Assembly: GCA_900316795.1 (NCBI GenBank)
Contig: ONEF01000004.1
Location: 124,001 to 188,000, forward strand
Reading direction: 5' to 3'
Length of the DNA stretch: 64,000 nucleotides
Source of the DNA: an uncultured Bacteroidales bacterium
GTDB lineage: Bacteria > Bacteroidota > Bacteroidia > Bacteroidales > UBA932
Below the pieces are notes generated by a model. The model had not been told where the DNA came from. It made no database searches and saw only the letters and a list, made by a program, of their open reading frames with translations. Of the stretch, positions 1-64,000 are shown piece after piece. Within the stretch, counting starts at the first letter, position 1. Each line of letters starts with the position of its first letter. The position numbers were made by a program, and so were the translations under genes.

Positions 1-737
1 GTAATCTGCTTCTTTTCTATGGCCGAGATGCTGAAGCGGCATCCGCTGTTACATTTCTGGAGGAAAGCCAAGGCATCCTGTTCAGTAGAAAACCTGCCGT
101 CCAAAGTTGCGTTCAGATGAATTTTCTCAGCCTGAGTTTGAGGATGGAATATACCCTTAACGCTGAAGTAAGGGGCTGGCTGGAACTGCTGGATCTCCCT
201 TTCCCTGTCAACTATCAGCCTGACGGCAACAGACTGGACCCTTCCTGCGGAAAGTCCTTTGCCTACCTTTCTCCAAAGGACCGGAGAAAGTTCAAATCCC
301 ACTATCCTGTCCAGGACCCTTCTGGCCTGCTGCGCGTTCACCAGATTCTCGTCAACGTTTCTTGGATGCTGTACGGCATTCAGTATGGCGTCTTTTGTAA
401 TCTCATGAAAGACAATTCTCTGAGTGTTTTCCGGTTTCAGTCCCAGGTTCTTCTGGAGGTGCCATGCTATGGCCTCTCCCTCGCGGTCCTCATCGGAGGC
501 CAGATATACGGTGTCTGCCTTTGAGGCCAGGGCCTTCAGGTCAGACACAAGTTTCTTCTTGTCTGCAGGAACCTGATATTTTGGTTTGAATCCGTTCTCT
601 ATATCGATTCCCAACGCTGTCTTGGGCAGGTCGCAAATGTGCCCGAAGCTCGATTTTACAGTATAGCCCTTTCCAAGAAATTTCTCGATAGTCTTGGCCT
701 TGGCCGGTGACTCCACGATTACAAGTTTCTCTCCCAT
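1..737 (-). CDS. topA: DNA topoisomerase I, N-terminal part (runs off the window)
   Basis: Type IA topoisomerase, which relaxes negative supercoils by single-strand passage. The reading frame is open from the ATG at 737 down to base 1 with no stop, so only the first ~245 residues are present. The Toprim domain is clear: it begins with KLVIVESPAKAKTIEKFLG at residues 4-22 and carries the DEDREGEAIAWHL motif with its metal-binding acids. A later NAQQARRVLDRIVGFELS stretch matches the start of the core domain. The gene diverges from the PBP1A gene across a ~100-bp gap. The catalytic tyrosine lies beyond the window edge. Confidence 0.95.
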   Translation of the reverse strand, partial: MGEKLVIVESPAKAKTIEKFLGKGYTVKSSFGHICDLPKTALGIDIENGFKPKYQVPADKKKLVSDLKALASKADTVYLASDEDREGEAIAWHLQKNLGLKPENTQRIVFHEITKDAILNAVQHPRNVDENLVNAQQARRVLDRIVGFELSPVLWRKVGKGLSAGRVQSVAVRLIVDREREIQQFQPAPYFSVKGIFHPQTQAEKIHLNATLDGRFSTEQDALAFLQKCNSGCRFSISAIEKKQI

Positions 738-809
738 ATTCCCGTCATTTGTTTTTAACAGAGGTGCAAAGTAAATCATTAACTCCCATTCTTTCCAAAT
801 TTTTATTTG

Positions 810-817
810 TATTTTTG
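810..817 (+). promoter_or_regulatory. -7 promoter element (TATTTTTG) of the PBP1A gene
   Basis: Matches the Bacteroidota TAnnTTTG element. The predicted transcription start near 824 leaves a leader of about 15 nt before the ATG at 839. Confidence 0.5.
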
Positions 818-838
818 TTTTTCGGAAAAACTGGAAAA

Positions 839-3154
839 ATGAAGATCAAGAATACAAAACGGTTTAAGAAGTGGCTGTGGCTGCTGGTGTTCAGTCCAAT
901 CATCTTTGTCCTTTTCATGCTTCTGATGGTTTGGATTTTTGCAGACATACCTTCTTTTGAAGAACTTGAAGATCCGCAGAGCAACCTGGCTACCCAGATC
1001 ATCGCTGAGGACGGGACCCTTCTCAACACTTACCACATAGAGAACAGGTCCTTCTCCAATTATGAGGAGCTTTCCCAGAACCTGAAGGATGCTTTGGTTG
1101 CCACGGAAGACGCCCGTTTCTATGAGCACAGCGGCATAGACGGAAAGAGCCTTGTCAGGGTGGCCGTAAAGAGCCTTGTGCTTGGCAACAGGGCAAGCGG
1201 TGGAGGTGGTAGCACCCTCAGCCAGCAGCTTGCCAAGAGTCTTTTCCCAAGAGAGCCGGGCGCCGGAAAACTGCATCTGATTATCACCAAGTTCAAAGAG
1301 TGGATCACAGCCATCAAGCTGGAAAGAAGCTATACCAAAGAAGAGATAATGAGCATGTACCTGGATGCTGTTTTCTTCGGGAGGAACGCCTACGGAATCA
1401 AGAGCGCGTCTTCTACATTTTTCGGGAAGCTTCCGAAAGACCTCAATGTTGAAGAGGCGGCTTTGCTTGTGGGAATGGTCAACAAGCCAACAAAATACAA
1501 TCCGGTCCGCAACCCTGACCTTGCGCTCCAGAGGCGCAATCACGTTATAAAGCAGATGAACAAGTACGGGTACCTTACAGATTCCCAGTACGATTCCATT
1601 GTCAAGCTGCCTATTGTCCTGGCTTCCAAGGGAGATGTTGACGTTTCAAATGGGCAGGCCCCGTATTTCAGGGATATGCTCAAGAGGATAATGAGCGCCA
1701 GCAAGCCTGTAAAGTCCAAATATACGGACATGAACCAGTACAGCCAGGATTCAGCGTCGTGGAAAGACAACCCGCTTTACGGCTGGCTTAACAAGAACCT
1801 CAAGCCGGACGGCACCAAATATGAACTTGAGAAAGACGGACTTAAGATATACACGCCTATCAACGCCAAGATACAGAGATATGCGGAGCAGGCCGCTGTT
1901 GAGCATCTGAAGTATCTCCAGCCTCAGTTCAACGAAGACCTCAAATACAGGAAGAACTACCCGTTTGCAGACAATACTCCTGCAAATGTGGTGGAGTCTT
2001 TGATGAAGAGGGCCCGCCGCTGGTCTGACCGCTACAAAAACATGAAGGAAGCCGGCTACAGCGAGGACGAAATTGAAAAGAGTTTTGACAAGGCTACCAA
2101 GATGAGGGTGTTCTCCTGGAAAGGTAAGGGATACGTAGATACCACGATGACTCCTAACGATTCCATCAAATACTTCAAGGCCTTCCTCAGGACAGGTCTT
2201 ATGGCCATAGAGCCTGAAACCGGATATGTCAGGGCTTATGTGGGCGGAGCCAACTACAACTATTTCAAGTATGACCAGGTTATGCAGGGCCAAAGGCAGG
2301 TGGGTTCCACATTCAAGCCGTTCCTCTACACGCTAGCCATGCAGGAAGGCTTCACTCCATGCGATGTTACTGTCAACCAGCCACAGTCCTTTGTCATAGG
2401 CAATACCGTCTGGACTCCTAAAGGCGGCGGAAACGGAGCTACTGTAACTCTGCGATGGGGACTGATGGCTTCCAACAACAATGTCGCCGCTTATCTGATG
2501 AAGCAGTTCGGGCCGGAGGCCTTGGTGAGGATGGCTCACAACATGGGTATCAAATGCTATCTGGAACCAGTGCATTCTCTTTGTGTCGGAAGTGCCGATG
2601 TTCCTGTTTACCAGATGGTGAGCGCCTTCAATACCTTCCCGAGCAAGGGTGTGTTCGTGGAGCCTCAGTTCGTGCTCAGGATAGAGGACAAGAACGGCAG
2701 GGTGCTGACCAATTTCGCGTCCCGTAAGAGGGAGGCCATAGGAGAGAATACCGCTTATACGATGGTCCAGATGATGAGAGGTGTAGTGGATGGGGGAACC
2801 GGTTCCAGGATAAGACGTTACATAACCGGTGGAGAGATAGCTGGCAAGACCGGAACGACCAACGACAACTCGGACGGATGGTTCATAGGATATGTGCCTC
2901 GTCTTACGGTAGGTGTCTGGGTTGGAGCAGAGGACCGTCAGGTGCATTTCCGCTGGACAGGCCAGGGACAGGGAGCTTCCGTAGCCCTTCCTATCTGGGC
3001 TATCATGATGAAGAAAGTTCTGGACGACCCTTCTATAAACATATCCATAGATGATAAGTTCACCAAACCTGCCGGATATAGTATGGATTGCGTAACCTCC
3101 GGAGCTACAGAAGAATACCCGTCCGATCTGGACAACTTTATTGAAGAGAATTAG
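839..3154 (+). CDS. Penicillin-binding protein 1A (bifunctional transglycosylase/transpeptidase)
   Basis: Class A PBP of 771 residues that polymerises and cross-links peptidoglycan at the inner membrane. It has a cytoplasmic basic tail, one membrane segment (about residues 13-35), then a GT51 domain with EDARFYEHSGID (around residue 90), GGSTLSQQLAKSLF and the later GT51 motifs. The transpeptidase domain has the SxxK serine in GSTFKPF (about 490), SNNN as the SxN motif and KTGTTND (about 668). The frame stays open upstream to 707, but the ATG at 839 gives the expected short basic N-terminus and sits just after a good -7 element. ddl follows 17 bp downstream, consistent with a cell-wall operon. 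Confidence 0.95.
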   Translation: MKIKNTKRFKKWLWLLVFSPIIFVLFMLLMVWIFADIPSFEELEDPQSNLATQIIAEDGTLLNTYHIENRSFSNYEELSQNLKDALVATEDARFYEHSGIDGKSLVRVAVKSLVLGNRASGGGGSTLSQQLAKSLFPREPGAGKLHLIITKFKEWITAIKLERSYTKEEIMSMYLDAVFFGRNAYGIKSASSTFFGKLPKDLNVEEAALLVGMVNKPTKYNPVRNPDLALQRRNHVIKQMNKYGYLTDSQYDSIVKLPIVLASKGDVDVSNGQAPYFRDMLKRIMSASKPVKSKYTDMNQYSQDSASWKDNPLYGWLNKNLKPDGTKYELEKDGLKIYTPINAKIQRYAEQAAVEHLKYLQPQFNEDLKYRKNYPFADNTPANVVESLMKRARRWSDRYKNMKEAGYSEDEIEKSFDKATKMRVFSWKGKGYVDTTMTPNDSIKYFKAFLRTGLMAIEPETGYVRAYVGGANYNYFKYDQVMQGQRQVGSTFKPFLYTLAMQEGFTPCDVTVNQPQSFVIGNTVWTPKGGGNGATVTLRWGLMASNNNVAAYLMKQFGPEALVRMAHNMGIKCYLEPVHSLCVGSADVPVYQMVSAFNTFPSKGVFVEPQFVLRIEDKNGRVLTNFASRKREAIGENTAYTMVQMMRGVVDGGTGSRIRRYITGGEIAGKTGTTNDNSDGWFIGYVPRLTVGVWVGAEDRQVHFRWTGQGQGASVALPIWAIMMKKVLDDPSINISIDDKFTKPAGYSMDCVTSGATEEYPSDLDNFIEEN

Positions 3155-3171
3155 GCAAGAACACATAGCCA

Positions 3172-4182
3172 ATGAAGAAGATAGCAGTCATGTGCGGAGG
3201 AGATTCCTCCGAAAGACAGGTCAGTGCCCAGTCGGCACTCAACGTGATGGACCATATAGACAGGGAAAAATATCTGCCTCGCCTGGTTTTTATAGAGGGG
3301 ATCAACTGGTATGTACTGCCCTCTTCTGCAAGAACTCTGGAGGACATTCTCGTTCATTCAGGCTGTCCTGTCATAGACAAGAACCGGTTTTCTTTCCAGG
3401 ATCCGGAAACAGGGAAGGAGGAAGCCTTTGACACCGCCCTGATAATGATTCACGGTACGCCGGGGGAAAACGGCCTTCTTCAGGGCTATCTTGAGATGCA
3501 GAAAATCCCTTTCACAACCTGTTCCTCATTTGTCTCAGCGATAACTTTTGACAAACATTCATGCAAGAGGTTCCTGGACTTTGCCGGAGTGAAGATGGCC
3601 GACGACATCTTCATCAGCTGCAACAGGCCATATTCCGTACGAGAGATAATACGTCAGGTGGGGCTTCCGATGTTCGTCAAACCTACTGTCGGAGGCAGCA
3701 GCTTCGGTGTCACAAAGGTAAAGACCGAGGAAGAAGTTGAACCGGCCATCCGGACAGCTTTCAAAGAGTGCGGGACCATTCTTGCGGAGGAAGCGGTAAG
3801 CGGCAGGGAAGTCACTTGCGGGGCATACAAGTTCAACGGCAGGATTTGCGCTCTTCCGGTAACGGAGATTGTCACGGACCGCGAGTTTTTTGATTTTGAG
3901 GCCAAGTATCTCGGAGAGAGCCAGGAAATCTGTCCGGCCCGCATATCGGAGACACTCACCTCAAAGATCCAGAACCTGACGGAAAGCATCTATTCTTATA
4001 TGGGATGCCGCGGCATAGTGAGAATGGACTATATCATTACGGAGAAAGAAGACATTTATTTCCTGGAGGTCAACACAGTTCCGGGCATGACAAAGATGAG
4101 CCTTGTCCCTAATATGCTCAGAACCGCAGGAATAGATATCAAAGACTTTATAACCAGCCTGATAGAAGAGGCTGGACGGTAA
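3172..4182 (+). CDS. ddl: D-alanine--D-alanine ligase
   Basis: ATP-grasp enzyme of 336 residues that joins two D-alanines for the peptidoglycan stem peptide in the cytosol. The N-terminal domain starts with the family hallmark AVMCGGDSSERQVSAQS. A HGTPGENGLLQGYLE segment corresponds to the conserved HGxxGEDG region. The C-terminal ATP-grasp part has VKPTVGGSSFGV and ends with FLEVNTVPGMTKMSLVP, which contains the magnesium-binding and substrate residues. It lies 17 bp after the PBP1A gene and is probably co-transcribed with it. The length is normal for the family. Confidence 0.95.
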   Translation: MKKIAVMCGGDSSERQVSAQSALNVMDHIDREKYLPRLVFIEGINWYVLPSSARTLEDILVHSGCPVIDKNRFSFQDPETGKEEAFDTALIMIHGTPGENGLLQGYLEMQKIPFTTCSSFVSAITFDKHSCKRFLDFAGVKMADDIFISCNRPYSVREIIRQVGLPMFVKPTVGGSSFGVTKVKTEEEVEPAIRTAFKECGTILAEEAVSGREVTCGAYKFNGRICALPVTEIVTDREFFDFEAKYLGESQEICPARISETLTSKIQNLTESIYSYMGCRGIVRMDYIITEKEDIYFLEVNTVPGMTKMSLVPNMLRTAGIDIKDFITSLIEEAGR

Positions 4183-4247
4183 GCTTATGTTTCCATTTCC
4201 AAGCTTTGAGAGGCAGGAACCTAAGTTTAACATCAACACATATAGAT

Positions 4248-5624
4248 ATGGAATTACCTTTTGCAGAATCGTGGAAAATAAAAATGGTTGAGCCTATGCG
4301 CCGCTCAACTCTCGAGGAGAGGAAAAAGTGGCTGGCCGAGGCTCATTACAACGTATTTCAACTCAAAGCAGAACAAGTTTATATAGATCTTCTCACCGAC
4401 AGCGGGACCGGTGCAATGAGCGACCGCCAGTGGGCTGAACTGATGCTCGGAGACGAAAGCTATGCCGGTGCCACCTCATTCTATAAGTTCGAGGCAATGG
4501 TCAAGAAGATTTTCGGGATGAAATATGTCATCCCGACCCACCAGGGAAGGGCGGCGGAGAACGTTCTCTTCTCATACCTGGTGAAGGAAGGGAACGTGGT
4601 TCCGGGCAACGCCCATTTCGACACAACCAAAGGCCACATCGAAAGCCGCCACGCCAAGGCCATAGACGTTACTTGCGACGATGCCAAAGACACCCAGAAA
4701 GAAGTTCCTTTCAAAGGCAATGTCTCTCTGGAAAAGCTTGAGAAAGTGCTGGTTGAGAACAAGGGAAATGTTCCTTTCATGGTTCTTACCGTAACCAACA
4801 ACACCGTGGGCGGACAGCCTGTTTCCATGAAGAACATCAAGGATACCTGTGCCCTCTGCCACAAGTACGGGGTTCCGGTTGTCATAGACTCCGCACGCTT
4901 TGCGGAAAACGCTTATTTCATCAAGACACGTGAAGAAGGCTATGCAGACAAGACTATCAAGGAGATAGCCCTTGAGATGTACACAGATGCAGACGCGATG
5001 ACAATGTCCGCCAAGAAAGACGGCATCGTGAACATGGGAGGCTTCATCGGAACCAACCGCAAGGAATGGTACGAGGGAGCCAAACTCTTCTGCATACCGT
5101 TTGAAGGCTATGTGACTTACGGAGGAATGAACGGCAGAGACCTCAATGCCCTTGCCCAAGGTCTTGACGAGAATACGGAGTTTGACATGCTCCAGACCAG
5201 GATCCATCAGGTCCAGTACCTTGCAAGCCTCCTGGACGAGTACGGCATCCCTTACCAGAGGCCTGCCGGCGGACACGCCATCTTCGTGGATGCTGACAAG
5301 GTGCTCACCGATGTCCCTAAGGAGGAATTCCCGGCCCAGACACTTACCTGCGAACTTTACCTTGAGGCCGGTATCCGCGCCTGCGAGATAGGATACATGC
5401 TTGCAGACCGTGACCCTGTAACAAGACAGAACCGCTTCGGAGGCCTTGACCTTCTGCGTCTTGCCATTCCGAGAAGGGTTTATACGGACAACCACATGAA
5501 GGTCATCGCCGCAGCGCTGAAGAACGTTTACGACAGGCGCAAGACCATCACAAGAGGCGTTGCCATCGAATGGGAAGCTCCGCTGATGCGCCACTTCACC
5601 GTCCAGCTCAAGAGGCTTGGATGA
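4248..5624 (+). CDS. tnaA: Tryptophanase (beta-eliminating lyase)
   Basis: PLP enzyme of 458 residues in the tryptophanase/tyrosine phenol-lyase family; tryptophanase gives indole, pyruvate and ammonia. It shows IDLLTDSGTGAMSDRQWAEL, PTHQGRAAENVLF, DSARFAENAYFIK and the PLP-lysine region MSAKKDG. Two positions favour tryptophanase over tyrosine phenol-lyase: FDTTKGH has Asp where the phenol-lyase has Thr, and ACEIG has Ile where the phenol-lyase has the phenol-binding Arg. An upstream extension to 4206 is open, but MELPFAES at 4248 is the family start. A strong terminator follows the stop. No tnaC-like leader peptide is visible. Confidence 0.9.
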   Translation: MELPFAESWKIKMVEPMRRSTLEERKKWLAEAHYNVFQLKAEQVYIDLLTDSGTGAMSDRQWAELMLGDESYAGATSFYKFEAMVKKIFGMKYVIPTHQGRAAENVLFSYLVKEGNVVPGNAHFDTTKGHIESRHAKAIDVTCDDAKDTQKEVPFKGNVSLEKLEKVLVENKGNVPFMVLTVTNNTVGGQPVSMKNIKDTCALCHKYGVPVVIDSARFAENAYFIKTREEGYADKTIKEIALEMYTDADAMTMSAKKDGIVNMGGFIGTNRKEWYEGAKLFCIPFEGYVTYGGMNGRDLNALAQGLDENTEFDMLQTRIHQVQYLASLLDEYGIPYQRPAGGHAIFVDADKVLTDVPKEEFPAQTLTCELYLEAGIRACEIGYMLADRDPVTRQNRFGGLDLLRLAIPRRVYTDNHMKVIAAALKNVYDRRKTITRGVAIEWEAPLMRHFTVQLKRLG

Positions 5625-5667
5625 GACTGTTTTTGACAAACGGCTGGAAGTGAGCGAAATAACTTAA

Positions 5668-5701
5668 TGTGGGGTGGACGTTTTCGCTACCCCACATTTT
5701 T
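5668..5701 (+). terminator. Intrinsic terminator after tryptophanase
   Basis: Perfect 8-bp stem, TGTGGGGT (5668-5675) with ACCCCACA (5689-5696), followed by five T residues. It lies 43 bp past the tryptophanase stop and just ahead of prmC. Confidence 0.8.
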
Positions 5702-5739
5702 ATAAAGACCACGAAATCAAGAGCTTAAGAAAAACGCCT

Positions 5740-6876
5740 ATGAAAGCTGTTATAGATTTCATTAAAGAGTGCTGCAAAAGGCTTTCCTCCATTTACTCTC
5801 CGGAAGAAGCCTTGGCTATAGCACGTAGAGCTCTTGAAGACATCTACGGCATTTCCCGCACCCGCCAGTTGACATATCCGGACGAAGATATTCCCACCGC
5901 TTCAGAAAAGGTTTTAGCTTCAAAACATTCTTCCCCTGCTGGTCAGGGTCTGGGAACTCAGGGTGTGCGGGTTTCACAGGGCGCTCATAAAACAGATAAT
6001 GGCACTTTGAACCCTTCTGATGTCATAGAGCGTCTGGCTTCCGGTGAACCAATCCAATATATTGCCGGCTTCGAGTATTTCTGCGGAGAAAAGTTCAAGG
6101 TCGGACCCGGCGTCCTGATTCCAAGACCCGAAACAGAAGAACTTGTCAACCTCATCGCTGAGGATGTAAAGAGAGATTTCCTTTCAGGTGATGCCAGTGT
6201 TCCGAATTTACGGACACCGGCATCAAAAACCCCTGTAAAAAGCGTCCGGTGTCCCGGATTTACGGACACTGGCATCACTTCTGGAAAAGCGGGGAATTTC
6301 TCTCCCGAGGCGCATCGCTCTTTCAAGATCTTTGACGTGTGTACCGGCAGCGGCTGCATCGCCTGGAGCCTCCACAAGATCCTGAGCCCAAGGTTTTCTT
6401 CAAGAACTCTTGAGACCTACGGGTGCGACATCTCAGACACTGCTCTCCAATATGCAAAAGGCCAGCGGATTACCCTGGACCGCTGCTGGCCGATGTTCTT
6501 GCACTATGACGTGCTTCAGAGCGTGCTGCCTCCTTCCAATGGTTTTTCTGTCCTGAAGTCTTTCATCGGAAAACTGGATGTGATCGTCTCCAATCCTCCG
6601 TATATCGCTGAGAAAGAAAAGAGCCTGATGCACAAAAACGTGCTGGACTTTGAACCTGGGCAGGCCATTTTTGTCAGCGATGAAGACCCTCTTCTTTTCT
6701 ACCGCAAAATTGCGGAGATGGCAAGGGAGCTTCTCTACCCTGGCGGCAAACTTTACTTTGAAATCAACCCTCTTTTTGCAGAGGAACTTGAGCAGATGCT
6801 GAAAGACAAAAACTTCCAGAATATCAGCATCATGGAAGACCTGTCTGGCCGCCGCCGCTTTGCAAAAGTTTTTTAA
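5740..6876 (+). CDS. prmC: Peptide chain release factor N5-glutamine methyltransferase with two in-frame insertions
   Basis: SAM-dependent enzyme that methylates the GGQ glutamine of release factors. It has the usual helical N-terminal domain, GEPIQYIAGFEYFCGEKF, LIPRPETEELV, the SAM loop FDVCTGSGCIAWSL and the catalytic NPPYIAE. At 378 residues it is about 90-100 longer than usual. One extra low-complexity block lies after the first helices (about residues 50-85). A second sits between PETEELVNLIAED and FKIFDVCTGSG and is encoded by two inverted palindromes (6190-6276). Both keep the frame. The start at 5740 gives MKAVIDFIKECC; the ORF is open to 5674 but that overlaps the terminator. It ends overlapping the convergent HEPN gene by 4 nt. 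Confidence 0.9.
   Translation: MKAVIDFIKECCKRLSSIYSPEEALAIARRALEDIYGISRTRQLTYPDEDIPTASEKVLASKHSSPAGQGLGTQGVRVSQGAHKTDNGTLNPSDVIERLASGEPIQYIAGFEYFCGEKFKVGPGVLIPRPETEELVNLIAEDVKRDFLSGDASVPNLRTPASKTPVKSVRCPGFTDTGITSGKAGNFSPEAHRSFKIFDVCTGSGCIAWSLHKILSPRFSSRTLETYGCDISDTALQYAKGQRITLDRCWPMFLHYDVLQSVLPPSNGFSVLKSFIGKLDVIVSNPPYIAEKEKSLMHKNVLDFEPGQAIFVSDEDPLLFYRKIAEMARELLYPGGKLYFEINPLFAEELEQMLKDKNFQNISIMEDLSGRRRFAKVF
6190..6276 (+). repeat. Pair of inverted REP-like palindromes inside prmC
   Basis: Copy A (6190-6224) has arms GATGCCAGTGTTCCG and CGGACACCGGCATC around AATTTA. Copy B (6246-6276) is the same element inverted, with arms CCGGTGTCC and GGACACTGG around CGGATTTAC. The copies are 21 nt apart and translate in frame into a PrmC insertion. 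The core resembles GTCCCGGATTTAGGGAC of the 52-bp arrays at 36.6-37.1 kb. Confidence 0.75.
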
Positions 6877-7250
6877 TCTGTCAAGTCTGAAAGCATCTTT
6901 TCTGTTACGGAAAGCAGAGCGGGGATGTCTGTTTTAATGGTGTTGAAAATACCTTCTGAGTCCACATCTCCATAGCCGTGTGAAAGAAAATTCCTCATCC
7001 CGAACACAGATTGCCACGGTATGGATGAATAGGGTTTGAAATAATCCATACCGCAAAGGTTCTTTATTTTCACAAAGCACTCCGTGATATACTGCAGACT
7101 CATGCTGCAAGCTCTGAAAAGAATCATTCCAGACATGTCTGTGACAAAATCATCAGGAATCTTTATCTGTTCGGACATCTTAAAAAGAAGATCTGTTTCT
7201 TTGATGACGTCTTCCAGCAAAGCGATCAGTCTTTCTTTTTCAGGAAACAT
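6873..7250 (-). CDS. HEPN-domain protein (HepT-like toxin)
   Basis: 125-residue all-helical HEPN protein of the HepT/DUF86-like group. It carries the Rx4-6HxY signature as RNFLSHGY (about residues 88-95), the proposed RNase or AMPylation-target motif of the family. Its start overlaps the end of the upstream MNT gene by 11 nt, the usual arrangement of HEPN/MNT toxin-antitoxin pairs. In characterised type VII systems the MNT partner AMPylates a tyrosine of HepT to neutralise it; that role is inferred here. The stop overlaps the prmC stop on the other strand. Confidence 0.8.
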   Translation of the reverse strand: MFPEKERLIALLEDVIKETDLLFKMSEQIKIPDDFVTDMSGMILFRACSMSLQYITECFVKIKNLCGMDYFKPYSSIPWQSVFGMRNFLSHGYGDVDSEGIFNTIKTDIPALLSVTEKMLSDLTD

Positions 7251-7740
7251 ATATGACCTCCTTTTTCAGTTGACTTTTTAAAGCCTCGCTCAGATGGGAT
7301 TTTGAAGAAACCAAATCCACCTTTCTCTTAAAGATAGTCTCCAGTTGGTTTTGTATTGTGCCGTAAAGAAAAAGACTTGGTTTTTTGAGAGTTATCAGAA
7401 TATCAATATCACTTTTATCTGTTTGCTCCCCTCTGGCAAAACTTCCGAACAGCCCCAGCTTTTCTATTTCAAACCCCTTAAAGTTGTTAGTATAGTAAAC
7501 TTTTAATATAGACAAAATAGTCTCTGTATTCAGGTCATCCGATTGTCTTGTATCCTGGAACTCAATTATAGGCTTGTAGCCTAGAGCATCCAAGACCCTA
7601 GAAATTGTTTCTATACTGCCTAGTGAGCCACGTTCCATCCTTGAAATCTGGGCTTTACCCATCCCGGCCAGATATCCGACCTGGGCCTGCGTCATCCCCC
7701 GGCTCTTTCTCAGATCTTTAAGAAATTCAAACTTTTTCAT
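7240..7740 (-). CDS. HTH-XRE / minimal nucleotidyltransferase fusion (MntA-like antitoxin)
   Basis: 166 residues. Residues ~1-58 are a Cro/C1-type helix-turn-helix (RKSRGMTQAQVGYLAGMGKA, then QISRME). The rest is a minimal nucleotidyltransferase with GSFARG followed by SDIDILI, giving the GS-x10-DxD motif. The ATG at 7740 is chosen because the longer frame begins with a TTG that lies inside the -7 element TATCTTTG (7756-7763). The downstream HEPN gene overlaps by 11 nt. The HTH probably lets this protein regulate its own operon, which is inferred; many MntA antitoxins lack it. Confidence 0.8.
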   Translation of the reverse strand: MKKFEFLKDLRKSRGMTQAQVGYLAGMGKAQISRMERGSLGSIETISRVLDALGYKPIIEFQDTRQSDDLNTETILSILKVYYTNNFKGFEIEKLGLFGSFARGEQTDKSDIDILITLKKPSLFLYGTIQNQLETIFKRKVDLVSSKSHLSEALKSQLKKEVIYVS

Positions 7741-7755
7741 ATCCTTTGTTTTCTG

Positions 7756-7763
7756 CAAAGATA
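7756..7763 (-). promoter_or_regulatory. -7 promoter element (TATCTTTG) of the MNT/HEPN operon
   Basis: Matches TAnnTTTG and ends 15 nt before the ATG at 7740, so the leader would be about 8 nt. Confidence 0.55.
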
Positions 7764-7790
7764 TGTAAAAGTTTTATATTTAGTAAATTT

Positions 7791-9185
7791 TTATTCCTGG
7801 AAGATATCCCTTACGATCTGCGGGATTGAAGCGGCACGGATGACCTTGATCTTCCTGTGCTGCTTTTCTTCTTTCTGGCTGTAGGAGGAGATGTAGATTC
7901 TCTCGAATCCGAGCTTTTCCGCCTCGGCGATTCTTCTTTCCACCTGTGAAACAGGCCTTATCTCTCCGCTCAGGCCGACTTCTGCCGCAAATGTGTATTT
8001 CTGGCTGACGGCAACATCGAAGTTGGAAGACAGGATGCTCATTATGATTGCAAGGTCACAGGCCGGGTCTGCTACCTTGATGCCTCCTGCGATGTTCAGG
8101 AACACATCTTTTGCCCCGATCTTGAAACCGACTCTCTTTTCCAGTACGGCAAGCAGCATGTTGAGCCTTCTGACATCGAATCCCGTGGCGGATCTCTGAG
8201 GAGTGCCGTAGGCTGCCGTGGAAACAAGTGCCTGCACCTCTATCAGGAACGGACGGGTGCCGTCCAGCGTGGCGGCAACAGCGCTTCCGCTCAGACTTTC
8301 CTCGTGGGTGGAGATGAACATCTCGCTCGGGTTGAGGACTTCTCTGAGACCGGTTCCGGTCATCTCATAGACAGCCAGTTCCGCTGATGCCCCAAAGCGG
8401 TTTTTGATGCTTCTGAGGATACGGAAGGAATGTCTTGTGTCTCCCTCGAACTGGAGCACGACATCCACTATATGTTCCAGAACCTTTGGCCCGGCAATGG
8501 TTCCGTCTTTGGTTATGTGGCCGATGATTATGACCGGGGTGTTGGTTTCCTTGGCAAACCTCAGAAGGGAAACGGCACATTCCTTGACCTGTGATACGCT
8601 TCCTGCGGAAGACTCCACAGCCGTGGAGAAAATGGTCTGGATAGAATCTATGATCATCAGCTCCGGCTTGATGGCCTTTGCTTGGTCTATTATGTTGTCA
8701 AGGGATGTTTCAGGAAGGATGTAGCAGCCGTCGTGGATACCGCCCAGCCTTTCAGCCCTCATCTTGATCTGGCGTGCACTCTCCTCGCCTGATACATAGA
8801 GGGTTTTGAGGCTTTGATTGGAAAGCGGAATCTGCAGGCTGAGGGTGGATTTCCCGATGCCCGGCTCTCCACCGATCAGTACCAGGGAGCCTTTAACCAT
8901 TCCTCCGCCCAGAACCCTGTCAAGTTCGCTGAGGCTGCCGCTGCCATCGCCAGAGGAAGAAAGAATGATTCTCTCCTCGTTTCCATCAGCTTCTATCTCA
9001 GATAGTTTCTGTGGTTTGGCGTTGATTCCGGGAGCCGCATAACTTTTGGAAGGGCCTCCTTCGGAGCGGCTTACAACCTCCTCCACCATAGTGTTCCACT
9101 GTCCGCAGGAGGGGCACTGCCCCAGCCATTTAGGACTTTCATAACCGCAGTTTGAGCAGAAAAACGCTTTCTTGACCTTTGCCAT
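7791..9185 (-). CDS. radA: DNA repair protein RadA (Sms)
   Basis: 464-residue RecA-like helicase that drives branch migration in recombination and repair. It has an N-terminal four-cysteine zinc finger (FCSNCGYESPKWLGQCPSC), Walker A GGEPGIGKST, the RadA-specific SIKNRFGA motif, and a C-terminal Lon-like domain with ISSYSQKEE near the end. The ATG at 9185 (MAKVKKAFFC) is the family start; the frame is open to 9236. A near-consensus -7 element TATCTTTA (complement of 9208-9215) and an ATCGCGAT palindrome (9199-9206) lie just upstream. Confidence 0.95.
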   Translation of the reverse strand: MAKVKKAFFCSNCGYESPKWLGQCPSCGQWNTMVEEVVSRSEGGPSKSYAAPGINAKPQKLSEIEADGNEERIILSSSGDGSGSLSELDRVLGGGMVKGSLVLIGGEPGIGKSTLSLQIPLSNQSLKTLYVSGEESARQIKMRAERLGGIHDGCYILPETSLDNIIDQAKAIKPELMIIDSIQTIFSTAVESSAGSVSQVKECAVSLLRFAKETNTPVIIIGHITKDGTIAGPKVLEHIVDVVLQFEGDTRHSFRILRSIKNRFGASAELAVYEMTGTGLREVLNPSEMFISTHEESLSGSAVAATLDGTRPFLIEVQALVSTAAYGTPQRSATGFDVRRLNMLLAVLEKRVGFKIGAKDVFLNIAGGIKVADPACDLAIIMSILSSNFDVAVSQKYTFAAEVGLSGEIRPVSQVERRIAEAEKLGFERIYISSYSQKEEKQHRKIKVIRAASIPQIVRDIFQE

Positions 9186-9249
9186 AACCTTCTTTTTAAT
9201 CGCGATATAAAGATAGTGTAATTTAGGTGCAAACAAACCTGAAAAAGAT

Positions 9250-9257
9250 TATATTTG
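9250..9257 (+). promoter_or_regulatory. -7 promoter element (TATATTTG) of the serine hydrolase gene
   Basis: Matches TAnnTTTG. Predicted start near 9264, giving a leader of about 45 nt before the ATG at 9309. It diverges from radA. Confidence 0.5.
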
Positions 9258-9308
9258 TAAGGAGCAATCATTCCTGTTTACTGGATTGCCGGTTTTAAAC
9301 AAAGGCTT

Positions 9309-10961
9309 ATGAAACGTATATTTCTATTGTCGGCATTGGCGCTTTTTATGAGTGCGCCTTCTTTTGCCCAGAACGAAGAACTTGCAAAGAAGATTGATGA
9401 TTATGTTGTACAGGTTATGGATACATGGCAGCTGCCTGGTGCGGCCGTGGCCGTGTCTGTGGACAACAAGGTTGTCTTTATGAAGGCGTACGGAGTGAAG
9501 GAACTCCGCCCTGCCGACGGAGTCGGCTTTGCCGGAGTGAAATATGACGAATGCAAATTCACCCAGGCCGGCGTAAAACCTGTGGTGAACAAGCCTGGAG
9601 ATCCTGTAAAGACTTCTTCTTTGTTCCAGATAGCTTCCGTGTCCAAGTCCTTTACCGCAACCGTTATGGCCCAGCTGGTAAATGAGGGCAAGTTCAAGTG
9701 GACCGATACCGTAAAGAACCTTCTGCCTGACTTTGAGATGTTCAAGGACAATTCTTACGTGACCAACAACATGCTTGTAAGAGACGCCCTTCTGCACTCT
9801 ACAGGATTGGTGGACGAGGCAGGAACATACTTCGGGAATCTTGGCTATGACAGGGAGGATACATACAAGCTTCTTGGTTTTCTGAAGCCTGGTTTCAGCT
9901 TCCGCAGCGGATACGACTACAACAACATAACATTTGTGGTATGCTCCAAGCTCATTGAGAAATACACAGGCAAGAGCTGGGAAGATAATGTCCGTGAAAG
10001 GGTGTTCAAACCGCTGGGAATGAAATCCTCAACGATGAATGCAGACGGATTTGCTTCTGCAAAGGATGTGGTTACTCCTCACGACTACACATACGCCGGA
10101 GGCGGAAAGGTTGACGTTCTTCCTCTCTACGGAGACGAGCAGGCTCTCAACTGGCTGACCGTGATCGGCCCGGCTGGAAGTCTCTGCTCCACTGTTGAAG
10201 ACTTGATCAAATATGCCCAGTTCCACTGCAACAACGGTTACATCGTAAACCGCGATGAAAAAGGAAACGTAAAGGACACCACATTTGTGATGCCGAGAAA
10301 GGCGATGCTTCCTCTGCACAGGGGATATACGGTGGTAAGCCAGGATTCATCTATGATGAGACTTTATGGAATGTGCTGGTTCATAGAGCAGAATCACGAT
10401 TACAAGCTTTACTTCCACACCGGAACTTCCTGGGGCGTTACCGCTATCTGCTACTATGTTCCTGAACTCAAGCTGGCTGGTTGCGTACTTCTTAACTGCG
10501 AGGTCGGAGCTAACCCAAGATACGCCATCATGAGAAGAGTTATAGATCTTGTCAGAGGTGCAGCCGAACCTCTCAGGGACTACAGTGCAGAGTACTGGAA
10601 AGACTACACCACATCCAGGGACAAGGCTATCGCTGAGGCAAATGCAAAACCGAAACCGGAGGTTCTGCCTGAAGTTGCAGACAAGAGCATCTTTGCAGGA
10701 ACCTATACCAAGGAAGCTCCGTTCGGAGATATCATCATAACATACGAGAAGGGCAAGCTTTACCGCATTCCTGCAAAGTTCGCCGGAGTGAAAGAGTGGA
10801 AGAAGGAGCTCAAGCACAAGAGCGGCACAACCTATGTCTTCCGCAGCGACGGACACGGCTTTGAGCTGACTTTCAGAATGGAAGACGGCAAGGTTACAGG
10901 CTTTGACCAGGAGTTCGGAGAAAGGGAGGAGAAGGCTTTCGGCGGCTGGACAAGGAAATAG
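9309..10961 (+). CDS. Exported class C beta-lactamase-fold serine hydrolase
   Basis: 550-residue protein with a Sec signal peptide (MKRIFLLSALALFMSAPSFA). The catalytic domain has SVSK (SxxK, about residue 111), YNN (YxN, about 203) and HTG (about 369), the three motifs of class C beta-lactamase/D-peptidase proteins. A C-terminal domain of roughly 100 residues resembles the DUF3471-type extension of such proteins. Substrate is unknown: a D-amino-acid peptidase or esterase in the periplasm is as likely as beta-lactam resistance. The class I amidotransferase gene follows 48 bp downstream, also exported, suggesting a shared periplasmic role. Confidence 0.85.
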   Translation: MKRIFLLSALALFMSAPSFAQNEELAKKIDDYVVQVMDTWQLPGAAVAVSVDNKVVFMKAYGVKELRPADGVGFAGVKYDECKFTQAGVKPVVNKPGDPVKTSSLFQIASVSKSFTATVMAQLVNEGKFKWTDTVKNLLPDFEMFKDNSYVTNNMLVRDALLHSTGLVDEAGTYFGNLGYDREDTYKLLGFLKPGFSFRSGYDYNNITFVVCSKLIEKYTGKSWEDNVRERVFKPLGMKSSTMNADGFASAKDVVTPHDYTYAGGGKVDVLPLYGDEQALNWLTVIGPAGSLCSTVEDLIKYAQFHCNNGYIVNRDEKGNVKDTTFVMPRKAMLPLHRGYTVVSQDSSMMRLYGMCWFIEQNHDYKLYFHTGTSWGVTAICYYVPELKLAGCVLLNCEVGANPRYAIMRRVIDLVRGAAEPLRDYSAEYWKDYTTSRDKAIAEANAKPKPEVLPEVADKSIFAGTYTKEAPFGDIIITYEKGKLYRIPAKFAGVKEWKKELKHKSGTTYVFRSDGHGFELTFRMEDGKVTGFDQEFGEREEKAFGGWTRK

Positions 10962-11009
10962 AGCAGCCGGAAAAATCAAGAGGAAAACAAGTCAAAAAAT
11001 TCGTTAAGC

Positions 11010-11801
11010 ATGAAAAGACTGTTCAAGAACATAAGTTTTTTGTTGGCGGCACTGCTGCTGGCAATTCCGGTTTCTGCACAGAACCAGAAGAAGCCGGTGA
11101 TAGGAATCTCCTGCTCAATAGACGGAACAACCGTAGAGGTGGGAATGACTTACGTCAAAAGTGTAAGGAAGGCCGGAGGCATTCCTGTTGTCATCCCGAT
11201 TACTACATCCGAGAAGGAAATTGACGAGTATCTTGACCGCATAGACGGTCTTGTAATGACCGGCGGTGAGGACGTAAGCCCGCTTCTTTTCGGCCAGGAA
11301 CCAAGCCGTTTTTTGGGAGAGGTGGTTCCGGACAGAGACATCTATGACCTGATGCTCATCCGCAAGGCAATCAAGAAAGGCATTCCTGTTTTCGGCATCT
11401 GCCGAGGTATCCAGTGCCTGAACATAGCCATGGGCGGAGACATGATCCAGGATATTCCTTCAGAAGTTCCGGGTGCCATACAGCACCGCCAGAACGCTCC
11501 GCGTTCATACGGCAGCCATACGATAGAAATTGTCAAAGGTTCTTTGGTTGCAAAGCTTCTGGGTACAGAAAAGATAGCTGTCAATTCCTTCCACCACCAG
11601 GCCTGCGGAAAGGTGGCACCTGGCTACAAGGTAACAGCCAAGGCTCCTGACGGAATCATCGAGGCCATTGAGAGCGCGGACGGCAAGTCTTTCGGCGTTC
11701 AGTTCCATCCGGAAGGATTCGTGTACTCTGGAAACAACACTTTCCTGCCTTTGTTCAAGCATCTTGTTTCATTGGCCTCAGATTATTCAGCCAATAAATA
11801 G
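11010..11801 (+). CDS. Exported gamma-glutamyl-GABA hydrolase-like class I amidotransferase
   Basis: 263 residues. After a signal peptide ending near VSAQ comes a peptidase C26 domain: the nucleophile cysteine is in FGICRGIQCLN (about residue 132), and the His/Glu of the triad are in QFHPEGF (about 232-236). Similar to PuuD, which hydrolyses gamma-glutamyl-GABA in the cytosol; the signal peptide places this one in the envelope, where it may act on gamma-glutamyl bonds. It follows the serine hydrolase on the same strand. The exact substrate cannot be told from sequence. Confidence 0.85.
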   Translation: MKRLFKNISFLLAALLLAIPVSAQNQKKPVIGISCSIDGTTVEVGMTYVKSVRKAGGIPVVIPITTSEKEIDEYLDRIDGLVMTGGEDVSPLLFGQEPSRFLGEVVPDRDIYDLMLIRKAIKKGIPVFGICRGIQCLNIAMGGDMIQDIPSEVPGAIQHRQNAPRSYGSHTIEIVKGSLVAKLLGTEKIAVNSFHHQACGKVAPGYKVTAKAPDGIIEAIESADGKSFGVQFHPEGFVYSGNNTFLPLFKHLVSLASDYSANK

Positions 11802-11805
11802 AAAG

Positions 11806-13983
11806 CTAACGGCCGGAATCGGATATCATCCTTGATATTAGATTGTTAAGAGAGTCTGCCTTGAGCAGGCTCTCTAACATTATGTGCATACGGTATTTCC
11901 AGACCTGGTCTTTGCTCTGAGGGTCGCTGATTCTCTCTGAATAAGGGAAGCGGCTCCTGAGCTTTTTATCCAGGCTCATCCAGTCCTGGATTGGCAGCAC
12001 CGCGAACATGCTGTCTTTTTTGAGGATGCTTTCTGCACCGGCGATACATTCCTCCGCTGTCGCGTCATAGAAGGTCTGCTTCTTGTCTTCTGACTTGAAG
12101 GATATGGTCCTGAGTTTTTCCCCCAGCCACATCCTCATTGTCGGGGATGTGGAATCTGAAGTGTAAGAGGCGCTGAGGTAGGTTGCTTTTTCTGGTTCCT
12201 TTTGGGCGGAAATGACAGAAAGCATCCTGAGGCTTTTCCATCCGTTGCCCCATATCATCATGTTTGATGTGGACATGAGCTGAGGGATCATCTTCCGGTA
12301 GAGAGGAAGGTCTCCTTCTGAGAGAGCCGGCTCGTCGCCGAGGCTGTAGATGTCAAGATACCAGCTCATTACCCTGATGCGCTTTTTCCACCACATATAG
12401 TTTTCCTCATCGAGGGCTTTCCAGTTGAAAGATGCAAAACCATCTTTGTCCGCACCATTGAAAAGATGCGGGAATTTCCAGGTGTCAACACTGTTTTTAA
12501 GAACTCTCATCTGAAGTTCTCCCTTAAGTGCGATGCCTTTTGAATGAGCGTAACGGATGACTTGGTCCAGCTGGCGGAAAAGATGGAACTGGAGCCAGAT
12601 ATGGAACTGGGTGGATTGATGGATCTTCTGAACGTCTTCCCAGTTTAATTTTCCCAGAAGAGAGTGGGCGGAGGCGTATGTCTTTGTAAGTGTTTTGTTG
12701 CCGAAGACAGCAGTTAGATCTTCAGAATAAGTGGAGAACTCTTTCCATAAGCTGAAGTCTGAAGTTGAGAAGAAATCTCTCAAGGCACAGAACAGGGCAT
12801 AGCCGCATACCCAGTCTTTGTGCTCGTTCATGAACTTGTAGAAATCAGGATGTGCGGCATCCCTCTTTCCCCTTTCGCTGAAGAGAAGCTCCAGATATTT
12901 TTTCTTGAAGTAATAGAGGTCTTCGTAATCCACGGAACCCTTGCGGTTGAGAGATCTCATTTCCTTGGCGGCGGCTTTCTCTTTGGCGGAATCTGCCAAT
13001 GGCCCTATATCGCTGAGCGACATATATATAGGGTTGATGGCAAGAGAGGAGACGCTCTTGTAAGGAGAAGAGTCTTTGCCGGAAAATGTCTGTGTGGTGT
13101 CATTCAATGGGAGTATTTCCAGCACTTTGATTCCGGTTTTGGCAGCCCAGTCTATGAGGAGTTTCATATCTGTTATCTCTCCGCAGCCGCTGCTGCTTTC
13201 TGATTTGAGCGAAAACAGCGGAACGCTGCAACCGGCGAACTTTCTTTTCAGGGGAGGAAACACTACCTGGGAATGTTCCTTTATGACGGTTTCGTTGCGG
13301 CCGATTTGCGGAATGGTGAACTCTCTTTCCCGACCCTCCGGGAGGGTTTCAAAGACATAGTCTCCGGTCTTGCTGTTGACCATTGCCAGCTTGTACTTCC
13401 ATATCTGTCCTTGACAGCCTTCTGTAGAGAAACTTGCAATCCATTTGAGGCCTTTCAGACGGGCCATCTTCACACCCTTGTCCGGTTTACGGTTCCCAAG
13501 GGCTTTTCCTTCTCCGCAGACAACTATCCTGCAGTCATTGGGAACATTGGGAACAACGGCCCTGATTATAAGCTCATTGTTGTTCTTGTGAGTTTGGGTG
13601 TAAGGGCTGTAGTTGCTTCCGTAGAAGACGTGTGAGAACGGGTCTGTAAGAAATGGAGCCTCTTCCGTATATTCCTGCCAGTGGTCTATGCTTTCTATTT
13701 TTACGGTTGCTGAGTTCGGAGCCAGCCTCCTTCCTCCGCCGACCTCGTAAGTGAGAGTACCGTCCGGGCTCTTTACAAAGTACTTGTAGAACAGAACCCT
13801 TTCTTTCAGCTGGTCAAACTGGAGCCTGGCTTCCCAAAGGGTTTCCCCTGCAGGATTTTTCCCGGCATCTTCCATCTTGAAAGCCTTGTCGGGATAATAG
13901 TTGCCAAGAAGAGGGGACGAGCCTGTGATGAAAACCTCATCGCCCGGTCTGGTGTTGACCCTTACTCTGAAATATATGTTCAT
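11806..13983 (-). CDS. GH77 (4-alpha-glucanotransferase)-like protein with degenerate catalytic site
   Basis: 725 residues. Two CBM20-type starch-binding domains (about 1-105 and 115-230) precede a GH77 domain of the DPE2/MalQ type (about 260-725), recognised by KVLEILPLNDTTQTF, KGELQMRVLKNSVDTWKFP and DSSPYKSVSSLAINPIYMSL. The catalytic positions look lost: where GH77 enzymes have RIDH with the nucleophile Asp this protein has YSLGD (about 546-550); GEDLG with the acid/base Glu is GNGWK (about 579-583); the THD segment is TSDS (about 608-611). The frame is intact, so a binding or regulatory role is more likely than decay. Its start overlaps the flippase-like gene by 4 nt. It is shorter than typical Bacteroidales MalQ. 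Confidence 0.75.
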   Translation of the reverse strand: MNIYFRVRVNTRPGDEVFITGSSPLLGNYYPDKAFKMEDAGKNPAGETLWEARLQFDQLKERVLFYKYFVKSPDGTLTYEVGGGRRLAPNSATVKIESIDHWQEYTEEAPFLTDPFSHVFYGSNYSPYTQTHKNNNELIIRAVVPNVPNDCRIVVCGEGKALGNRKPDKGVKMARLKGLKWIASFSTEGCQGQIWKYKLAMVNSKTGDYVFETLPEGREREFTIPQIGRNETVIKEHSQVVFPPLKRKFAGCSVPLFSLKSESSSGCGEITDMKLLIDWAAKTGIKVLEILPLNDTTQTFSGKDSSPYKSVSSLAINPIYMSLSDIGPLADSAKEKAAAKEMRSLNRKGSVDYEDLYYFKKKYLELLFSERGKRDAAHPDFYKFMNEHKDWVCGYALFCALRDFFSTSDFSLWKEFSTYSEDLTAVFGNKTLTKTYASAHSLLGKLNWEDVQKIHQSTQFHIWLQFHLFRQLDQVIRYAHSKGIALKGELQMRVLKNSVDTWKFPHLFNGADKDGFASFNWKALDEENYMWWKKRIRVMSWYLDIYSLGDEPALSEGDLPLYRKMIPQLMSTSNMMIWGNGWKSLRMLSVISAQKEPEKATYLSASYTSDSTSPTMRMWLGEKLRTISFKSEDKKQTFYDATAEECIAGAESILKKDSMFAVLPIQDWMSLDKKLRSRFPYSERISDPQSKDQVWKYRMHIMLESLLKADSLNNLISRMISDSGR

Positions 13984-15005
13984 TTTGTACTGATTTTTCT
14001 TTTTAAGACCGTGTAGATTATCAGCGATACGGCTCCTGTCAGAATCATGGAAAGAGCCTGGGATTCATGGCTTATGGTAGCAAATACAACCCCGTCGTTC
14101 CATGGTATGAAATATACCTGGGAGGCGGCGAGGGCTATGATGAAATGGAAGGCTCCGATACCGCCCTGGACCGGTATCACCCATCCGAAACTTCCGACTA
14201 TCATCAAAAACAGAGCGTCTTTCCAGCCCAGCCCGGAAAGGACCGGGAATGCCTTTACGGTAAAGTAACTTGTGGCAAAGAAACTGCCCCAGAGAAGTAT
14301 CGTATAGAGGAAGAACAGCCATTTCCTCTTCATCCTTACGGCGGACTTCACGCCGGCCCACATATTTGACAAAAAACCAGTTATCTTGGCCCCGGCCTTT
14401 GTCTTTGCAAGTCTCTTCCTGAAGACAAAAAGAAGCACTGCCGCAAGCAGGATTGCTCCAAGCACAATGAAAAGAATGCTCAGCGATGAGGAACTGAATT
14501 TTCCTGAAGCGGGGTCTATCATCTGGTTTGAGATGAACTCTCCGAACTCGTTCCAGCAAACTGCGGCGAAAATCACGCCTATCATTATTAGGCACAGAAG
14601 ATCCCAGGCTCTTTCAGCCACGACGGTTCCCACGGCACCCTCGAAAGTGGTGTTCTTCTTCAGGGTGCTTACCACTCCGCACCTTACGATTTCTCCTATC
14701 CTGGGAAAGGCGAAGTTTGCGAGGTTGCCGATGGTAACTCCGTGGTATGAAGACCATACGGAAGACTCGGGGTCTATCTGGCTGAGCATCATCTTCCATC
14801 TGGCACCCCTTATAAGGAACTCAAAGAATCCGACAGAAACGGCGGCCACGATCCATCCCCAGCGGCAGGTGGAAAGTCCTGCTATGAACTCGCTCCAGCT
14901 GATTCCCCTGAAACTGAAGTACAGGAGAACCAGAGCCAATGCCAGCATAAGGGAGTATCGGATGATACTTCTTGCTGAGAAGCTGAGACTCTTTTCTTGC
15001 GCCAT
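13980..15005 (-). CDS. Flippase-like integral membrane protein (LPG synthase TM / YbhN family)
   Basis: 341 residues with about eight hydrophobic segments and no catalytic domain. It matches the lysylphosphatidylglycerol synthase transmembrane (UPF0104) family by the G-N-L/F-PRIGE region: VTIGNLANFAFPRIGEIVRC. Members are thought to move lipids or lipid-linked sugars across the inner membrane. The ATG at 15005 (MAQEKSLSF) follows a good -7 element; the frame is open to 15323 but that runs antisense through the PfkB gene. The stop overlaps the GH77-like start (ATGA), so the two are translationally coupled. Confidence 0.85.
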   Translation of the reverse strand: MAQEKSLSFSARSIIRYSLMLALALVLLYFSFRGISWSEFIAGLSTCRWGWIVAAVSVGFFEFLIRGARWKMMLSQIDPESSVWSSYHGVTIGNLANFAFPRIGEIVRCGVVSTLKKNTTFEGAVGTVVAERAWDLLCLIMIGVIFAAVCWNEFGEFISNQMIDPASGKFSSSSLSILFIVLGAILLAAVLLFVFRKRLAKTKAGAKITGFLSNMWAGVKSAVRMKRKWLFFLYTILLWGSFFATSYFTVKAFPVLSGLGWKDALFLMIVGSFGWVIPVQGGIGAFHFIIALAASQVYFIPWNDGVVFATISHESQALSMILTGAVSLIIYTVLKRKISTK

Positions 15006-15028
15006 AAGTTCTTTTTTTAGAATGAAAA

Positions 15029-15036
15029 CAAAATTA
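15029..15036 (-). promoter_or_regulatory. -7 promoter element (TAATTTTG) of the flippase/GH77-like operon
   Basis: Matches TAnnTTTG; predicted start near 15022 and leader of about 17 nt. It faces away from the PfkB promoter 14 nt to the right. Confidence 0.55.
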
Positions 15037-15050
15037 CACAAAATAAATGA

Positions 15051-15058
15051 TACCTTTG
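15051..15058 (+). promoter_or_regulatory. -7 promoter element (TACCTTTG) of the PfkB kinase operon
   Basis: Matches TAnnTTTG; predicted start near 15065, 17 nt before the ATG at 15082. Confidence 0.55.
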
Positions 15059-15081
15059 TAAAAGAGCAAATCTTTAGACAG

Positions 15082-16068
15082 ATGAAATCGATTATAGGAA
15101 TAGGCAACGCCCTGACTGATGTCTTGGCTGTTTTGGAAGATGATTCTCTTCTCAAGAAATACAGGCTGCCGTCCGGCAGCATGCAGTGGGTCAGCAAGGA
15201 AGTCTCACAAAGTATATGGAACGATGTCAAAGACCGCAAGACGGAGATTGTTCCTGGAGGAAGTGCAGCCAATACAATTTCCGGATGCGCCAACTTGGGA
15301 ATGGAAAGCGGTTTCATAGGCAAGGTGGGAGACGATGAGATAGGCCGTCTTTTCAGGGAAGGGCAGGAGAAAACCGGGATTACCCCTCATCTGCTCTTGG
15401 GAAAGGACTCCAGCGGAAGGGCGATGGTCTTCATAACTCCGGATTCCGAACGCACATTTGCGGACTATATGGGAGCCGCCCTGGAACTTTGTGCAGAAGA
15501 CCTCGAAGAGGCTCTCTTCAAAGGATATGACATACTCCATATAGAGGGCTATCTGGTTCAGAGCCACGCTCTTGTAAGACGTGCCGTGGAGATTTGCAAA
15601 AAAATGGGAATGACGGTTTCAATAGACCTTGCAAGCTTCAATGTAGTGGAAGACAATTATGATTTCCTTCACGAGATCGTTGAGAAATATGTGGACATTG
15701 TCTTTGCCAACGAGGCTGAAGCCAAGGCTTTCACGCACAAGGGCCCGGGGGAGGCCCTGGATGTTATAGCCGGAATGTGCAAGGTTGCCGTCGTCAAGGT
15801 GGGAGGAGACGGTTCTTTTGTCAGGAGCGGAGCGTTGAAAAGAAAGATAGAGCCGTTCCCGGCCCGCAAGGTGGACACTACTGGAGCCGGAGACTTGTTT
15901 GCTGCAGGGTTCCTGTACGCTTACGCCCAAGGTCTTCCGCTGGAAGTCTGCGGAAAGGCAGGCTCTTATGTCTCTTCCAAGGTGATTGAAGTTGTGGGAA
16001 CCAAGATGAGTGACCAAACCTGGGAGGAAATCAGAAAGAAGGTGGCAGGGATTATCGCTGAGAAATGA
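15082..16068 (+). CDS. PfkB-family carbohydrate/adenosine kinase
   Basis: 328-residue ribokinase-fold enzyme. It opens with GIGNALTDVLAVL, has the glycine-rich PGGSAANTISGCANLG substrate region and the C-terminal PfkB signature DTTGAGDLFAAGFLY with the catalytic Asp. The closest recognisable group is the adenosine/ribokinase-like kinases common in Bacteroidales; adenosine is a plausible substrate but is not proved. The frame extends upstream to 14386 only as an antisense artefact of the flippase gene. The stop overlaps the histidine-kinase start by 4 nt (ATGA), so the genes are co-transcribed. Confidence 0.88.
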   Translation: MKSIIGIGNALTDVLAVLEDDSLLKKYRLPSGSMQWVSKEVSQSIWNDVKDRKTEIVPGGSAANTISGCANLGMESGFIGKVGDDEIGRLFREGQEKTGITPHLLLGKDSSGRAMVFITPDSERTFADYMGAALELCAEDLEEALFKGYDILHIEGYLVQSHALVRRAVEICKKMGMTVSIDLASFNVVEDNYDFLHEIVEKYVDIVFANEAEAKAFTHKGPGEALDVIAGMCKVAVVKVGGDGSFVRSGALKRKIEPFPARKVDTTGAGDLFAAGFLYAYAQGLPLEVCGKAGSYVSSKVIEVVGTKMSDQTWEEIRKKVAGIIAEK

Positions 16069-17420
16069 AGTGGTCTTTCAAGATATTGGCAATAGTTGCG
16101 GCAGTTGCGCTTCTGCCATTGCAGTACATACTGCTTCTGAAGGTTTACAAATCTTTGGAAAGCAATCTGTATGTTACTGTAGATGAGTGCTTCCGCAATG
16201 CTGTTGAAGAAGAGTCAATAGCCAGGTTCGACCATATCCTGGACTCGTCTTCCGTCTATGCCGATATAGTGTCTTCCAGCCGGAACACCCTGATGGACAT
16301 ACAGTTCATCCTTGAGAAGGAAGGCAGCCGAGTGAACCTTGGCAATCTCAGGTCTTTCTTTGCCGAGAATCTGGCAGACAAGGAACTGCCTGTGTTGAAT
16401 TTCAGGATAGTGGAGACAGAAAACGACACCAACGTTTTCAGGACGGCTGATGACTTCCTTTCAGACCCTCAGGCGGAAAGGAGCACATTCTCCAAGCTCT
16501 CCACACATATAGTCCCGACTTCTTCAGACTTGTCCAGGGGTGTGGCCGCCATCATCACCAACCCTTACAGTGCCATCCTTCCACAGCTCAGGATGTTGAT
16601 CATATTCTCCTTCCTGATTGTTTTGTTCGTGATTTTCTGCCTGTGGAAGATGGTCCGCACCCTGGGAAAAGTCAATTTCGTGAACAACCTCCGGAAAGAT
16701 CACACCTATGCCATGATCCACGACATGAAGACACCTCTGTCTTCAATCATGATCATCGCCGAGGATTTCAAGGACAATCCGGTTATCAGTTCAGATGAGG
16801 ACACGGCGGAGCAGCTGAGGATTCTCGGGGATGAGTGCCGCCACCTGAACACCATCTGCGAGAAGGTCATCAATGTAGCCAAGGTGGACAGCAAGAAGCT
16901 TAAGTTCGTGTATGAGAAGATAGACCTGGAAGAGTTCTTTGACGGGATAAAGGCCAAGTTGGGGGCGCTCTATCCATCTTCGGCAACGGTTCAGCCGGCA
17001 TCTTCTTCCACCGCTGTAAAGACTGTGGAATTCACTTCAGACATGTCCCAGGAAAAATGGCTGATAGCAGACAGGCTATACCTTACGGAAATCGTTGACA
17101 ACCTGATAGACAACTCCATCAAATATTCCGGCCGGGAGGTCAAGATAAACGCGCGCAGCGTAAGAAGGGGCAAGATTACGGAACTCAGGATAAGGGACAA
17201 CGGATTCGGCTTTGACGAAGACGCTTCAAAGAGGCTTTTCAAAAAGTTCGAAAGAGGAGAGAACACGGTAGGCATCTCGGGGCACGGCATAGGTCTCAAC
17301 TATGTCTATCAGCTGATGAAATTCTTTGGCGGTTATGTCAGGACGGAGAGCCGTAAAGGCCTGTTCACGGAAATGATACTGGGTTTCCCTTCACGCCGCC
17401 AATATGAAGTGACAGAATAG
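16065..17420 (+). CDS. Two-component sensor histidine kinase
   Basis: 451 residues. Two membrane segments (about 6-26 and 178-196) flank a ~150-residue periplasmic sensor region with no recognised domain. There is no obvious HAMP; the kinase core follows directly. The H-box is HDMKTPLSS with the phospho-accepting His near residue 219, the N-box is LIDNSIKYS, and the ATP lid has IRDNGFGF and GHGIGLNYV. Its start overlaps the PfkB gene by 4 nt, and the cognate response regulator lies 31 bp downstream. Confidence 0.9.
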   Translation: MKWSFKILAIVAAVALLPLQYILLLKVYKSLESNLYVTVDECFRNAVEEESIARFDHILDSSSVYADIVSSSRNTLMDIQFILEKEGSRVNLGNLRSFFAENLADKELPVLNFRIVETENDTNVFRTADDFLSDPQAERSTFSKLSTHIVPTSSDLSRGVAAIITNPYSAILPQLRMLIIFSFLIVLFVIFCLWKMVRTLGKVNFVNNLRKDHTYAMIHDMKTPLSSIMIIAEDFKDNPVISSDEDTAEQLRILGDECRHLNTICEKVINVAKVDSKKLKFVYEKIDLEEFFDGIKAKLGALYPSSATVQPASSSTAVKTVEFTSDMSQEKWLIADRLYLTEIVDNLIDNSIKYSGREVKINARSVRRGKITELRIRDNGFGFDEDASKRLFKKFERGENTVGISGHGIGLNYVYQLMKFFGGYVRTESRKGLFTEMILGFPSRRQYEVTE

Positions 17421-17451
17421 CGACATTAGGATAATTAAACGGGCAAAAGCG

Positions 17452-18144
17452 ATGATAAGACTGCTTATAGTAGAAGACGACACCAATCTCAGCTTTCTGA
17501 TCAAGAAGAAGCTGGAAAAGCAGGGAGATTATATTGTGGAAACGGCTGCAAACGGGACTGAGGGTTTGCGCTGCCTTTCTTCCTTCCGTCCAGACATAAT
17601 AGTCACCGACCTGGAAATGGGAGACGCGATGGACGGCAACACGATGATCGAGAGAATCAGGAAGGCAAACAACGACATCCCTATTATCGTTCTTACCGGC
17701 AAACTGGAATTCCTCAAGCAGAGCGGAGCCAACATGTATCTCAAGAAACCTTTTGAAGTTCAGCAGCTTGACCTGAACGTCAGGTCTCTCCTCCAGCAGA
17801 AGGGAATAGGAGAAGATGCGCCAAAGACCTACAAGATAGGCAGGTTCACCTTTGACACCACAGCAAGGCGGCTCATACTGCCACCTTCTGACGGCAATGC
17901 TGCTGAAGAGCAGGAAATCCGAATCACCCCGACCGGGGCCAAGGTTCTCGAGATGCTCTGCCGGGAAATGGGAAGCTGCGTTGACCGCAAGAAGATCCAG
18001 GGTTCGATATGGGGAGATTATGACAATGAGAGCATCTCACACAATCTTGATGTGCAGATAGACAAGCTCCGCGGCGCCCTCAAGGCAGATCCAAATGTAT
18101 CAATCGAGATATTGAAGAAAACCGGCATCATCCTCAAAGGATAA
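17452..18144 (+). CDS. OmpR-family response regulator
   Basis: 230 residues. The receiver domain has LLIVEDD acid pocket residues, the phospho-acceptor Asp53 in VTDLEM, Thr in VLTGK and the KP motif as LKKPF. The C-terminal winged helix (about 130-230) has the expected layout, ending NLDVQIDKLRGALKADPN and KKTGIIL. It is encoded 31 bp after its partner kinase. Target genes are unknown. A hairpin overlapping the stop codon may terminate the operon. Confidence 0.92.
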   Translation: MIRLLIVEDDTNLSFLIKKKLEKQGDYIVETAANGTEGLRCLSSFRPDIIVTDLEMGDAMDGNTMIERIRKANNDIPIIVLTGKLEFLKQSGANMYLKKPFEVQQLDLNVRSLLQQKGIGEDAPKTYKIGRFTFDTTARRLILPPSDGNAAEEQEIRITPTGAKVLEMLCREMGSCVDRKKIQGSIWGDYDNESISHNLDVQIDKLRGALKADPNVSIEILKKTGIILKG

Positions 18145-18157
18145 CGCCGGTCTTTTA
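18121..18157 (+). terminator. Possible intrinsic terminator overlapping the response-regulator stop
   Basis: ACCGGC (18121-18126) pairs with GCCGGT (18146-18151), followed by CTTTT. The stem is 6 bp with a 19-nt loop, so it is moderate in strength. Confidence 0.4.
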
Positions 18158-18171
18158 CATTTACCGTACAA

Positions 18172-19863
18172 TCAATAGGTGAAAACGCTGTCGCCGATGA
18201 ATTCTCTCATTACTGAGGTAGGAGGAATCATCTTCTGCTCTTCCGGATTAAGGGCGACGATACGGCTGAGGAAGTTCAGAAGCCTGAGGCTTTCTGCGTA
18301 TGCGTAGCTCATAGGAGATATCCTTCTCAGAAGAGGCTCTGCAAAGTACTTGAGAAGAGGCAGTTCGTATAACAAAGAAGAGTTGAACATTATGTCCGCG
18401 TTTTCCTGGTAAGGGAAAATGTTTCTCCTTTCTCCGGCAATGACGCTTGGCCAGCGGTTTATGGTTTCTTCTGCGCTGTATCCGCGGAAAGCGTAGTCTC
18501 TTACCATTCTCCTGAGCATGCGGTTGTCTGTTGTCGAGATGTAGTTGTTCTCGTCAATGGAAAGGGAGGTAAGGGCGGAAGCATATATCTTGAATTTCCT
18601 TTCATCAGCGATTTTTTCTGTAAGTACAGGATTCAGGGCGTGTATCCCTTCCATTACCAGCATGTCACCTTCTTTCATCCTGATGGTAGGGCCTTCCATG
18701 GTGCTTTTGCCGGTGGTGAAGTTAAACTTAGGAAGAGTGACTTCCTCTCCTTTGAAAAGCTTGTTGATGTGGTCGTTGAGCATTTCGAGATTGAGGGCAT
18801 ACACGCTCTCGAAGTCATATTCTCCCTTTTCGTCCTTAGGGGTGAGTTCCCGGTTCACAAAGTAATCGTCCATGCCTATGACAACAGGGTTCAGGCCCAG
18901 AATCTTCATCTGCAGGGCTACTCTCTTGGATGTTGTGGTTTTGCCTGAAGAGGAAGGACCGGCTATAAGGACAAGTTTCACGTCTTTCCTCCTTTCGGAA
19001 ATCAGGTCTGCTATACGGGAGTATTTGCGCTCGTGGAGAGCCTCGCAAAGGGAGATGGCCAGTTTGCCGTAACCTTTGTTTATGGCATCGTTCACAGTAG
19101 CTATATTTGTTACCCCCAACACATTGCACCAGTTGCTGTACTCTTCGAATACCTCAGCGAGTTTCTTTTGGTATCTCTGGGGAGGGAGAGAGTATGGAGG
19201 CTCAGGTTCAGGAGACTGGAGGCAGAACCCGTCGCTGTAAAGCTTGATGCTCCACCTGTCAAGGTCTCCGGTGGAATAGACCATAGGGCCATAGAAGTAG
19301 TCTCCGTAACCATCCATATAATAGAGTGTTACAAAGAAATCCCCGGTCATTTCAGTAAGGCGGGCCTTGGCTTCCTGCCCGTGCCTGCGGAAAAGGTTGA
19401 TAGCACTTGAATTGGTTTTCTTGGTCTTTATGAAAGGGAGGTTCTTGTCCACCAGTTTCTGCATTTCCTCTCTGATGGCTACGAGGTTTTCCTCAGTCAT
19501 GGGAATGGTCTTGGAAAAGTCGTCTTTCTTTCTCAGTTCCCCGTACTGGCCGTTTGGAAGGTGGTAATCCATACATAGGACGCAGTCTGGAAACAGGTTG
19601 TGTATTACCTTTTGGCACAGGAAGTTAAGAGAACGATTGTAACATCTTCTGCCATCGGCGCTCCTGTATGTTATGAAATGAATCGTTGAAGCCAGATACA
19701 GCTGTGTGCCCAGTTCTTTCAGATCATGATTGACGTAAGCCGCCAGAACGGTCATGTTGTTCCAGTCATAGTCTATGATTTCCAGAAGTTGTTTGAGATT
19801 GGTTCCGGCATCAACTTCATAATATTTGCTGTTGTTTGAGCAGAACACTCTAACTTTTTCCAT
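18172..19863 (-). CDS. Nucleoside (uridine-kinase-like) kinase with N-terminal TGS/threonyl-tRNA-synthetase-like domains
   Basis: 563 residues. The N-terminal ~60 residues look like a TGS/ubiquitin-like domain and the next ~170 like the SAD/editing fold of threonyl-tRNA synthetase, but no aminoacylation domain follows. The C-terminal half is a P-loop kinase of the uridine kinase/phosphoribulokinase class: GPSSSGKTTTSKR (Walker A), GMDDYFVNRE, and LVMEGIHALNP. This architecture is a known Bacteroidales nucleoside-kinase type. uvrA lies 40 bp upstream on the same strand and may share its transcript. Confidence 0.85.
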   Translation of the reverse strand: MEKVRVFCSNNSKYYEVDAGTNLKQLLEIIDYDWNNMTVLAAYVNHDLKELGTQLYLASTIHFITYRSADGRRCYNRSLNFLCQKVIHNLFPDCVLCMDYHLPNGQYGELRKKDDFSKTIPMTEENLVAIREEMQKLVDKNLPFIKTKKTNSSAINLFRRHGQEAKARLTEMTGDFFVTLYYMDGYGDYFYGPMVYSTGDLDRWSIKLYSDGFCLQSPEPEPPYSLPPQRYQKKLAEVFEEYSNWCNVLGVTNIATVNDAINKGYGKLAISLCEALHERKYSRIADLISERRKDVKLVLIAGPSSSGKTTTSKRVALQMKILGLNPVVIGMDDYFVNRELTPKDEKGEYDFESVYALNLEMLNDHINKLFKGEEVTLPKFNFTTGKSTMEGPTIRMKEGDMLVMEGIHALNPVLTEKIADERKFKIYASALTSLSIDENNYISTTDNRMLRRMVRDYAFRGYSAEETINRWPSVIAGERRNIFPYQENADIMFNSSLLYELPLLKYFAEPLLRRISPMSYAYAESLRLLNFLSRIVALNPEEQKMIPPTSVMREFIGDSVFTY

Positions 19864-19903
19864 ATAACACTCTCTTTCTTTATCAAGTTGCTAAGTTAAG
19901 AAT

Positions 19904-22747
19904 CTATTTCAATTTGAGCAGGGGTTTCAGGTATTTTCCAGTCACGCTCTTCTTGTTGGCTGCCACTTCTTCAGGTGTGCCCTCCGCGATTATCTGTCCG
20001 CCGCCCTTGCCGCCTTCAGGCCCCATGTCTATCAGCCAGTCCACGCTTTTTATTACATCCAGGTTGTGCTCTATCACAATGATTGTATTGCCTTTGTCCA
20101 CAATCTTCTGGAGCACGCCCATAAGTACCTTTATGTCCTCGAAGTGCAGACCTGTGGTAGGTTCGTCCAGCAGGAAGATGGAACTTCCGGTTTCTTTTCG
20201 GGAAAGCTCGGCGGCAAGTTTCACTCTCTGGCTTTCTCCGCCGCTTAGGGTGGTGGAAGGCTGGCCGAGTTTGACATAGCCCAGTCCGACATCTTCCATT
20301 GCCTTGAGTTTCGGATATATGGACGGGATGCTGGAGAAAAACTCCGTGGCCTCGCTGATTGTCATCTCCAGCACATCATTGATGTTCCTGCCCTTGTATC
20401 TGACCTCCAGAGTCTCTGAGTTGTATCTCTTTCCGCGACATTCCTTGCAGGTGACGTAAACGCTTGGAAGGTAGTGCATCTCTATGGTCTCCACACCGGC
20501 TCCCTTGCACTGTTCGCACCTTCCGCCTTTTACGTTGAAGGAGAAACGCCCGGCCTTGAAGCCTCTGATCTGGGCGTCAGGAGTTTTCTCGAACAGTTTC
20601 CTTATGTCAGAGAACACGTTCACGTATGTAGCCGGATTGGAACGTGGTGTGCGGCCTATCGGAGCCTGGTCCACCACAATCACCTTGTCAATGTTTTCCA
20701 ACCCTTCTATTCCCTTGTAAGGAAGCGGCCGGGTAACGGAGCGGTAGAAATGGTTTGTCAGGACCGGCATAAGTGTCTGGTTTATCAGCGATGATTTTCC
20801 GCTGCCACTCACCCCGCTGATTCCAACCAGGCAGCCAAGAGGAATCCTCAGGTCCACTCCCTTGAGATTGTTGCCTGTGGCTCCCTTGAGTGTAAGGAAC
20901 TTTCCGTTTCCCTTCCGCCTTTCATCCGGAATGTTTATTTCCCTGATACCCCGGAGATATTCGGCAGTCAGGCTTCCCAGTTTGCGGACTTTGGCAAGGG
21001 GCATTTTCTTCAGTTCTGAAGGAGTGATGTTCAGCAGCAGTTCTCCACCGTCCTTGCCGGCCCCGGGGCCCAGGTCTATGAGACGGTCGCAGCTGAGCAT
21101 GGTTTCCAGGTCGTGCTCCACCACCATCACGGAATTGCCTTCATCGCGGAGATTCTTCAGGGAATTTATCAGCTTTATGTTGTCTCTCTGGTGGAGACCG
21201 ATGCTCGGCTCATCCAGGATATAGAGGACATTGACCAGCTTGCTTCCGATTTGGGTTGCCAGCCTTATTCTCTGGCTTTCTCCGCCGCTGAGGGTTGAGG
21301 TGCCTCTGTCCAGGGAGAGGTAGTCCAGACCCACTGCGCTGAGGAATCCTACCCTGTCCCTTAGTTCCTTGATTATGTCCCTTGCTATCTGGTTCTGCCT
21401 GGAGTCCAGGATGTTTGGCAGGTCTTCCACCCAGGTTTTCAAAGACGATATGTCCATTGACGCCACTTCTGCAATGTTCTTGCCTCCGATCTTGAAATAG
21501 AGGGCTTCTTTCCTGAGTCTTGTGCCGTTGCACTCTGGGCATGGAATTTCTTCTATGAATCTTTCTTTCAGCGTTTCCTTCTTCTTGCCGTCAGTCTCCT
21601 CTTCTTCCTCGCTCTGTTTGAGTTTGGCCGCCACTCCGGGAAATGATGCCAGGAGGGTGCCGTCTTCCAAGCTTACGCGGAACAGTTCCTGTGTGCCGTA
21701 CAAGATCATGTTGAGGATGTCTTCCGGCAGATTCTTGATTTGGGTGTTGAGAGAAAAGCCATATTTCTTGGCCATGGCCTCCAGAATACGGAAAGTGTCA
21801 GAGTCTCTGTATTTTCCAATCGGCAATATACCCCCGGCGTTTATGGATTCTGATGTGTCCGGAATAATCCTGTCCATATCTATCCTGGTGATGAATCCAA
21901 GGCCTTTGCATCTTGGGCAGGCTCCTTGAGGGGAGTTGAAAGAGAAGGTGAACGGGGCAGGTTCGGGGAGAGAGTCTCCGGTGTCAGCATCCATCAGATG
22001 CATGGAGAAAAATCTCAGATTTTCATTCTCTTCTCCCTGTCTTATTATCGCGATGGTACCCTTGCCTCTTTCAAGCGCGGTGTTGATTGAAGCCAAGATT
22101 CTTTTGTAGTCATCCCTGGACGGGATGATCTTGTCCACCACGAGTTCTATGAAATGGACCTTGTACCTGTCCAGAGGCTTGACGTCTGCCAGCTCACGGA
22201 TCTGCCCGTCAATCCTTATCTGGGTGAAGCCTTTTTTCAGCAGGCTGTCCAGCAATTCTTTATAATGGCCCTTGCGTCCAATGACAAGTGGAGCCAGAAG
22301 GTAACACTTCTGTTTTTCATACTCGGAGACGACCAGTTCCGCGATTTGTTCAGCTGTATATCTGACAAGCTTCTTTCCGGTAACAGGCGAGAAAGCATCG
22401 GAAGCCCTCGCGTACAGAAGACGGAGAAAGTCGTAGATCTCTGTTATTGTCCCTACCGTGGAGCGAGGATTGTTTCCTGTGGTCTTCTGCTCTATTGCGA
22501 TTATCGGACTGAGGCCTGTAATGCTCTCTACCGCCGGCCTTTCCAGTATGCCTATAAACTGTCTGGCATAGGCGGACAGGGTTTCCATATAACGTCTTTG
22601 GCCTTCTGCATAGATGGTGTCGAACGCCAGGGTGGATTTGCCGCTGCCGCTCAGTCCGGTGATTACCACAAACTGCCCTCTAGGGATAGTTACATCTATC
22701 CCCTTGAGGTTGTGTTCTCTTGCTCCTATGACTTGGATACTGTCCAT
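19904..22747 (-). CDS. uvrA: Excinuclease ABC subunit A
   Basis: 947-residue ABC-type damage recognition subunit of nucleotide excision repair. It has both ATPase halves, with GLSGSGKSTLAFDTIYAEGQ near the N-terminus and GVSGSGKSSLINQ in the second half. Zinc modules are visible as CPRCKGLGF, CPECNGTRLR and CEQCKGAGVETIEM with CKECRGKRY. Signature motifs are LSGGESQRIRLATQ and LSGGESQRVKLAAE. Length is normal. The start shares one base with the stop of the upstream metallo-beta-lactamase-fold gene (TGATG). Confidence 0.97.
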   Translation of the reverse strand: MDSIQVIGAREHNLKGIDVTIPRGQFVVITGLSGSGKSTLAFDTIYAEGQRRYMETLSAYARQFIGILERPAVESITGLSPIIAIEQKTTGNNPRSTVGTITEIYDFLRLLYARASDAFSPVTGKKLVRYTAEQIAELVVSEYEKQKCYLLAPLVIGRKGHYKELLDSLLKKGFTQIRIDGQIRELADVKPLDRYKVHFIELVVDKIIPSRDDYKRILASINTALERGKGTIAIIRQGEENENLRFFSMHLMDADTGDSLPEPAPFTFSFNSPQGACPRCKGLGFITRIDMDRIIPDTSESINAGGILPIGKYRDSDTFRILEAMAKKYGFSLNTQIKNLPEDILNMILYGTQELFRVSLEDGTLLASFPGVAAKLKQSEEEEETDGKKKETLKERFIEEIPCPECNGTRLRKEALYFKIGGKNIAEVASMDISSLKTWVEDLPNILDSRQNQIARDIIKELRDRVGFLSAVGLDYLSLDRGTSTLSGGESQRIRLATQIGSKLVNVLYILDEPSIGLHQRDNIKLINSLKNLRDEGNSVMVVEHDLETMLSCDRLIDLGPGAGKDGGELLLNITPSELKKMPLAKVRKLGSLTAEYLRGIREINIPDERRKGNGKFLTLKGATGNNLKGVDLRIPLGCLVGISGVSGSGKSSLINQTLMPVLTNHFYRSVTRPLPYKGIEGLENIDKVIVVDQAPIGRTPRSNPATYVNVFSDIRKLFEKTPDAQIRGFKAGRFSFNVKGGRCEQCKGAGVETIEMHYLPSVYVTCKECRGKRYNSETLEVRYKGRNINDVLEMTISEATEFFSSIPSIYPKLKAMEDVGLGYVKLGQPSTTLSGGESQRVKLAAELSRKETGSSIFLLDEPTTGLHFEDIKVLMGVLQKIVDKGNTIIVIEHNLDVIKSVDWLIDMGPEGGKGGGQIIAEGTPEEVAANKKSVTGKYLKPLLKLK

Positions 22748-23421
22748 CAGATGCCTATATTGAATCTCAACCAGGTTTCTTTTCTCAAATAAGGGTTGTG
22801 TGCAAGTTCTTCACCCATGGTGGAGTCAGGACCGTGACCGGGGTAGATTCTGGTGTCCGGGGCAAGGAGTTTTGCCACTTTGTTTACGAGAGAATCGCAC
22901 ATGGCCTCGTTGCTTCCTTCCGGAAGGTCGGTCCTCCCGCAGTTTCCGGCAAAGAGAGTGTCTCCGGTCAGGCAGATCTTGTCCTCAGGGCTGTAGAACA
23001 GCACGCATCCCCAGGTATGTCCGGGAGTAGAAATCACCTCCAGGGTGCTGTTGCCGAAAGTTACTTTGTCTCCGTCTTTTATGTCTATGGTATCTGTTGA
23101 GGGATCCTTGATTTCTATAGCAAAGAGCCTGCATGTTGCCTTTGCAACTTTCAGGAGGTCTTTGTCTGCCGGATGGATATATGTAGGAATACCATAAGTG
23201 TCTGTTATGAAGCTGTTCCCCATTACATGGTCAAAATGCCCGTGGGTGCACAGCAGTTTCACCGGTTTGAGGTTGTTCGAGCTGATGTAATTGATTACCC
23301 TCTCTCCCTCGCTTTTGGAACTTATGCCCGGATCCACAATCACACACTCTCCGGTTTCGTCGGAGAGGATGTAGCAGCACTCCCTCAAATCGTTGAAATA
23401 AAATTGTTTGACGTTTATCAT
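22747..23421 (-). CDS. Metallo-beta-lactamase-fold hydrolase (glyoxalase II-like)
   Basis: 224 residues with the dinuclear-metal motif THGHFDH, a later HTWGCVLFY containing the next metal His, LTGDTLFAGNCGRTDLP with the bridging Asp, and a C-terminal YPGHGPDSTMGEE with the last His. This is the set for glyoxalase II-type thioesterases, but the protein lacks the long C-terminal domain of true GloB, so the substrate is open. Its stop overlaps the uvrA start by 1 nt. The start ATG is preceded by ATCGCG, giving the ATCGCGAT palindrome. Confidence 0.88.
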   Translation of the reverse strand: MINVKQFYFNDLRECCYILSDETGECVIVDPGISSKSEGERVINYISSNNLKPVKLLCTHGHFDHVMGNSFITDTYGIPTYIHPADKDLLKVAKATCRLFAIEIKDPSTDTIDIKDGDKVTFGNSTLEVISTPGHTWGCVLFYSPEDKICLTGDTLFAGNCGRTDLPEGSNEAMCDSLVNKVAKLLAPDTRIYPGHGPDSTMGEELAHNPYLRKETWLRFNIGI

Positions 23422-23426
23422 CGCGA

Positions 23427-24170
23427 TTATTGTTGTTTTGTTTTCCTTTTGACGCCTTTGAGCATGGGAACAAAGCTCATCCGCGATATGTTCCTTGCTT
23501 TGAAGCGTCCGTCTTCTGTCTTTACTATGAGTTTCAGTATCTGCTTCTTTTCCCTTGAGCCTTCCTGGCCTTCCAGGTCCACCGGAATCACCAGCCTTCC
23601 GCCAGGTTTCAGTTGCTTAAGGAGGGGAATGGGGACTTCAGGAGCTCCGCAGGTGACTATGATGGAGTCAAATGGAGCCTGCTCCTCCAGTCCTGCAAAC
23701 CCGTCGCCGAGAAAAATATGAAGCTTTCCTGATTCTGTCCGGTGGCTGGTCTTAACAGACATATCGTCATCGTCAAAAAGATAGCCTGCGGCTGCCAGGT
23801 TTTTTGCTGCCTGGCGGAACAGCTCTTCTTGCCTTTCTATAGTGAAGACTTCTGCTCCAAGATAGAACAACACGGCCGTCTGGTAGCCGCAGCCTGTGCC
23901 TATCTCCAGGATGCGGTCTCCGGATTTTATTTCCAGAAGATCTGTCTGAAGGGCAACTGTGGAAGGCTGGGATATGGTCTGGCCGGCACCTATGGCTACA
24001 GGTGTATCTTTGTATGCCTGGTCCTCCAGCCCGTCCTGCACAAAAAAATGACGCGGGACAGCGCCGATAGCCTTCAGAGTCCTGTCTGAAAACAGGTTCT
24101 GTTCCTGGAGCTCCTTCACGAGCATCCTTCTTCTTCCCTTGTAAAGCAGGGTATCCTTTTTCTCTTTCAT
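23427..24170 (-). CDS. pcm: Protein-L-isoaspartate O-methyltransferase
   Basis: 247 residues. SAM-dependent repair enzyme that methylates isoaspartyl residues in damaged proteins. Shows AIGAVPRHFFV, AGQTISQPSTVALQTDLLE, the SAM loop ILEIGTGCGYQTAVL, and VTCGAPEVP. A C-terminal tail (REKKQILKL onward) is as in Bacteroidales members. The ATG at 24170 is preferred over the TTG at 24176; the -7 element TAATTTTG ends only 10 nt before it. The metallo-beta-lactamase-fold gene begins 5 bp after the stop, so pcm heads an operon running into uvrA. Confidence 0.92.
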   Translation of the reverse strand: MKEKKDTLLYKGRRRMLVKELQEQNLFSDRTLKAIGAVPRHFFVQDGLEDQAYKDTPVAIGAGQTISQPSTVALQTDLLEIKSGDRILEIGTGCGYQTAVLFYLGAEVFTIERQEELFRQAAKNLAAAGYLFDDDDMSVKTSHRTESGKLHIFLGDGFAGLEEQAPFDSIIVTCGAPEVPIPLLKQLKPGGRLVIPVDLEGQEGSREKKQILKLIVKTEDGRFKARNISRMSFVPMLKGVKRKTKQQ

Positions 24171-24180
24171 CAGCAAGGCA

Positions 24181-24188
24181 CAAAATTA
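24181..24188 (-). promoter_or_regulatory. -7 promoter element (TAATTTTG) of pcm
   Basis: Matches TAnnTTTG and ends 10 nt before the ATG, implying a leader of only a few nucleotides. Confidence 0.5.
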
Positions 24189-24241
24189 CTCAATAATGAC
24201 GGATTTGCGAACTGGTTTTTTGCGGAGTGCGGGATTATTGT

Positions 24242-24249
24242 TAAATTTG
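24242..24249 (+). promoter_or_regulatory. -7 promoter element (TAAATTTG) of the deoxynucleoside kinase gene
   Basis: Matches TAnnTTTG; predicted start near 24256 gives a ~15-nt leader to the ATG at 24271 and argues against the upstream extension of the frame to 24196. Confidence 0.55.
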
Positions 24250-24270
24250 CTTGAACTTCAATCAAAAGCT

Positions 24271-24891
24271 ATGCATATAGGAATCGCAGGAAATATCGGC
24301 AGCGGAAAGACCACTCTTACAGGGCTGCTGGCAAAGAATTTGGGATGGGTCCCTAAGTATGAACCGGTTGACAACAACCCGTACCTTGAAGATTTTTACA
24401 ACGACATGCCTCGTTGGTCTTTCAACCTTCAGATCTATTTTCTGAACAAGAGATTCCAGGAAGTGGTAAATATCCGCAATTCCACTGAGAATGTCATCCA
24501 GGACAGGACCATTTACGAGGATTCCTGCGTTTTTGCCCCAAACCTCCACAAGATGGGGCTTATGCCAACCAGAGACTATCAGAATTACAAGGACTTGTTC
24601 TCCCTTATGATTTCTCTGGTCCAACCGCCGGATCTGATGATTTATCTGCGTTCATCCATCGAGCATCTTGTGTCCAACATCCAGAAGAGGGGACGCAAGT
24701 ATGAAGAGGGCATCCGTCTGGATTACCTGAAAGGCCTGAACGACCTTTACGAAGAATGGGCTGAGACCTACAAAGACGGCAAGCTTCTGGTGATAGATGT
24801 AGATAAACTTGATTTCCAGAACAATCCTAAAGACTTGAGCTCGATCATCGATGCCATCCAGGCCGAACTCGGAGGATTGTTCACGGAGTAA
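24271..24891 (+). CDS. Deoxynucleoside kinase (dAdo/dGuo kinase family)
   Basis: 206 residues that phosphorylate deoxynucleosides for dNTP salvage in the cytosol. The P-loop is AGNIGSGKTTL at residues 6-16. Substrate-side motifs are EPVDNNPYLEDFY and DRTIYEDSCVFA, the DR(S/T) motif of the family, and the lid region has KRGRKYE. The ATG at 24271 puts the P-loop at the expected distance from the N-terminus. The stop abuts the stop of the convergent EnvC-like gene. Confidence 0.9.
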   Translation: MHIGIAGNIGSGKTTLTGLLAKNLGWVPKYEPVDNNPYLEDFYNDMPRWSFNLQIYFLNKRFQEVVNIRNSTENVIQDRTIYEDSCVFAPNLHKMGLMPTRDYQNYKDLFSLMISLVQPPDLMIYLRSSIEHLVSNIQKRGRKYEEGIRLDYLKGLNDLYEEWAETYKDGKLLVIDVDKLDFQNNPKDLSSIIDAIQAELGGLFTE

Positions 24892-26151
24892 TCATTTCTT
24901 GAGCCAGTTTTCAGGATTCTGTTTCTGGGTTCCCATCCAAAGCTCGAAGTGAATCTCCGGGCTGTCCTGGTTGCTGTCTATCGTTCCGATGACGGTGCCT
25001 TGGGAGACCTTCTGTCCGTTCTTGACGTTGACCTTTCCAAGTTTACAGTAGAAAGTGAAGAATTTCCCGTGCTCCACAAGGACGCAGTTGCTGTAACCCG
25101 GAATCACGATAATTTGTTTGACGACACCTTCAAATACGCAGAGGACCTGGCTTTGGGCAGGTGCCGCTATGTTCACTCCGTTGTTGAATGGCAGAGTCAC
25201 GCCTTTGATCGTAGGATGAGGGTGGGAGCCGAAGCCTTCTACTATCATACCTTTCTTGACCGGCCAAGGTATATTGCCTTTGTTGCTCTCGAAAGAACCG
25301 CTCAGTTTGGCGCTTTCCGGAGTCTCTGCGTAAGATTTTGAGGAAGAGCTCTTGCCGGTGTTCCCGCTCTTTTTTGCTGCCGATTCAGCTTTTTTCTTCT
25401 CGTCTGCAATAGCCTGGGCGATGAGTTTTTCTATCTCCCTGTTCAGCCTTTGTGCCTGCTGCTGTTTCTTTTTCAGCTCCTGGGTGTACTTGTTCTGTTG
25501 TCTGGCCAAGGTGTTGGCGTAGGCCTTGCTCTTGTCCTGGTCCTTTTTCAGCTTGTTGTACTCTTCAGTCTTGGCCTTCTGGTCCTTGATGTTTTCAGCC
25601 TGGAGCTGAGACAGCTGGCTGCGTTCTCCTTCAATGGTCCGTGTGTCCTCCTTTATCTGGCGGGCTATTTCAGCAAGAGATGCGGAATATTTTTTCAGAT
25701 AGACCCATCTGCGGTATCCCTGTTCAACATTGTCGCTGGCAATGATATACATGAACCACTTTCTGGTATCACGGTTGCGGTAAGCCTTAAGGATCATTCT
25801 CTTGTAAGAGGCTCTCAAGCTGTCCAGCCTGGTGTTCATGACCTCTATCGCTTTTGTCTTTACAGAGATTTCATCGTTCTGTTTCCTGATGTCAGCCTCA
25901 AGCTTGTCTATGAGTTTTTTCCTTGTGTCAACTTTCCTGTTGATAAGTTTCAGTTCCTCAAGAGTATTCTGCCTTTTCTTCCTGGTCTGGGAAATCTGGT
26001 TGTCAAGAAACTTTATGTCTTCCTGGAGCTTGCCGGCTTCAGCTTTCTTTTTGTCTATGGTTTTGTTCTGGCCGGCGGCAGAAGCGCAAACAAAAAGCAT
26101 CGGCAGCAAAGCCGCCAAAAGAATTACCCTATGTCTGAAACTTCCGTTCAT
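24892..26151 (-). CDS. EnvC-like murein hydrolase activator (coiled coil + LytM/M23 domain)
   Basis: 419 residues: signal peptide ending near SAAG, a long coiled coil (about residues 28-270) and a C-terminal LytM fold (about 315-415). The zinc site is incomplete: the first HxxxD is replaced in FNNGVNIAAP, YAHL is FYCKL, and only one His of HxH remains in SPEIHFELW. E. coli EnvC is similarly degenerate and works by activating cell-division amidases, so that role is inferred here. The TPR-protein gene lies 11 bp upstream on the same strand. Confidence 0.85.
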   Translation of the reverse strand: MNGSFRHRVILLAALLPMLFVCASAAGQNKTIDKKKAEAGKLQEDIKFLDNQISQTRKKRQNTLEELKLINRKVDTRKKLIDKLEADIRKQNDEISVKTKAIEVMNTRLDSLRASYKRMILKAYRNRDTRKWFMYIIASDNVEQGYRRWVYLKKYSASLAEIARQIKEDTRTIEGERSQLSQLQAENIKDQKAKTEEYNKLKKDQDKSKAYANTLARQQNKYTQELKKKQQQAQRLNREIEKLIAQAIADEKKKAESAAKKSGNTGKSSSSKSYAETPESAKLSGSFESNKGNIPWPVKKGMIVEGFGSHPHPTIKGVTLPFNNGVNIAAPAQSQVLCVFEGVVKQIIVIPGYSNCVLVEHGKFFTFYCKLGKVNVKNGQKVSQGTVIGTIDSNQDSPEIHFELWMGTQKQNPENWLKK

Positions 26152-26162
26152 CCTTTTTGTCC

Positions 26163-27941
26163 TTATTTCTTTTCCAAAGCTTTTTCAGAAGCATCTTCCT
26201 GCAAAGCCTTTACCCTTTCCAGCCGTGCGGAAATCTTGTCCACCTCAGCCTGGTTTCCGCTTTCGGCGGCTTTCAGCAGAGCTTTGCCATAGTACATGAC
26301 AGCCAGGTCATATTCTTCCAGAGATGTAAGTATGTCTGAATAGCGGGTGAGTATGCCGGAATCCTCGTTCCCTCCGTAAGCCACCGCCTGCTGCATGATT
26401 TTTTTTGCTTCCTCCGCATTTCCGTCAAGGAACAATATCCAGGCATAGGTATCGAGATTATGATATTCTCCGGAAGTCTTCTTCACAGCGGTTTGGGCCA
26501 TGGCCAGCGCCCGTTTCAAGTCTTTCTTGGAAGGGAGAGCGTCCGTTCTGGCTGTGGCTATGTACCAGGCGTAGTTGTTGAGCACAGGCGCGTTTTCAGG
26601 ATCTATCTTCAAGGCCTTGTCATAATAGCGGAAGGCTGTCTTGTCGTCATTCTTTTCGTGATACATATCTCCAACAAGAGAGTATATCTGGAGAAGGAGA
26701 GTGGTGTCCTTGAGTTTCTTGACGGCTTTCTCCTGGGAGAGGAACGTTTGGATGGCCTGGTCATATTTTCCGAGGTTGAACTCGGCGAATCCTTTGAACT
26801 GGAAGAACTCGATCGCCTGTGAAGGGAACAGTCTCATGGACGTGTCAGCAAAACCCTCCAGGCGTTCCCAGTTCTGTGTGCTGTACAGGAAAGATGTCAT
26901 GTTCCCTCTGACGTATGGATCTTCGGGATAATACTTCAGGATGTCGTCCAGAACTTTACCGGCTTTCTCAAAATTGCCGAATTTGGAGAGATAGATGGCT
27001 CCGGTTATTGCGGCGGCGCTGTCAGACGGGTTTACCTTTGTCATTTCCAAGATGCAGTCTGCCATCTGTTCCTTGAGCGGATCGTAGAACAGAGGATTCT
27101 TTGTCGCATCCTGAAGCAGTGATTTCTTCATTTCCAGGCTGGCGTGCGGCATACCCATGAAAATTTTCAGGTAGCTGAGGAAGAGCCTGAAGTTCTTGAT
27201 CATGAGCAGAGTCTGCATCTTGCCGTAAAGAGCCGGCAGATAATCAGGTTCCAAAGCCAGGGCCTTGCTGTAGTAAAGCAGGGCGAGAGAATCCTTGCCT
27301 TGGCTGTTGTACAAGTCTCCGATGGAAGATTCATAGACGTGGTTGGGAGTAAGGCTGTCGGCCTCCATCAGAACCCGCATGGCCTTGTCTGTCTGCCTTC
27401 TGGAACAATATACACGGTATTTGATCATTGTGGACTGCTGGTTAGGTCCTATGGCCTTTTCAAGTTTGTCTGCAAGTTCCATGACCTTGTCAACCTGTCC
27501 CCGGGGATAGTAAATTTCCATCAGGCTTATGTAAGAATCCTCTTTTGTCGGGAATTTCTTTATCAGAGACTCGTGCAGCCTGACGGCGGAAGGGAGGTCT
27601 TTGTTCTGGACATATATGGCCCCGAGTGTGGCCAGATAGTAGTAATTGGAGGAATCTATGTCCGAGGCCGCCTTCAGCATTTTCTCTGCATTGAGATAGT
27701 CTTGCTCGGCGATGGAGATCTTGGCCAGCAGGTAGTATGCGGCGTCATTCTCAGGGTTGAACTCTATTGCCTTGCGGCAAAGCTCCACAGCCTTGTTTTC
27801 CTGAAAGTTGTTGAAAGCCAGGGTTGCATCAATCAAGCAGGAATCACTTTTGGACACGCTCAAATCTTGGGCGCGGGAAAAATTCAGACCTGCAAGAAAC
27901 AGGAGTGCAGTGCAGATTGCTATGGCTGTTAACTTTCTCAT
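26163..27941 (-). CDS. Exported tetratricopeptide-repeat protein
   Basis: 592 residues with a signal peptide (MRKLTAIAICTALLFLAGLN, cleavage near SRAQ) followed by roughly a dozen TPR units spread over the whole length, for example AYYLLAKISIAEQDYLNAEK and DKALKIDPENAPVLNNYAWY. No enzyme domain. Bacteroidales usually encode such a protein just before an EnvC/M23-type protein, as here with an 11-bp gap, suggesting a scaffold role in the envelope. The promoter element TAATTTTG ends 10 nt before the start. Confidence 0.85.
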   Translation of the reverse strand: MRKLTAIAICTALLFLAGLNFSRAQDLSVSKSDSCLIDATLAFNNFQENKAVELCRKAIEFNPENDAAYYLLAKISIAEQDYLNAEKMLKAASDIDSSNYYYLATLGAIYVQNKDLPSAVRLHESLIKKFPTKEDSYISLMEIYYPRGQVDKVMELADKLEKAIGPNQQSTMIKYRVYCSRRQTDKAMRVLMEADSLTPNHVYESSIGDLYNSQGKDSLALLYYSKALALEPDYLPALYGKMQTLLMIKNFRLFLSYLKIFMGMPHASLEMKKSLLQDATKNPLFYDPLKEQMADCILEMTKVNPSDSAAAITGAIYLSKFGNFEKAGKVLDDILKYYPEDPYVRGNMTSFLYSTQNWERLEGFADTSMRLFPSQAIEFFQFKGFAEFNLGKYDQAIQTFLSQEKAVKKLKDTTLLLQIYSLVGDMYHEKNDDKTAFRYYDKALKIDPENAPVLNNYAWYIATARTDALPSKKDLKRALAMAQTAVKKTSGEYHNLDTYAWILFLDGNAEEAKKIMQQAVAYGGNEDSGILTRYSDILTSLEEYDLAVMYYGKALLKAAESGNQAEVDKISARLERVKALQEDASEKALEKK

Positions 27942-27951
27942 ACGGCAATCA

Positions 27952-27959
27952 CAAAATTA
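27952..27959 (-). promoter_or_regulatory. -7 promoter element (TAATTTTG) of the TPR/EnvC operon
   Basis: Matches TAnnTTTG, 10 nt from the ATG at 27941. Only 3 bp separate it from the divergent -7 element of the sigma-factor gene. Confidence 0.5.
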
Positions 27960-27962
27960 CAT

Positions 27963-27970
27963 TAAATTTG
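27963..27970 (+). promoter_or_regulatory. -7 promoter element (TAAATTTG) of the ECF sigma-factor gene
   Basis: Matches TAnnTTTG; predicted start near 27977, leaving a ~33-nt leader that contains the palindrome ACCACGTGGT (27992-28001). Confidence 0.55.
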
Positions 27971-28009
27971 CCATAGAAATGCAACTTTTGAACCACGTGG
28001 TGCATCTTT

Positions 28010-28588
28010 ATGTCAGTAGATAAAAAGACACGGGAACAGCAGGACCCTTATTCCAAGCTTGTAGAACGCTGCAAGAAGCAGGACAGAAGGGCTCAGAGAG
28101 ATTTGTACGAGAAGCTCTCTGCAAGGATGTTCCCCGTCTGTCTGCGCTATATTGGAGACAGGGAGATGGCTAAAGATGTGCTTCACGATGGTTTCATCAC
28201 TCTTTTTTCCAAACTTGGAGATTATCGCGGAGAAGGAACTTTCGAGGGCTGGGCAAGGCGGATATTCGTTACGGCTTGTCTTATGCAGCTGAGGAAGACC
28301 GATATTCTCAAGCAGGCGGCACAGATAGAAGGAGAGCATCCGGTCTCAGATTCAAGCCTTATGCTCACCCCTGAGGAGTCTGCCCAGTTGGATGCGGACC
28401 GCCTTATGGAGCTGATCGTTTCTATGCCGGATGGGTTCCGCACAGTCTTTAACCTTTATGCCATTGAAGGTTTCTCCCACAAGGAGATAGCCAAGATGCT
28501 CGGTTTGAGTGAAGGAGGTTGCCGTTCTCAGTTGAGCCGCGCGAGAGTGTGGTTGCAGGAAAAACTGAAGCATAACGTGTCTAAATAA
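28010..28588 (+). CDS. ECF-type RNA polymerase sigma factor
   Basis: 192 residues with region 2 (LYEKLSARMFPVCLRYIGDR, then AKDVLHDGFITLFSKL, GTFEGWARRIF) and region 4 (DGFRTVFNLYAIEGFSHKEI and AKMLGLSEGGCRSQLSRAR). No region 3, as expected for extracytoplasmic-function sigma factors. The next gene, 8 bp downstream, begins with a cytoplasmic segment and a membrane helix and could anchor or inhibit it. Target promoters are unknown. Confidence 0.92.
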   Translation: MSVDKKTREQQDPYSKLVERCKKQDRRAQRDLYEKLSARMFPVCLRYIGDREMAKDVLHDGFITLFSKLGDYRGEGTFEGWARRIFVTACLMQLRKTDILKQAAQIEGEHPVSDSSLMLTPEESAQLDADRLMELIVSMPDGFRTVFNLYAIEGFSHKEIAKMLGLSEGGCRSQLSRARVWLQEKLKHNVSK

Positions 28589-28596
28589 AATGTAAA

Positions 28597-29865
28597 GTGA
28601 GAAATTTAAAAGATATACTGGAAAAAGACCTGGGACGGAAATGGTCTCTGACAGAGGAGGAAAAATCTTCTCTGTGGGAGTCTGTTTCGAAGTCTCTGCC
28701 TGAGGCCGCGCCGCAGAAGAGGGGAGGTTTCCTCTACTGGGCCGCAGCCGCAGTTGCAGCCGCTGTTGTCGCAGGCGTTTTCCTGCTCAAGTCACCTTCT
28801 TCTGACCCGACCCCTTTCCAGCCTGAAAACACACCTATTGAAAAAACTACAACCTTGGCGGACGGATCGGGGGCAGCCACTAAAGAAGAAACGCATCAGG
28901 AGAAGGATGTTCAGAATCCTGTGCTGGCCCTCGCAGCAAATCCTGCCGAAGGCCGGCAGGGGCTTTCTGAAGAAAAAGCGGAATCAGTTGTGAAAGGTAC
29001 CGAGGAGAATTTTTCAGAAGGAAATCATCCTGTCCAAAACACAGTTCTGCCTGAGAGTACCCAGACATCTGAGGAAAATGCTCCGGCACCCCAGACCGTG
29101 ATTGCGGATCAAGACAATACTCAGCATTCACAGGGCAATATCCAAGGGGCACAGAACAAATCCCGGTCTTCTTTCACCAGGAATTATACTGGAGATTACT
29201 CAGCCAAGTCTGCTTACAGGAAAAGGTTTGCCCTTTCTGCTTCATCAAATTTTTCCGGAAGAGGCAAAATGGACGGGTCTGCAAATCCTATGGTAAAAGC
29301 CTTTGCTGAAGAAATAGGTTACACGATGTATTCCAATGCACCGGTCATAGAAAACGTGTCTGAGGTATCCTATTCACTGCCCCTTAATTTCACGGTAGGT
29401 GTTACATATAAGATAAACAACTATCTTTCAATTGGTTCCGGCTTGAGTTATTCATATCTTCACAGCAAGTACAACGGTTCTGTGAATATGGTAAACTACA
29501 GCATCAAACAGGATGTCCATTATGTCGGAATCCCGTTGAACCTGTATGTGAACCTCGGGTCAACCGGCAACCTTGATTTCTATGCCGCAACCGGAGGAAC
29601 CATAGAAAAAGGAGTTAAGGCAAATTACCAGATGAAATCATTCAAAGGGACCCGTTCCACTTCAGACTCTCATGTAAAGGGAGTGCAGTTCTCCGTGAAG
29701 GCTGCCGCCGGAATGGAGTACCGCTTTGGGAAGAGCAAGAATGTGGGAATATACCTTGAGCCGTCTATGGTATATTATTTTGATTCCAACCTTCCCGGGA
29801 GCATCCGTACTGATCAGCCGCTTCAGGTTGAGGCTCAGGCCGGTGTAAGATTCCATCTGAAATAA
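28597..29865 (+). CDS. Membrane-anchored protein with C-terminal outer-membrane beta-barrel (possible anti-sigma partner)
   Basis: 422 residues from a GTG start. Residues 1-48 are charged and probably cytoplasmic, about 49-69 form a membrane helix (YWAAAAVAAAVVAGVFLL), 70-200 are a Pro/Glu/Gln-rich linker, and 200-422 form an outer-membrane beta-barrel of the PorT/OmpA-like type (VGVTYKINNYLSIGSGLSYS, and a final GVRFHLK). Being linked to the ECF sigma gene, the N-terminal part may bind the sigma factor; this is inferred and no known anti-sigma motif is visible. One chain reaching from cytoplasm to outer membrane would be unusual topology, though similar gene pairs are frequent in Bacteroidales. 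Confidence 0.75.
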   Translation: MRNLKDILEKDLGRKWSLTEEEKSSLWESVSKSLPEAAPQKRGGFLYWAAAAVAAAVVAGVFLLKSPSSDPTPFQPENTPIEKTTTLADGSGAATKEETHQEKDVQNPVLALAANPAEGRQGLSEEKAESVVKGTEENFSEGNHPVQNTVLPESTQTSEENAPAPQTVIADQDNTQHSQGNIQGAQNKSRSSFTRNYTGDYSAKSAYRKRFALSASSNFSGRGKMDGSANPMVKAFAEEIGYTMYSNAPVIENVSEVSYSLPLNFTVGVTYKINNYLSIGSGLSYSYLHSKYNGSVNMVNYSIKQDVHYVGIPLNLYVNLGSTGNLDFYAATGGTIEKGVKANYQMKSFKGTRSTSDSHVKGVQFSVKAAAGMEYRFGKSKNVGIYLEPSMVYYFDSNLPGSIRTDQPLQVEAQAGVRFHLK

Positions 29866-29922
29866 TGTCCGACCGTCCCTGTTTCGGCACCGGCAGGGCA
29901 TTCAAGCGTTGCGGGTTGATGT

Positions 29923-30678
29923 TTAAAGAGAATTTTTCTTCAACTGCCGTGCAAGATTGTTGGCAAAGACGAAATCGTTCAAAGGCTGGCAGTCGGAATT
30001 CATGATCTCTTTGTTGCTGCCTTCCCACACGAGTTTTCCCTGATGTATGAAACCTATATGGTCACCGATTTCCATAACGGAGTTCATGTCGTGGGTGTTT
30101 ATGACGGTTGTAATCTGATATTCCCTTGTGATTTCCTGGATAAGACGGTCAATCACGATGGAGGTTGTAGGATCGAGCCCTGAGTTTGGTTCGTCGCAGA
30201 AGAGATATTTCGGATTAAGGGCGATAGCCCTGGCTATTCCGACTCTTTTTTGCATACCGCCGGAAATCTGGTTGGGATAAAGATGGTTCACGTTCTCAAG
30301 GTTCACCCTCTTGAGGCAGAAGTTCACCCTTTCCAGCTTTTGCTCAAAGCTCCAGTCTGTGAAAAAATCCATAGGGAACATTACATTCTCCTGGACGGTG
30401 GCAAAGTCAAAAAGAGCGCTTTCCTGGAAAAGCATTCCCATTTCACGGCGGAACATCTTCTTCTCTTTCAGGGGCATAGTGGTGAAGTTATGGTCTCCGT
30501 AAAGGATTTCTCCCTGGTCCGGTTCATATAGGCCTACAAGGTTTTTCAGCAGAACCGTCTTGCCGCTGCCGCTGGCTCCGATAATCAGAGAACATTCTCC
30601 GCTTTTAAATTTGATGTTGATGTCCTGGAGAACTTTCTTGCCGTCGAATTCCTTATGTAAACCTTTGACTTCTATCAT
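29923..30678 (-). CDS. mlaF: ABC transporter ATP-binding protein, MlaF-like
   Basis: 251 residues. Walker A GASGSGKTVLL, Q-loop FQESALFDFATV, signature SGGMQKRVGIARAI, Walker B YLFCDEPNSGLDP and H-loop NTHDMNSV. The FQESALFD and SGGMQKR variants are those of the Mla/Mce phospholipid importer ATPase. It lies 12 bp after the MlaE-like permease gene. The complex keeps outer-membrane lipid asymmetry by moving phospholipids; no MCE-domain (MlaD) gene is adjacent here. Confidence 0.9.
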   Translation of the reverse strand: MIEVKGLHKEFDGKKVLQDINIKFKSGECSLIIGASGSGKTVLLKNLVGLYEPDQGEILYGDHNFTTMPLKEKKMFRREMGMLFQESALFDFATVQENVMFPMDFFTDWSFEQKLERVNFCLKRVNLENVNHLYPNQISGGMQKRVGIARAIALNPKYLFCDEPNSGLDPTTSIVIDRLIQEITREYQITTVINTHDMNSVMEIGDHIGFIHQGKLVWEGSNKEIMNSDCQPLNDFVFANNLARQLKKNSL

Positions 30679-30690
30679 AGTGTATGCTTT

Positions 30691-31431
30691 CTATAGCAGG
30701 AGCTTGGTAAGTATAAGGTCGAAGATCAGTATCAGTGTGCTGCTCACCACGATGGCACTGGTGGAGGAACGTCCTACACCAAGGGAACCGCCTTTGGCGT
30801 TATAGCCGAAGTAAGCGGCGATGGAGGTTATTATGAAGCAGAACACAGCCATCTTTATCATGCTGTAGAAGATGTACCATTCCCTGAATGCAAACTGGAG
30901 GCCTTCAATGTATTGCCCCAAGGTTATTATGCCGGTAAGGGCGATGAGCACGCCACCGCCAAGAAGCCCGATGAAAAAACTCGTGAGCATCAGCAGCGGA
31001 CTGAAAACCGTGGCTGCGCAGATTTTTGGAAGTATGAGATAGTTGGCGGAATTGACACCCATGATTTCCATGGCGTCTATCTGCTCCGTTATCCTCATGC
31101 TGCCTATCTCTGAAGAGATGCTGGAACCCATCTTTCCGGCCAGGATGAGGGCGACCATCGTTGAACAGAATTCAAGGACAAGTGTCTCCCTTGCCATCAC
31201 ACCGACATAATACTTTGGTATGAACGGACTTTCCAGATTGTTGGCGGTCTGGATGGTGATTACCGCTCCGATGGAAGCGGAAACTATGAACAACAGAAGC
31301 AGGGAAGCTATGATGAGCTTTCCGGATTCATTCCAGAACTGCTTCCAGAATATGCTCCATTTCTCCGGTCTGCGGAATACTCTGGACATTAGCTGGCAGT
31401 ATTCTCCTGCTATTTGGAACAAGTTGTTCAT
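30691..31431 (-). CDS. mlaE: MlaE-like ABC transporter permease
   Basis: 246-residue inner-membrane protein with five to six membrane segments. The MlaE signature is seen in ETLVLEFCSTMVALILAGKM, GSSISSEIGSMRITEQIDAME and the later AYFGYNAKGGSLGVGRSST. It forms the membrane part of the phospholipid transporter with the downstream ATPase. The gene diverges from waaA; the longer + strand frame across it (from 31220) is a shadow. Confidence 0.9.
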   Translation of the reverse strand: MNNLFQIAGEYCQLMSRVFRRPEKWSIFWKQFWNESGKLIIASLLLLFIVSASIGAVITIQTANNLESPFIPKYYVGVMARETLVLEFCSTMVALILAGKMGSSISSEIGSMRITEQIDAMEIMGVNSANYLILPKICAATVFSPLLMLTSFFIGLLGGGVLIALTGIITLGQYIEGLQFAFREWYIFYSMIKMAVFCFIITSIAAYFGYNAKGGSLGVGRSSTSAIVVSSTLILIFDLILTKLLL

Positions 31432-31484
31432 CCGTCCTTTTCTGTTCTTCGAGGTGCAATTTACTCAAATTTGGAAAAAATCAC

Positions 31485-31492
31485 TAATTTTG
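31485..31492 (+). promoter_or_regulatory. -7 promoter element (TAATTTTG) of waaA
   Basis: Matches TAnnTTTG. It ends 12 nt before the ATG at 31505 and 18 nt before the alternative ATG at 31511. Confidence 0.5.
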
Positions 31493-31504
31493 AGAATTAC
31501 AACT

Positions 31505-32791
31505 ATGCTAATGAACATTTTTTACAACATAGGCATCTGGCTGTGCCAGCCAGGGATTTGGATTGCGTCTTTTTTCAGCAGGAAAGTCAGGCTTTTCTGG
31601 CAGGGGAGAAAAGGTCTCTTGAAGAAGATAGAAGAAACTTTTTCAAGCGTCAGCGGGGATGTGGTCTGGTTCCACTGTTCTTCAGTCGGGGAGTTTGAGC
31701 AGGCTCGACCTCTGATAGAATGGTACAAGGGAAGTCTTCCGGAAACCAAGATTCTGTTGACATTCTTCTCTCCGAGCGGTTACGAACTCAGGAAGAACTA
31801 CCCTCTGGCAGACTGGGTATTCTATCTTCCGCTGGACACCGCGTCCAATGCCCGTAGAATGGTAAAGGCGGTCAAACCCAAGAAGCTGATATTCACCAAG
31901 TATGATCTTTGGAACAATTATATTCGCCAGGCCCGCAGGCAAGGCTGCGAGCTGTATCTGGTATCAGCTATCTTCCGCCCTTTCCAGTCTTTCTTCAAAT
32001 GGTGGGGAGGCTTTTTCCGCAGTATGCTCAAATGTTTCTCAGCGATATTTGTCCAGGATGAACTCTCCAAAGACCTTTTGAAATCCATCGGGATAAAAGA
32101 CAATGTGATCATAGCCGGAGACACACGTTTTGACAGAGTGGAAAAGATTGCTTCGGAGAGCAAGGATTTCCCTGTGATAGAGGCGTTTGCCAAAGACAGC
32201 TTCACAATGGTGGCAGGAAGCAGCTGGCTTCCGGATGACGAGATAATCGCTGAGGTAATGAAAAACTTCTCCAAGGTAAAACTGATAGTGGCCCCTCACG
32301 AAATCCACAAAGAGAGGATTGACAAAGTGATGGAAGTGTATCAGACTTACGGTCCGATCAAATATTCGGAGATAGAGGAAGATGCTCTGAAACAGACCGT
32401 CAGTGAATCCGCCCCGTCTTTCTCCGAGGGGAAGAGGGTTCTTGTGATAGACAGTATAGGAATACTTTCTTCTCTTTACCGGTATGCTGATTTCGCTTAT
32501 ATCGGCGGAGGATTTGGAGTAGGTATCCACAATACACTCGAAGCGGCGGTTTATGGTGTACCGCTGGCCTTCGGTCCAAACTACAGGAAGTTCAAGGAAG
32601 CCATAGACCTTATAGACTGCAACGGGGCAACCAGCGTCTCTTCTGCATCAGAGCTTTACCAGGTCCTGGACAACTGCGTCAAAGACAAGGAACTCAGAGA
32701 TTTCAGGGCCAGAAACTGCCGCACTTATGTGGAAAGCAACCTTGGAGCTACACAGAAGATAATATCCGTTATAGAAAGCACATCTGTTTAA
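31505..32791 (+). CDS. waaA: 3-deoxy-D-manno-octulosonic acid (Kdo) transferase
   Basis: 428 residues. Inner-membrane GT30 enzyme that adds Kdo to lipid A precursors. An N-terminal membrane anchor (MNIFYNIGIWLCQPG) is followed by DVVWFHCSSVGEFEQARPLI, with the base Glu of the family in SVGEFEQA, then FTKYDLWNNY and the C-terminal GGGFGVGIHNTLEAAVYGVP. ATG 31511 (MNIFYN) is an equally plausible start, six bases downstream. Length matches KdtA proteins. It stands alone after a divergent promoter region. Confidence 0.92.
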   Translation: MLMNIFYNIGIWLCQPGIWIASFFSRKVRLFWQGRKGLLKKIEETFSSVSGDVVWFHCSSVGEFEQARPLIEWYKGSLPETKILLTFFSPSGYELRKNYPLADWVFYLPLDTASNARRMVKAVKPKKLIFTKYDLWNNYIRQARRQGCELYLVSAIFRPFQSFFKWWGGFFRSMLKCFSAIFVQDELSKDLLKSIGIKDNVIIAGDTRFDRVEKIASESKDFPVIEAFAKDSFTMVAGSSWLPDDEIIAEVMKNFSKVKLIVAPHEIHKERIDKVMEVYQTYGPIKYSEIEEDALKQTVSESAPSFSEGKRVLVIDSIGILSSLYRYADFAYIGGGFGVGIHNTLEAAVYGVPLAFGPNYRKFKEAIDLIDCNGATSVSSASELYQVLDNCVKDKELRDFRARNCRTYVESNLGATQKIISVIESTSV

Positions 32792-32985
32792 GCGGCAACC
32801 TCATGTCCCTTTCAGAAGCCATTACCCCATACCCTTGCAAAAATTTCCACCTCATACCTAAAAAATCCCCACCAAATACTCTTTAAAAAGTCAACACATC
32901 ATACCCTTGTAGAAGTCCCCTCTAAAGAGATATTCATATCAAGACACTCATTTCAACAGAACATAACAAGAAACTTCTTAAGGCA
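32792..32985. other. Intergenic stretch with degenerate CATACCC repeats
   Basis: Between waaA and namZ. Holds CATACCCTTG twice and a weaker CATACCTA copy; a further CATACCCTTC lies near 48919. No gene, RNA or clear terminator seen. Confidence 0.3.
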
Positions 32986-34413
32986 ATGAAAATACATTTG
33001 AACCCAACTACATTTTTATTTTCCGCGACATTTTCAGTTATAATTTTCCTTTCTTCCTGTTCTGCATCCAGACCAGCCGCAACATCCTCAGAAAGAAGTC
33101 CGTTCAGAGCCGACCATCTATGGAGCTATGATGGAAACATCCAACCAGGTGCTGCATCTTTGGACGAATATCTTCCCTTGCTTGAAGGAAAGAGAGTGTG
33201 CCTTCTTTCCAACCAGACCGGCATAATGCTCAAGAAGGGCAAGGAAATCCCGTCTGAACTCCTTCTCAGCGATGGAATGGATGCTATGGAAAATATGCCG
33301 TTGAACCTCTATACCCACGTTCTGGACACTCTTCTTTCCCAGGGCATCAATGTCGTTTGCCTGATGAGCCCGGAACACGGATTCCGGGGAACGGCAGATG
33401 CAGGCGAACATGTTTCCTCCAGCGTGGATATAAGGACAGGGATACCTATCCGTTCCCTCTACGGCACCAAGATGACAGACCAGGAGATGATGGAAGGCTT
33501 TGACGTGATGCTGTTTGACCTTCAGGATGTGGGAGTCAGATTCTACACATATTATGTTACCATGATAAAGATGATGGGCAAGTGTGCCAAGTTCAACATT
33601 CCTTTTATCGTCCTCGACAGACCTAACCCTATAGGATTCCTCACAGACGGTCCTATGCTGGACCGTAAGTTCAAGAGCGGAGTGGGCGGGCTTCCTATAC
33701 CGGTTGCCCATGGAATGACTATGGGAGAACTTGCGTATATGGCAAACGAGAAGGGCTGGCTTAACTTCCCGTCCAAGGAAACCTGGGAGCCGGACCTTTC
33801 CCTCAAATGCGATTTGACCGTCATCAAATGCAGGAACTATACACATGAATCCCACTATCGTCTTCCTGTGAAACCATCTCCGAACCTCCCAAATATGCGC
33901 AGCGTATATCTTTATCCTTCAACCTGTTACTTTGAAGGAACGCGCATCAGCCTCGGGAGAGGAACATCCGTTCCGTTCCAAATCTATGGTTCCCCTGATA
34001 TGGCAACCACATCTTTCCAGGGCAGAAGCGCCTATGGAACAGATGCCAGGGTTCCGGCAGAATACAAGTTCACTCCTAGAAGCATTGCAGGAGCCAAGAA
34101 TCCTCCACTTCTGGACAAGGAGTGCATAGGCGTGAATCTTACAGAGATACCAATCAACCGTATCAATGACGGAAGGGTCAACCTCTCCTACATCATTGAC
34201 GCATACATAGGTTGCGGAAGTAAAGGGGACGATTTCTTTACCAGGATGTTTGAACTGGAAACCGGCCAGAGCTGGTGCCGCGAGTTTATCAAGGAGAACG
34301 CTTCCAACCAGGGGTGCAATGCCGGGAAACTTGCCAAGAAGATGCAGGAAATGTGGCAGAAAGACATCAAGGCCTTCAAGAAAGACCGCGCCCCGTACCT
34401 CCTATACAAGTAG
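32986..34413 (+). CDS. namZ: Exo-beta-N-acetylmuramidase NamZ (DUF1343/GH171), lipoprotein
   Basis: 475 residues. A lipoprotein signal ends at the lipobox LSSC (Cys about residue 25). The mature part is a full DUF1343 domain with CLLSNQTGI, MSPEHGFRGTADAG, IPIRSLYGTK, FDLQDVGVRFYTY, DRPNPIG and PSPNLPNM. The family cleaves MurNAc from the non-reducing end of peptidoglycan fragments during wall recycling. The 52-bp repeat array begins 8 bp after the stop. Confidence 0.92.
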   Translation: MKIHLNPTTFLFSATFSVIIFLSSCSASRPAATSSERSPFRADHLWSYDGNIQPGAASLDEYLPLLEGKRVCLLSNQTGIMLKKGKEIPSELLLSDGMDAMENMPLNLYTHVLDTLLSQGINVVCLMSPEHGFRGTADAGEHVSSSVDIRTGIPIRSLYGTKMTDQEMMEGFDVMLFDLQDVGVRFYTYYVTMIKMMGKCAKFNIPFIVLDRPNPIGFLTDGPMLDRKFKSGVGGLPIPVAHGMTMGELAYMANEKGWLNFPSKETWEPDLSLKCDLTVIKCRNYTHESHYRLPVKPSPNLPNMRSVYLYPSTCYFEGTRISLGRGTSVPFQIYGSPDMATTSFQGRSAYGTDARVPAEYKFTPRSIAGAKNPPLLDKECIGVNLTEIPINRINDGRVNLSYIIDAYIGCGSKGDDFFTRMFELETGQSWCREFIKENASNQGCNAGKLAKKMQEMWQKDIKAFKKDRAPYLLYK

Positions 34414-34420
34414 CGCCCAC

Positions 34421-34692
34421 CAAAGTGCTCCCTCCGTCCCTAAAAGTGGGACAGAAGGCGCGTTTTCCCCACCAAAGTGCTCCCACCGTCCCTAAAAATG
34501 GGACAGAAGGCGCATTTCCCCCGCCAAAGTGCTCCCTCCGTCCCTAAAAATGGGACAGAAGGCGCATTTTCCCCTTCAAAGTGCTCCCACCGTCCCTAAA
34601 AATGGGACAGAAGGCGCATTTTCCCCTTCAAAGTGCTCCCTCCGTCCCTAAAAATGGGACAGAAGGCGCGTTTTCCCCTTCAAAGTGCTCCA
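34421..34692 (+). repeat. REP-like tandem array 1 (52-bp period, 5.2 copies)
   Basis: Copies start at 34421, 34473, 34525, 34577 and 34629, with a truncated one at 34681. Each begins CAAAGTGCTCC and contains GTCCCTAAAAATGGGAC, a 5-bp stem palindrome, then AGAAGGCGC. The array lies between namZ and the 3' end of the RAYT-like gene. The spaces between palindromes are themselves repeated, so this is not a CRISPR. Confidence 0.9.
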
Positions 34693-34699
34693 TCGCTGA

Positions 34700-35566
34700 T
34701 TAAAAAGTATCAAGGGCTTTTTGCACGTTTTCTGGAGACAGGCCGGTTACCCTTGACAACTGCTTTGAATCTGAGGAAAACCTATACCTGATTTGTTTGA
34801 GCAGATCAGAACGCTTTTCAAAAGGCAGGTCCAGGAGGTTGGCACCACCATAGACAGAGTTGCACAAGTCTTTTATCGCTGAGACAACAGATTGATCCGA
34901 GAAGGTTGGCAATGTTGAATTTTGCCGGGCCTTGGAAGAGCTGTTAAGAAAATAGTTTAACCTCTTGGGTGTTCTGAAAACAGATTCCACAAATTTGAAC
35001 TGAACATAAGAAGCAGGAGAGATATATCCCCTTTCATCGAGAATATAGTTTGGAGGGAAAACAACCTTGCTGTGAGTGATTTGCAACAATTTGCGCTTGC
35101 TTAGATCTTTAACTTTTGTTCCCTGCAAAGAAGCTTTGGCATTGCAGAAGAGCAAGTTGCCGGTACCCCAAGGGTACATGATGTGACTTGCGCAGACATT
35201 TGCGGCGACAGGATTCATCTGAACATAGGCAACTGCTCTTTCAAAAGAATCGTCACCGATGCTCAATTCTTTTAAATCAACTTTGTTGTTGCGCAAAAAC
35301 TCCTTGGAAGAATACTTAAATCTATAGTATCTTGAGTAGATTTGTTTTAATCGCGATATAAAACTTCTTGCACTTTCTTCATACCCTCCCAGGACAAAAT
35401 GCACATGGTTTGACATGAGTACAAAAGCCAAAATTCCCACATCAGACAGGACATTTGAAACAGCAACATAGTTCATCCCTGTCTTGAAATCTTCCTCATC
35501 CTTAAACCACAGGTTGTCTTTAAGATGCTCCGTGGTCACAAGCCATATCCTTTCTCCCATAATCAT
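34700..35566 (-). CDS. REP-associated tyrosine transposase (RAYT / IS200-like Y1 family)
   Basis: 288 residues. The N-terminal part has the HUH metal motif in SNHVHFVL (His54 and His56) and the likely catalytic Tyr114 in YVQMNPVAAN, the layout of TnpA_REP proteins. A C-terminal helical tail (about 200-288) contains LSRVTGLSPENVQKAL, possibly DNA-binding. RAYTs are single-copy domesticated transposases that cut and move REP palindromes; here palindromic 52-bp arrays lie at 34.4 kb and 36.6 kb on either side of the gene. A -7 element TATCTTTG at 35721-35728 would give a ~148-nt leader. Confidence 0.85.
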   Translation of the reverse strand: MIMGERIWLVTTEHLKDNLWFKDEEDFKTGMNYVAVSNVLSDVGILAFVLMSNHVHFVLGGYEESARSFISRLKQIYSRYYRFKYSSKEFLRNNKVDLKELSIGDDSFERAVAYVQMNPVAANVCASHIMYPWGTGNLLFCNAKASLQGTKVKDLSKRKLLQITHSKVVFPPNYILDERGYISPASYVQFKFVESVFRTPKRLNYFLNSSSKARQNSTLPTFSDQSVVSAIKDLCNSVYGGANLLDLPFEKRSDLLKQIRYRFSSDSKQLSRVTGLSPENVQKALDTF

Positions 35567-35828
35567 TTGGTTTCAAGTTATTAATATCTATCTTCTTGTC
35601 TGAAACAGCCACAGGAAGACTTTTTAATTTCCTGTATGAAGACTCTTTCAGTGTACCAGCTCTCGCTCAAAACTCTAAACCATCTCCGTCCTCGTAGGAC
35701 AATTGCTGTAGGTTTGAAATCAAAGATATGAAAAAGATTTGATGAAATCCATCCCAGAATAGATTTGAATTCCAGATTGTGGTGGTTGCTGTTCCCAGTC
35801 AGGAAAGTATTGATAGTTCGGCTTTATT
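35567..35828. other. Intergenic region with a degenerate REP-like palindrome
   Basis: Contains CCGTCCTCGTAGGACA, in which GTCCT (35688-35692) and AGGAC (35696-35700) are the arms. It resembles the array palindromes flanked by CCGTCC and GGACA. A minus-strand TATCTTTG (35721-35728) may be the RAYT promoter. No gene seen. Confidence 0.35.
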
Positions 35829-36578
35829 TCAGCGAGGCCATTGGCCTAGTTCAAGATCTGAAATTTGTCGGCCCTCTATGCGGAAGCGTAAGGCGGTCCT
35901 GACATTGTGGAATCCCATAATTCCGCAAGCTCCAGGATTCATCACCAGCATTTTGCGTATGTTTTTCTCTGTAGATTCCATCTCACTACCATCTGGAAGT
36001 TTTCCTTCATTGCGGAAATCCATCTCACTACCATCTGGAAGTTTTCCTTCATTGCGGAAATCCTTCTTACTGCCATCTGGAAGTTTTCCTTCATTGCGGA
36101 AATCCATCTCACTGCCATTTGGAAGTTTTCCTTCATTAGAGGCTCCCTTCTCTGAGCTGTCAGAAACAGAGTCTTGTGAGAATGTTCCCTTAGTGGTCGA
36201 TTCCCTTTTGGTGAAGTGGGAATCGTTCATCACACGGAGGATGTGCGAATGGCCGCAGAAGAATAAATCTGGGCGGATCTGGTTTATCAGTTGATAGGCT
36301 TTGTAGTCATACCTGCCTGGGAAGCCTCCGATATGAATCATCAGGCAGTCCAAATCTTCAAGCTTGAAGTGCTGATATAGAGGAACTTCCATACGGATTT
36401 CCTGGTCATCGCAGTTTCCGTAAACCCCTATCACAGGCTTGAAGGCAATCACCTGCTCAAATGTATGGATGCTGCCCCAGTCTCCGCAGTGCAGAACAAC
36501 ATCTACATCTCTGAGAAAATCTTTCAGCTCCGGGCCAAAGTACCCGTGCGTGTCAGATATGAGTCCAACTCTTTTCAT
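35829..36578 (-). CDS. YfcE/MJ0936-type metallophosphodiesterase with repeat insertion
   Basis: 249 residues. Calcineurin-like fold with ISDTHGYFGPE, HCGDWGS, VYGNCDD and FCGHSHILRVM, then MNPGACG near the C-terminus, all metal-ligand motifs of the family. Normal members are about 165 residues. The excess lies between GHSHILRVM and LVMNPGACG, where about 85 residues include four copies of a 14-residue unit (DFRNEGKLPDGSEM). The repeats come from a 42-bp minisatellite and keep the frame. The gene lies between RAYT and the second REP-like array. Confidence 0.88.
   Translation of the reverse strand: MKRVGLISDTHGYFGPELKDFLRDVDVVLHCGDWGSIHTFEQVIAFKPVIGVYGNCDDQEIRMEVPLYQHFKLEDLDCLMIHIGGFPGRYDYKAYQLINQIRPDLFFCGHSHILRVMNDSHFTKRESTTKGTFSQDSVSDSSEKGASNEGKLPNGSEMDFRNEGKLPDGSKKDFRNEGKLPDGSEMDFRNEGKLPDGSEMESTEKNIRKMLVMNPGACGIMGFHNVRTALRFRIEGRQISDLELGQWPR
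35979..36138 (-). repeat. 42-bp minisatellite inside the phosphodiesterase gene
   Basis: Copies start at 35979, 36021, 36063 and 36105; the last is truncated at about 34 bp. Differences are few and conserve the frame. Confidence 0.9.
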
Positions 36579-36610
36579 CTACTAGAAGTTCTATTCTAAT
36601 ATTTTCTATG

Positions 36611-37104
36611 CAAGTGCTCCCTCCGTCCCGGATTTAGGGACAGAAGGCGCGTTTTCCATGCCAAAGTGATCCCTCCGTCCCGGATTCAGGGACAGAAGGC
36701 GCATTTTCCCTGCCAAAGTGCTCCCTCCGTCCCTAAAAATGGGACAGAAGGCGCGTTTTCCCTGCCAAAGTGCTCCCTCCGTCCCGGATTTAGGGACAGA
36801 AGGCGCGTTTTCCCCGCCAAAGTGCTCCCTCCGTCCCGGATTTAGGGACAGAAGGCGCGTTTACAGAAGGCGCGTTTTCCCCGCCAAAGTGCTCCCTCCG
36901 TCCCAGATTTAGGGACAGAAGGCGCATTTCCCCCGCCAAAGTGCTCCCTCCGTCCCGGATTTAGGGACAGAAGGCGCATTTTCCCCTTCAAAGTGCTCCC
37001 TCCATCCCGGATTTAGGGACAGAAGGCGCATTTTCCCCGCCAAAGTGCTCCCTCCGTCCCGGATTTAGGGACAGAAGGCGCATTTCTCCAGTCAAAGTTC
37101 CGCC
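36611..37104 (+). repeat. REP-like tandem array 2 (52-bp period, 9.2 copies)
   Basis: Copies start at 36611, 36662, 36714, 36766, 36818, 36885, 36937, 36989 and 37041, with a partial at 37093. Same unit and orientation as array 1, but most copies have GTCCCGGATTTAGGGAC as palindrome; the third has the array-1 form GTCCCTAAAAATGGGAC. The fifth copy carries a 15-bp internal duplication (ACAGAAGGCGCGTTT type), so it is 67 bp long. Confidence 0.9.
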
Positions 37105-37161
37105 ATCCCTGGGCAAATACAACCCAAAAGTAAGCATAATGGAAGGATTTTGGTGAAAAAG

Positions 37162-37191
37162 GAGGCCGACTAAAAAACATTAGCCGGCCTC
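37162..37191 (-). terminator. Intrinsic terminator of the M13 peptidase gene
   Basis: 11-bp stem (37162-37172 with 37181-37191, one G-U/mismatch) and a T run on the minus strand (complement of 37156-37160). On the plus strand a shorter CTTTT follows, so it may work both ways. Confidence 0.65.
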
Positions 37192-37234
37192 TTTTCAGGC
37201 GTGCAGGCAGAAGAGTGCACTTTCTTCAGGTGTG

Positions 37235-39262
37235 CTACCAGATGCGGGCTCTCTTTTCAGGAGCGAGGTAGAGCTTGTCGCCTTCCTTGATGCCGAATGC
37301 CTCATACCAGGCGTCAATCTGAGGAAGTGCTGCGTTCACTCTGAATCTTGCATTTGAATGAGGGTCGTTCAGAACCTGGTTGCGGATGTACTCGTCTCTG
37401 AAGTTAGCAGCCCAGATGAAGCCGTATGAGATGAAGAATCTCTGTTCTGGAGTGAAACCGTCTTTCTCTCCCAGAGGGTTCTGTTTCATGGCGTTCTGGA
37501 ATGCCTGGTAAGCGATGTTAAGACCTCCGTTGTCTCCGATGTTCTCACCGAGGGTGAGTCTTCCGTTGATGAATACTCCCGGAAGAACTTCCTGGGTTGA
37601 AAAGAAGTCTGCAAGAACAGAAGTTCTCTCGTCGAACTTGGCCTTGTCTTCTGCTGTCCACCAGTTGTGCATGTTGCCGTCTTTGTCGAACAGGCTGCCC
37701 TGATCGTCGAAGCCGTGGCTCATCTCGTGGCCGATTACAACTCCGATTGCTCCGTAGTTTGCGGCATCGTCTGCCTCCGGATTGAAGAACGGTGGCTGGA
37801 GAATACCTGCAGGGAAGCAGATCTCGTTGGTTGTAGGGTTGTAGTAAGCATTGATGGTCTGAGGTGTCATAAGCCACTCGGTCTTGTCAACAGGCTTTCC
37901 TACCTTTCGGTCTATCATGTCTGCAAGATAGAACTCGGAAGCGTTGCACATGTTCTCGTAGTATGAGAGAGTGTCGTCAATATTAAGCTTTGAATAATCT
38001 CTCCAGGTGTCCGGATATCCTATCTTGACATAGAAAGTGGAAAGTTTGTCGTAAGCCTGCTGCTTGGTGGAATCGCTCATCCAGTCGAGCTGTTCTATCC
38101 TCTGGTGCAGAGCGTCTTTGAGATTGTTTACGAGGGTAAGCATTCTCTGCTTGCTGCTTTCAGGGAAGTATTTCTCCACATAGAGTTGGCCTACTGGCAT
38201 TCCGAGGACGCCGTTTACGGCACCTACGGCTCTCTTCCACCTAGGCTTGTCTTCCTGGGCTCCGCTCATAACCTGGCTGAACTCGAAGGCAACGGTGCGG
38301 AAATCATCGCTGAGCATGCTGGTGGCACCGTAGATTACTCCAAATTCCGCGTAGTCTTTCAGTGCCTGCAGAGGTACTTCCTTGATGATTCTCTCCACTT
38401 CTTTCAGCTGTTCCGGCTGGCCTACAGAAACATATTCAATTGCCGGATATCCCAGTCCGCTGAGGATTTCATCCCACATGATGCCAGGATACTCTTTCTT
38501 GAGGTCTGCATAGGTCATCTTGTGGAAGTTGTTAGGAACATCGCGGAGTTCGGTCCTGGACTTGCTTGCACGTGCGATGCGGTATTCGATGGAAAGGATG
38601 TTCTCCATCTTGGCCTTTGCCTCGTCCTCTGTGTAGCCCACCATTGTGAAGAGCTTGCAGATGAGGGTCTTGTATGCTTCCATTATTTTCTTGGAAGCTT
38701 CGTCATCGTTCATGTAGTAGTCTTTGTTGCCGAGTCCCAGACCGCCCTGATATGTCTGGACAAGGTTCTGGGATGCGTCAGAAAGGTCTGCATCACAGTA
38801 GATGCCGAACATGGAAATGTCAACACCTTTCTTTCCGAGAACGGCGTTTGCCAGCTGGAAATCTTCACGGCTTGCGATGCCTCTTACATATTCAAGATCT
38901 TTGACAATAGGCTTGTAGCCGTCTTCATTCCTCTTTGTGGAGTCCATGGCCATGCGGTAGATGCTTCCTATTTTCTGGCCGAGGGTTCCCTGTTCCTGAG
39001 GGTTGTTTGCATAGTCTTCAAACATTGCCTTCAACTGCATTTCCACATTGTCTGAAAGGACATTGAACTGTCCGAAGCTTGAATATTCCGGCTTAAGCGG
39101 ATTGGCTTTCATCCAACCACCTGCGCAGTACTCGTAGAAGTCTTGTCCAGGGGCAACAGAATCATTCATGTTTGCCTTGTCCAGGCCGGAGGTAAGAACC
39201 TTGCCGCCTGTGCAACCAGCAGCTGCAAAGCAAAGAATTGGTATGATCATCTTGAGTTTCAT
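37235..39262 (-). CDS. M13-family zinc endopeptidase (PepO/neprilysin-like), lipoprotein
   Basis: 675 residues. Lipobox AAGC at the signal end (Cys about residue 16) tethers it to a membrane. The N-terminal M13 region begins APGQDFYEYCAGGWMK. The catalytic core has VIGHEMSHGFDDQGS (HExxH near residue 510), the downstream Glu in GENIGDNGGLNIAY, and NAYYNPTTNEICFPAGILQP. The family cleaves oligopeptides up to about 40 residues. The ATG at 39262 gives the lipoprotein signal; the longer frame to 39313 does not. TATCTTTG lies upstream. Confidence 0.93.
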   Translation of the reverse strand: MKLKMIIPILCFAAAGCTGGKVLTSGLDKANMNDSVAPGQDFYEYCAGGWMKANPLKPEYSSFGQFNVLSDNVEMQLKAMFEDYANNPQEQGTLGQKIGSIYRMAMDSTKRNEDGYKPIVKDLEYVRGIASREDFQLANAVLGKKGVDISMFGIYCDADLSDASQNLVQTYQGGLGLGNKDYYMNDDEASKKIMEAYKTLICKLFTMVGYTEDEAKAKMENILSIEYRIARASKSRTELRDVPNNFHKMTYADLKKEYPGIMWDEILSGLGYPAIEYVSVGQPEQLKEVERIIKEVPLQALKDYAEFGVIYGATSMLSDDFRTVAFEFSQVMSGAQEDKPRWKRAVGAVNGVLGMPVGQLYVEKYFPESSKQRMLTLVNNLKDALHQRIEQLDWMSDSTKQQAYDKLSTFYVKIGYPDTWRDYSKLNIDDTLSYYENMCNASEFYLADMIDRKVGKPVDKTEWLMTPQTINAYYNPTTNEICFPAGILQPPFFNPEADDAANYGAIGVVIGHEMSHGFDDQGSLFDKDGNMHNWWTAEDKAKFDERTSVLADFFSTQEVLPGVFINGRLTLGENIGDNGGLNIAYQAFQNAMKQNPLGEKDGFTPEQRFFISYGFIWAANFRDEYIRNQVLNDPHSNARFRVNAALPQIDAWYEAFGIKEGDKLYLAPEKRARIW

Positions 39263-39292
39263 ATAAATGTGTTTTGTGATAATTTCAGGCCC

Positions 39293-39300
39293 CAAAGATA
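39293..39300 (-). promoter_or_regulatory. -7 promoter element (TATCTTTG) of the M13 peptidase gene
   Basis: Matches TAnnTTTG; predicted start near 39286, leader about 24 nt. Confidence 0.55.
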
Positions 39301-39398
39301 AGCATTTTGTCATTTGGCTTGCGGAATCTTGTATGGCATTTGCAGATGCATCTGGGCACGGAGTTTCTTCAATTCAAAATTGATTCTTAACTTGCGGT

Positions 39399-40385
39399 AT
39401 GAAAAGAATAGTATTTACAACTGCCGTGTTGTTGCTTGCGGCCTTCTCAGCGATGGCGCAAAACAATGCCAAGGGCTATTACAAAGATGTTCTTCTTGAC
39501 GGAGGCATTGCCCTTACATCAAAATCCTTCATTCCTTCTACGATTTATCTGGATCTTTCCACCCAGTTCTTCCTGTCTGCCAAGGGGACTAAGCAAGACC
39601 CTTACACAAAGACAGATACGCTGTTGCAGAATGCGATATTTGTTGGCAGTGAGCATGACGAGAACGGCTATCTCCTTTATCCAGACGGAGCCCCGAGATT
39701 CCGTGTGCTCTATGTAAACGGAGGCAGTTCCTTTGCCCACGGCAAGAGCATCGGTGAGGAAGGAAGGGAGAACATCAGGCAGTTCATCCTCTCCGGCGGC
39801 AGCTATGTGGGAACCTGTGCCGGCAGCGCCCTTTCCAGCAAGGGTGTTCTTTGGGACAATGGTTATCGCGATGAAGAAAGCTATTTTGCCATCTGGCCGG
39901 GGGTTATCAGAAGAAGCGAACTTGGCAAGACATACACCGGGATGAACATTCCGAGAAGGTCTCCTCTGCTCCGATATTACAAGTTCGGGAACGACCTGCA
40001 TCTTGACAGCCTGTACCACAATCTCGGAAACCACGCTTACAAAGGCCTGGACTTCCCGCCCGGAACAGAGGTTCTGGCTACCTACGAGACAGATACCTTG
40101 CACTTGAAACGGGCAATTGCCGGGGAGCCTTCCGTCTGGGCTTACAAGCCATACGAGAATTCCGGCCGTGAGGTTATGTGCGGATCCCATCCGGAGTCTA
40201 TCGCCTATGGAGAAAGGCTTCACCTTATGAGCGCCATGTTGTTGTATGCAATGGACGGCAACGGTTACCAGACCGTAAAGGGTGAACTCCAAAGCGGTGA
40301 GGAAAGGGTGATGGACCGCTCTACACACGACCATGACCGGCTTTCACCAAAATCGGTGACAAGCAGTACCACCACTTCCTTGTAA
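39399..40385 (+). CDS. Exported BPL_N/GATase1-like protein, N-terminal part before a frameshift
   Basis: Signal peptide (MKRIVFTTAVLLLAAFSAMA) followed by a glutamine-amidotransferase-like domain of the BPL_N type: RVLYVNGGSSFAHGKS, then YVGTCAGSALSSKGV with the presumed nucleophile Cys, and REVMCGSHPES near the end. The frame ends at 40385 after out-of-character residues (SVTSSTTTSL). The next frame, open from 40337, carries an uninterrupted continuation, so a -1 shift in 40337-40385 splits one original gene of about 455 codons. Enzymatic role unknown. Confidence 0.8.
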   Translation: MKRIVFTTAVLLLAAFSAMAQNNAKGYYKDVLLDGGIALTSKSFIPSTIYLDLSTQFFLSAKGTKQDPYTKTDTLLQNAIFVGSEHDENGYLLYPDGAPRFRVLYVNGGSSFAHGKSIGEEGRENIRQFILSGGSYVGTCAGSALSSKGVLWDNGYRDEESYFAIWPGVIRRSELGKTYTGMNIPRRSPLLRYYKFGNDLHLDSLYHNLGNHAYKGLDFPPGTEVLATYETDTLHLKRAIAGEPSVWAYKPYENSGREVMCGSHPESIAYGERLHLMSAMLLYAMDGNGYQTVKGELQSGEERVMDRSTHDHDRLSPKSVTSSTTTSL

Positions 40386-40768
40386 GGGTACCTAAAAAGA
40401 CAAAGACTCTGCGCATATACCTGAAGGCTGTTCCCGCTGTTTCAACAGAGAGTGTGGCAGCTTCAGCGGACAGTACGGCAAAAGCAGCATCTGCCGGCAC
40501 CGGTCAGCCCCAAGCTCCAAAAGAACCGGACCTGTTCGTTTTCGCCCGCAGAGGGAAGTTCGCCTACAAGGGAGAATCAGACGCACAGGACCTTTCTTCC
40601 GGAATCGGGAAGGTTGTGACAATCAACAATCCCAAAGCCGGCAACTGGTATATCTCAGTCTTCTGCAATACTACAGTAGAAACTGAAGAGACAAGATACG
40701 GTACGGTCTATACCGGAAACCTTGAGGTACTTAACGGTGTTCCGTACATCATAGAGGCGGAATACTGA
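40337..40768 (+). pseudogene. Displaced C-terminal part of the BPL_N-like protein (frameshifted)
   Basis: In the -1 frame relative to the upstream part the sequence reads FTKIGDKQYHHFLVRVPKK and continues through KTLRIYLKAVPA to the end AGNWYISVFCNTTVET... IIEAEY. The ending looks like a pre-peptidase C-terminal-type beta-sandwich. There is no good start codon; the GTG at 40454 falls inside the domain. The upstream stop in this frame is TGA at 40334-40336. Either a real one-base indel or a sequencing error would explain it; no classic slippery heptamer is visible. Confidence 0.7.
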
Positions 40769-40781
40769 TTGTTGCCACAGC

Positions 40782-42386
40782 TCAAGGCATCTCGTCCTTT
40801 TCCGGACATCTGAGGTTGACGGCTTCTGCCAGGTGGTTGATATCTATTTCCGCCCTGTCCTGAAGGTCAGCTATAGTGCGTGCTATTTTGAGGACGCGGG
40901 TGTAGCCTCTGGCGCTGAGACCTGCCTTGCTGACAACATTTTCCATAAATATCTTCTCTGCTTTTCCCAGCGGGCAGTATTTTGCAATCTTGGATGGCGG
41001 TATGGCCGCGTTGGTGAAAAAAGACTCGTCATTTTCTTTATAGCGTTTGAGCTGGATGTCTCTTGCGGCTATAACCCTACAGGCAATTGTCTGGCTGGAC
41101 TCTTCTTGGACACCTTGTCTGAAAATGAGTTCGTTGGCCTTGACAGCGCGGATTCTCAGATGAATGTCCATACGGTCCAGCACCGGGCCTGAGATTTTGC
41201 TCCGGTATCTCATGATGGCAGTAGAGGAGCAATTGCACAGGCCTTTGCCATCATACAGATGCCCGCAAGGACAGGGGTTCATGGCAGCTACCAGCATGAA
41301 CCGGGCAGGATAGAAAAACTTTCCCCTCACCCTGCTTATCTGCACAATCCCGTCCTCCAGCGGTTGGCGAAGCACCTCTATGGAACGCCTGTCCATCTCA
41401 GCGATTTCATCAAGAAAGAGCACCCCGTTGTGGGCGAGTGATATTTCCCCGGGCAGCCCTTTGTTTCCGCCACCCACCAGTGCCGGCACAGTGATGGTGT
41501 GGTGAGGGCTCCTGAAAGGTCTGCATTTGAGAAGTCCTCCGCGATGATTCTCTTTGCCTGATTCAGAAGCCAACAACCCGGCCACCGAGTAAATCTTGCT
41601 GGTCTGAATGGCTTCTTCCTTGGAAAGTGGGGGAAGTATGCCTCTGAGGCACTTGGCCATGAAGGTCTTGCCGCTTCCAGGAGAACCGCTGAGAAGAATG
41701 TTGTGCCCTCCGGCGGCGGCTATCTCCAGTCCCCGTTTTGCCTGAAGCTGCCCCTTGACAAGGGCAAAATCGTAGTTCAGCACTTCTTCATCTTGTCCAG
41801 CGGTGTTTCTTCCCTTGTCTTCGTACTGTTCTATGCTCTTGGCTGTGACTATCTTGTCCGCGGATTCCTCCGGGGAAAGCAGTATCCGGATGACATCCCT
41901 GAAAGTTTCTGCTGCAAAGACGGAGATACCTTCAATCTCTGCTCCCTCCATCGCTGAGGAAGAAGGCAGGATACAACCTTTGAACCCTTGCTCTTTGGCG
42001 TGTATGATAATTGGCAGGGCCCCGGGAATTTCCCTCAGCGTTCCGTCCAGGGCCAGCTCTCCGAGTATCAAAAAACTGTTCAGAGTTTGGGCTACTGATT
42101 CCGGGAGCTGACCGGATGCGCACAAGATTCCTATGGCAAGCGTTACATCAAAGGCTGAGCCTTCTTTGCGGATGTTGGCCGGCGCGAGGTTGATTGTGAT
42201 TCTCTTACCGGGCATCCTGAACCCGTTGACGGCAAAAGTGCTTTCTATCCTCTGCTGGCTTTCCTTGACAGCGCTGTCCGGCAGCCCCACCAGAAAGAAC
42301 TGGATGCCGTCTGTAACCGAGACCTCTACGGTTATCGTGGTAACTTCCAGCCCATTACAACACGCACAATAAACTTTGCACAACAT
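40782..42386 (-). CDS. comM: YifB/ComM-family AAA+ ATPase (Mg-chelatase-like)
   Basis: 534 residues. N-terminal Lon-like ChlI domain (FFLVGLPDSAVKESQQRIES, ITINLAPANIRKEG), AAA+ core with GSPGSGKTFMAKCL (Walker A), LFLDEIAEMDR (Walker B), the zinc-binding MNPCPCGHLYDGKGLCNC, and a C-terminal Mg-chelatase domain with LSARGYTRVLKIARTIADL. ComM is a hexameric branch-migration helicase that extends recombination during natural transformation in several bacteria. The family is widespread, so its presence alone does not prove competence. The DUF1016 gene ends 3 bp upstream. Confidence 0.92.
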   Translation of the reverse strand: MLCKVYCACCNGLEVTTITVEVSVTDGIQFFLVGLPDSAVKESQQRIESTFAVNGFRMPGKRITINLAPANIRKEGSAFDVTLAIGILCASGQLPESVAQTLNSFLILGELALDGTLREIPGALPIIIHAKEQGFKGCILPSSSAMEGAEIEGISVFAAETFRDVIRILLSPEESADKIVTAKSIEQYEDKGRNTAGQDEEVLNYDFALVKGQLQAKRGLEIAAAGGHNILLSGSPGSGKTFMAKCLRGILPPLSKEEAIQTSKIYSVAGLLASESGKENHRGGLLKCRPFRSPHHTITVPALVGGGNKGLPGEISLAHNGVLFLDEIAEMDRRSIEVLRQPLEDGIVQISRVRGKFFYPARFMLVAAMNPCPCGHLYDGKGLCNCSSTAIMRYRSKISGPVLDRMDIHLRIRAVKANELIFRQGVQEESSQTIACRVIAARDIQLKRYKENDESFFTNAAIPPSKIAKYCPLGKAEKIFMENVVSKAGLSARGYTRVLKIARTIADLQDRAEIDINHLAEAVNLRCPEKDEMP

Positions 42387-42389
42387 AAT

Positions 42390-43466
42390 CTATCTTCCTA
42401 AAAGTCCCTTCAATTGCTTTTCATTTGGCAATGCTTTCCTCAATTCTTCCGGCATTTCATCTGCCGACTTATAAGTAGCTACTCCAAGAGGATTGGTGTA
42501 TGATCGCACGGCATATTCTACATAAGCTTTTTCAGCAGAGCCACATAGAACAATTCCTATGCTTGGATTTTCCCAAGGTTTCCTTACAAAATCATCGAGA
42601 ACTTGCAGATAGATGCTTAACTGTCCTAAGTAAGATGGTTTAAAGTTGCCTTTCTTTATTTCTACAGCCACTAATGTCGCTAGAGCCCGGTTATAAAACA
42701 ATAGGTCTATCTTGTGAGTGTGACCAAAAGCCTCGACCACATATTGATTCCCTATAAAAGAGAAATCTTTTCCGAAAGTCATTATGAAATTTCTGATATT
42801 ATGAACAATACTATTCTCGATCACTGATTCATCTACATCTTCCAAATCCCTGGCTCCTAGTTGTTCAACATTTATGAAATCCAACAGATACTCATCTTTG
42901 AATGCCATTATGGCTCGTTGTGCGGTTATAGAGTCGGGGATTGTCTTTTGAAAATTATTGGGCAATACACCTCGATGGTGAATAACATCTTGGGCTATAA
43001 ACTTTTCCAGAGTTCTGGCGGAGAGATTCTCTTTTGCGGCTAACTTAATGTAATTTATTCTCTCTTCTAAGCTTTTGATTTTGTGTATAATGATACAATG
43101 TTGAGAAAATCCGATAGAATAAAAGTGTCCAGATAAGTCGTTATCTAAATCGTCCAACGCGTTGGACGATTTGTCGTATAACTTGTTCCATGCTTCATAA
43201 AACAGCCTCATACGTTTTATGCTGGTAGCAGAAAAACCTTGTAAACCAGGCATCTCGGCCCGTAGTCTTATGCTGATGATTTCTATTGCCCCTCTTCCCC
43301 AACATCCATTTCTAGAATTTCGGGAAACATATTCTCCAATTTTGAAATAGAGTTGAAGGAGTTCTTTATTAGCATTCTTAATTGCTTTGTGCTGACTTTG
43401 AAGAATTGCGTTTTTTATATCTTCCACAGCCGTTTCATACTTTAACACATTCTCCTCTTTTTTCAT
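42390..43466 (-). CDS. DUF1016 / YhcG-family PD-(D/E)XK nuclease
   Basis: 358 residues. The N-terminal DUF1016_N half has YFKIGEYVSRNSRNGCWGRG, then IEIISIRLRAEMPGLQGFSA and SIKRMRLFYEAWN. The C-terminal half is a PD-(D/E)XK nuclease with KIDLLFYNRALATLVAVEIK containing the Asp and ExK residues, then LGQLSIYLQVLDD. Such proteins are common in accessory regions and are suspected to act in DNA defence or repair, but are poorly characterised. A strong Shine-Dalgarno (AGGAGG, about 5 nt from the ATG) is unusual for this genome. TACTTTTG lies upstream. Confidence 0.85.
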   Translation of the reverse strand: MKKEENVLKYETAVEDIKNAILQSQHKAIKNANKELLQLYFKIGEYVSRNSRNGCWGRGAIEIISIRLRAEMPGLQGFSATSIKRMRLFYEAWNKLYDKSSNALDDLDNDLSGHFYSIGFSQHCIIIHKIKSLEERINYIKLAAKENLSARTLEKFIAQDVIHHRGVLPNNFQKTIPDSITAQRAIMAFKDEYLLDFINVEQLGARDLEDVDESVIENSIVHNIRNFIMTFGKDFSFIGNQYVVEAFGHTHKIDLLFYNRALATLVAVEIKKGNFKPSYLGQLSIYLQVLDDFVRKPWENPSIGIVLCGSAEKAYVEYAVRSYTNPLGVATYKSADEMPEELRKALPNEKQLKGLLGR

Positions 43467-43496
43467 AAACCCTCCTTTTGTTGATTAGCATTCTGC

Positions 43497-43504
43497 CAAA
43501 AGTA
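43497..43504 (-). promoter_or_regulatory. -7 promoter element (TACTTTTG) of the DUF1016 gene
   Basis: Matches TAnnTTTG; predicted start near 43490, leader about 24 nt with AGGAGG before the ATG. Confidence 0.5.
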
Positions 43505-43782
43505 ATTCACGACACAAGGAATCTCCAAACCCAAACGTACAATTGACGCTGTCCGCCCCCAAAGTTTTTACGATTGAAATATGGTCGTGTAGAAGAAAAC
43601 AGATGCACCCTTCAGAAGAGTTTCCTATTACGCAAGTCTTTATCTACAACTCTGCCAGTCTTTTGCAGAGTTGTATCATACTTTTATCACCGGAATTAAA
43701 GCAACAGATTGAAAGTCCGCACTCGGTTCATACTATTAAAGACAAAAGATCTCAGCGACAGTGTATATATCGATTAAAGTTG

Positions 43783-43790
43783 TATCTTTG
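43783..43790 (+). promoter_or_regulatory. -7 promoter element (TATCTTTG) ahead of the 6S-like RNA
   Basis: Matches TAnnTTTG; predicted start near 43797. The nearest ORF start is 226 nt further, so the element most likely serves the structured RNA. Confidence 0.5.
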
Positions 43791-43796
43791 TCAAAA

Positions 43797-44000
43797 GACT
43801 TGACTGTCTTTACATATTTGAACATTTTAGACAAATCTTGTTCTGGGCAACAAAACCGCCAATTTTGAGGAGATTACTCTCCAGCCTAACCGGAAGAAGA
43901 TACAGTCTTGCCAGGGTGCGGACTGTTTGTTTCTTATTTGGTTAGGAGGTGCTTGGCGGTACCTGTTGCCCAAAGGAGAACAGACAGGCCGCTTTTTATT
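43797..44000 (+). ncRNA. Strongly structured RNA, candidate 6S RNA (ssrS-like)
   Basis: No ORF fits this stretch. Hand folding gives a long rod. Closing stem: TGTTC 43839-43843 with GAACA 43978-43982, TGGGCAACA 43844-43852 with 43964-43972, ACCGCCAA 43855-43862 with 43953-43960. A central open region follows with a small 5' hairpin GGAGA/TCTCC (43869-43882). Terminal stem: CCTAACC 43885-43891 with 43940-43946, AAGAA with TTCTT, ACAGTC 43902-43907 with 43921-43926. CTGTCT (43804-43809) can also pair with 43982-43987. Closing stem, central bubble and terminal stem are the 6S RNA plan, and ~190-200 nt fits. 6S RNA binds housekeeping RNA polymerase. I recognise the shape, not the family by sequence. 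Confidence 0.55.
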
Positions 44001-44022
44001 AATAAATAATATAGTATTTATT

Positions 44023-44268
44023 ATGGGATCTAAAGAGATTTATCAAAAGCAAATCATTTCCATTAGAGAAAGAATTGCAAAGGAAAGGGAGCGTAAATCC
44101 TATGACAATCAAAAGCTTCAGGAACGAATCAACAGAGCTACGTCAGTTTCATCCAAAGCCAGTTACAGGAGACAAAAGGTAGATCGGGCTGCTCAACATG
44201 ACAGAGCTATCCAAGGACTACAAAAGCAGCTTGAAACTGCAAAAATGAATTTAGCCAAATGTAGATAA
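44023..44268 (+). CDS. Small coiled-coil protein of unknown function
   Basis: 81 residues, very rich in Lys, Arg, Glu and Gln, helical throughout with heptad-like spacing (IISIRERIAKERERKSYDNQ, KLQERINRA). No domain recognised. The ATG at 44023 is preferred; an extension to 43927 would run through the structured RNA. It lies 9 bp before the PD-(D/E)XK gene on the same strand, so the two are probably co-expressed, and a partner or regulator role is possible. Confidence 0.6.
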   Translation: MGSKEIYQKQIISIRERIAKERERKSYDNQKLQERINRATSVSSKASYRRQKVDRAAQHDRAIQGLQKQLETAKMNLAKCR

Positions 44269-44277
44269 TCAACGATT

Positions 44278-45435
44278 ATGAGCAACTTTACTTTTTCTGA
44301 GATCAACAAGATTTTGGTAAAGTCAAAAACTAAACTCAAAGAAAGCTTTACTAGGGGAGAACAATTCAATATGTTTAAAGCTTGTGGCGTTAATCATTAT
44401 GAAAACACCCACTCTGCAATAGTTGCAGAGTTGTTGAACCCAGACGGAAGTCATGGGCAAAAGGATATGTTTCTTAAACTATTCATTGATAATGTTATAC
44501 CAGATTTCAAGGATTTCAAGACTCAAACGGCGGAGTGTTTTACTGAATATACAATTCCAGGTGGAAGGCGCATTGATATTTTGCTTAGGGATATAGAAAA
44601 GCGAATAATTGTAGTTGAGAATAAAATCTACGCGGCTGATCAATTTGCTCAACTCAAGGATTATTCTGAATATGCATCAAAACAAACAGGACAATACAGA
44701 GTCATTTATCTTACATTGGATGGAAAGGAGGCTTCAGATGAGAGTGCATTTCAAGTCAAGTATTGTAAGGCATCATATAAGGATAACATTATTCCATGGC
44801 TAGAGGAGTGCATAAAGGCCTCGGTTAAAATCCCGACAATAAGAGAAACTCTTATTCAGTATCAGCTTCATTTAAAGCAATTAACCAATCAGGATATGGA
44901 AAAGAAGGAAAAAGAAGAACTGGTCAGTCTGATGATGCATAATGTAGAAGAAATAGAAGCTATCTTTCGAGTTCAGAAAGATTTTCAGATTTCCGTATTA
45001 AATAATGTGAAAGAACAACTGGAGGATTTTTGTTCGGTAAACAACCTGGAATTGGATTTTTCCCCAGAAAAGCTTCTAAACTCTTCAACAGAAAAGGGTT
45101 TCTATTTTAAGCGGCCGGAATGGAAGAAATATGTAATTTGGGTCTATAGCGAGCACCGTGAACCATACGACTTTTATATTGGCATAAGCACCTTTAATGG
45201 TAAAATAAATGAAGAAGAGTATGCAACCATCCGCAAAAAATTGAATTGCTTTGAAGGGCAAGAGTCTCAGACTTGGCCGTGGGGGTGGTCGTATTTAAAA
45301 GAACCTTATAGAAACTGGTGGCTGGGGAATGGTTGTTTTACTGCTATGTTAAATGGAGATTTCTCAAAGTACTTGGAAGAGTATGTTCTATGCATTCTAC
45401 AAGAGCTGGAGAGCTCCAAAATAGCATTACATTAA
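44278..45435 (+). CDS. PD-(D/E)XK nuclease superfamily protein
   Basis: 385 residues. The N-terminal third has the catalytic block: HSAIVAELLNPDGSHGQKD, then GGRRIDILLRDIEKRIIVVE followed by NKIYAADQFAQLKDY, giving the motif-II Asp (RIDI), ExK (VVENKI) and a helix with Gln. This matches the PD-(D/E)XK_4-type group (Pfam PF14281-like), typical of accessory regions. The C-terminal half (about 210-385) is a helical and beta region without recognised domain. Codons are AT-rich. Target and role are unknown; a defence nuclease is a reasonable guess from its setting. Confidence 0.75.
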   Translation: MSNFTFSEINKILVKSKTKLKESFTRGEQFNMFKACGVNHYENTHSAIVAELLNPDGSHGQKDMFLKLFIDNVIPDFKDFKTQTAECFTEYTIPGGRRIDILLRDIEKRIIVVENKIYAADQFAQLKDYSEYASKQTGQYRVIYLTLDGKEASDESAFQVKYCKASYKDNIIPWLEECIKASVKIPTIRETLIQYQLHLKQLTNQDMEKKEKEELVSLMMHNVEEIEAIFRVQKDFQISVLNNVKEQLEDFCSVNNLELDFSPEKLLNSSTEKGFYFKRPEWKKYVIWVYSEHREPYDFYIGISTFNGKINEEEYATIRKKLNCFEGQESQTWPWGWSYLKEPYRNWWLGNGCFTAMLNGDFSKYLEEYVLCILQELESSKIALH

Positions 45436-45477
45436 TATCGCGATAATCATAAAAGTATATATAGTTTAATAACCACT

Positions 45478-46506
45478 ATGAAGATAAAGCACATTATATT
45501 CTTTCTTTTGTTCTGCTCATTAAGTTGCAGTTGCTCACGCAATTACCCGAGCAAGTATGCAGAGGTGTTCAATAATATCGGTGAACAATTAAGCATACCG
45601 CATAGATTTGCATTTGATACTAGATATTATAGGTTAAACACTGTTGTGCTTGACTGCGAGAAATCTGAATTATCTTCTAAACATTTTGATGTTTATAATG
45701 TAATATACGAACTTAGTGTAGAGATACGAAGTGAAAAAGAAATTGAACAAGTTATAGATTCCATAAGAAATTGTCAACTAGAAGATTTAGGCATTCTTGA
45801 AAATACAATTGAAGACTTAAAAGACAGTATTGCTATAGAAAAGGAATCTTGTAATTATAATAGGTTCCTTGCTTTAAGAAAAGATCTAAAAGGCAAAGGA
45901 TTCACAACTATTAATAAAAGTCACAGTGATAATTATGGGAATAGATATGAGGAAGATAATTTCGACGAGGTCGCTAAAAACTTTTTAAAAACCAATTGGA
46001 GCGGATACAGAGAGGACTGTTATGAAACAGATTTTGAAGAATTTAGGCGTATTCTGCATTATGTGGATAGTGAGCGTAAAGCCAGATTCGAAGATATAGA
46101 TGGGACGCGTTTTCTTATAGTGGAGTATTGGTATGAATACAGCATAAAAGATTATCAAATCGACAGCGCATCCCTTTCTTATGAGGTTGGAGACAGGTGG
46201 GACTCGTATGATAGATACAGCTTTAAGAATCAATGGGGAGACAAGTTATTTGACCTAGTAGAAACTCTAGATGAACGGCTTAAAGAAAAGAAAGATCTTG
46301 AGGACAAGGTCAAAGTTCCTTATGAGACCATTATAGATTCCTATAAACAGAAAATGGAAACAATTAAGATAGCAGGTATCGATAAACTATACATTCCTGC
46401 TATTGTATCAATTAACAAAAAAACAAAGGACGCTGACTATCGGTATCCAAAAGGAGGCCCGTCATACACACACATTGAAGCCCAAGAATGGTTAGAAAGC
46501 CAATAA
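45478..46506 (+). CDS. Hypothetical lipoprotein
   Basis: 342 residues with a lipoprotein-type signal (MKIKHIIFFLLFCSLSCSCS). The mature protein is charged and mostly helical in the middle (ELSVEIRSEKEIEQVIDSIR; LKDSIAIEKESCNY) with a Tyr/Asp-rich C-terminal half. No known domain recognised. An ATCGCGAT palindrome lies upstream at 45437-45444. AT-rich like the rest of the island. Confidence 0.6.
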   Translation: MKIKHIIFFLLFCSLSCSCSRNYPSKYAEVFNNIGEQLSIPHRFAFDTRYYRLNTVVLDCEKSELSSKHFDVYNVIYELSVEIRSEKEIEQVIDSIRNCQLEDLGILENTIEDLKDSIAIEKESCNYNRFLALRKDLKGKGFTTINKSHSDNYGNRYEEDNFDEVAKNFLKTNWSGYREDCYETDFEEFRRILHYVDSERKARFEDIDGTRFLIVEYWYEYSIKDYQIDSASLSYEVGDRWDSYDRYSFKNQWGDKLFDLVETLDERLKEKKDLEDKVKVPYETIIDSYKQKMETIKIAGIDKLYIPAIVSINKKTKDADYRYPKGGPSYTHIEAQEWLESQ

Positions 46507-46773
46507 TAGATTAAGCCTGAACCACAGATCTGGTTGATGCTTCTCTAATTTGGGCAAAGCAAATTATTCTTTCCTTTTGGAATCCTGAAGGAACCGCTTC
46601 AGCAGGAAGGCGAGGAAATACGGGAAAGTGTAGAATTTGCCGTTCGTCTACAATGCAGAGCTATCTGGCTATGTTTCAGTGATTTGTATTACTGTTATCA
46701 CATTTTCGGAGCTGTTTTTGGCCGAAAAATCACAAAATCGGAGAGAAATAATGCCAGATAATCACATTTTCGG
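46507..46773. other. Intergenic stretch with direct repeats abutting tsaE
   Basis: ATCACATTTTCGG occurs at 46697-46709 and 46761-46773, with partial copies between (CCGAAAAATCACA, CACAAAATCGG). The second copy ends exactly at the tsaE stop codon. It may be a junction or a decayed mobile-element end. Confidence 0.35.
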
Positions 46774-47226
46774 CTATGAAATCTCTATTGTGCGGCTAAG
46801 GTCGGGGTTGGTGGTGATGGAAACTTTGATGCAGTCTTCAGGGAGTATCTCAGCGATTTTTTCAGGCCATTCGATAAGGCAGAGGCCGCTTCCTGAGAAG
46901 TAGTCTTCCGTGCCGATGTCGTAGGCTTCCTGGAGGCGGTTGATGCGGTAGAAGTCAAAGTGGTAGATCGGGAAACCCTTTGCGCTTTTGTATTCGTTGA
47001 TGATGGTGAAGGTCGGGCTGTTGACGTTGTCCTGTACGCCCAGGGCCTTGCAGATGGCTTTGATGAAGGTGGTTTTGCCGGCACCCATCTTGCCGTAGAA
47101 AGCGAAGATGTTGCTCTGGAGGTCAGACTCTGAGATGTACCGTATGAATTCCTCAGCGACCTTGTCTATCTCTTCAAGGCTGCCGACAGTGAAAGTCTTC
47201 AGTATTGTGCTTCTTCCGTTTTCCAT
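46774..47226 (-). CDS. tsaE: tRNA threonylcarbamoyladenosine biosynthesis ATPase TsaE
   Basis: 150 residues. P-loop ATPase needed with TsaB/TsaD for t6A37 modification of ANN-decoding tRNAs. Walker A AFYGKMGAGKTTFIKAIC, the family SPTFTIINEY and YHFDFYRI motifs, and CLIEWPEKI near the C-terminus. Length is normal. Encoded 12 bp after a small unknown gene. The synthase tsaC is at 50.9 kb in the same window. Confidence 0.93.
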   Translation of the reverse strand: MENGRSTILKTFTVGSLEEIDKVAEEFIRYISESDLQSNIFAFYGKMGAGKTTFIKAICKALGVQDNVNSPTFTIINEYKSAKGFPIYHFDFYRINRLQEAYDIGTEDYFSGSGLCLIEWPEKIAEILPEDCIKVSITTNPDLSRTIEIS

Positions 47227-47238
47227 TGCAAACTTCTT

Positions 47239-47478
47239 CTATTCAACATCTTCTGCCTTAAGGACGTGGAGTTGTCCGTCTGTGTCTTTGGCAACCCAAT
47301 CGCCCTCGTTGCACTGGCTGATGCCGTCTTCAGTGGCGATGAAAAGATAGAGGAACCCCATGCAGAGATGAGGTTCCATCAGCTTTTCTCCGGCCATCTC
47401 TCTTATCTCAGCGATGTTCATTCCGTCCCATCTCACGGCGTCTGACATTTTGCCGCCAATCATTATCATCTTCTTCAT
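47239..47478 (-). CDS. Small conserved-looking hypothetical protein
   Basis: 79 residues. The C-terminal part ISQCNEGDWVAKDTDGQLHV resembles the GDW(I/V)xK...G short domain seen in many phage-type small proteins, but I would not assign a function. The ATG at 47478 is chosen because AAGGAG lies 8 nt upstream; a GTG at 47484 is the alternative. It is followed by tsaE, 12 bp away. Confidence 0.55.
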   Translation of the reverse strand: MKKMIMIGGKMSDAVRWDGMNIAEIREMAGEKLMEPHLCMGFLYLFIATEDGISQCNEGDWVAKDTDGQLHVLKAEDVE

Positions 47479-47528
47479 CTGCACATCTCCTTGCCAATCG
47501 TCTTTTCCTCGGATGTTTACCCGGGTTG

Positions 47529-48791
47529 CTATAGCTTGATGACTATCTTCTTGCGGTAGAGGGCGTAAGCCATAAGGGTGAAGACAATCACATAGACGAT
47601 GGCGTACATCAGGGAAGCGAACTCATTGTTTCCGTTGTTGCCGCCGAAAAAGTCAGAGCGGAAGATAGGGCAGCAGCAATTCTGGTAGAACCAGCTGAGT
47701 ACTGAGTAGGTCTTTTCGCCCATTGTCCCGTCGTCCTGGACCATAGGGACGGTCCACTTGATCATTCCTCCCAGAATCTTGGAGAACAGGCCGGCCATAA
47801 CAAAGGCGAACAGAGGGTTCATTCCAAGAGCCTTGAACGGAGTGAAGATCTTTTCCTTTCCCTTGACATCTATGAAGTATGCGAAGAAGCCCAGCATCAG
47901 TATTGCCCATCCGCCGGCGTACAAAACGTATGAGCCGGTCCAGATTTTCTTTACTATCGGGAGCCAGATGCTGAATATCATACCCAGAGCAAGGCAGATC
48001 ATCCCGATGACGAACAGTTTGGCTACGGCATTGATTTTATGTTCCTCTGTGCGGCAGATATTGCCTATGAGGAATCCCAGCAGAACGGTGCAGCTTCCGC
48101 TGAGGACTCCGATAAGGCCTTCAGGGTCAAAGTCAAATCCCTCTCCGTGGTAAACGTGGTTGGAACCGTTGAGGCCAAGTGCATTGAAGAAGCTCACGTC
48201 AAAGGCTCCAGAAGCCCTTCCTGCCATAGTGTCCTTAACTGTCTCGCCGAAGAGGAAGGCGCCTTGGCCATCGCGAAGGAGCCAGAGAACCAGCACTTCC
48301 AGAAGAGCCAGCACAACCATTGCGCTGATGATTTTCTTAGGTTTCTTGAGCCAGAGGGCAAACAGTCCGCCGACAATGTAGCACATGGCAATTCTCTGCA
48401 GCACTCCGAATATCCTCAGATGCCTGAACTTCTCCGCCACATTCCACCAGAAGCCGTGGTCAGGATCCATAGGGAGCTTGATGAACGGAAAGGCGTTGAG
48501 GGCAAGTCCTACCAGGAAAATCAGAGCGCCCCTTATCAGAAGCTTCTTGACGCTTGCCTTGGAAAGACTTTCTCCGTACTTGGCAAAAGAGAATGCCATT
48601 GCCGCTCCAACCACAAACAGGAAGAACGGGAAGACAAGGTCCGTAGGAGTGCAGCCGGCCCAGGCGGCGTGCCTCAATGGTTTGAATATATGCCCCCAGC
48701 TGCCGGGGTTGTTTACCAGAATCATACCCGCCACGGTCATTCCCCTGAGAACATCCAGGGCTACATAACGGGTGGTCTTTACTTGTGCCAT
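47529..48791 (-). CDS. Acyltransferase-like membrane protein (NagX/DUF5009, heparan-alpha-glucosaminide N-acetyltransferase-like)
   Basis: 420 residues with about eleven membrane segments. The start YVALDVLRGMTVAGMILVNN and PTDLVFPFFLFVVGAAMAFS segments are typical of this family, as are FGVLQRIAMCYI and ALGMNPLFAFVMAGL. Relatives transfer acetyl groups to glucosamine-type sugars across membranes; in Bacteroidota they often belong to glycan use. The ATG at 48791 fits the family start and the -7 element at 48829-48836. Confidence 0.85.
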   Translation of the reverse strand: MAQVKTTRYVALDVLRGMTVAGMILVNNPGSWGHIFKPLRHAAWAGCTPTDLVFPFFLFVVGAAMAFSFAKYGESLSKASVKKLLIRGALIFLVGLALNAFPFIKLPMDPDHGFWWNVAEKFRHLRIFGVLQRIAMCYIVGGLFALWLKKPKKIISAMVVLALLEVLVLWLLRDGQGAFLFGETVKDTMAGRASGAFDVSFFNALGLNGSNHVYHGEGFDFDPEGLIGVLSGSCTVLLGFLIGNICRTEEHKINAVAKLFVIGMICLALGMIFSIWLPIVKKIWTGSYVLYAGGWAILMLGFFAYFIDVKGKEKIFTPFKALGMNPLFAFVMAGLFSKILGGMIKWTVPMVQDDGTMGEKTYSVLSWFYQNCCCPIFRSDFFGGNNGNNEFASLMYAIVYVIVFTLMAYALYRKKIVIKL

Positions 48792-48828
48792 ATTAAAACT
48801 CTTTTTAATTGCCAAACTATAGGGCACA

Positions 48829-48836
48829 CAAAAATA
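48829..48836 (-). promoter_or_regulatory. -7 promoter element (TATTTTTG) of the acyltransferase gene
   Basis: Matches TAnnTTTG; predicted start near 48822 and leader about 31 nt. Confidence 0.5.
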
Positions 48837-48993
48837 ACTAAAATCTCATAAGCATTAACCCCGTTTTTAGCAAATCGCTGAGAATGTGGAAGATAATATT
48901 TTGAGGGGTGTTGCTAAACCATACCCTTCAAAATAGTAAGTGTTTAAGATACAGGTGTTTGTTAAAAACGGATGTTATTTGGGAACAGATTGT

Positions 48994-49001
48994 TATTTTT
49001 G
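48994..49001 (+). promoter_or_regulatory. -7 promoter element (TATTTTTG) of rsmE
   Basis: Matches TAnnTTTG; predicted start near 49008. ATCGCGAT (49015-49022) then runs into the ATG at 49021. Confidence 0.5.
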
Positions 49002-49020
49002 TATTGCAATAATTATCGCG

Positions 49021-50016
49021 ATGGAACTTTTTTACTCAACAGATATCAGGGACAGGAAAGGCCGTGCCCTTTTTGGGGACAACGTTGCAGAATCTGGAGT
49101 GGCCTCTAGAGTGGTCTTGTCGGCCGCCGAGGCTGAGCATTGTGCAAAGGTGATGCGCCACAAGGAAGGGGATATAGTTTTCATCATCGACGGTAAAGGC
49201 GGGCTTTACAACTGCCGCATAGATAAGATTGTGCTTCCCAAGAAAGGAGAGGCTCATGTGGAGTGTGCGGTACTGGAAGAAAGCCATGGAGTAGGAGGAA
49301 GGAACTATCATCTTGTGATGGCTGTCTGTCCTACCAAGAACATGGACCGTTACGAGTGGTTTGTGGAAAAGGCTACTGAACTCGGGGTAGATCAGATAGT
49401 ACCGGTCATATCAGAGCATTCCATCAGGACATCGGTGAAGAAAGATAGGCTGGAGGCCTTGGCACTGTCCGCTACCAAGCAAAGTCTGAAATCTTATTTG
49501 CCGGAGATTTCGGACAGCATAAGTGTCTCTGATTTCTTGAATAAATGTTCTTGCAAAGACGGAGAAACTTCTGCCCGGCGGATATTGAAACTTATAGCCC
49601 ACTGTGAAGAAGGGGAGAAGAAGACTATCCGCCAGCGTCTTGAAGAGTTTATGAAAGCATACCGGAGGTCTGATGGAATTCCTGGCGGGGATGATTGCCA
49701 GGCCATTCCGGGAGTTGATGGAGTTATAGACGGGGATGGTTGCCAGGCCATTCCGGGAGTTGATGGAGTTATAGACGGAGGTGGTTGCCGGGCCATTCCG
49801 GGAGTTGATGGAGTTATAGACGGGGATGGTTGCCAGGCTTCAAAGGATTTAAGTGTGGTAATCATGATTGGACCGGAAGGGGATTTCTCCACAAGGGAAA
49901 TAGAGCTGGCCTTGCAGAAAGGGTTCCTGCCGGTTACCCTCGGGGAGTCGAGACTCAGAGTGGAAACTGCGGCAGTGGTCTCTGTTTCAGAAATATACTT
50001 TGCATCTCAAGGATAA
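49021..50016 (+). CDS. rsmE: 16S rRNA (uracil1498-N3)-methyltransferase with repeat insertion
   Basis: 331 residues. SPOUT-class enzyme that methylates U1498 of 16S rRNA. It shows HCAKVMRHKEGD, CPTKNMDRYEWFVEKATELG, ATKQSLKSYLPEI, the knot loop MIGPEGDFSTREIELA, then PVTLGESRLRVETAAV. The family is about 240 residues; here ~50 residues of tandem 15-residue units (CQAIPGVDGVIDGDG) sit just before the knot loop, encoded by a 45-bp minisatellite. They keep the frame and lie at a surface-loop position. The start at 49021 fits MELFYS; the longer frame to 48940 overlaps the promoter. Confidence 0.92.
   Translation: MELFYSTDIRDRKGRALFGDNVAESGVASRVVLSAAEAEHCAKVMRHKEGDIVFIIDGKGGLYNCRIDKIVLPKKGEAHVECAVLEESHGVGGRNYHLVMAVCPTKNMDRYEWFVEKATELGVDQIVPVISEHSIRTSVKKDRLEALALSATKQSLKSYLPEISDSISVSDFLNKCSCKDGETSARRILKLIAHCEEGEKKTIRQRLEEFMKAYRRSDGIPGGDDCQAIPGVDGVIDGDGCQAIPGVDGVIDGGGCRAIPGVDGVIDGDGCQASKDLSVVIMIGPEGDFSTREIELALQKGFLPVTLGESRLRVETAAVVSVSEIYFASQG
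49687..49840 (+). repeat. 45-bp minisatellite inside rsmE
   Basis: Copies begin at 49711, 49756 and 49801, with a partial copy before. Near identical; about 3.4 copies in all. Confidence 0.9.
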
Positions 50017-50089
50017 AACTTGCATAAAGACAAGAGTTAATACCATCCGGGAAAAAGAAATATACAAGGCAATTTAAATACAAAATATC

Positions 50090-50917
50090 ATGAAAAAAGT
50101 TTCCAGAAGAAATTGGCTGAAGACTTCTGCGGGAGTTGCAGCGGGAGCTGCCGCATTGTCTCTTCCTTCAATCCTTTCAGCGTCATCTTTGAATGAAGCC
50201 TTTTCGGGCACAGAAGACATGGCCGGAGATGAAGGCAGGGGCGAAAAGAACAAGAAAGGCAAGAAGAGAAAGGCTCTGGTTATAGGGGCACATCCTGATG
50301 ATCCTGAGACTATTGCAGGTGGCACGATGATTCTTTTGCTGCAAGCCGGGTGGGATGTCGTGTGCGTGTATCTGACAAGAGGAGAAGCTGGAATCAAGGG
50401 AAAGAGCGGTGATGAAGCTGCGGCCATAAGGGAAAAGGAGTGCATTGAGGCCTGCAAGGTTACGGGAGCAAGATACAGGTTCATGTCCCAAGTGGACGGA
50501 GCTACGGTAATCAACAAGGAGAAGTACGACGAGATGCTCCAGGTTATAAAGGAAGAGCAACCGGAGCTTGTCATAACCCATTGGCCTATAGATACTCATC
50601 GCGACCACCGCATCTGCTCGATACTTGTCTATGATGCCTGGAGATACAGCGGTTACAGCTTCAACCTCTTCTATGCGGAGGCCATGAGCGGCAACCAGAG
50701 CATGAAGTTTGTGCCTACCGATTATGTGGACATCAGTTCTGTCGCTGAGAAAAAACACAAGGCTTGCCTTTGCCACGTGAGCCAGGATATGCCTGACCTT
50801 CTGAATGACTGGCACATCCCGATGGAAAAGTTCCGCGGAATGGAGTACTGGTGCGACTATGCGGAAGCCTTCATACATCTGACAGGCCATCAGGCCCCGT
50901 CATTCATTAAGATGTAG
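50090..50917 (+). CDS. PIG-L family deacetylase, probably Tat-exported
   Basis: 275 residues. Twin-arginine signal: KVSRRNWLKTSAGVAAGAAA. The zinc motif GAHPDDPETIAGG follows a lysine-rich spacer, then LTRGEAG, EKECIEACKVTGA and HWPIDTHRDHRICSILV with the further metal His residues. Relatives deacetylate N-acetylglucosamine-type sugars; the substrate is open. It converges on tsaC, 13 bp away. Confidence 0.88.
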   Translation: MKKVSRRNWLKTSAGVAAGAAALSLPSILSASSLNEAFSGTEDMAGDEGRGEKNKKGKKRKALVIGAHPDDPETIAGGTMILLLQAGWDVVCVYLTRGEAGIKGKSGDEAAAIREKECIEACKVTGARYRFMSQVDGATVINKEKYDEMLQVIKEEQPELVITHWPIDTHRDHRICSILVYDAWRYSGYSFNLFYAEAMSGNQSMKFVPTDYVDISSVAEKKHKACLCHVSQDMPDLLNDWHIPMEKFRGMEYWCDYAEAFIHLTGHQAPSFIKM

Positions 50918-50930
50918 CGAGTATTGGCTT

Positions 50931-51533
50931 CTACTTGCGGATTATCTGGATTTGGCCGTTGGCTCCCAGCTTGATTATCTGGGATGCCCGGTGGGTGGAG
51001 TTCTTTTCTTCCATTGAAGGATGCACCACATAGTCCGCGGCTTCTTTAATCTGAGGGTCTATGTCTTTGAAGCCTTTGGGCGGGTTTTCTCCGGAAATGT
51101 TGGCTGATGTGGATACTATCGGGCGGCGGAATTTGAAGCACAGCTGGCGGCAGAACTCATTCATAGGAATCCTTATGCCAACGCTTCCGTCTTCAGCCAC
51201 CACGTTGGATGCCAGGCCGATGGCTTTCGGGTAGATTATGGTCATAGGAACATCGTTGACCTCTATCAGGTCCAGGGCAGCTTCCGGAATCGTTTCCACA
51301 TATCTTGCAAGCATATCCAGATCGCTGACCAGAGTGACAAGTGATTTGCTCTCTTCTCTCTGCTTTATTGCAAAGACTTTCTTTACGGCATCTTGGTTGG
51401 TGGCATCACATCCCAGCCCCCAGATTGTATCTGTCGGATATAGAATTACGCCTCCGGTCTTCAGGATTTCAATGGCTTTGTTTATCTGAACCTCCATTTT
51501 GGGATCCATCTTGTAAGCTTGTCTTGCTGCCAT
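50931..51533 (-). CDS. tsaC: L-threonylcarbamoyladenylate synthase (YrdC/Sua5 family)
   Basis: 200 residues. Makes threonylcarbamoyl-AMP for t6A tRNA modification. It has GGVILYPTDTIWGLGCDATN, KQREESKSLVTLV, the nucleotide-binding VGIRIPMNEF and STSANISGENPP. The ATG at 51533 lies 7 bp after the upstream gene's stop; the longer frame to 51587 overlaps that gene. End of the mutL-rhomboid-EEP-tsaC gene run. TsaE is encoded at 46.8 kb. Confidence 0.93.
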   Translation of the reverse strand: MAARQAYKMDPKMEVQINKAIEILKTGGVILYPTDTIWGLGCDATNQDAVKKVFAIKQREESKSLVTLVSDLDMLARYVETIPEAALDLIEVNDVPMTIIYPKAIGLASNVVAEDGSVGIRIPMNEFCRQLCFKFRRPIVSTSANISGENPPKGFKDIDPQIKEAADYVVHPSMEEKNSTHRASQIIKLGANGQIQIIRK

Positions 51534-51540
51534 ATTACTT

Positions 51541-52674
51541 TTAGTTGATGGTTGTTCCGGTATCTGAGTGAGAGTCTCCTGGTGCAAACTCAGCGATTAC
51601 CGGGTAATGGTCTGAAAAATTGCACTTTATGGTTTTGTGGCTTAATGCCGTGCTGTTTTTTGGAATGAAGATGTAGTCTATTCTCAGCAGGGGCCACGCC
51701 ATGGAATAAGTGGCTGAAAAACCATGGCCCGCTTCTTTGAAAGTATCCAAACTGCCGTAAGACAGTTTGTGGTAAGTATAGGACATCGGGGTATCGTTGA
51801 AGTCTCCGCAAATTACAGCAGGATAGGGACTTTTCTGTATATGGCCGAGCACTTCGGCTACTTGTCCGGACCTTTTGATCCCGGTATTGCGGAGCTTGGT
51901 ATGGACACTGATTATTTCTTCCGCCACATCTTCAGAATTTTTTCTTTTTTCCCTTATCTTTTTGATCAGGGCCGTGGGGGAGATTGCGTAAGATTCCAGA
52001 TGGTTGTTGTAGAATCTGAGCGTGTCATTTTTTATCACGATGTCCGCAAACAGGGAGAGGTTGGTGCTGGACTTGAAAGTCAGTACGCCTCCGTTTGCTA
52101 TAGGGTATTTGCTGAGGATGATGTTTCCGCTCCTTTTGCCGTTGGTGTGCTTTATCAGGTGATATGTCCTGTAGCGGTAACCCGGAAAAATACTTTTTGC
52201 CTGACCGGTACTGTCCAGATAGGCTTCCTGAAGGCAGATGATGTCTGCGTCTGTACTGCCAAGATGTCTGGAAATGCTGTCTATGGTGGCGGTAGCGGAC
52301 AGTCCGCCGGAAGACAGGCGGAATTTGCCCACATTGTAAGTTTCTATTTTTATGGGGTTTGAACCTGATGCTGTTTCTTCTGAACTCTTGAACTTGAAAA
52401 ACCTTTCGGCAAAAAGCAAAGCCGGAAGGATGGCAATCAGCGGTATCCAGACACTTTTGCTGCGGCCCAGGAGAGCTATCATAAACAGAATGATGTTGAT
52501 GGCAAGTATCGGGATGAAATACAACCCGAAAAACAAAGGTGCAGAAAACCTGGACGGGTCTATATATGAAGAAATATATGACAGGAAAAGGCACAGGGCG
52601 GCAACTGTCAGGACAAATCTGAATGTTATCCCGAACAGTAGCGGAATCCTTCTTTTTTTCCTTGAAGCTGTCAT
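51541..52674 (-). CDS. Membrane-anchored endonuclease/exonuclease/phosphatase-family protein
   Basis: 377 residues. Three membrane helices in the first ~90 residues, then an EEP domain: IETYNVGKFRL, IICLQEAYLD with the catalytic Glu, FYNNHLESYAIS, ICGDFNDTPMSYTYHKL with the Asp/Asn pair and CNFSDHYPVIAEF with the final Asp-His. Bacteroidales relatives are common and uncharacterised; nuclease or lipid-phosphatase activity are both possible. It lies 41 bp after the rhomboid gene. Confidence 0.88.
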   Translation of the reverse strand: MTASRKKRRIPLLFGITFRFVLTVAALCLFLSYISSYIDPSRFSAPLFFGLYFIPILAINIILFMIALLGRSKSVWIPLIAILPALLFAERFFKFKSSEETASGSNPIKIETYNVGKFRLSSGGLSATATIDSISRHLGSTDADIICLQEAYLDSTGQAKSIFPGYRYRTYHLIKHTNGKRSGNIILSKYPIANGGVLTFKSSTNLSLFADIVIKNDTLRFYNNHLESYAISPTALIKKIREKRKNSEDVAEEIISVHTKLRNTGIKRSGQVAEVLGHIQKSPYPAVICGDFNDTPMSYTYHKLSYGSLDTFKEAGHGFSATYSMAWPLLRIDYIFIPKNSTALSHKTIKCNFSDHYPVIAEFAPGDSHSDTGTTIN

Positions 52675-52715
52675 ATCTTCATTCTTTTATTCTTTTCTCA
52701 GCGACGGGCTGTCTG

Positions 52716-53324
52716 TTACTCAACCCACTCGTACAGTTTGTTTTTCTTCTTCCAGATAAGTATCAGGATTATTCCGAATATCATACCCCCAAGATGTGCG
52801 AAGTGTGCTATGCCGCTTGTAGTGTCGAATATGCCGGTCACGAGTTCTATAGCTCCGAATATCAGCACAAACCACTTGGCTTTGAGAGTTACCGGAATCG
52901 GGAATATCATCGTGATTCTGTTGTTTGGGAAAAGCATCCCGTAACCAAGGAGCACTCCATAGACAGCTCCGGAAGCTCCTACGGTTGGCAGGTTGTAGTC
53001 AACCCCCTGGAGATACATTACCAGAAGGTGGCAGGCTGCGGCTCCGAGCCCTGTAACAAAATAGTAGAGCAGGAATTGCTTGCTTCCCCAGACTCTTTCC
53101 AATGCTATTCCGAAGAAGAACAGCGTGTACATGTTGAAGAATATGTGGAAGAAGCCTCCGTGCATGAACATGTGTGTTATCAGCTGCCAAGGACGGAAGA
53201 AGTATGTTCCTATCGGGAACAGGGCGAAATGTTCCAGCATGAACTCCTCGTTGAGGAGCGTGGCTATGAACATTATCACGTTGATGATTATTATGTGCTT
53301 GAGGGCTGGGGGTATGTTTCTCAT
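52716..53324 (-). CDS. Rhomboid-family intramembrane serine protease
   Basis: 202 residues with six membrane segments. The catalytic Ser is in TVGASGAVYGVLLGYG (GASG), the His in IAHFAHLGGMIFG, and the HxxxN motif in HGGFFHIFFNMYTLFFFG. Cleaves membrane substrates within the bilayer; no substrate known here. The start overlaps the mutL stop by 4 nt, so the ATG at 53324 is firm; the longer frame to 53405 is inside mutL. Confidence 0.92.
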   Translation of the reverse strand: MRNIPPALKHIIIINVIMFIATLLNEEFMLEHFALFPIGTYFFRPWQLITHMFMHGGFFHIFFNMYTLFFFGIALERVWGSKQFLLYYFVTGLGAAACHLLVMYLQGVDYNLPTVGASGAVYGVLLGYGMLFPNNRITMIFPIPVTLKAKWFVLIFGAIELVTGIFDTTSGIAHFAHLGGMIFGIILILIWKKKNKLYEWVE

Positions 53325-55084
53325 AACATTCTTTGTTTGATTTCGTCGGCGGTTATCCTGAAGAAGGTGTATCCCCCGTTGGGAGCTGTCGCCGGAGTGT
53401 TGCACAAAAAGAGCTGGTCTATTACGTTCTGGGCTTCACGCTCGGATATCACTGCCGTGTAGGAGAAGTTTGAGTGTCTTACCAGGTCTTCCGCCGCCTT
53501 CCGGAACAACTCTTCCTGGTTTCCTTCTTCTATGTAGGCCGCAATTTCCTCCATAGTTTCTTCTACTGAGAACTTTTCTCCCTTGAAGTCTGCCGGAGTG
53601 CCGCTTACCACTATGCAGTCTTTGCCGAACTGACGGATTTCAAAGCCCAGGGAGCGGACTTTGTCCACATTGTCCATAAGGGTGGCAAAGGAAGAGTGGT
53701 CCAGTGTAACCGTCTTCGGGAAAAGCTCTTCCTGAATCTGGCACCGGTGGTTCTGGAGAGAGTGCAGGTATCGTTCGTAGAAAATCCGCTGGCGTGCTCT
53801 GGCTATATTTACAACCAGCAGACCTCCCTTGCCGTCAGAAACAAGAACGATGTTCTTGTCTATCTGGACGATACGCCTTTCCTGAGGCTCTTCCTCCAGA
53901 TTTGAGTTGATGGAGCTGGGAACAGTTTTGTAGCCTGGTGTTTCTTCAAACGGATTGAAGAGAGGATTGTAGTCTATCTTGGGAGGTTTGAACCCGCCGC
54001 GCTGCATGATTAACTTCTCTTCCGGGGTTAGGGTGAATCCGTCTCCTGTACTTATTTCCGGAGGCACGCCTTCAGTGTCAAAATCTATTGAAGGAGCAAA
54101 GGCGTTTTTGCCAATGGCTTCCTTTACGGCGGCCTCAATAATCTGGAAGATAACCTGTTCGTTTTCCAGTTTTATCTCAGTCTTTGAGGGGCTTATGTTC
54201 ACGTCCAGTTCATTGGCCGGGACTTCAAGGAAAATGAAGTAATGAGGAGTGTTTCCCTCCGGGATAAGGTTTCCGTAACCTTTCAGCACAGCCTTGTGAA
54301 GCATCGGGCTCCTGAAATATCTGCCGTTTGCAAAGAGAAAGGTGTTCTGCTGGGTTTTCTTGGCACTTTGCGGCGTTCCGATTATGCCGTAAACTTTTAC
54401 TACAGTGGTTTCTACAGAAAGGTCTATCAGCTGCTTTCCAATCGCTGAGCCAAAAAGGTCAGTGAGCCTCTGCTTGAGGTTTCTTCCCCTTGGCAGGGTT
54501 ATGACTTCCTTGGAGTTTGAGATGAGGCGGAATTCTATATCCAGCCTGGTCAGGGCCACGCGGGTGAACTCAGACACTATCATCCGGTATTCGCTGCTGT
54601 CAGACTTGAGGAATTTCCTTCTTGCAGGTATGTTGAAGAACAGGTTGCGGACAGCTATGTTACAACCTTCCGGGCAGGCTATTTCAGTGGTTTCAAGAAC
54701 TTTGCCGCCAGATATATGTACTTCAGCACCGGTTTCCAGTCCTCTCTTGCGGGTCTTGAGAGTCACGTCTGCACAGGCGGCTATTGAAGCCAGAGCCTCT
54801 CCACGGAATCCGAAAGTTGACAGATTCTGGAGGTCTTCCACACTGTCTATCTTGGATGTTGCGTGTGAGAGGAAACAAAGCCCTGCCTCTTCCGAAGTCA
54901 TTCCGCAGCCGTTGTCAATAACCTGGATGAGTGTTTTCCCGTAGTCAGACACCACCAGCATGATGGAAGTGGCTCCGGCGTCCGCGGAGTTCTCCATCAG
55001 TTCCTTGACAACAGAAGCCGGTCTCTGGATAACTTCTCCGGCGGCAATCAGGCTGTAAATATGTTCAGGTAAAACTTTTAACAT
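53321..55084 (-). CDS. mutL: DNA mismatch repair protein MutL
   Basis: 587 residues. N-terminal GHKL ATPase: IAAGEVIQRPASVVKELMEN, VIDNGCGM, HATSKI, FGFRGEALASI. The middle domain has NGRYFRSPMLHKAVLKGYG and the C-terminal dimerisation domain follows a variable linker. The metal-binding endonuclease motif DQHAxxER is replaced by NIARARQRIFYER, so it probably lacks the zinc-type nuclease motif in that place. mutS is not nearby. It heads a run of rhomboid, EEP and tsaC genes. Confidence 0.93.
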   Translation of the reverse strand: MLKVLPEHIYSLIAAGEVIQRPASVVKELMENSADAGATSIMLVVSDYGKTLIQVIDNGCGMTSEEAGLCFLSHATSKIDSVEDLQNLSTFGFRGEALASIAACADVTLKTRKRGLETGAEVHISGGKVLETTEIACPEGCNIAVRNLFFNIPARRKFLKSDSSEYRMIVSEFTRVALTRLDIEFRLISNSKEVITLPRGRNLKQRLTDLFGSAIGKQLIDLSVETTVVKVYGIIGTPQSAKKTQQNTFLFANGRYFRSPMLHKAVLKGYGNLIPEGNTPHYFIFLEVPANELDVNISPSKTEIKLENEQVIFQIIEAAVKEAIGKNAFAPSIDFDTEGVPPEISTGDGFTLTPEEKLIMQRGGFKPPKIDYNPLFNPFEETPGYKTVPSSINSNLEEEPQERRIVQIDKNIVLVSDGKGGLLVVNIARARQRIFYERYLHSLQNHRCQIQEELFPKTVTLDHSSFATLMDNVDKVRSLGFEIRQFGKDCIVVSGTPADFKGEKFSVEETMEEIAAYIEEGNQEELFRKAAEDLVRHSNFSYTAVISEREAQNVIDQLFLCNTPATAPNGGYTFFRITADEIKQRML

Positions 55085-55127
55085 CCGTCAACTAATATAG
55101 ATGAAACTCAAAAGAAAGTCTTTGTTC

Positions 55128-55448
55128 CTACTGATGGTTGATCTGGTAGGCCTGGAACAGCAGATGAAGAGCCTTGGTAAAGTAAAGCAAGGCCACAAGT
55201 ATCACAGCGATAAGAATATACACAACGTATCTCTTACCTCGGCCATATCCCCCGTCGGCCCTCTTGAGCTCCCGGTAAGGCTTTCTGAAGCCCTTGCTTA
55301 CGATACTGCCTGGCACATATTCCTTACCGCTCTCGGAAGCCTTGATTTCTGCGTTTATCCCCTCGAATTTCTCGAGATCCTTGTTGTAATATCTGCTCGG
55401 ATAGTCAAAAACCCTGTGTTCCGGCAGATGAAAAAACTTGAAACCCAT
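55128..55448 (-). CDS. Small conserved membrane protein of the mutL neighbourhood
   Basis: 106 residues. The N-terminal LPEHRVFDYPSRYYNKDLEK is like a short Bacteroidales-conserved protein often found next to mutL and sometimes mislabelled riboflavin synthase subunit. One membrane helix near the C-terminus (VVYILIAVILVALLYF). The ATG at 55448 is preferred over the TTG at 55457. It lies 43 bp upstream of mutL on the same strand. Function unknown. Confidence 0.7.
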   Translation of the reverse strand: MGFKFFHLPEHRVFDYPSRYYNKDLEKFEGINAEIKASESGKEYVPGSIVSKGFRKPYRELKRADGGYGRGKRYVVYILIAVILVALLYFTKALHLLFQAYQINHQ

Positions 55449-55607
55449 ATCTGTCAAATAACATTTCTTTGTCTAAACTTCAAATATACTCAATATATTC
55501 CAAACGGGTTATTTCAAGTGCCATTTAATCGATACTATATTACTATGTCCATGTTGCGCTGTGAACTGGAATTTGCGAAAAAAACATAGGAACGATTAAT
55601 AAAGTTT

Positions 55608-55615
55608 TAACTTTG
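55608..55615 (+). promoter_or_regulatory. -7 promoter element (TAACTTTG) of ispF
   Basis: Matches TAnnTTTG and ends only 6 nt before the ATG at 55622, so transcription would start at or beside the start codon. Confidence 0.55.
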
Positions 55616-55621
55616 CGGTAT

Positions 55622-56170
55622 ATGAAACAGACATTCAGAATCGGCAACGGATATGACGTGCATCTTCTGGCTCCTGGACTGAGACTGGTTCTTGGTGGAG
55701 TTGACATCCCGCACACAAAAGGCCTGATAGCTCATTCAGACGGAGATGTGGCAATACATGCTCTCTGCGACGCCCTTTTGGGAGCTCTTTCCCTCGGCGA
55801 TATCGGACATCATTTCCCGGATTCCAGCGCGGAATTCAAGGGGATAGACAGCAAGATCCTTCTCCGGAGGACCTACAACCTCATCCTTGAGAGAGGATAC
55901 CGCTTGGTGAACGCAGACATTACCATTCTCCTCCAGAAGCCCAAAGTAGCCCCTTACATCCTCAAGATGAGGGAAACCCTTGCGGAGACTTTGTCTGCCA
56001 CAGCCAAGGATTTCTGCCACAGCAGAGGCATCAGTCCGGATTCCGGCTATGCTTGCAGCATGGAGGACATATCAGTCAAAGCAACCACTACGGAAGGTGC
56101 CGGATTTGTGGGCCGGGAAGAGGGTGTAGCGGTTTATGCGACAGTACTTGTTGAAAAAATTTGTGAATAA
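55622..56170 (+). CDS. ispF: 2-C-methyl-D-erythritol 2,4-cyclodiphosphate synthase
   Basis: 182 residues. Zinc enzyme of the MEP isoprenoid pathway. It has IGNGYDVHLL with the DxH zinc ligands, GLIAHSDGDVAIHALCDALL, GDIGHHFPDS and KATTTEGAGFVGREEGVAV. A short extra loop (DFCHSRGISPDSGYACSMED) lies before KATT. Length is slightly over the usual ~160. The frame from 55613 would start with a TTG inside the -7 element, so the ATG at 55622 is used. Confidence 0.93.
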   Translation: MKQTFRIGNGYDVHLLAPGLRLVLGGVDIPHTKGLIAHSDGDVAIHALCDALLGALSLGDIGHHFPDSSAEFKGIDSKILLRRTYNLILERGYRLVNADITILLQKPKVAPYILKMRETLAETLSATAKDFCHSRGISPDSGYACSMEDISVKATTTEGAGFVGREEGVAVYATVLVEKICE

Positions 56171-56182
56171 GATAAAAATTCT

Positions 56183-56190
56183 TACTTTTG
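56183..56190 (+). promoter_or_regulatory. -7 promoter element (TACTTTTG) of the tRNA pair
   Basis: Matches TAnnTTTG; predicted start near 56197, about 19 nt before tRNA-Gln. Confidence 0.5.
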
Positions 56191-56215
56191 CAACCCCAAA
56201 ACCAGTTGGGAGTAT

Positions 56216-56286
56216 TGAGATATGGTGTAATGGCAGCACAAGAGATTCTGGTCCTCTTAGTCCTGGTTCGAATCCGGGTATCTCAA
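56216..56286 (+). tRNA. tRNA-Gln (anticodon CTG)
   Basis: Acceptor arms TGAGATA and TATCTCA, T-arm with GGTTCGAATCC, anticodon loop TTCTGGT giving CUG. The last anticodon-stem pair is an A-C mismatch. No encoded CCA (CAA follows). Confidence 0.9.
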
Positions 56287-56324
56287 CAAATCTGAAAGTC
56301 CAGCCAGCTGCTGGGCACAGTGAT

Positions 56325-56398
56325 GGCGCGGTAGCTCAGCTGGTTAGAGCGCATGATTCATAATCATGAGGTCGGCGGTTCAAGCCCGCCCCGCGCTA
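56325..56398 (+). tRNA. tRNA-Met (anticodon CAT)
   Basis: D-arm TAGCTCAGCTGGTTAGAGC, anticodon stem CATGA/TCATG around loop TTCATAA, T-arm with GGTTCAAGCCC, acceptor GGCGCGG with CCGCGCT. Likely the elongator type. CCA is not encoded. Confidence 0.9.
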
Positions 56399-56406
56399 CA
56401 AAATAA

Positions 56407-56438
56407 AGCGACAGAAATGATTCTGCCGCTTTTTTTTA
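56407..56438 (+). terminator. Intrinsic terminator of the tRNA operon
   Basis: 10-bp stem with one mismatch (56407-56416 with 56421-56430), loop ATGA, then eight T residues. It begins 8 nt after tRNA-Met. Confidence 0.85.
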
Positions 56439-56457
56439 TCATAGGGTCTCTCTGTTG

Positions 56458-56877
56458 TCAGTTGAGGCTGAAGAAGAAGTACAGGCCGGCCCAGTTTTTC
56501 GGGATGCCTCTGGCGGAACCTATCTGGGAGCCATATTTGTCTCGGATAGTGCCGTCGTTGTCCACTTTGCCGATCTGGCTTCCGTACTTGTCGCGTACCA
56601 CTCCGTCTGAATTGACTTTTCCAACCTGGCTGCCATATTTGTCCCTGATGGCGCCGTCGGAGTCTATCTTCCCTATCTGGGAGCCGTACTTGTCCCGTAC
56701 TGTGCCGTCATTGTTTATCTTGCCAGTCTGTGAGCCGTATTTGTCCCGGATGGTGCCGTCGCTCTGGATGGATCCTATCTGGCTTCCGTACTTGTCGCGG
56801 ATCGTCTGGGCATCTGCCTTTGAAGGCAGGGCCAGCAGAATTATCGCTGAGGCCAAAAGTGCAATAATCTTTTTCAT
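56458..56877 (-). CDS. Exported 17-residue-repeat protein (beta-flower-like)
   Basis: 139 residues: signal peptide ending near ADAQ, then six to seven units of 17 residues with consensus RDKYGSQIGKIDSDGTI, and a short tail ending GLYFFFSLN. Such YG..IG repeats form small beta-flower folds in Bacteroidota secreted proteins. Function unknown. The repeats are encoded by diverged codons, so they are old rather than a fresh minisatellite. Confidence 0.8.
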   Translation of the reverse strand: MKKIIALLASAIILLALPSKADAQTIRDKYGSQIGSIQSDGTIRDKYGSQTGKINNDGTVRDKYGSQIGKIDSDGAIRDKYGSQVGKVNSDGVVRDKYGSQIGKVDNDGTIRDKYGSQIGSARGIPKNWAGLYFFFSLN

Positions 56878-56890
56878 AGCTGTAAAGGTG

Positions 56891-57697
56891 TTATTTGTCT
56901 ATCTTCTTGAACTCCTCCAGCAATAATCCTTCCATAACTTTATAACCCGCAATAATAGGGTGCACACCATCCTTTGAGTACTTCTTCGGGAAGCCTCCGT
57001 TTTCATCGGCCAGCAGAGAATGGTAGTCTATGTAAGGGATACCTTCTCCAGCGGCATATTCTCTTATCATCTTGTTGAGTTTGATGATGTCCTGTGCCGG
57101 GGCGAGGTCCTTCCTCCAGATAAATCCTGCTGCAGGCGGAACGGAACAGAGTATCGGCTTGATATTGTGAGCCTTGGCAAGTTCCACCATAGACTTCAGG
57201 TTGCCAAGAATGTTCTCCAGGGAGATTATGCCGTTGTTCTGGGCTACATCGTTGGTGCCTGCCATAATGAACACGTACTGAGGGTTCAGGTCCAGCACAT
57301 CCCTGCGGAAACGGACCAGCATCTCGCTTGTTGTCTGCCCGGAGATTCCCCTGCCCACAAAGTTGTTGTCGCGGAAGAATGTGGAATCCAGGTCCCACCA
57401 AAGTTCAGTGATAGAGTCTCCCATAAGCACTGCCTTCACCTTGCGGCTTTTCCACTCGCACTTGGCGCATTTTGCCTTTTGTTCCTTGTCTTTTTCAGCA
57501 ATTTTCATTTTCTCGGCGATTATGGCATTGTCTTTCCGGAACACATAGAACTGTGCCCAGTCCTGTTTCTTTGTGTCTGCTTTGGCCGCCTGCACATCGT
57601 TTGGCTCTGATGTCTTGGCGGCAGCCTTCTGTGTCTGTGCCGCGGTGAAAGATGCTGAAGCCAGCATTGCAAGCGCCAGTATGAATATCCTTCTCAT
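56891..57697 (-). CDS. SGNH/GDSL-family exported hydrolase
   Basis: 268 residues with a signal peptide (MRRIFILALAMLASASFTAA). SGNH blocks: GDSITELWWDLD (Ser), GRGISGQTTSEM (Gly), AGTNDVAQN (Asn), and KDGVHPI (Asp-His). The family includes esterases that act on sugars and lipids; a charged ~60-residue spacer precedes the domain. It lies 13 bp upstream of the repeat protein on the same strand. The longer frame to 57739 is not used because the signal peptide starts at 57697. Confidence 0.88.
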   Translation of the reverse strand: MRRIFILALAMLASASFTAAQTQKAAAKTSEPNDVQAAKADTKKQDWAQFYVFRKDNAIIAEKMKIAEKDKEQKAKCAKCEWKSRKVKAVLMGDSITELWWDLDSTFFRDNNFVGRGISGQTTSEMLVRFRRDVLDLNPQYVFIMAGTNDVAQNNGIISLENILGNLKSMVELAKAHNIKPILCSVPPAAGFIWRKDLAPAQDIIKLNKMIREYAAGEGIPYIDYHSLLADENGGFPKKYSKDGVHPIIAGYKVMEGLLLEEFKKIDK

Positions 57698-57818
57698 GGT
57701 GTAAGTATGTTTTGTCTTAAAACAGTTGCAAGTTAACACTTTTTATGTATTTGTTTCTCTCTGACATTTGTCCATTTTGTTGCATTTAATAGTTGAATCC
57801 AGAATAAAAAAACAATCA

Positions 57819-57835
57819 TTGACACAACCTGTCAA
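57819..57835 (+). promoter_or_regulatory. Palindrome TTGACA-N5-TGTCAA, candidate operator of the umu operon
   Basis: Perfect 6-bp inverted repeat, 10 bp before the -7 element TACCTTTG (57846-57853). The position would let a repressor (LexA-like or other) block the promoter. No second copy was found by eye in this window. Confidence 0.5.
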
Positions 57836-57845
57836 AACACGGCAG

Positions 57846-57853
57846 TACCTTTG
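57846..57853 (+). promoter_or_regulatory. -7 promoter element (TACCTTTG) of the umu operon
   Basis: Matches TAnnTTTG; predicted start near 57860, about 31 nt before the small ORF. Confidence 0.6.
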
Positions 57854-57890
57854 CATCGTGAAAAAGTAAAACAAACAAAAACATAAGATT

Positions 57891-57998
57891 ATGAACAGCT
57901 ACAACATTCTTTTCAACAGTGAGATAGCAGCCTTCATCGAGGAGACTATCGGAGACGCCCAGGAAGTCCAGATTTCCATAATCAGGGATGACAGGTAG
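57891..57998 (+). CDS. 35-residue ORF heading the umuDC operon
   Basis: Starts MNSYNILFNSEIAAFIEE and ends IISIIRDDR-type (ISIIRDDR). It is the first ATG downstream of the promoter and its last 11 nt overlap the umuD start, which suggests translational coupling. Acidic, probably one helix and one strand. No family recognised. It could be a regulator or partner of UmuD, or only a leader peptide. Confidence 0.5.
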   Translation: MNSYNILFNSEIAAFIEETIGDAQEVQISIIRDDR

Positions 57999-58449
57999 CA
58001 GTGTTTCTCTGGTGCTGCCGGTGGCGGACGGTGGCATAAGGGCGGGGTTTCCTTCTCCGGCCCAGGATTATCTGGAGAGCGGGATAGATTTGAACCGGGA
58101 GCTGGTGAAGAATCCCGCAGCCACGTTTTTCGGGCGGGTGAGTGGAGATTCGATGACAGTGGCCGGTATAGACGACGGAGACTTGATTGTGATAGACAAG
58201 AGCATTTCTGCGTCGGAAGGAGATATAGCAGTGTGCTATGTGGACGGGGAGTTTACTTTGAAGAGGATTCACATTGAAAGGAAAAGTGGAAAACCTGGAA
58301 GAGGCGGTGAGGCCGAACATGAATGCGAAGAAGTCTTGTGGCTTGTGCCGGAGAACCCTAAGTACAAGAAGATAAAAGTGACGCGGGAGCAGAACTTTAT
58401 GGTGTGGGGCGTGGTTACATATACCATAAAGAAAATCAGGAAGATGTGA
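57988..58449 (+). CDS. umuD: UmuD-like S24 self-cleaving protein
   Basis: 153 residues. Peptidase S24: Ser55 in SGDSM and Lys92 in FTLKRI form the dyad, and Ala19-Gly20 (IRAGFPSPAQDYLE) is the likely autocleavage site, as for E. coli UmuD. No DNA-binding domain, so it is not LexA. UmuD' activates UmuC for lesion bypass. umuC starts 44 bp downstream. Confidence 0.92.
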   Translation: MTGSSVSLVLPVADGGIRAGFPSPAQDYLESGIDLNRELVKNPAATFFGRVSGDSMTVAGIDDGDLIVIDKSISASEGDIAVCYVDGEFTLKRIHIERKSGKPGRGGEAEHECEEVLWLVPENPKYKKIKVTREQNFMVWGVVTYTIKKIRKM

Positions 58450-58493
58450 GAGAGGGAAGATGTGGGAGAGGGCTTAATCGTTGATAATTTTTC

Positions 58494-59861
58494 ATGGATG
58501 GAGAAAGACAAGGACGGTTTCTGGGAGTGATGGACTGCAACAACTTCTTTGTCTCCTGCGAGAGGGTGTTTGACCCGTCTCTGGAGGGGAGGCCGGTTGT
58601 GGTGCTTTCCAACAACGATGGCTGTGCCGTATCCAGAAGCCAGGAAGCCAAGGCTTTGGGTATAAAGATGGGAATGCCGGCATTCAAGATTGAGGAGGAG
58701 TTCCTGAGGAACGGGGTGGATGTTGCGATGTGCTCTTCCAACTATACGCTTTACGGAGACATGAGCCGCCGAGCAATGGATATTCTGAGGGATGTAGCCG
58801 GGAATGTGGATGTATATTCTATAGATGAGGCGTTTGTGGATTTCGGTTCAATGGCGCCGGAAGATGTGGTTTCTCTGGGGAGTGAGATAGTTTCCCGGGT
58901 GACCAAGGGGACGGGCATCCCGGTATCTGTGGGATGCGCTCATTCAAAGACACTTGCAAAGGCTGCTACAAGGTTTGCAAAGAAGTTCAAGGGATATAGG
59001 GGATTCTGCCTGATAGACTCAGAGGAGCAGCGGCGGAAGGCTATTTCGTTGCTGCCGCTGGAGGATGTCTGGGGCATAGGCTACCGCTCTGTCAAAAAGT
59101 TCTCGGCGATGGGGATTCTGACGGCGGCGGACTTTGTGGAGAAGGGGCCTTACTGGATAAAGCAGAGGATGGGGGTGTGCGGCCTGAGAACATACGAGGA
59201 GCTTATGGGGAGGGATGTCATCCGCCTGGACCACAGGCAGCTCAAGCAGACCATCACCACCAGCCGCAGCTTCGGTGAACTTGTATCTGACATCGGGCAG
59301 CTTAAGACTGCGGTATCTAACTTTGCGTCTTCCTGCGCCCGGAAACTCAGGGCCCAGAACAGTTCCGCCTTGTATGCTACAGTGTTCCTTATGACCAGTT
59401 TTTTCAGGGAAGACCTTCCGCAGTACTACAATCGTGCGGTGGTGGAATTTCCGGAGGCTGAGGACAGCTCCATAGGTCTGGTGGAAGGCTGCCTGGAGGC
59501 TTTGGAGAAAGTGTATCGGCCCGGGTATGCCTACAAGAAAGCCGGAGTTACGGTAAGCGGGATAGTTCCCGACGGCCACATCCAGCAAAACCTTTACTAT
59601 CAGCCTGATTATGAGCGCAACCGGAAGATAGACCTCCTGATGGATGAAGTCAACCGCCGCTACGGGCGCAGCACGCTTCACTTGGCCGTACAGGGAGAAA
59701 GTGCCGTCTTCAACCGCAGAGTCAGAAAACCGGCCGGAGTGTTGCAAGGCAAAACATCTTCGGGCATCGCTGAGCGGAAGGAAAAATGGGAAATGAGGTG
59801 CGAGCACCTTTCCAGAAACTATACCACAGATCTGAATGATGTTATAACAGTCTGTTGCTGA
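58494..59861 (+). CDS. umuC: DNA polymerase V catalytic subunit UmuC
   Basis: 455 residues. Y-family polymerase: [16 protein letters not shown] (first catalytic Asp), [10 protein letters not shown] (second acidic pair), and a palm/finger part with [14 protein letters not shown] little-finger and C-terminal UmuC region ([14 protein letters not shown], then [15 protein letters not shown]) is present. With UmuD' it copies damaged DNA. One ATCGCTGAG copy lies near the 3' end. Confidence 0.95.
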
Positions 59862-59884
59862 GCGTGCAGTATTTTTTGGCGGCT

Positions 59885-61957
59885 TTATCTCATTCCACAA
59901 CGCTTAAGCAGAGCGTCTGGTTTGGGATCTCGGCCGCGGAAGTTGCGGTAGAGTACGGCGGCGTCTTCCAGATTGCCTTTTTCCAGGATGTTTTCCCTGA
60001 AGCTCCTGGCGGTATTCCTGTCAAAGATGCCGTTCTTCTTGAAGAGCGAGAAGGCGTCTGCCTCAAGCACTTCGGCCCATTTGTAGGAGTAATAGCCGGC
60101 AGCGTATCCGCCGGAGAAGATGTGGGTGAAACTTGGGCAGAAAGCACAGCCTTTGGCGTTAGGCAGGAGCCTGCATTTCTCTTTCAGGCGGTTTTCCAGT
60201 TTTTCAAGATCGGCCGGAGTTTTTATCTCATCGATTTTCTCCTTTGACATTGTGTGCAGAGCCATGTCGGTAATGCCGAAAGCCAGCTGGCGTACAAAGG
60301 CGTAGCCGCTGTTGTAGTTTCTGGCACGCTTGATCTTGGAAATAAGCTCTTTGCCTATGACCTTGTTTGTCTTGTAATGCCTTCCGGCCATCTTGAGGAA
60401 TTCTTCTTCAACCGCCCAGTTTTCCATAATCTGGGACGGGAGTTCAACAAAGTCCCGTGTTACGGATGTGCCTGTCAAGGACGGATATTTTCCCTTGCCC
60501 ATTATGCCGTGCAGAGCGTGCCCGAATTCGTGGAGAACGGTTGTCACCTCGCTGAAGGTCAAAAGAGACGGTTTGGTAGGAGTGGGCTTGGTGAAGTTGC
60601 AGACGATGGAAATCAGGGGCCTTTCTTCAGGTATGCCGCCACTGTCCCGGAAGGATGTCATCCAGGCTCCGCCCCTTTTGCTCTTTCTTGGGAAGAAGTC
60701 GCTGTAGAAAAGGGCCAGATGACTTCCGTCCTCATCAAGCACGTCGTAAACTTTCACGTCTTTGTGGTAAGCTGGAATGTCCTTGGCTTCCACAAAACGG
60801 ATTCCATAGAGGCGGTTTGCAAGGAGGAAAAGGCTCTGCTGGACATTCTCGAGCTTGAAGAAAGGTTTGACCATATCATCGCTGAGACTGTATCGGCTCT
60901 GGCGGAGTTTTTCACTCCAGTAGGCAAAATCCCAGCCTTGGAGAGTGCCCGGAGTGCCGTCTTCTTCCTTGAAACCATGTTTGCGGGCAAATTCCTCAAT
61001 TCTCTTCACTTCCTTTTTACCGTAAGGAAGAGTCTTGTCCAGAAGGTTCTTGAGAAAAGAGTTCACGGTCTTGGTATTCTTTGCCATCCTGTATTTCAGT
61101 GCTGCCTGCGCCGGGTTCTTGAACCCCAGGAGGTTGGCCGAATCCATTCTCAGTTCCAGTATCCTTCTTGTTATGGCCGTATTGTCATATTTCCCTCCAA
61201 GGCAACGGGAGCCGTAGGCAAAGTACATCTTTTTCCTCAGTTCCCTTTTCGGAGAGAATTTCATGAAAGCTGAATAGCTTGGAGCCTGGAGGGTGAACAC
61301 CCATCCCTTGAGTTTCCTTTCCTTGGCTTCCTGGGCAGCTGCTTCAACCACATAATCAGGCAGATCAGTTATGTCCTCCTTGTCAGTCAGGTGAAGGATG
61401 AAATCATTGGTGGCATCCAGCACGTTTTTCCCGAACTTCAAGCTCAGGAGACTGGCCTCTTCAGAGATTTTGGCAAGGTGCCTTTTCCCTTCCTCGTCCA
61501 ACAGGGCTCCGTTTTCCTTGAAGGATAGGAACTTCTTCTCAAGAAGCCTTGCCTGCTCCTTGTCGAGATGGAGTCTCCTCCTGTTCTCATAGACAAATTT
61601 TATCCTTTGGAAAAGCTTGTCGTTGAACAATATATGGAGAGAAAGCTTGGTAAGTTCAGGAGATATTTCCTCAGCGATGCTCTGCATTTTGTCTGAGGAG
61701 AGGCACTCGTTGAGGTTGAAGAAGATGCCGCTTACCTCATCCAGGGCCTTGCCGGAAAACTCCAGAGCCTCCACCGTATTCTGGAATGTAGGTTCCTCTT
61801 TGTTCTCTGCGATAGCGGCTACTTCATTGTAGGCCTGCTTGATGGCTTCTTTGAAAGCCGGCAGATAATCATCTTCTTTGATCTTGTCAAACTGCGGTGC
61901 CCCGTACCTTAGATTTGAGGCACGGAGAAGGATATTCTGTTTCATCTTATGATTCAA
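59885..61957 (-). CDS. dcp: M3-family peptidyl-dipeptidase (Dcp-like)
   Basis: 690 residues, cytosolic or periplasmic without a clear signal peptide. The zinc motif LHEFGHALHGI lies near residue 475. Other M3 marks: FVELPSQIMENWAVE and FSGGYAAGYYSYKWAEVLEA. Cleaves dipeptides from the C-terminus of short peptides. The coiled-coil lipoprotein gene lies 62 bp upstream on the same strand; umuC converges 23 bp away. Confidence 0.92.
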   Translation of the reverse strand: MNHKMKQNILLRASNLRYGAPQFDKIKEDDYLPAFKEAIKQAYNEVAAIAENKEEPTFQNTVEALEFSGKALDEVSGIFFNLNECLSSDKMQSIAEEISPELTKLSLHILFNDKLFQRIKFVYENRRRLHLDKEQARLLEKKFLSFKENGALLDEEGKRHLAKISEEASLLSLKFGKNVLDATNDFILHLTDKEDITDLPDYVVEAAAQEAKERKLKGWVFTLQAPSYSAFMKFSPKRELRKKMYFAYGSRCLGGKYDNTAITRRILELRMDSANLLGFKNPAQAALKYRMAKNTKTVNSFLKNLLDKTLPYGKKEVKRIEEFARKHGFKEEDGTPGTLQGWDFAYWSEKLRQSRYSLSDDMVKPFFKLENVQQSLFLLANRLYGIRFVEAKDIPAYHKDVKVYDVLDEDGSHLALFYSDFFPRKSKRGGAWMTSFRDSGGIPEERPLISIVCNFTKPTPTKPSLLTFSEVTTVLHEFGHALHGIMGKGKYPSLTGTSVTRDFVELPSQIMENWAVEEEFLKMAGRHYKTNKVIGKELISKIKRARNYNSGYAFVRQLAFGITDMALHTMSKEKIDEIKTPADLEKLENRLKEKCRLLPNAKGCAFCPSFTHIFSGGYAAGYYSYKWAEVLEADAFSLFKKNGIFDRNTARSFRENILEKGNLEDAAVLYRNFRGRDPKPDALLKRCGMR

Positions 61958-62019
61958 TTGTAAAGGAATTTGGCCTGACTTTCCACAGGTCTGTTTTTCA
62001 GTAAAGAGTCGTGCCCGGA

Positions 62020-62931
62020 TTACTGGGTTTGGATGACAAGGTATTTTGTCTGCTCCCAGAAACCTTCAGGATCAGAGATGTTTATAATGGTTTCCCCGTC
62101 CACTTCCTCCAATGTGTAGGTTCCTTTCCTGTGGTTGGAAAGGACCTTGGCCTTTGCAGCATTGGTGTTTATGGTGGAAATCTCCCTGTAGTCTATTTTT
62201 ATGAAAGAAGATTTTTCAGCCTCGTAGGAGACTTTTGCTGATTTGAAAAGCCCTCCCTTGGATATGACACCTGCCTCGATGAGGTCATTCTTGCTTCCTA
62301 TGATGTAGTAGGCTGAAAACAGTGCCCTGTCCTGAGACGCCACTTTATCCTTCAGTTCCTCCTTCTCTCCTGTAAGGACAGTTATGTCTTCCTTCAAATC
62401 AGAGACATGATGCCCCAGACTGTCTATTGTCTGCTCCTTGCGGCTGATAATCAAATCTTTCTCTTGAAGCTGCTTTTGCAGAGATTCAATGGCTCTGGAT
62501 TTCTCTTCCAGTTCTTTCTGGAGGGAATTAAGTTTCTTCTTGAACTCCACGCTCTTGATCTGGCTGTCTTTTTTGAGTTGTTCTATCTTTTCCTTGTAGC
62601 TGTCAATTGCATTCTTCAGAGAGTAGATGTCTTCCATGATCTGAACTCTTTGGGCTTCAGGCACATCAAGTCCATCTTTGCTGGTTTCCACTGCCAGTAT
62701 ATCCTCTTTCTGCCTGACATCTTTAAGCCCGGCTTCCACTTCGTTCAGGGTTGCGAACACTTCATCCAGGACGTTCTTCTGGGTGCCGTAATTGCCCTTC
62801 AAGGAATCTATCTGAGCCTGAAGCTGTTTGTACTTGGAAGAATTTTCCACGCAGGAAGTGGCTGCAAAGAGAGCGAAAAACGCGGCAAAAGCCAAATAAG
62901 GAATTCTGATATGCTTTTTATTTTGTGTCAT
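62020..62931 (-). CDS. Coiled-coil lipoprotein of unknown function
   Basis: 303 residues. Lipobox AATSC (Cys about residue 27) then about 170 residues of coiled coil (LKKDSQIKSVEFKKKLNSLQ, then KELEEKSRAIESLQKQLQEK) and a C-terminal ~100-residue globular region with FIKIDYREISTINTNAAKAK. It resembles Cbp1/adhesin-like lipoproteins of Bacteroidales, which is only a loose match. Start overlaps the zinc-ribbon gene stop by 4 nt. Confidence 0.75.
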   Translation of the reverse strand: MTQNKKHIRIPYLAFAAFFALFAATSCVENSSKYKQLQAQIDSLKGNYGTQKNVLDEVFATLNEVEAGLKDVRQKEDILAVETSKDGLDVPEAQRVQIMEDIYSLKNAIDSYKEKIEQLKKDSQIKSVEFKKKLNSLQKELEEKSRAIESLQKQLQEKDLIISRKEQTIDSLGHHVSDLKEDITVLTGEKEELKDKVASQDRALFSAYYIIGSKNDLIEAGVISKGGLFKSAKVSYEAEKSSFIKIDYREISTINTNAAKAKVLSNHRKGTYTLEEVDGETIINISDPEGFWEQTKYLVIQTQ

Positions 62932-63203
62932 AGCTTTCTGTGTCTTATTTTAGCGAAGGTACTCATAATTTCAAACACTTTGCTAATTCTTTCCAACAAT
63001 CTTAGCAATTTTTTTGCATCAGCCCTGTCCAGCTCCTTCACGTTTGAGGTGATGGCTTTGACTATCCTCGAGTTTCTGTTTCGTCTTTTCTTGCGGAGGG
63101 CATTGTTGTAGAATATGCGGCATTCATCACTGCAGAACCTTTTGTCCGTACGCCCGACCACTTCTTTTCCGCAAGAAGGACATCTTCTGGCCTCCATATA
63201 CAT
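62928..63203 (-). CDS. Small zinc-ribbon protein
   Basis: 91 residues. N-terminal CPSCGKEVVGRTDKRFCSDEC gives a four-cysteine zinc ribbon, followed by a basic helix (RIFYNNALRKKRRNRNSR) and a helical tail. Conserved-looking Bacteroidota type; nucleic-acid binding is likely from the basic helix but unproved. The stop overlaps the lipoprotein start (ATGA). Confidence 0.75.
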   Translation of the reverse strand: MYMEARRCPSCGKEVVGRTDKRFCSDECRIFYNNALRKKRRNRNSRIVKAITSNVKELDRADAKKLLRLLERISKVFEIMSTFAKIRHRKL

Positions 63204-63240
63204 AACCCTTTTGTTGCTTTGGCATTTTATCCGTCCCGTT

Positions 63241-63248
63241 CAAAATTA
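63241..63248 (-). promoter_or_regulatory. -7 promoter element (TAATTTTG) of the zinc-ribbon/lipoprotein operon
   Basis: Matches TAnnTTTG; predicted start near 63234, ~31 nt leader. Confidence 0.5.
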
Positions 63249-63522
63249 CCACCCTCCTTCTGTGGATGTTCTCAAATCTGAAAAAAGAAAGGCCTTTTTT
63301 GACAATCCCGAAAATGTAATTCAGGTTCTGAAAGAGAGAGAATCCAAGATTGTGAAAACTATTTCAAGAATCGGAGCCCCAGTTAAAGGATAACCGTGTC
63401 ATTTTCCGTAAAACGATTATAAACGATTATATCCGGATATGATTTGGCATGCCGGCTTATGTAATGTTTCCTTTGCGGTGTTCATTCTAAGTGATTTATG
63501 GAACAAACAATGAAAAAGATTT
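63249..63522. other. Intergenic region upstream of ssb
   Basis: Together with 63204-63248 this is a 319-bp gap. A plus-strand frame ends at 63393 with DVLKSEKRKAFFDNPENV and similar, perhaps a gene remnant, but most of its ORF is antisense to the zinc-ribbon gene. AACGATTAT occurs twice near 63412. Nothing else certain. Confidence 0.3.
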
Positions 63523-63858
63523 ATGGAGAGAACACTGAACAGAGTGGAGCTGAGGGGCAACGTGGGAGCTGACCCCAAGGTGACCGAATTGGAGGGAGGC
63601 GTCAAGGTCATACGTTTCTCCCTGGCTACGCACGAGGTTTTCAAGGGAAAGGACGGGCAGTTCAAGGAAGAGACGATGTGGCACAGCATCGCGGCCTGGT
63701 CTTCCAAGGGGATGATGGATTTTTCAAAGGTCAGGAAAGGGGTTTTCCTTGAGCTGGTCGGCAGGTTGAGATACTTCAAGTATGTCAGCAAGAGTGGGGA
63801 AGACAAATACTCAAGTGAAATTGTGGCATACAAGATGTCTTTGCCCGACCCCGACTGA
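63523..63858 (+). CDS. ssb: Single-stranded DNA-binding protein
   Basis: 111 residues. OB fold of SSB: LNRVELRGNVGADPKVTELE, VIRFSLATHEVFK, TMWHSIAAWS and LELVGRLRYFKY. It lacks the usual long acidic C-terminal tail; it ends SLPDPD, which is only loosely like the DDDxPF tip. It may be a secondary SSB paralogue. Confidence 0.9.
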   Translation: MERTLNRVELRGNVGADPKVTELEGGVKVIRFSLATHEVFKGKDGQFKEETMWHSIAAWSSKGMMDFSKVRKGVFLELVGRLRYFKYVSKSGEDKYSSEIVAYKMSLPDPD

Positions 63859-63896
63859 AATCGCCAGGGGATTTGCAGAAAATCTGGATAGATTAG

Positions 63897-63904
63897 TAAC
63901 TTTG
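63897..63904 (+). promoter_or_regulatory. -7 promoter element (TAACTTTG) of cysS
   Basis: Matches TAnnTTTG; predicted start near 63911, which falls inside the left arm of the following hairpin. Confidence 0.55.
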
Positions 63905-63907
63905 CAT

Positions 63908-63939
63908 CCGGCGGTAACAAAACGCCGCCGGCTGTTTTT
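63908..63939 (+). terminator. Hairpin with T run directly before cysS
   Basis: CCGGCGG (63908-63914) pairs with CCGCCGG (63925-63931), 10-nt loop, then CTGTTTTT running into the ATG at 63940. Likely terminates ssb read-through. Confidence 0.6.
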
Positions 63940-64000
63940 ATGAGTTCAGATATAAAAAGGGAATTTTATCTCTACAATACTCTTTCCAGAAGGAAGGAAA
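63940..64000 (+). CDS. cysS: Cysteinyl-tRNA synthetase, first codons only (runs off the window)
   Basis: The first 20 codons, from the ATG at 63940, read MSSDIKREFYLYNTLSRRKE. The LYNTL(S/T)R+KE segment is the conserved start of cysteinyl-tRNA synthetase, which charges tRNA-Cys. Only this piece is inside the window, so identity rests on a short match. Confidence 0.7.
   Translation, partial: MSSDIKREFYLYNTLSRRKE

Follow-up and report, generated by a model that had tools for sequence, protein, structure and literature searches.

What is the structured RNA at about 43790-44000 on the forward strand of the window (the whole 64,000-nt stretch analyzed here, from an uncultured Bacteroidales bacterium), and what might it do for the genes behind it? 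A sequence-only reading had seen in it a rod-like 6S RNA within an acquired island or, failing that, an unknown structured RNA serving a nuclease operon as partner or leader. The structure itself is more than a chance fold: 43797-44000 folds at -70.4 kcal/mol (z -3.95), and 0 of 200 dinucleotide shuffles fold as well. Its identity, its distribution and the competing pairings of its 3′ end together suggest an answer quite different from 6S RNA.

Not 6S RNA

The likeness to 6S RNA (RF00013, RF01685) lies in a rod shape with a central bubble and hairpin and in an own promoter at the 5′ end. The window RNA and its relatives differ from 6S in sequence and helices, have a gene directly behind them and reach up to 8 copies per genome. 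An Rfam scan of the whole window returned two tRNAs and nothing else, and a permissive scan of 43500-44300, with E up to 10, gave two chance matches, neither of them 6S. RF00013 has no match anywhere in the genome, and RF01685 has chance-level matches elsewhere and none at 43797-44000.

The genuine 6S gene sits at another locus. RF00013 also matches weakly in another genome of the order (L005), at a strongly folding stretch flanked by zapA and rny; a match to the same model in a sister genome (L004) was dropped as coding sequence without a stable fold. With the L005 rny protein as the query, the zapA-rny place was retrieved for 29 of the genus's genomes, and a typical 6S was found there in the window's genome and in the 27 sister genomes whose sequences were extracted. 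A covariance model built from 20 sister 6S genes scores the 6S of the window's own genome at 187.4 bits, its sole match in that genome; at 43600-44200, with filters off, its best score is 5.4 bits. The search for another 6S gene, which the sequence-only reading had put forward as a check, thus ended with a canonical copy at 187 bits, between zapA and rny on contig C24 (51481-51667, equivalent to L033:1287-1473). This is the conserved 6S place in the group, and it is not where the window RNA sits. Since the Rfam 6S models miss the zapA-rny gene, Rfam-based annotation of the genus will lack 6S. Four independent tests rule out the 6S reading, and with covarying helices that define a different family, even a second, diverged 6S copy has next to no probability.

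A widespread family in Bacteroidota

Neither the window RNA nor 20 of its relatives match any Rfam 15 family. blastn found no homologue within the genus, so a covariance model was needed. One built from the core of the single RNA (43840-43972) gave 32 hits, spread over 25 of 399 same-family genomes, which have ACAAAACCGCCAAUUUUG and GGUGCUUGGCGGUACC in common and variable hairpins between them. An 18-base motif occurred at 66 stretches of the genome collection; 40 matches in 38 loci, from Alistipes, other Rikenellaceae, Cryptobacteroides, Merdivivens and others, were confirmed by the same model, and the remaining loci, in which the second strand is missing, were set aside as chance. In genome sets drawn as samples, a model refined once detected the RNA in 102 of 393 genomes from Bacteroidales, where one genome may hold as many as 8 copies, and in 13 of 395 from the whole of Bacteroidota; named carriers include Parabacteroides distasonis, Phocaeicola massiliensis and Alistipes. 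The RNA is therefore a member of a widespread Bacteroidota family absent from Rfam 15.

Phage origin was considered and rejected, the window's motif being absent from viral contigs and phage records; the copies carried by eight viral contigs are all of the other subfamily. Tandem RNA copies 260-390 bases apart, with no intervening gene, occur in L071, L072 and L081. The region upstream of the RNA holds, in 11 of 29 loci (among them L065, L066, L067 and L069-L073), a divergent gene that carries the motif STLKRIFGYVK and matches no Pfam family. A literature search covering main texts found no account of this RNA. A human microbiome structured RNA screen (PMC8040213) describes leader-type and palindromic Bacteroidetes candidates; our RNA is akin to these by leader type and could be identical to one of them.

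Conserved helices

The core of the rod described by the sequence-only reading is conserved: its 9-bp and 8-bp stems, bubble hairpin and three-part terminal stem all appear in the base-pair table, with compensatory changes in 68 relatives. All elements are on the forward strand. The 9-bp stem, P2 (43844-43852 with 43964-43972), is paired in 98% of cells, shows compensatory change in 8/8 pairs and stands out in a swap test, in which partner strands are exchanged between copies (z -9.9, 0/2000). The 8-bp stem, P3 (43855-43862, 5′ strand ACCGCCAA, with 43953-43960), is paired in 100% of cells, with compensatory change in 7/8 pairs. The bubble holds a variable hairpin, P4 (43869-43882; helix 3 of the covariation analysis), which is missing from some family members, and the rod is capped by the P5-P6-P7 terminal stem-loop (43885-43946; 43885-43911 with 43918-43946; helices 4-6), in which 87-89% of cells are paired and every pair shows compensatory change.

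The exception is the outermost closing stem (43797-43811 with 43975-43990), which is not conserved among relatives. Its 5′ side corresponds in them to small hairpins, and its 3′ side to a terminator arm whose partner is the rod 3′ strand or the apical strand. In the window, the 5′ hairpins are P0 (GTCAA-aagac-TTGAC, 43790-43804), in the place of which many relatives have, as judged by eye, hairpins of differing sequence, and P1 (GAACA...TGTTC, 43820-43843, in the base-pair table), replaced in relatives by hairpins of the GAAUC-UUCG-GAUUC type. Leader-peptide attenuation was rejected here: the GTG found in some P1 hairpins is unconserved, the hairpin itself conserved.

Covariation in homologues, one of the checks that had been proposed, proved very strong. 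In the 68 sequences, 92.2% of cells pair, versus 62.2% after shuffling, a percentage inflated by the fitting of the alignment to the structure; compensatory changes occur at 42 of 43 pairs; and the covariation score is 0.661, versus 0.175 for shuffled sequences and at most 0.103 for slid partners. The swap test, which is independent of the fitted alignment, gave 0/2000 for each of P2, P5 and P6/P7; like the shuffle test, it ignores relatedness among copies.

A leader before unrelated genes

The promoter that had been fitted to the 5′ end is borne out by the relatives. In the window, a single TAnnTTTG box, the -7 element TATCTTTG (43783-43790, forward strand), lies at the RNA 5′ end, and nearly all complete relatives have such a box 50-85 nt upstream of the core. 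Behind the RNA, a same-strand ORF could be called in 71 of 81 copies, with a median of 54 nt between its ATG and the point where the U-tract starts; the calls were made by script and may have a wrong start, and the other 10 copies lack a clear ORF. The gap between RNA and gene is free of TAnnTTTG boxes in 41 copies. The RNA lies, as an attenuator does, between a promoter and a same-strand gene. In a distant subfamily (L167, L173, L201, L203 and L209), a second C/G-rich, hairpin-like stretch often occurs between the U-tract and the start codon.

The window RNA precedes a three-gene operon on the same strand: an 81-aa gene of no known family (44023-44268), the product of which has no relatives in phages, plasmids, genome contigs or viral contigs; a PD-(D/E)XK nuclease-like gene (PDDEXK_4, PADLOC PDC-S26; 44278-45435); and a gene of no known family (45478-46506), called a predicted lipoprotein gene from its N-terminal sequence. 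Elsewhere, the products include lipoproteins, proteins of nuclease-like, HTH and zinc-ribbon type, and a large protein that has a DUF4112 partner; a Pfam scan left most of those scanned without a family, and a crude test finds a hydrophobic N-terminal segment in 36 of 71. The downstream genes share no function that points to a signal.

This diversity bears on the proposal that the RNA is a leader upstream of a nuclease operon or its partner: the leader is supported, and a specific link to nucleases is not, as the relatives stand before a range of unrelated genes. A functional partnership between the RNA and the encoded proteins, with the RNA as an antitoxin or as a guide or effector RNA of a defense operon, would fit its place before a nuclease of a candidate defense family, the relative in L073 that precedes another PDDEXK_4 protein, and its movement with the operon as one module. 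Across the family, however, the downstream genes are unrelated and most belong to no family at all, and same-genus relatives of the nuclease lack the RNA, on which ground a partnership with the PDDEXK_4 nuclease was rejected; we hold any such partnership to be quite improbable.

The island claim is supported by empty sites in sister genomes, comparison with which defines an inserted module of ~3.2 kb (43577-46776) comprising the leader RNA and the three-gene operon. In four of them (L213, L214, L217 and L218), comM adjoins tsaE. A further genome of the genus (L216) agrees with the window at 98% as far as 43576 and picks it up again at about 46777; its gene order is comM, yhcG, tsaE, with neither RNA nor operon. 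The presence of yhcG there without them means that the RNA-operon module was inserted separately from yhcG. The two yhcG copies are 99.7% identical and the neighboring comM genes 88.5%, which suggests recent transfer. Upstream of the leader, within the module, lies an 11-bp perfect inverted repeat, TACAACTCTGC...GCAGAGTTGTA (43645-43675). Elsewhere in the window, in-frame tandem repeats with units of 42 and 45 bp occur at 35977-36137 and 49686-49838, in phosphodiesterase-like and RsmE-like genes, and arrays of a 52-bp unit with TCCGTCCC...GGGACAGA, at 34416-34691 and 36612-37098, are among the window's strongest-folding stretches.

A constant block followed by variable cargo, its sporadic presence, the tandem copies and the insertion as a module are what one might also expect if the conserved block were a DNA element, such as a recombination or cassette site. 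G-U-tolerant covariation, a promoter and a U-tract are features of an RNA, and a casual, unsystematic look noticed no integrase gene beside the copies; a DNA element in place of a regulatory RNA is accordingly a very improbable explanation.

Competing pairings of the 3′ end

The 3′ end of the RNA has more than one possible partner. It consists of the terminator right arm, or pseudoknot strand, ACAGACAGGCCGC followed by TTTTT (43980-43997), delineated by folding, swap tests and sequence. One partner is the rod 3′ strand (43953-43972), which forms P3 and P2 and, as shown by folding, can serve as the left arm of an alternative terminator. In the window's subfamily, this strand can pair with the sequence before the U-tract, and the resulting hairpin (median -19.8 kcal/mol in a 47-copy set) is followed by the U-run. 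The swap test for this helix alone is weak (z -1.8, 81/2000) because both arms are nearly invariant. The other partner is the apical strand, UGCGGACUGU (43917-43926), which is complementary to 43983-43992. This complementarity is present in 41 of 41 copies (native -15.7 versus permuted -13.4, swap test 0/5000) and recurs in an independent set of 35 distant copies (-16.9 versus -12.2, 0/5000); the window's pairing, at -10.8 kcal/mol, is the weakest of its set. Being complementary to the apical strand, the 3′ end is similar to the 5′ strand of the apical hairpin and a competitor of it; the helix between the 3′ end and the apical strand abuts the U-tract. The sequences thus contain an intrinsic terminator before the gene, one arm of which has an exclusive, covarying alternative partner.

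A third strand lies upstream of the promoter. In 37 copies of the window's subfamily, an element (AAGCAGTCCGCAC and variants) shows complementarity to the apical strand (native -20.7 versus -11.6 kcal/mol with the upstream sequence shuffled; swap test 0/2000). The one position that varies does so as expected of G-U-tolerant pairing: opposite an A in the RNA stands T, and opposite a G stands C or T. Of the 37 copies, 20 have a second TAnnTTTG box no more than 45 nt upstream of the element, versus 1.1 expected. The window's element, AAAGTCCGCACTC (43712-43724, forward strand), has a 10-bp complementarity to the apical strand, is farther from the promoter than elsewhere and has no clear second box. 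Folding of longer transcripts gave mixed results, with no one consistent effect of the element.

In many copies, rod and terminator are near each other in energy, and for the short transcript the rod is the predicted stable fold in most copies. The latter would suit a stand-alone, trans-acting sRNA with its own promoter and terminator, the downstream gene being expressed separately or by leak-through, as would the promoter at the 5′ end, the compact covarying fold, the strong terminator with its U-tract and the tandem copies with no gene between them. Yet the gene behind the RNA almost always shares its strand and begins within tens of bases, with no promoter in the gap, and a free sRNA gene would have no reason to hold its place before unrelated genes; we consider such an sRNA unlikely.

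A putative transcription attenuator

The family, its conserved helices, both alternative pairings, the promoter and the fixed same-strand leader position are computed directly from the genomes, and from them we posit that the RNA is probably a cis-acting transcription attenuator, the 5′ leader of the operon for the 81-aa protein, nuclease and lipoprotein. Transcription would start at ~43796 from the TAnnTTTG promoter, and the transcript would fold into the rod (P2 and P3), capped by the variable hairpin P4 and the conserved terminal stem P5-P7. The dozen nucleotides just ahead of the U-tract could then pair with the apical strand, excluding P7, or, in the window's subfamily, alternatively with the rod 3′ strand, excluding P2 and P3. 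In one state, a helix would abut the U-tract, and RNA polymerase would stop ahead of the gene; in the other, presumably the ON state, the terminator arms would be kept apart, and the gene would be transcribed. A cellular signal, be it a ligand, a protein or an RNA, would set the balance and thereby control termination. In the least certain step, a longer transcript may gain a competing strand from the upstream element, which mimics the 3′ end and is often preceded by a second promoter.

A family so widely distributed, with several copies per genome and diverse targets, is more suggestive of a global signal than of feedback by one pathway. A more far-reaching version of the attenuator, which we regard as conceivable and on balance somewhat doubtful, is a three-way switch in which the hairpin containing the apical strand, the 3′ end and the 5′ copy of the 3′ end in the second-promoter transcript all compete for that strand. 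The pairing of the apical strand with the 3′ end would in that case be a pseudoknot abutting the U-tract, and the RNAs a phylum-wide class through which a single global signal would reach many unrelated genes of accessory, surface and signaling function.

The putative attenuator shares with transcription attenuators and terminator-type riboswitches the leader position, a strongly conserved core and, ahead of the gene, an intrinsic terminator with an arm open to mutually exclusive pairings. It differs from them in having no recognized aptamer or leader peptide, no Rfam match and very diverse downstream genes, and in a 3′ arm predicted to pair with the apical strand, forming a pseudoknot when the rod is formed. 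Second-messenger riboswitches, such as the c-di-GMP classes, likewise stand, several to a genome, ahead of genes that are unrelated to one another and often have surface or signaling functions; the resemblance is one of copy number and targets only, the Rfam scan having found no match in sequence or structure to the c-di-GMP classes. In the conserved rod, the strand GGCGGTAC is similar to GGCGGTAG, the ops core of RfaH/NusG-paralogue leaders, and we take it to be a short look-alike; those leaders and the window family have no operon type in common.

Bacteroidota is a dominant phylum of the human gut, and to our knowledge few classes of regulatory RNA have been described in it. The RNA reported here is present in about a quarter of the sampled Bacteroidales genomes and also in named gut species, and its covariation is strong enough for direct tests of the structure and of the switch. 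If it is an attenuator, it would define a regulon made up mostly of unnamed genes, and identification of the signal would open those genes to study.
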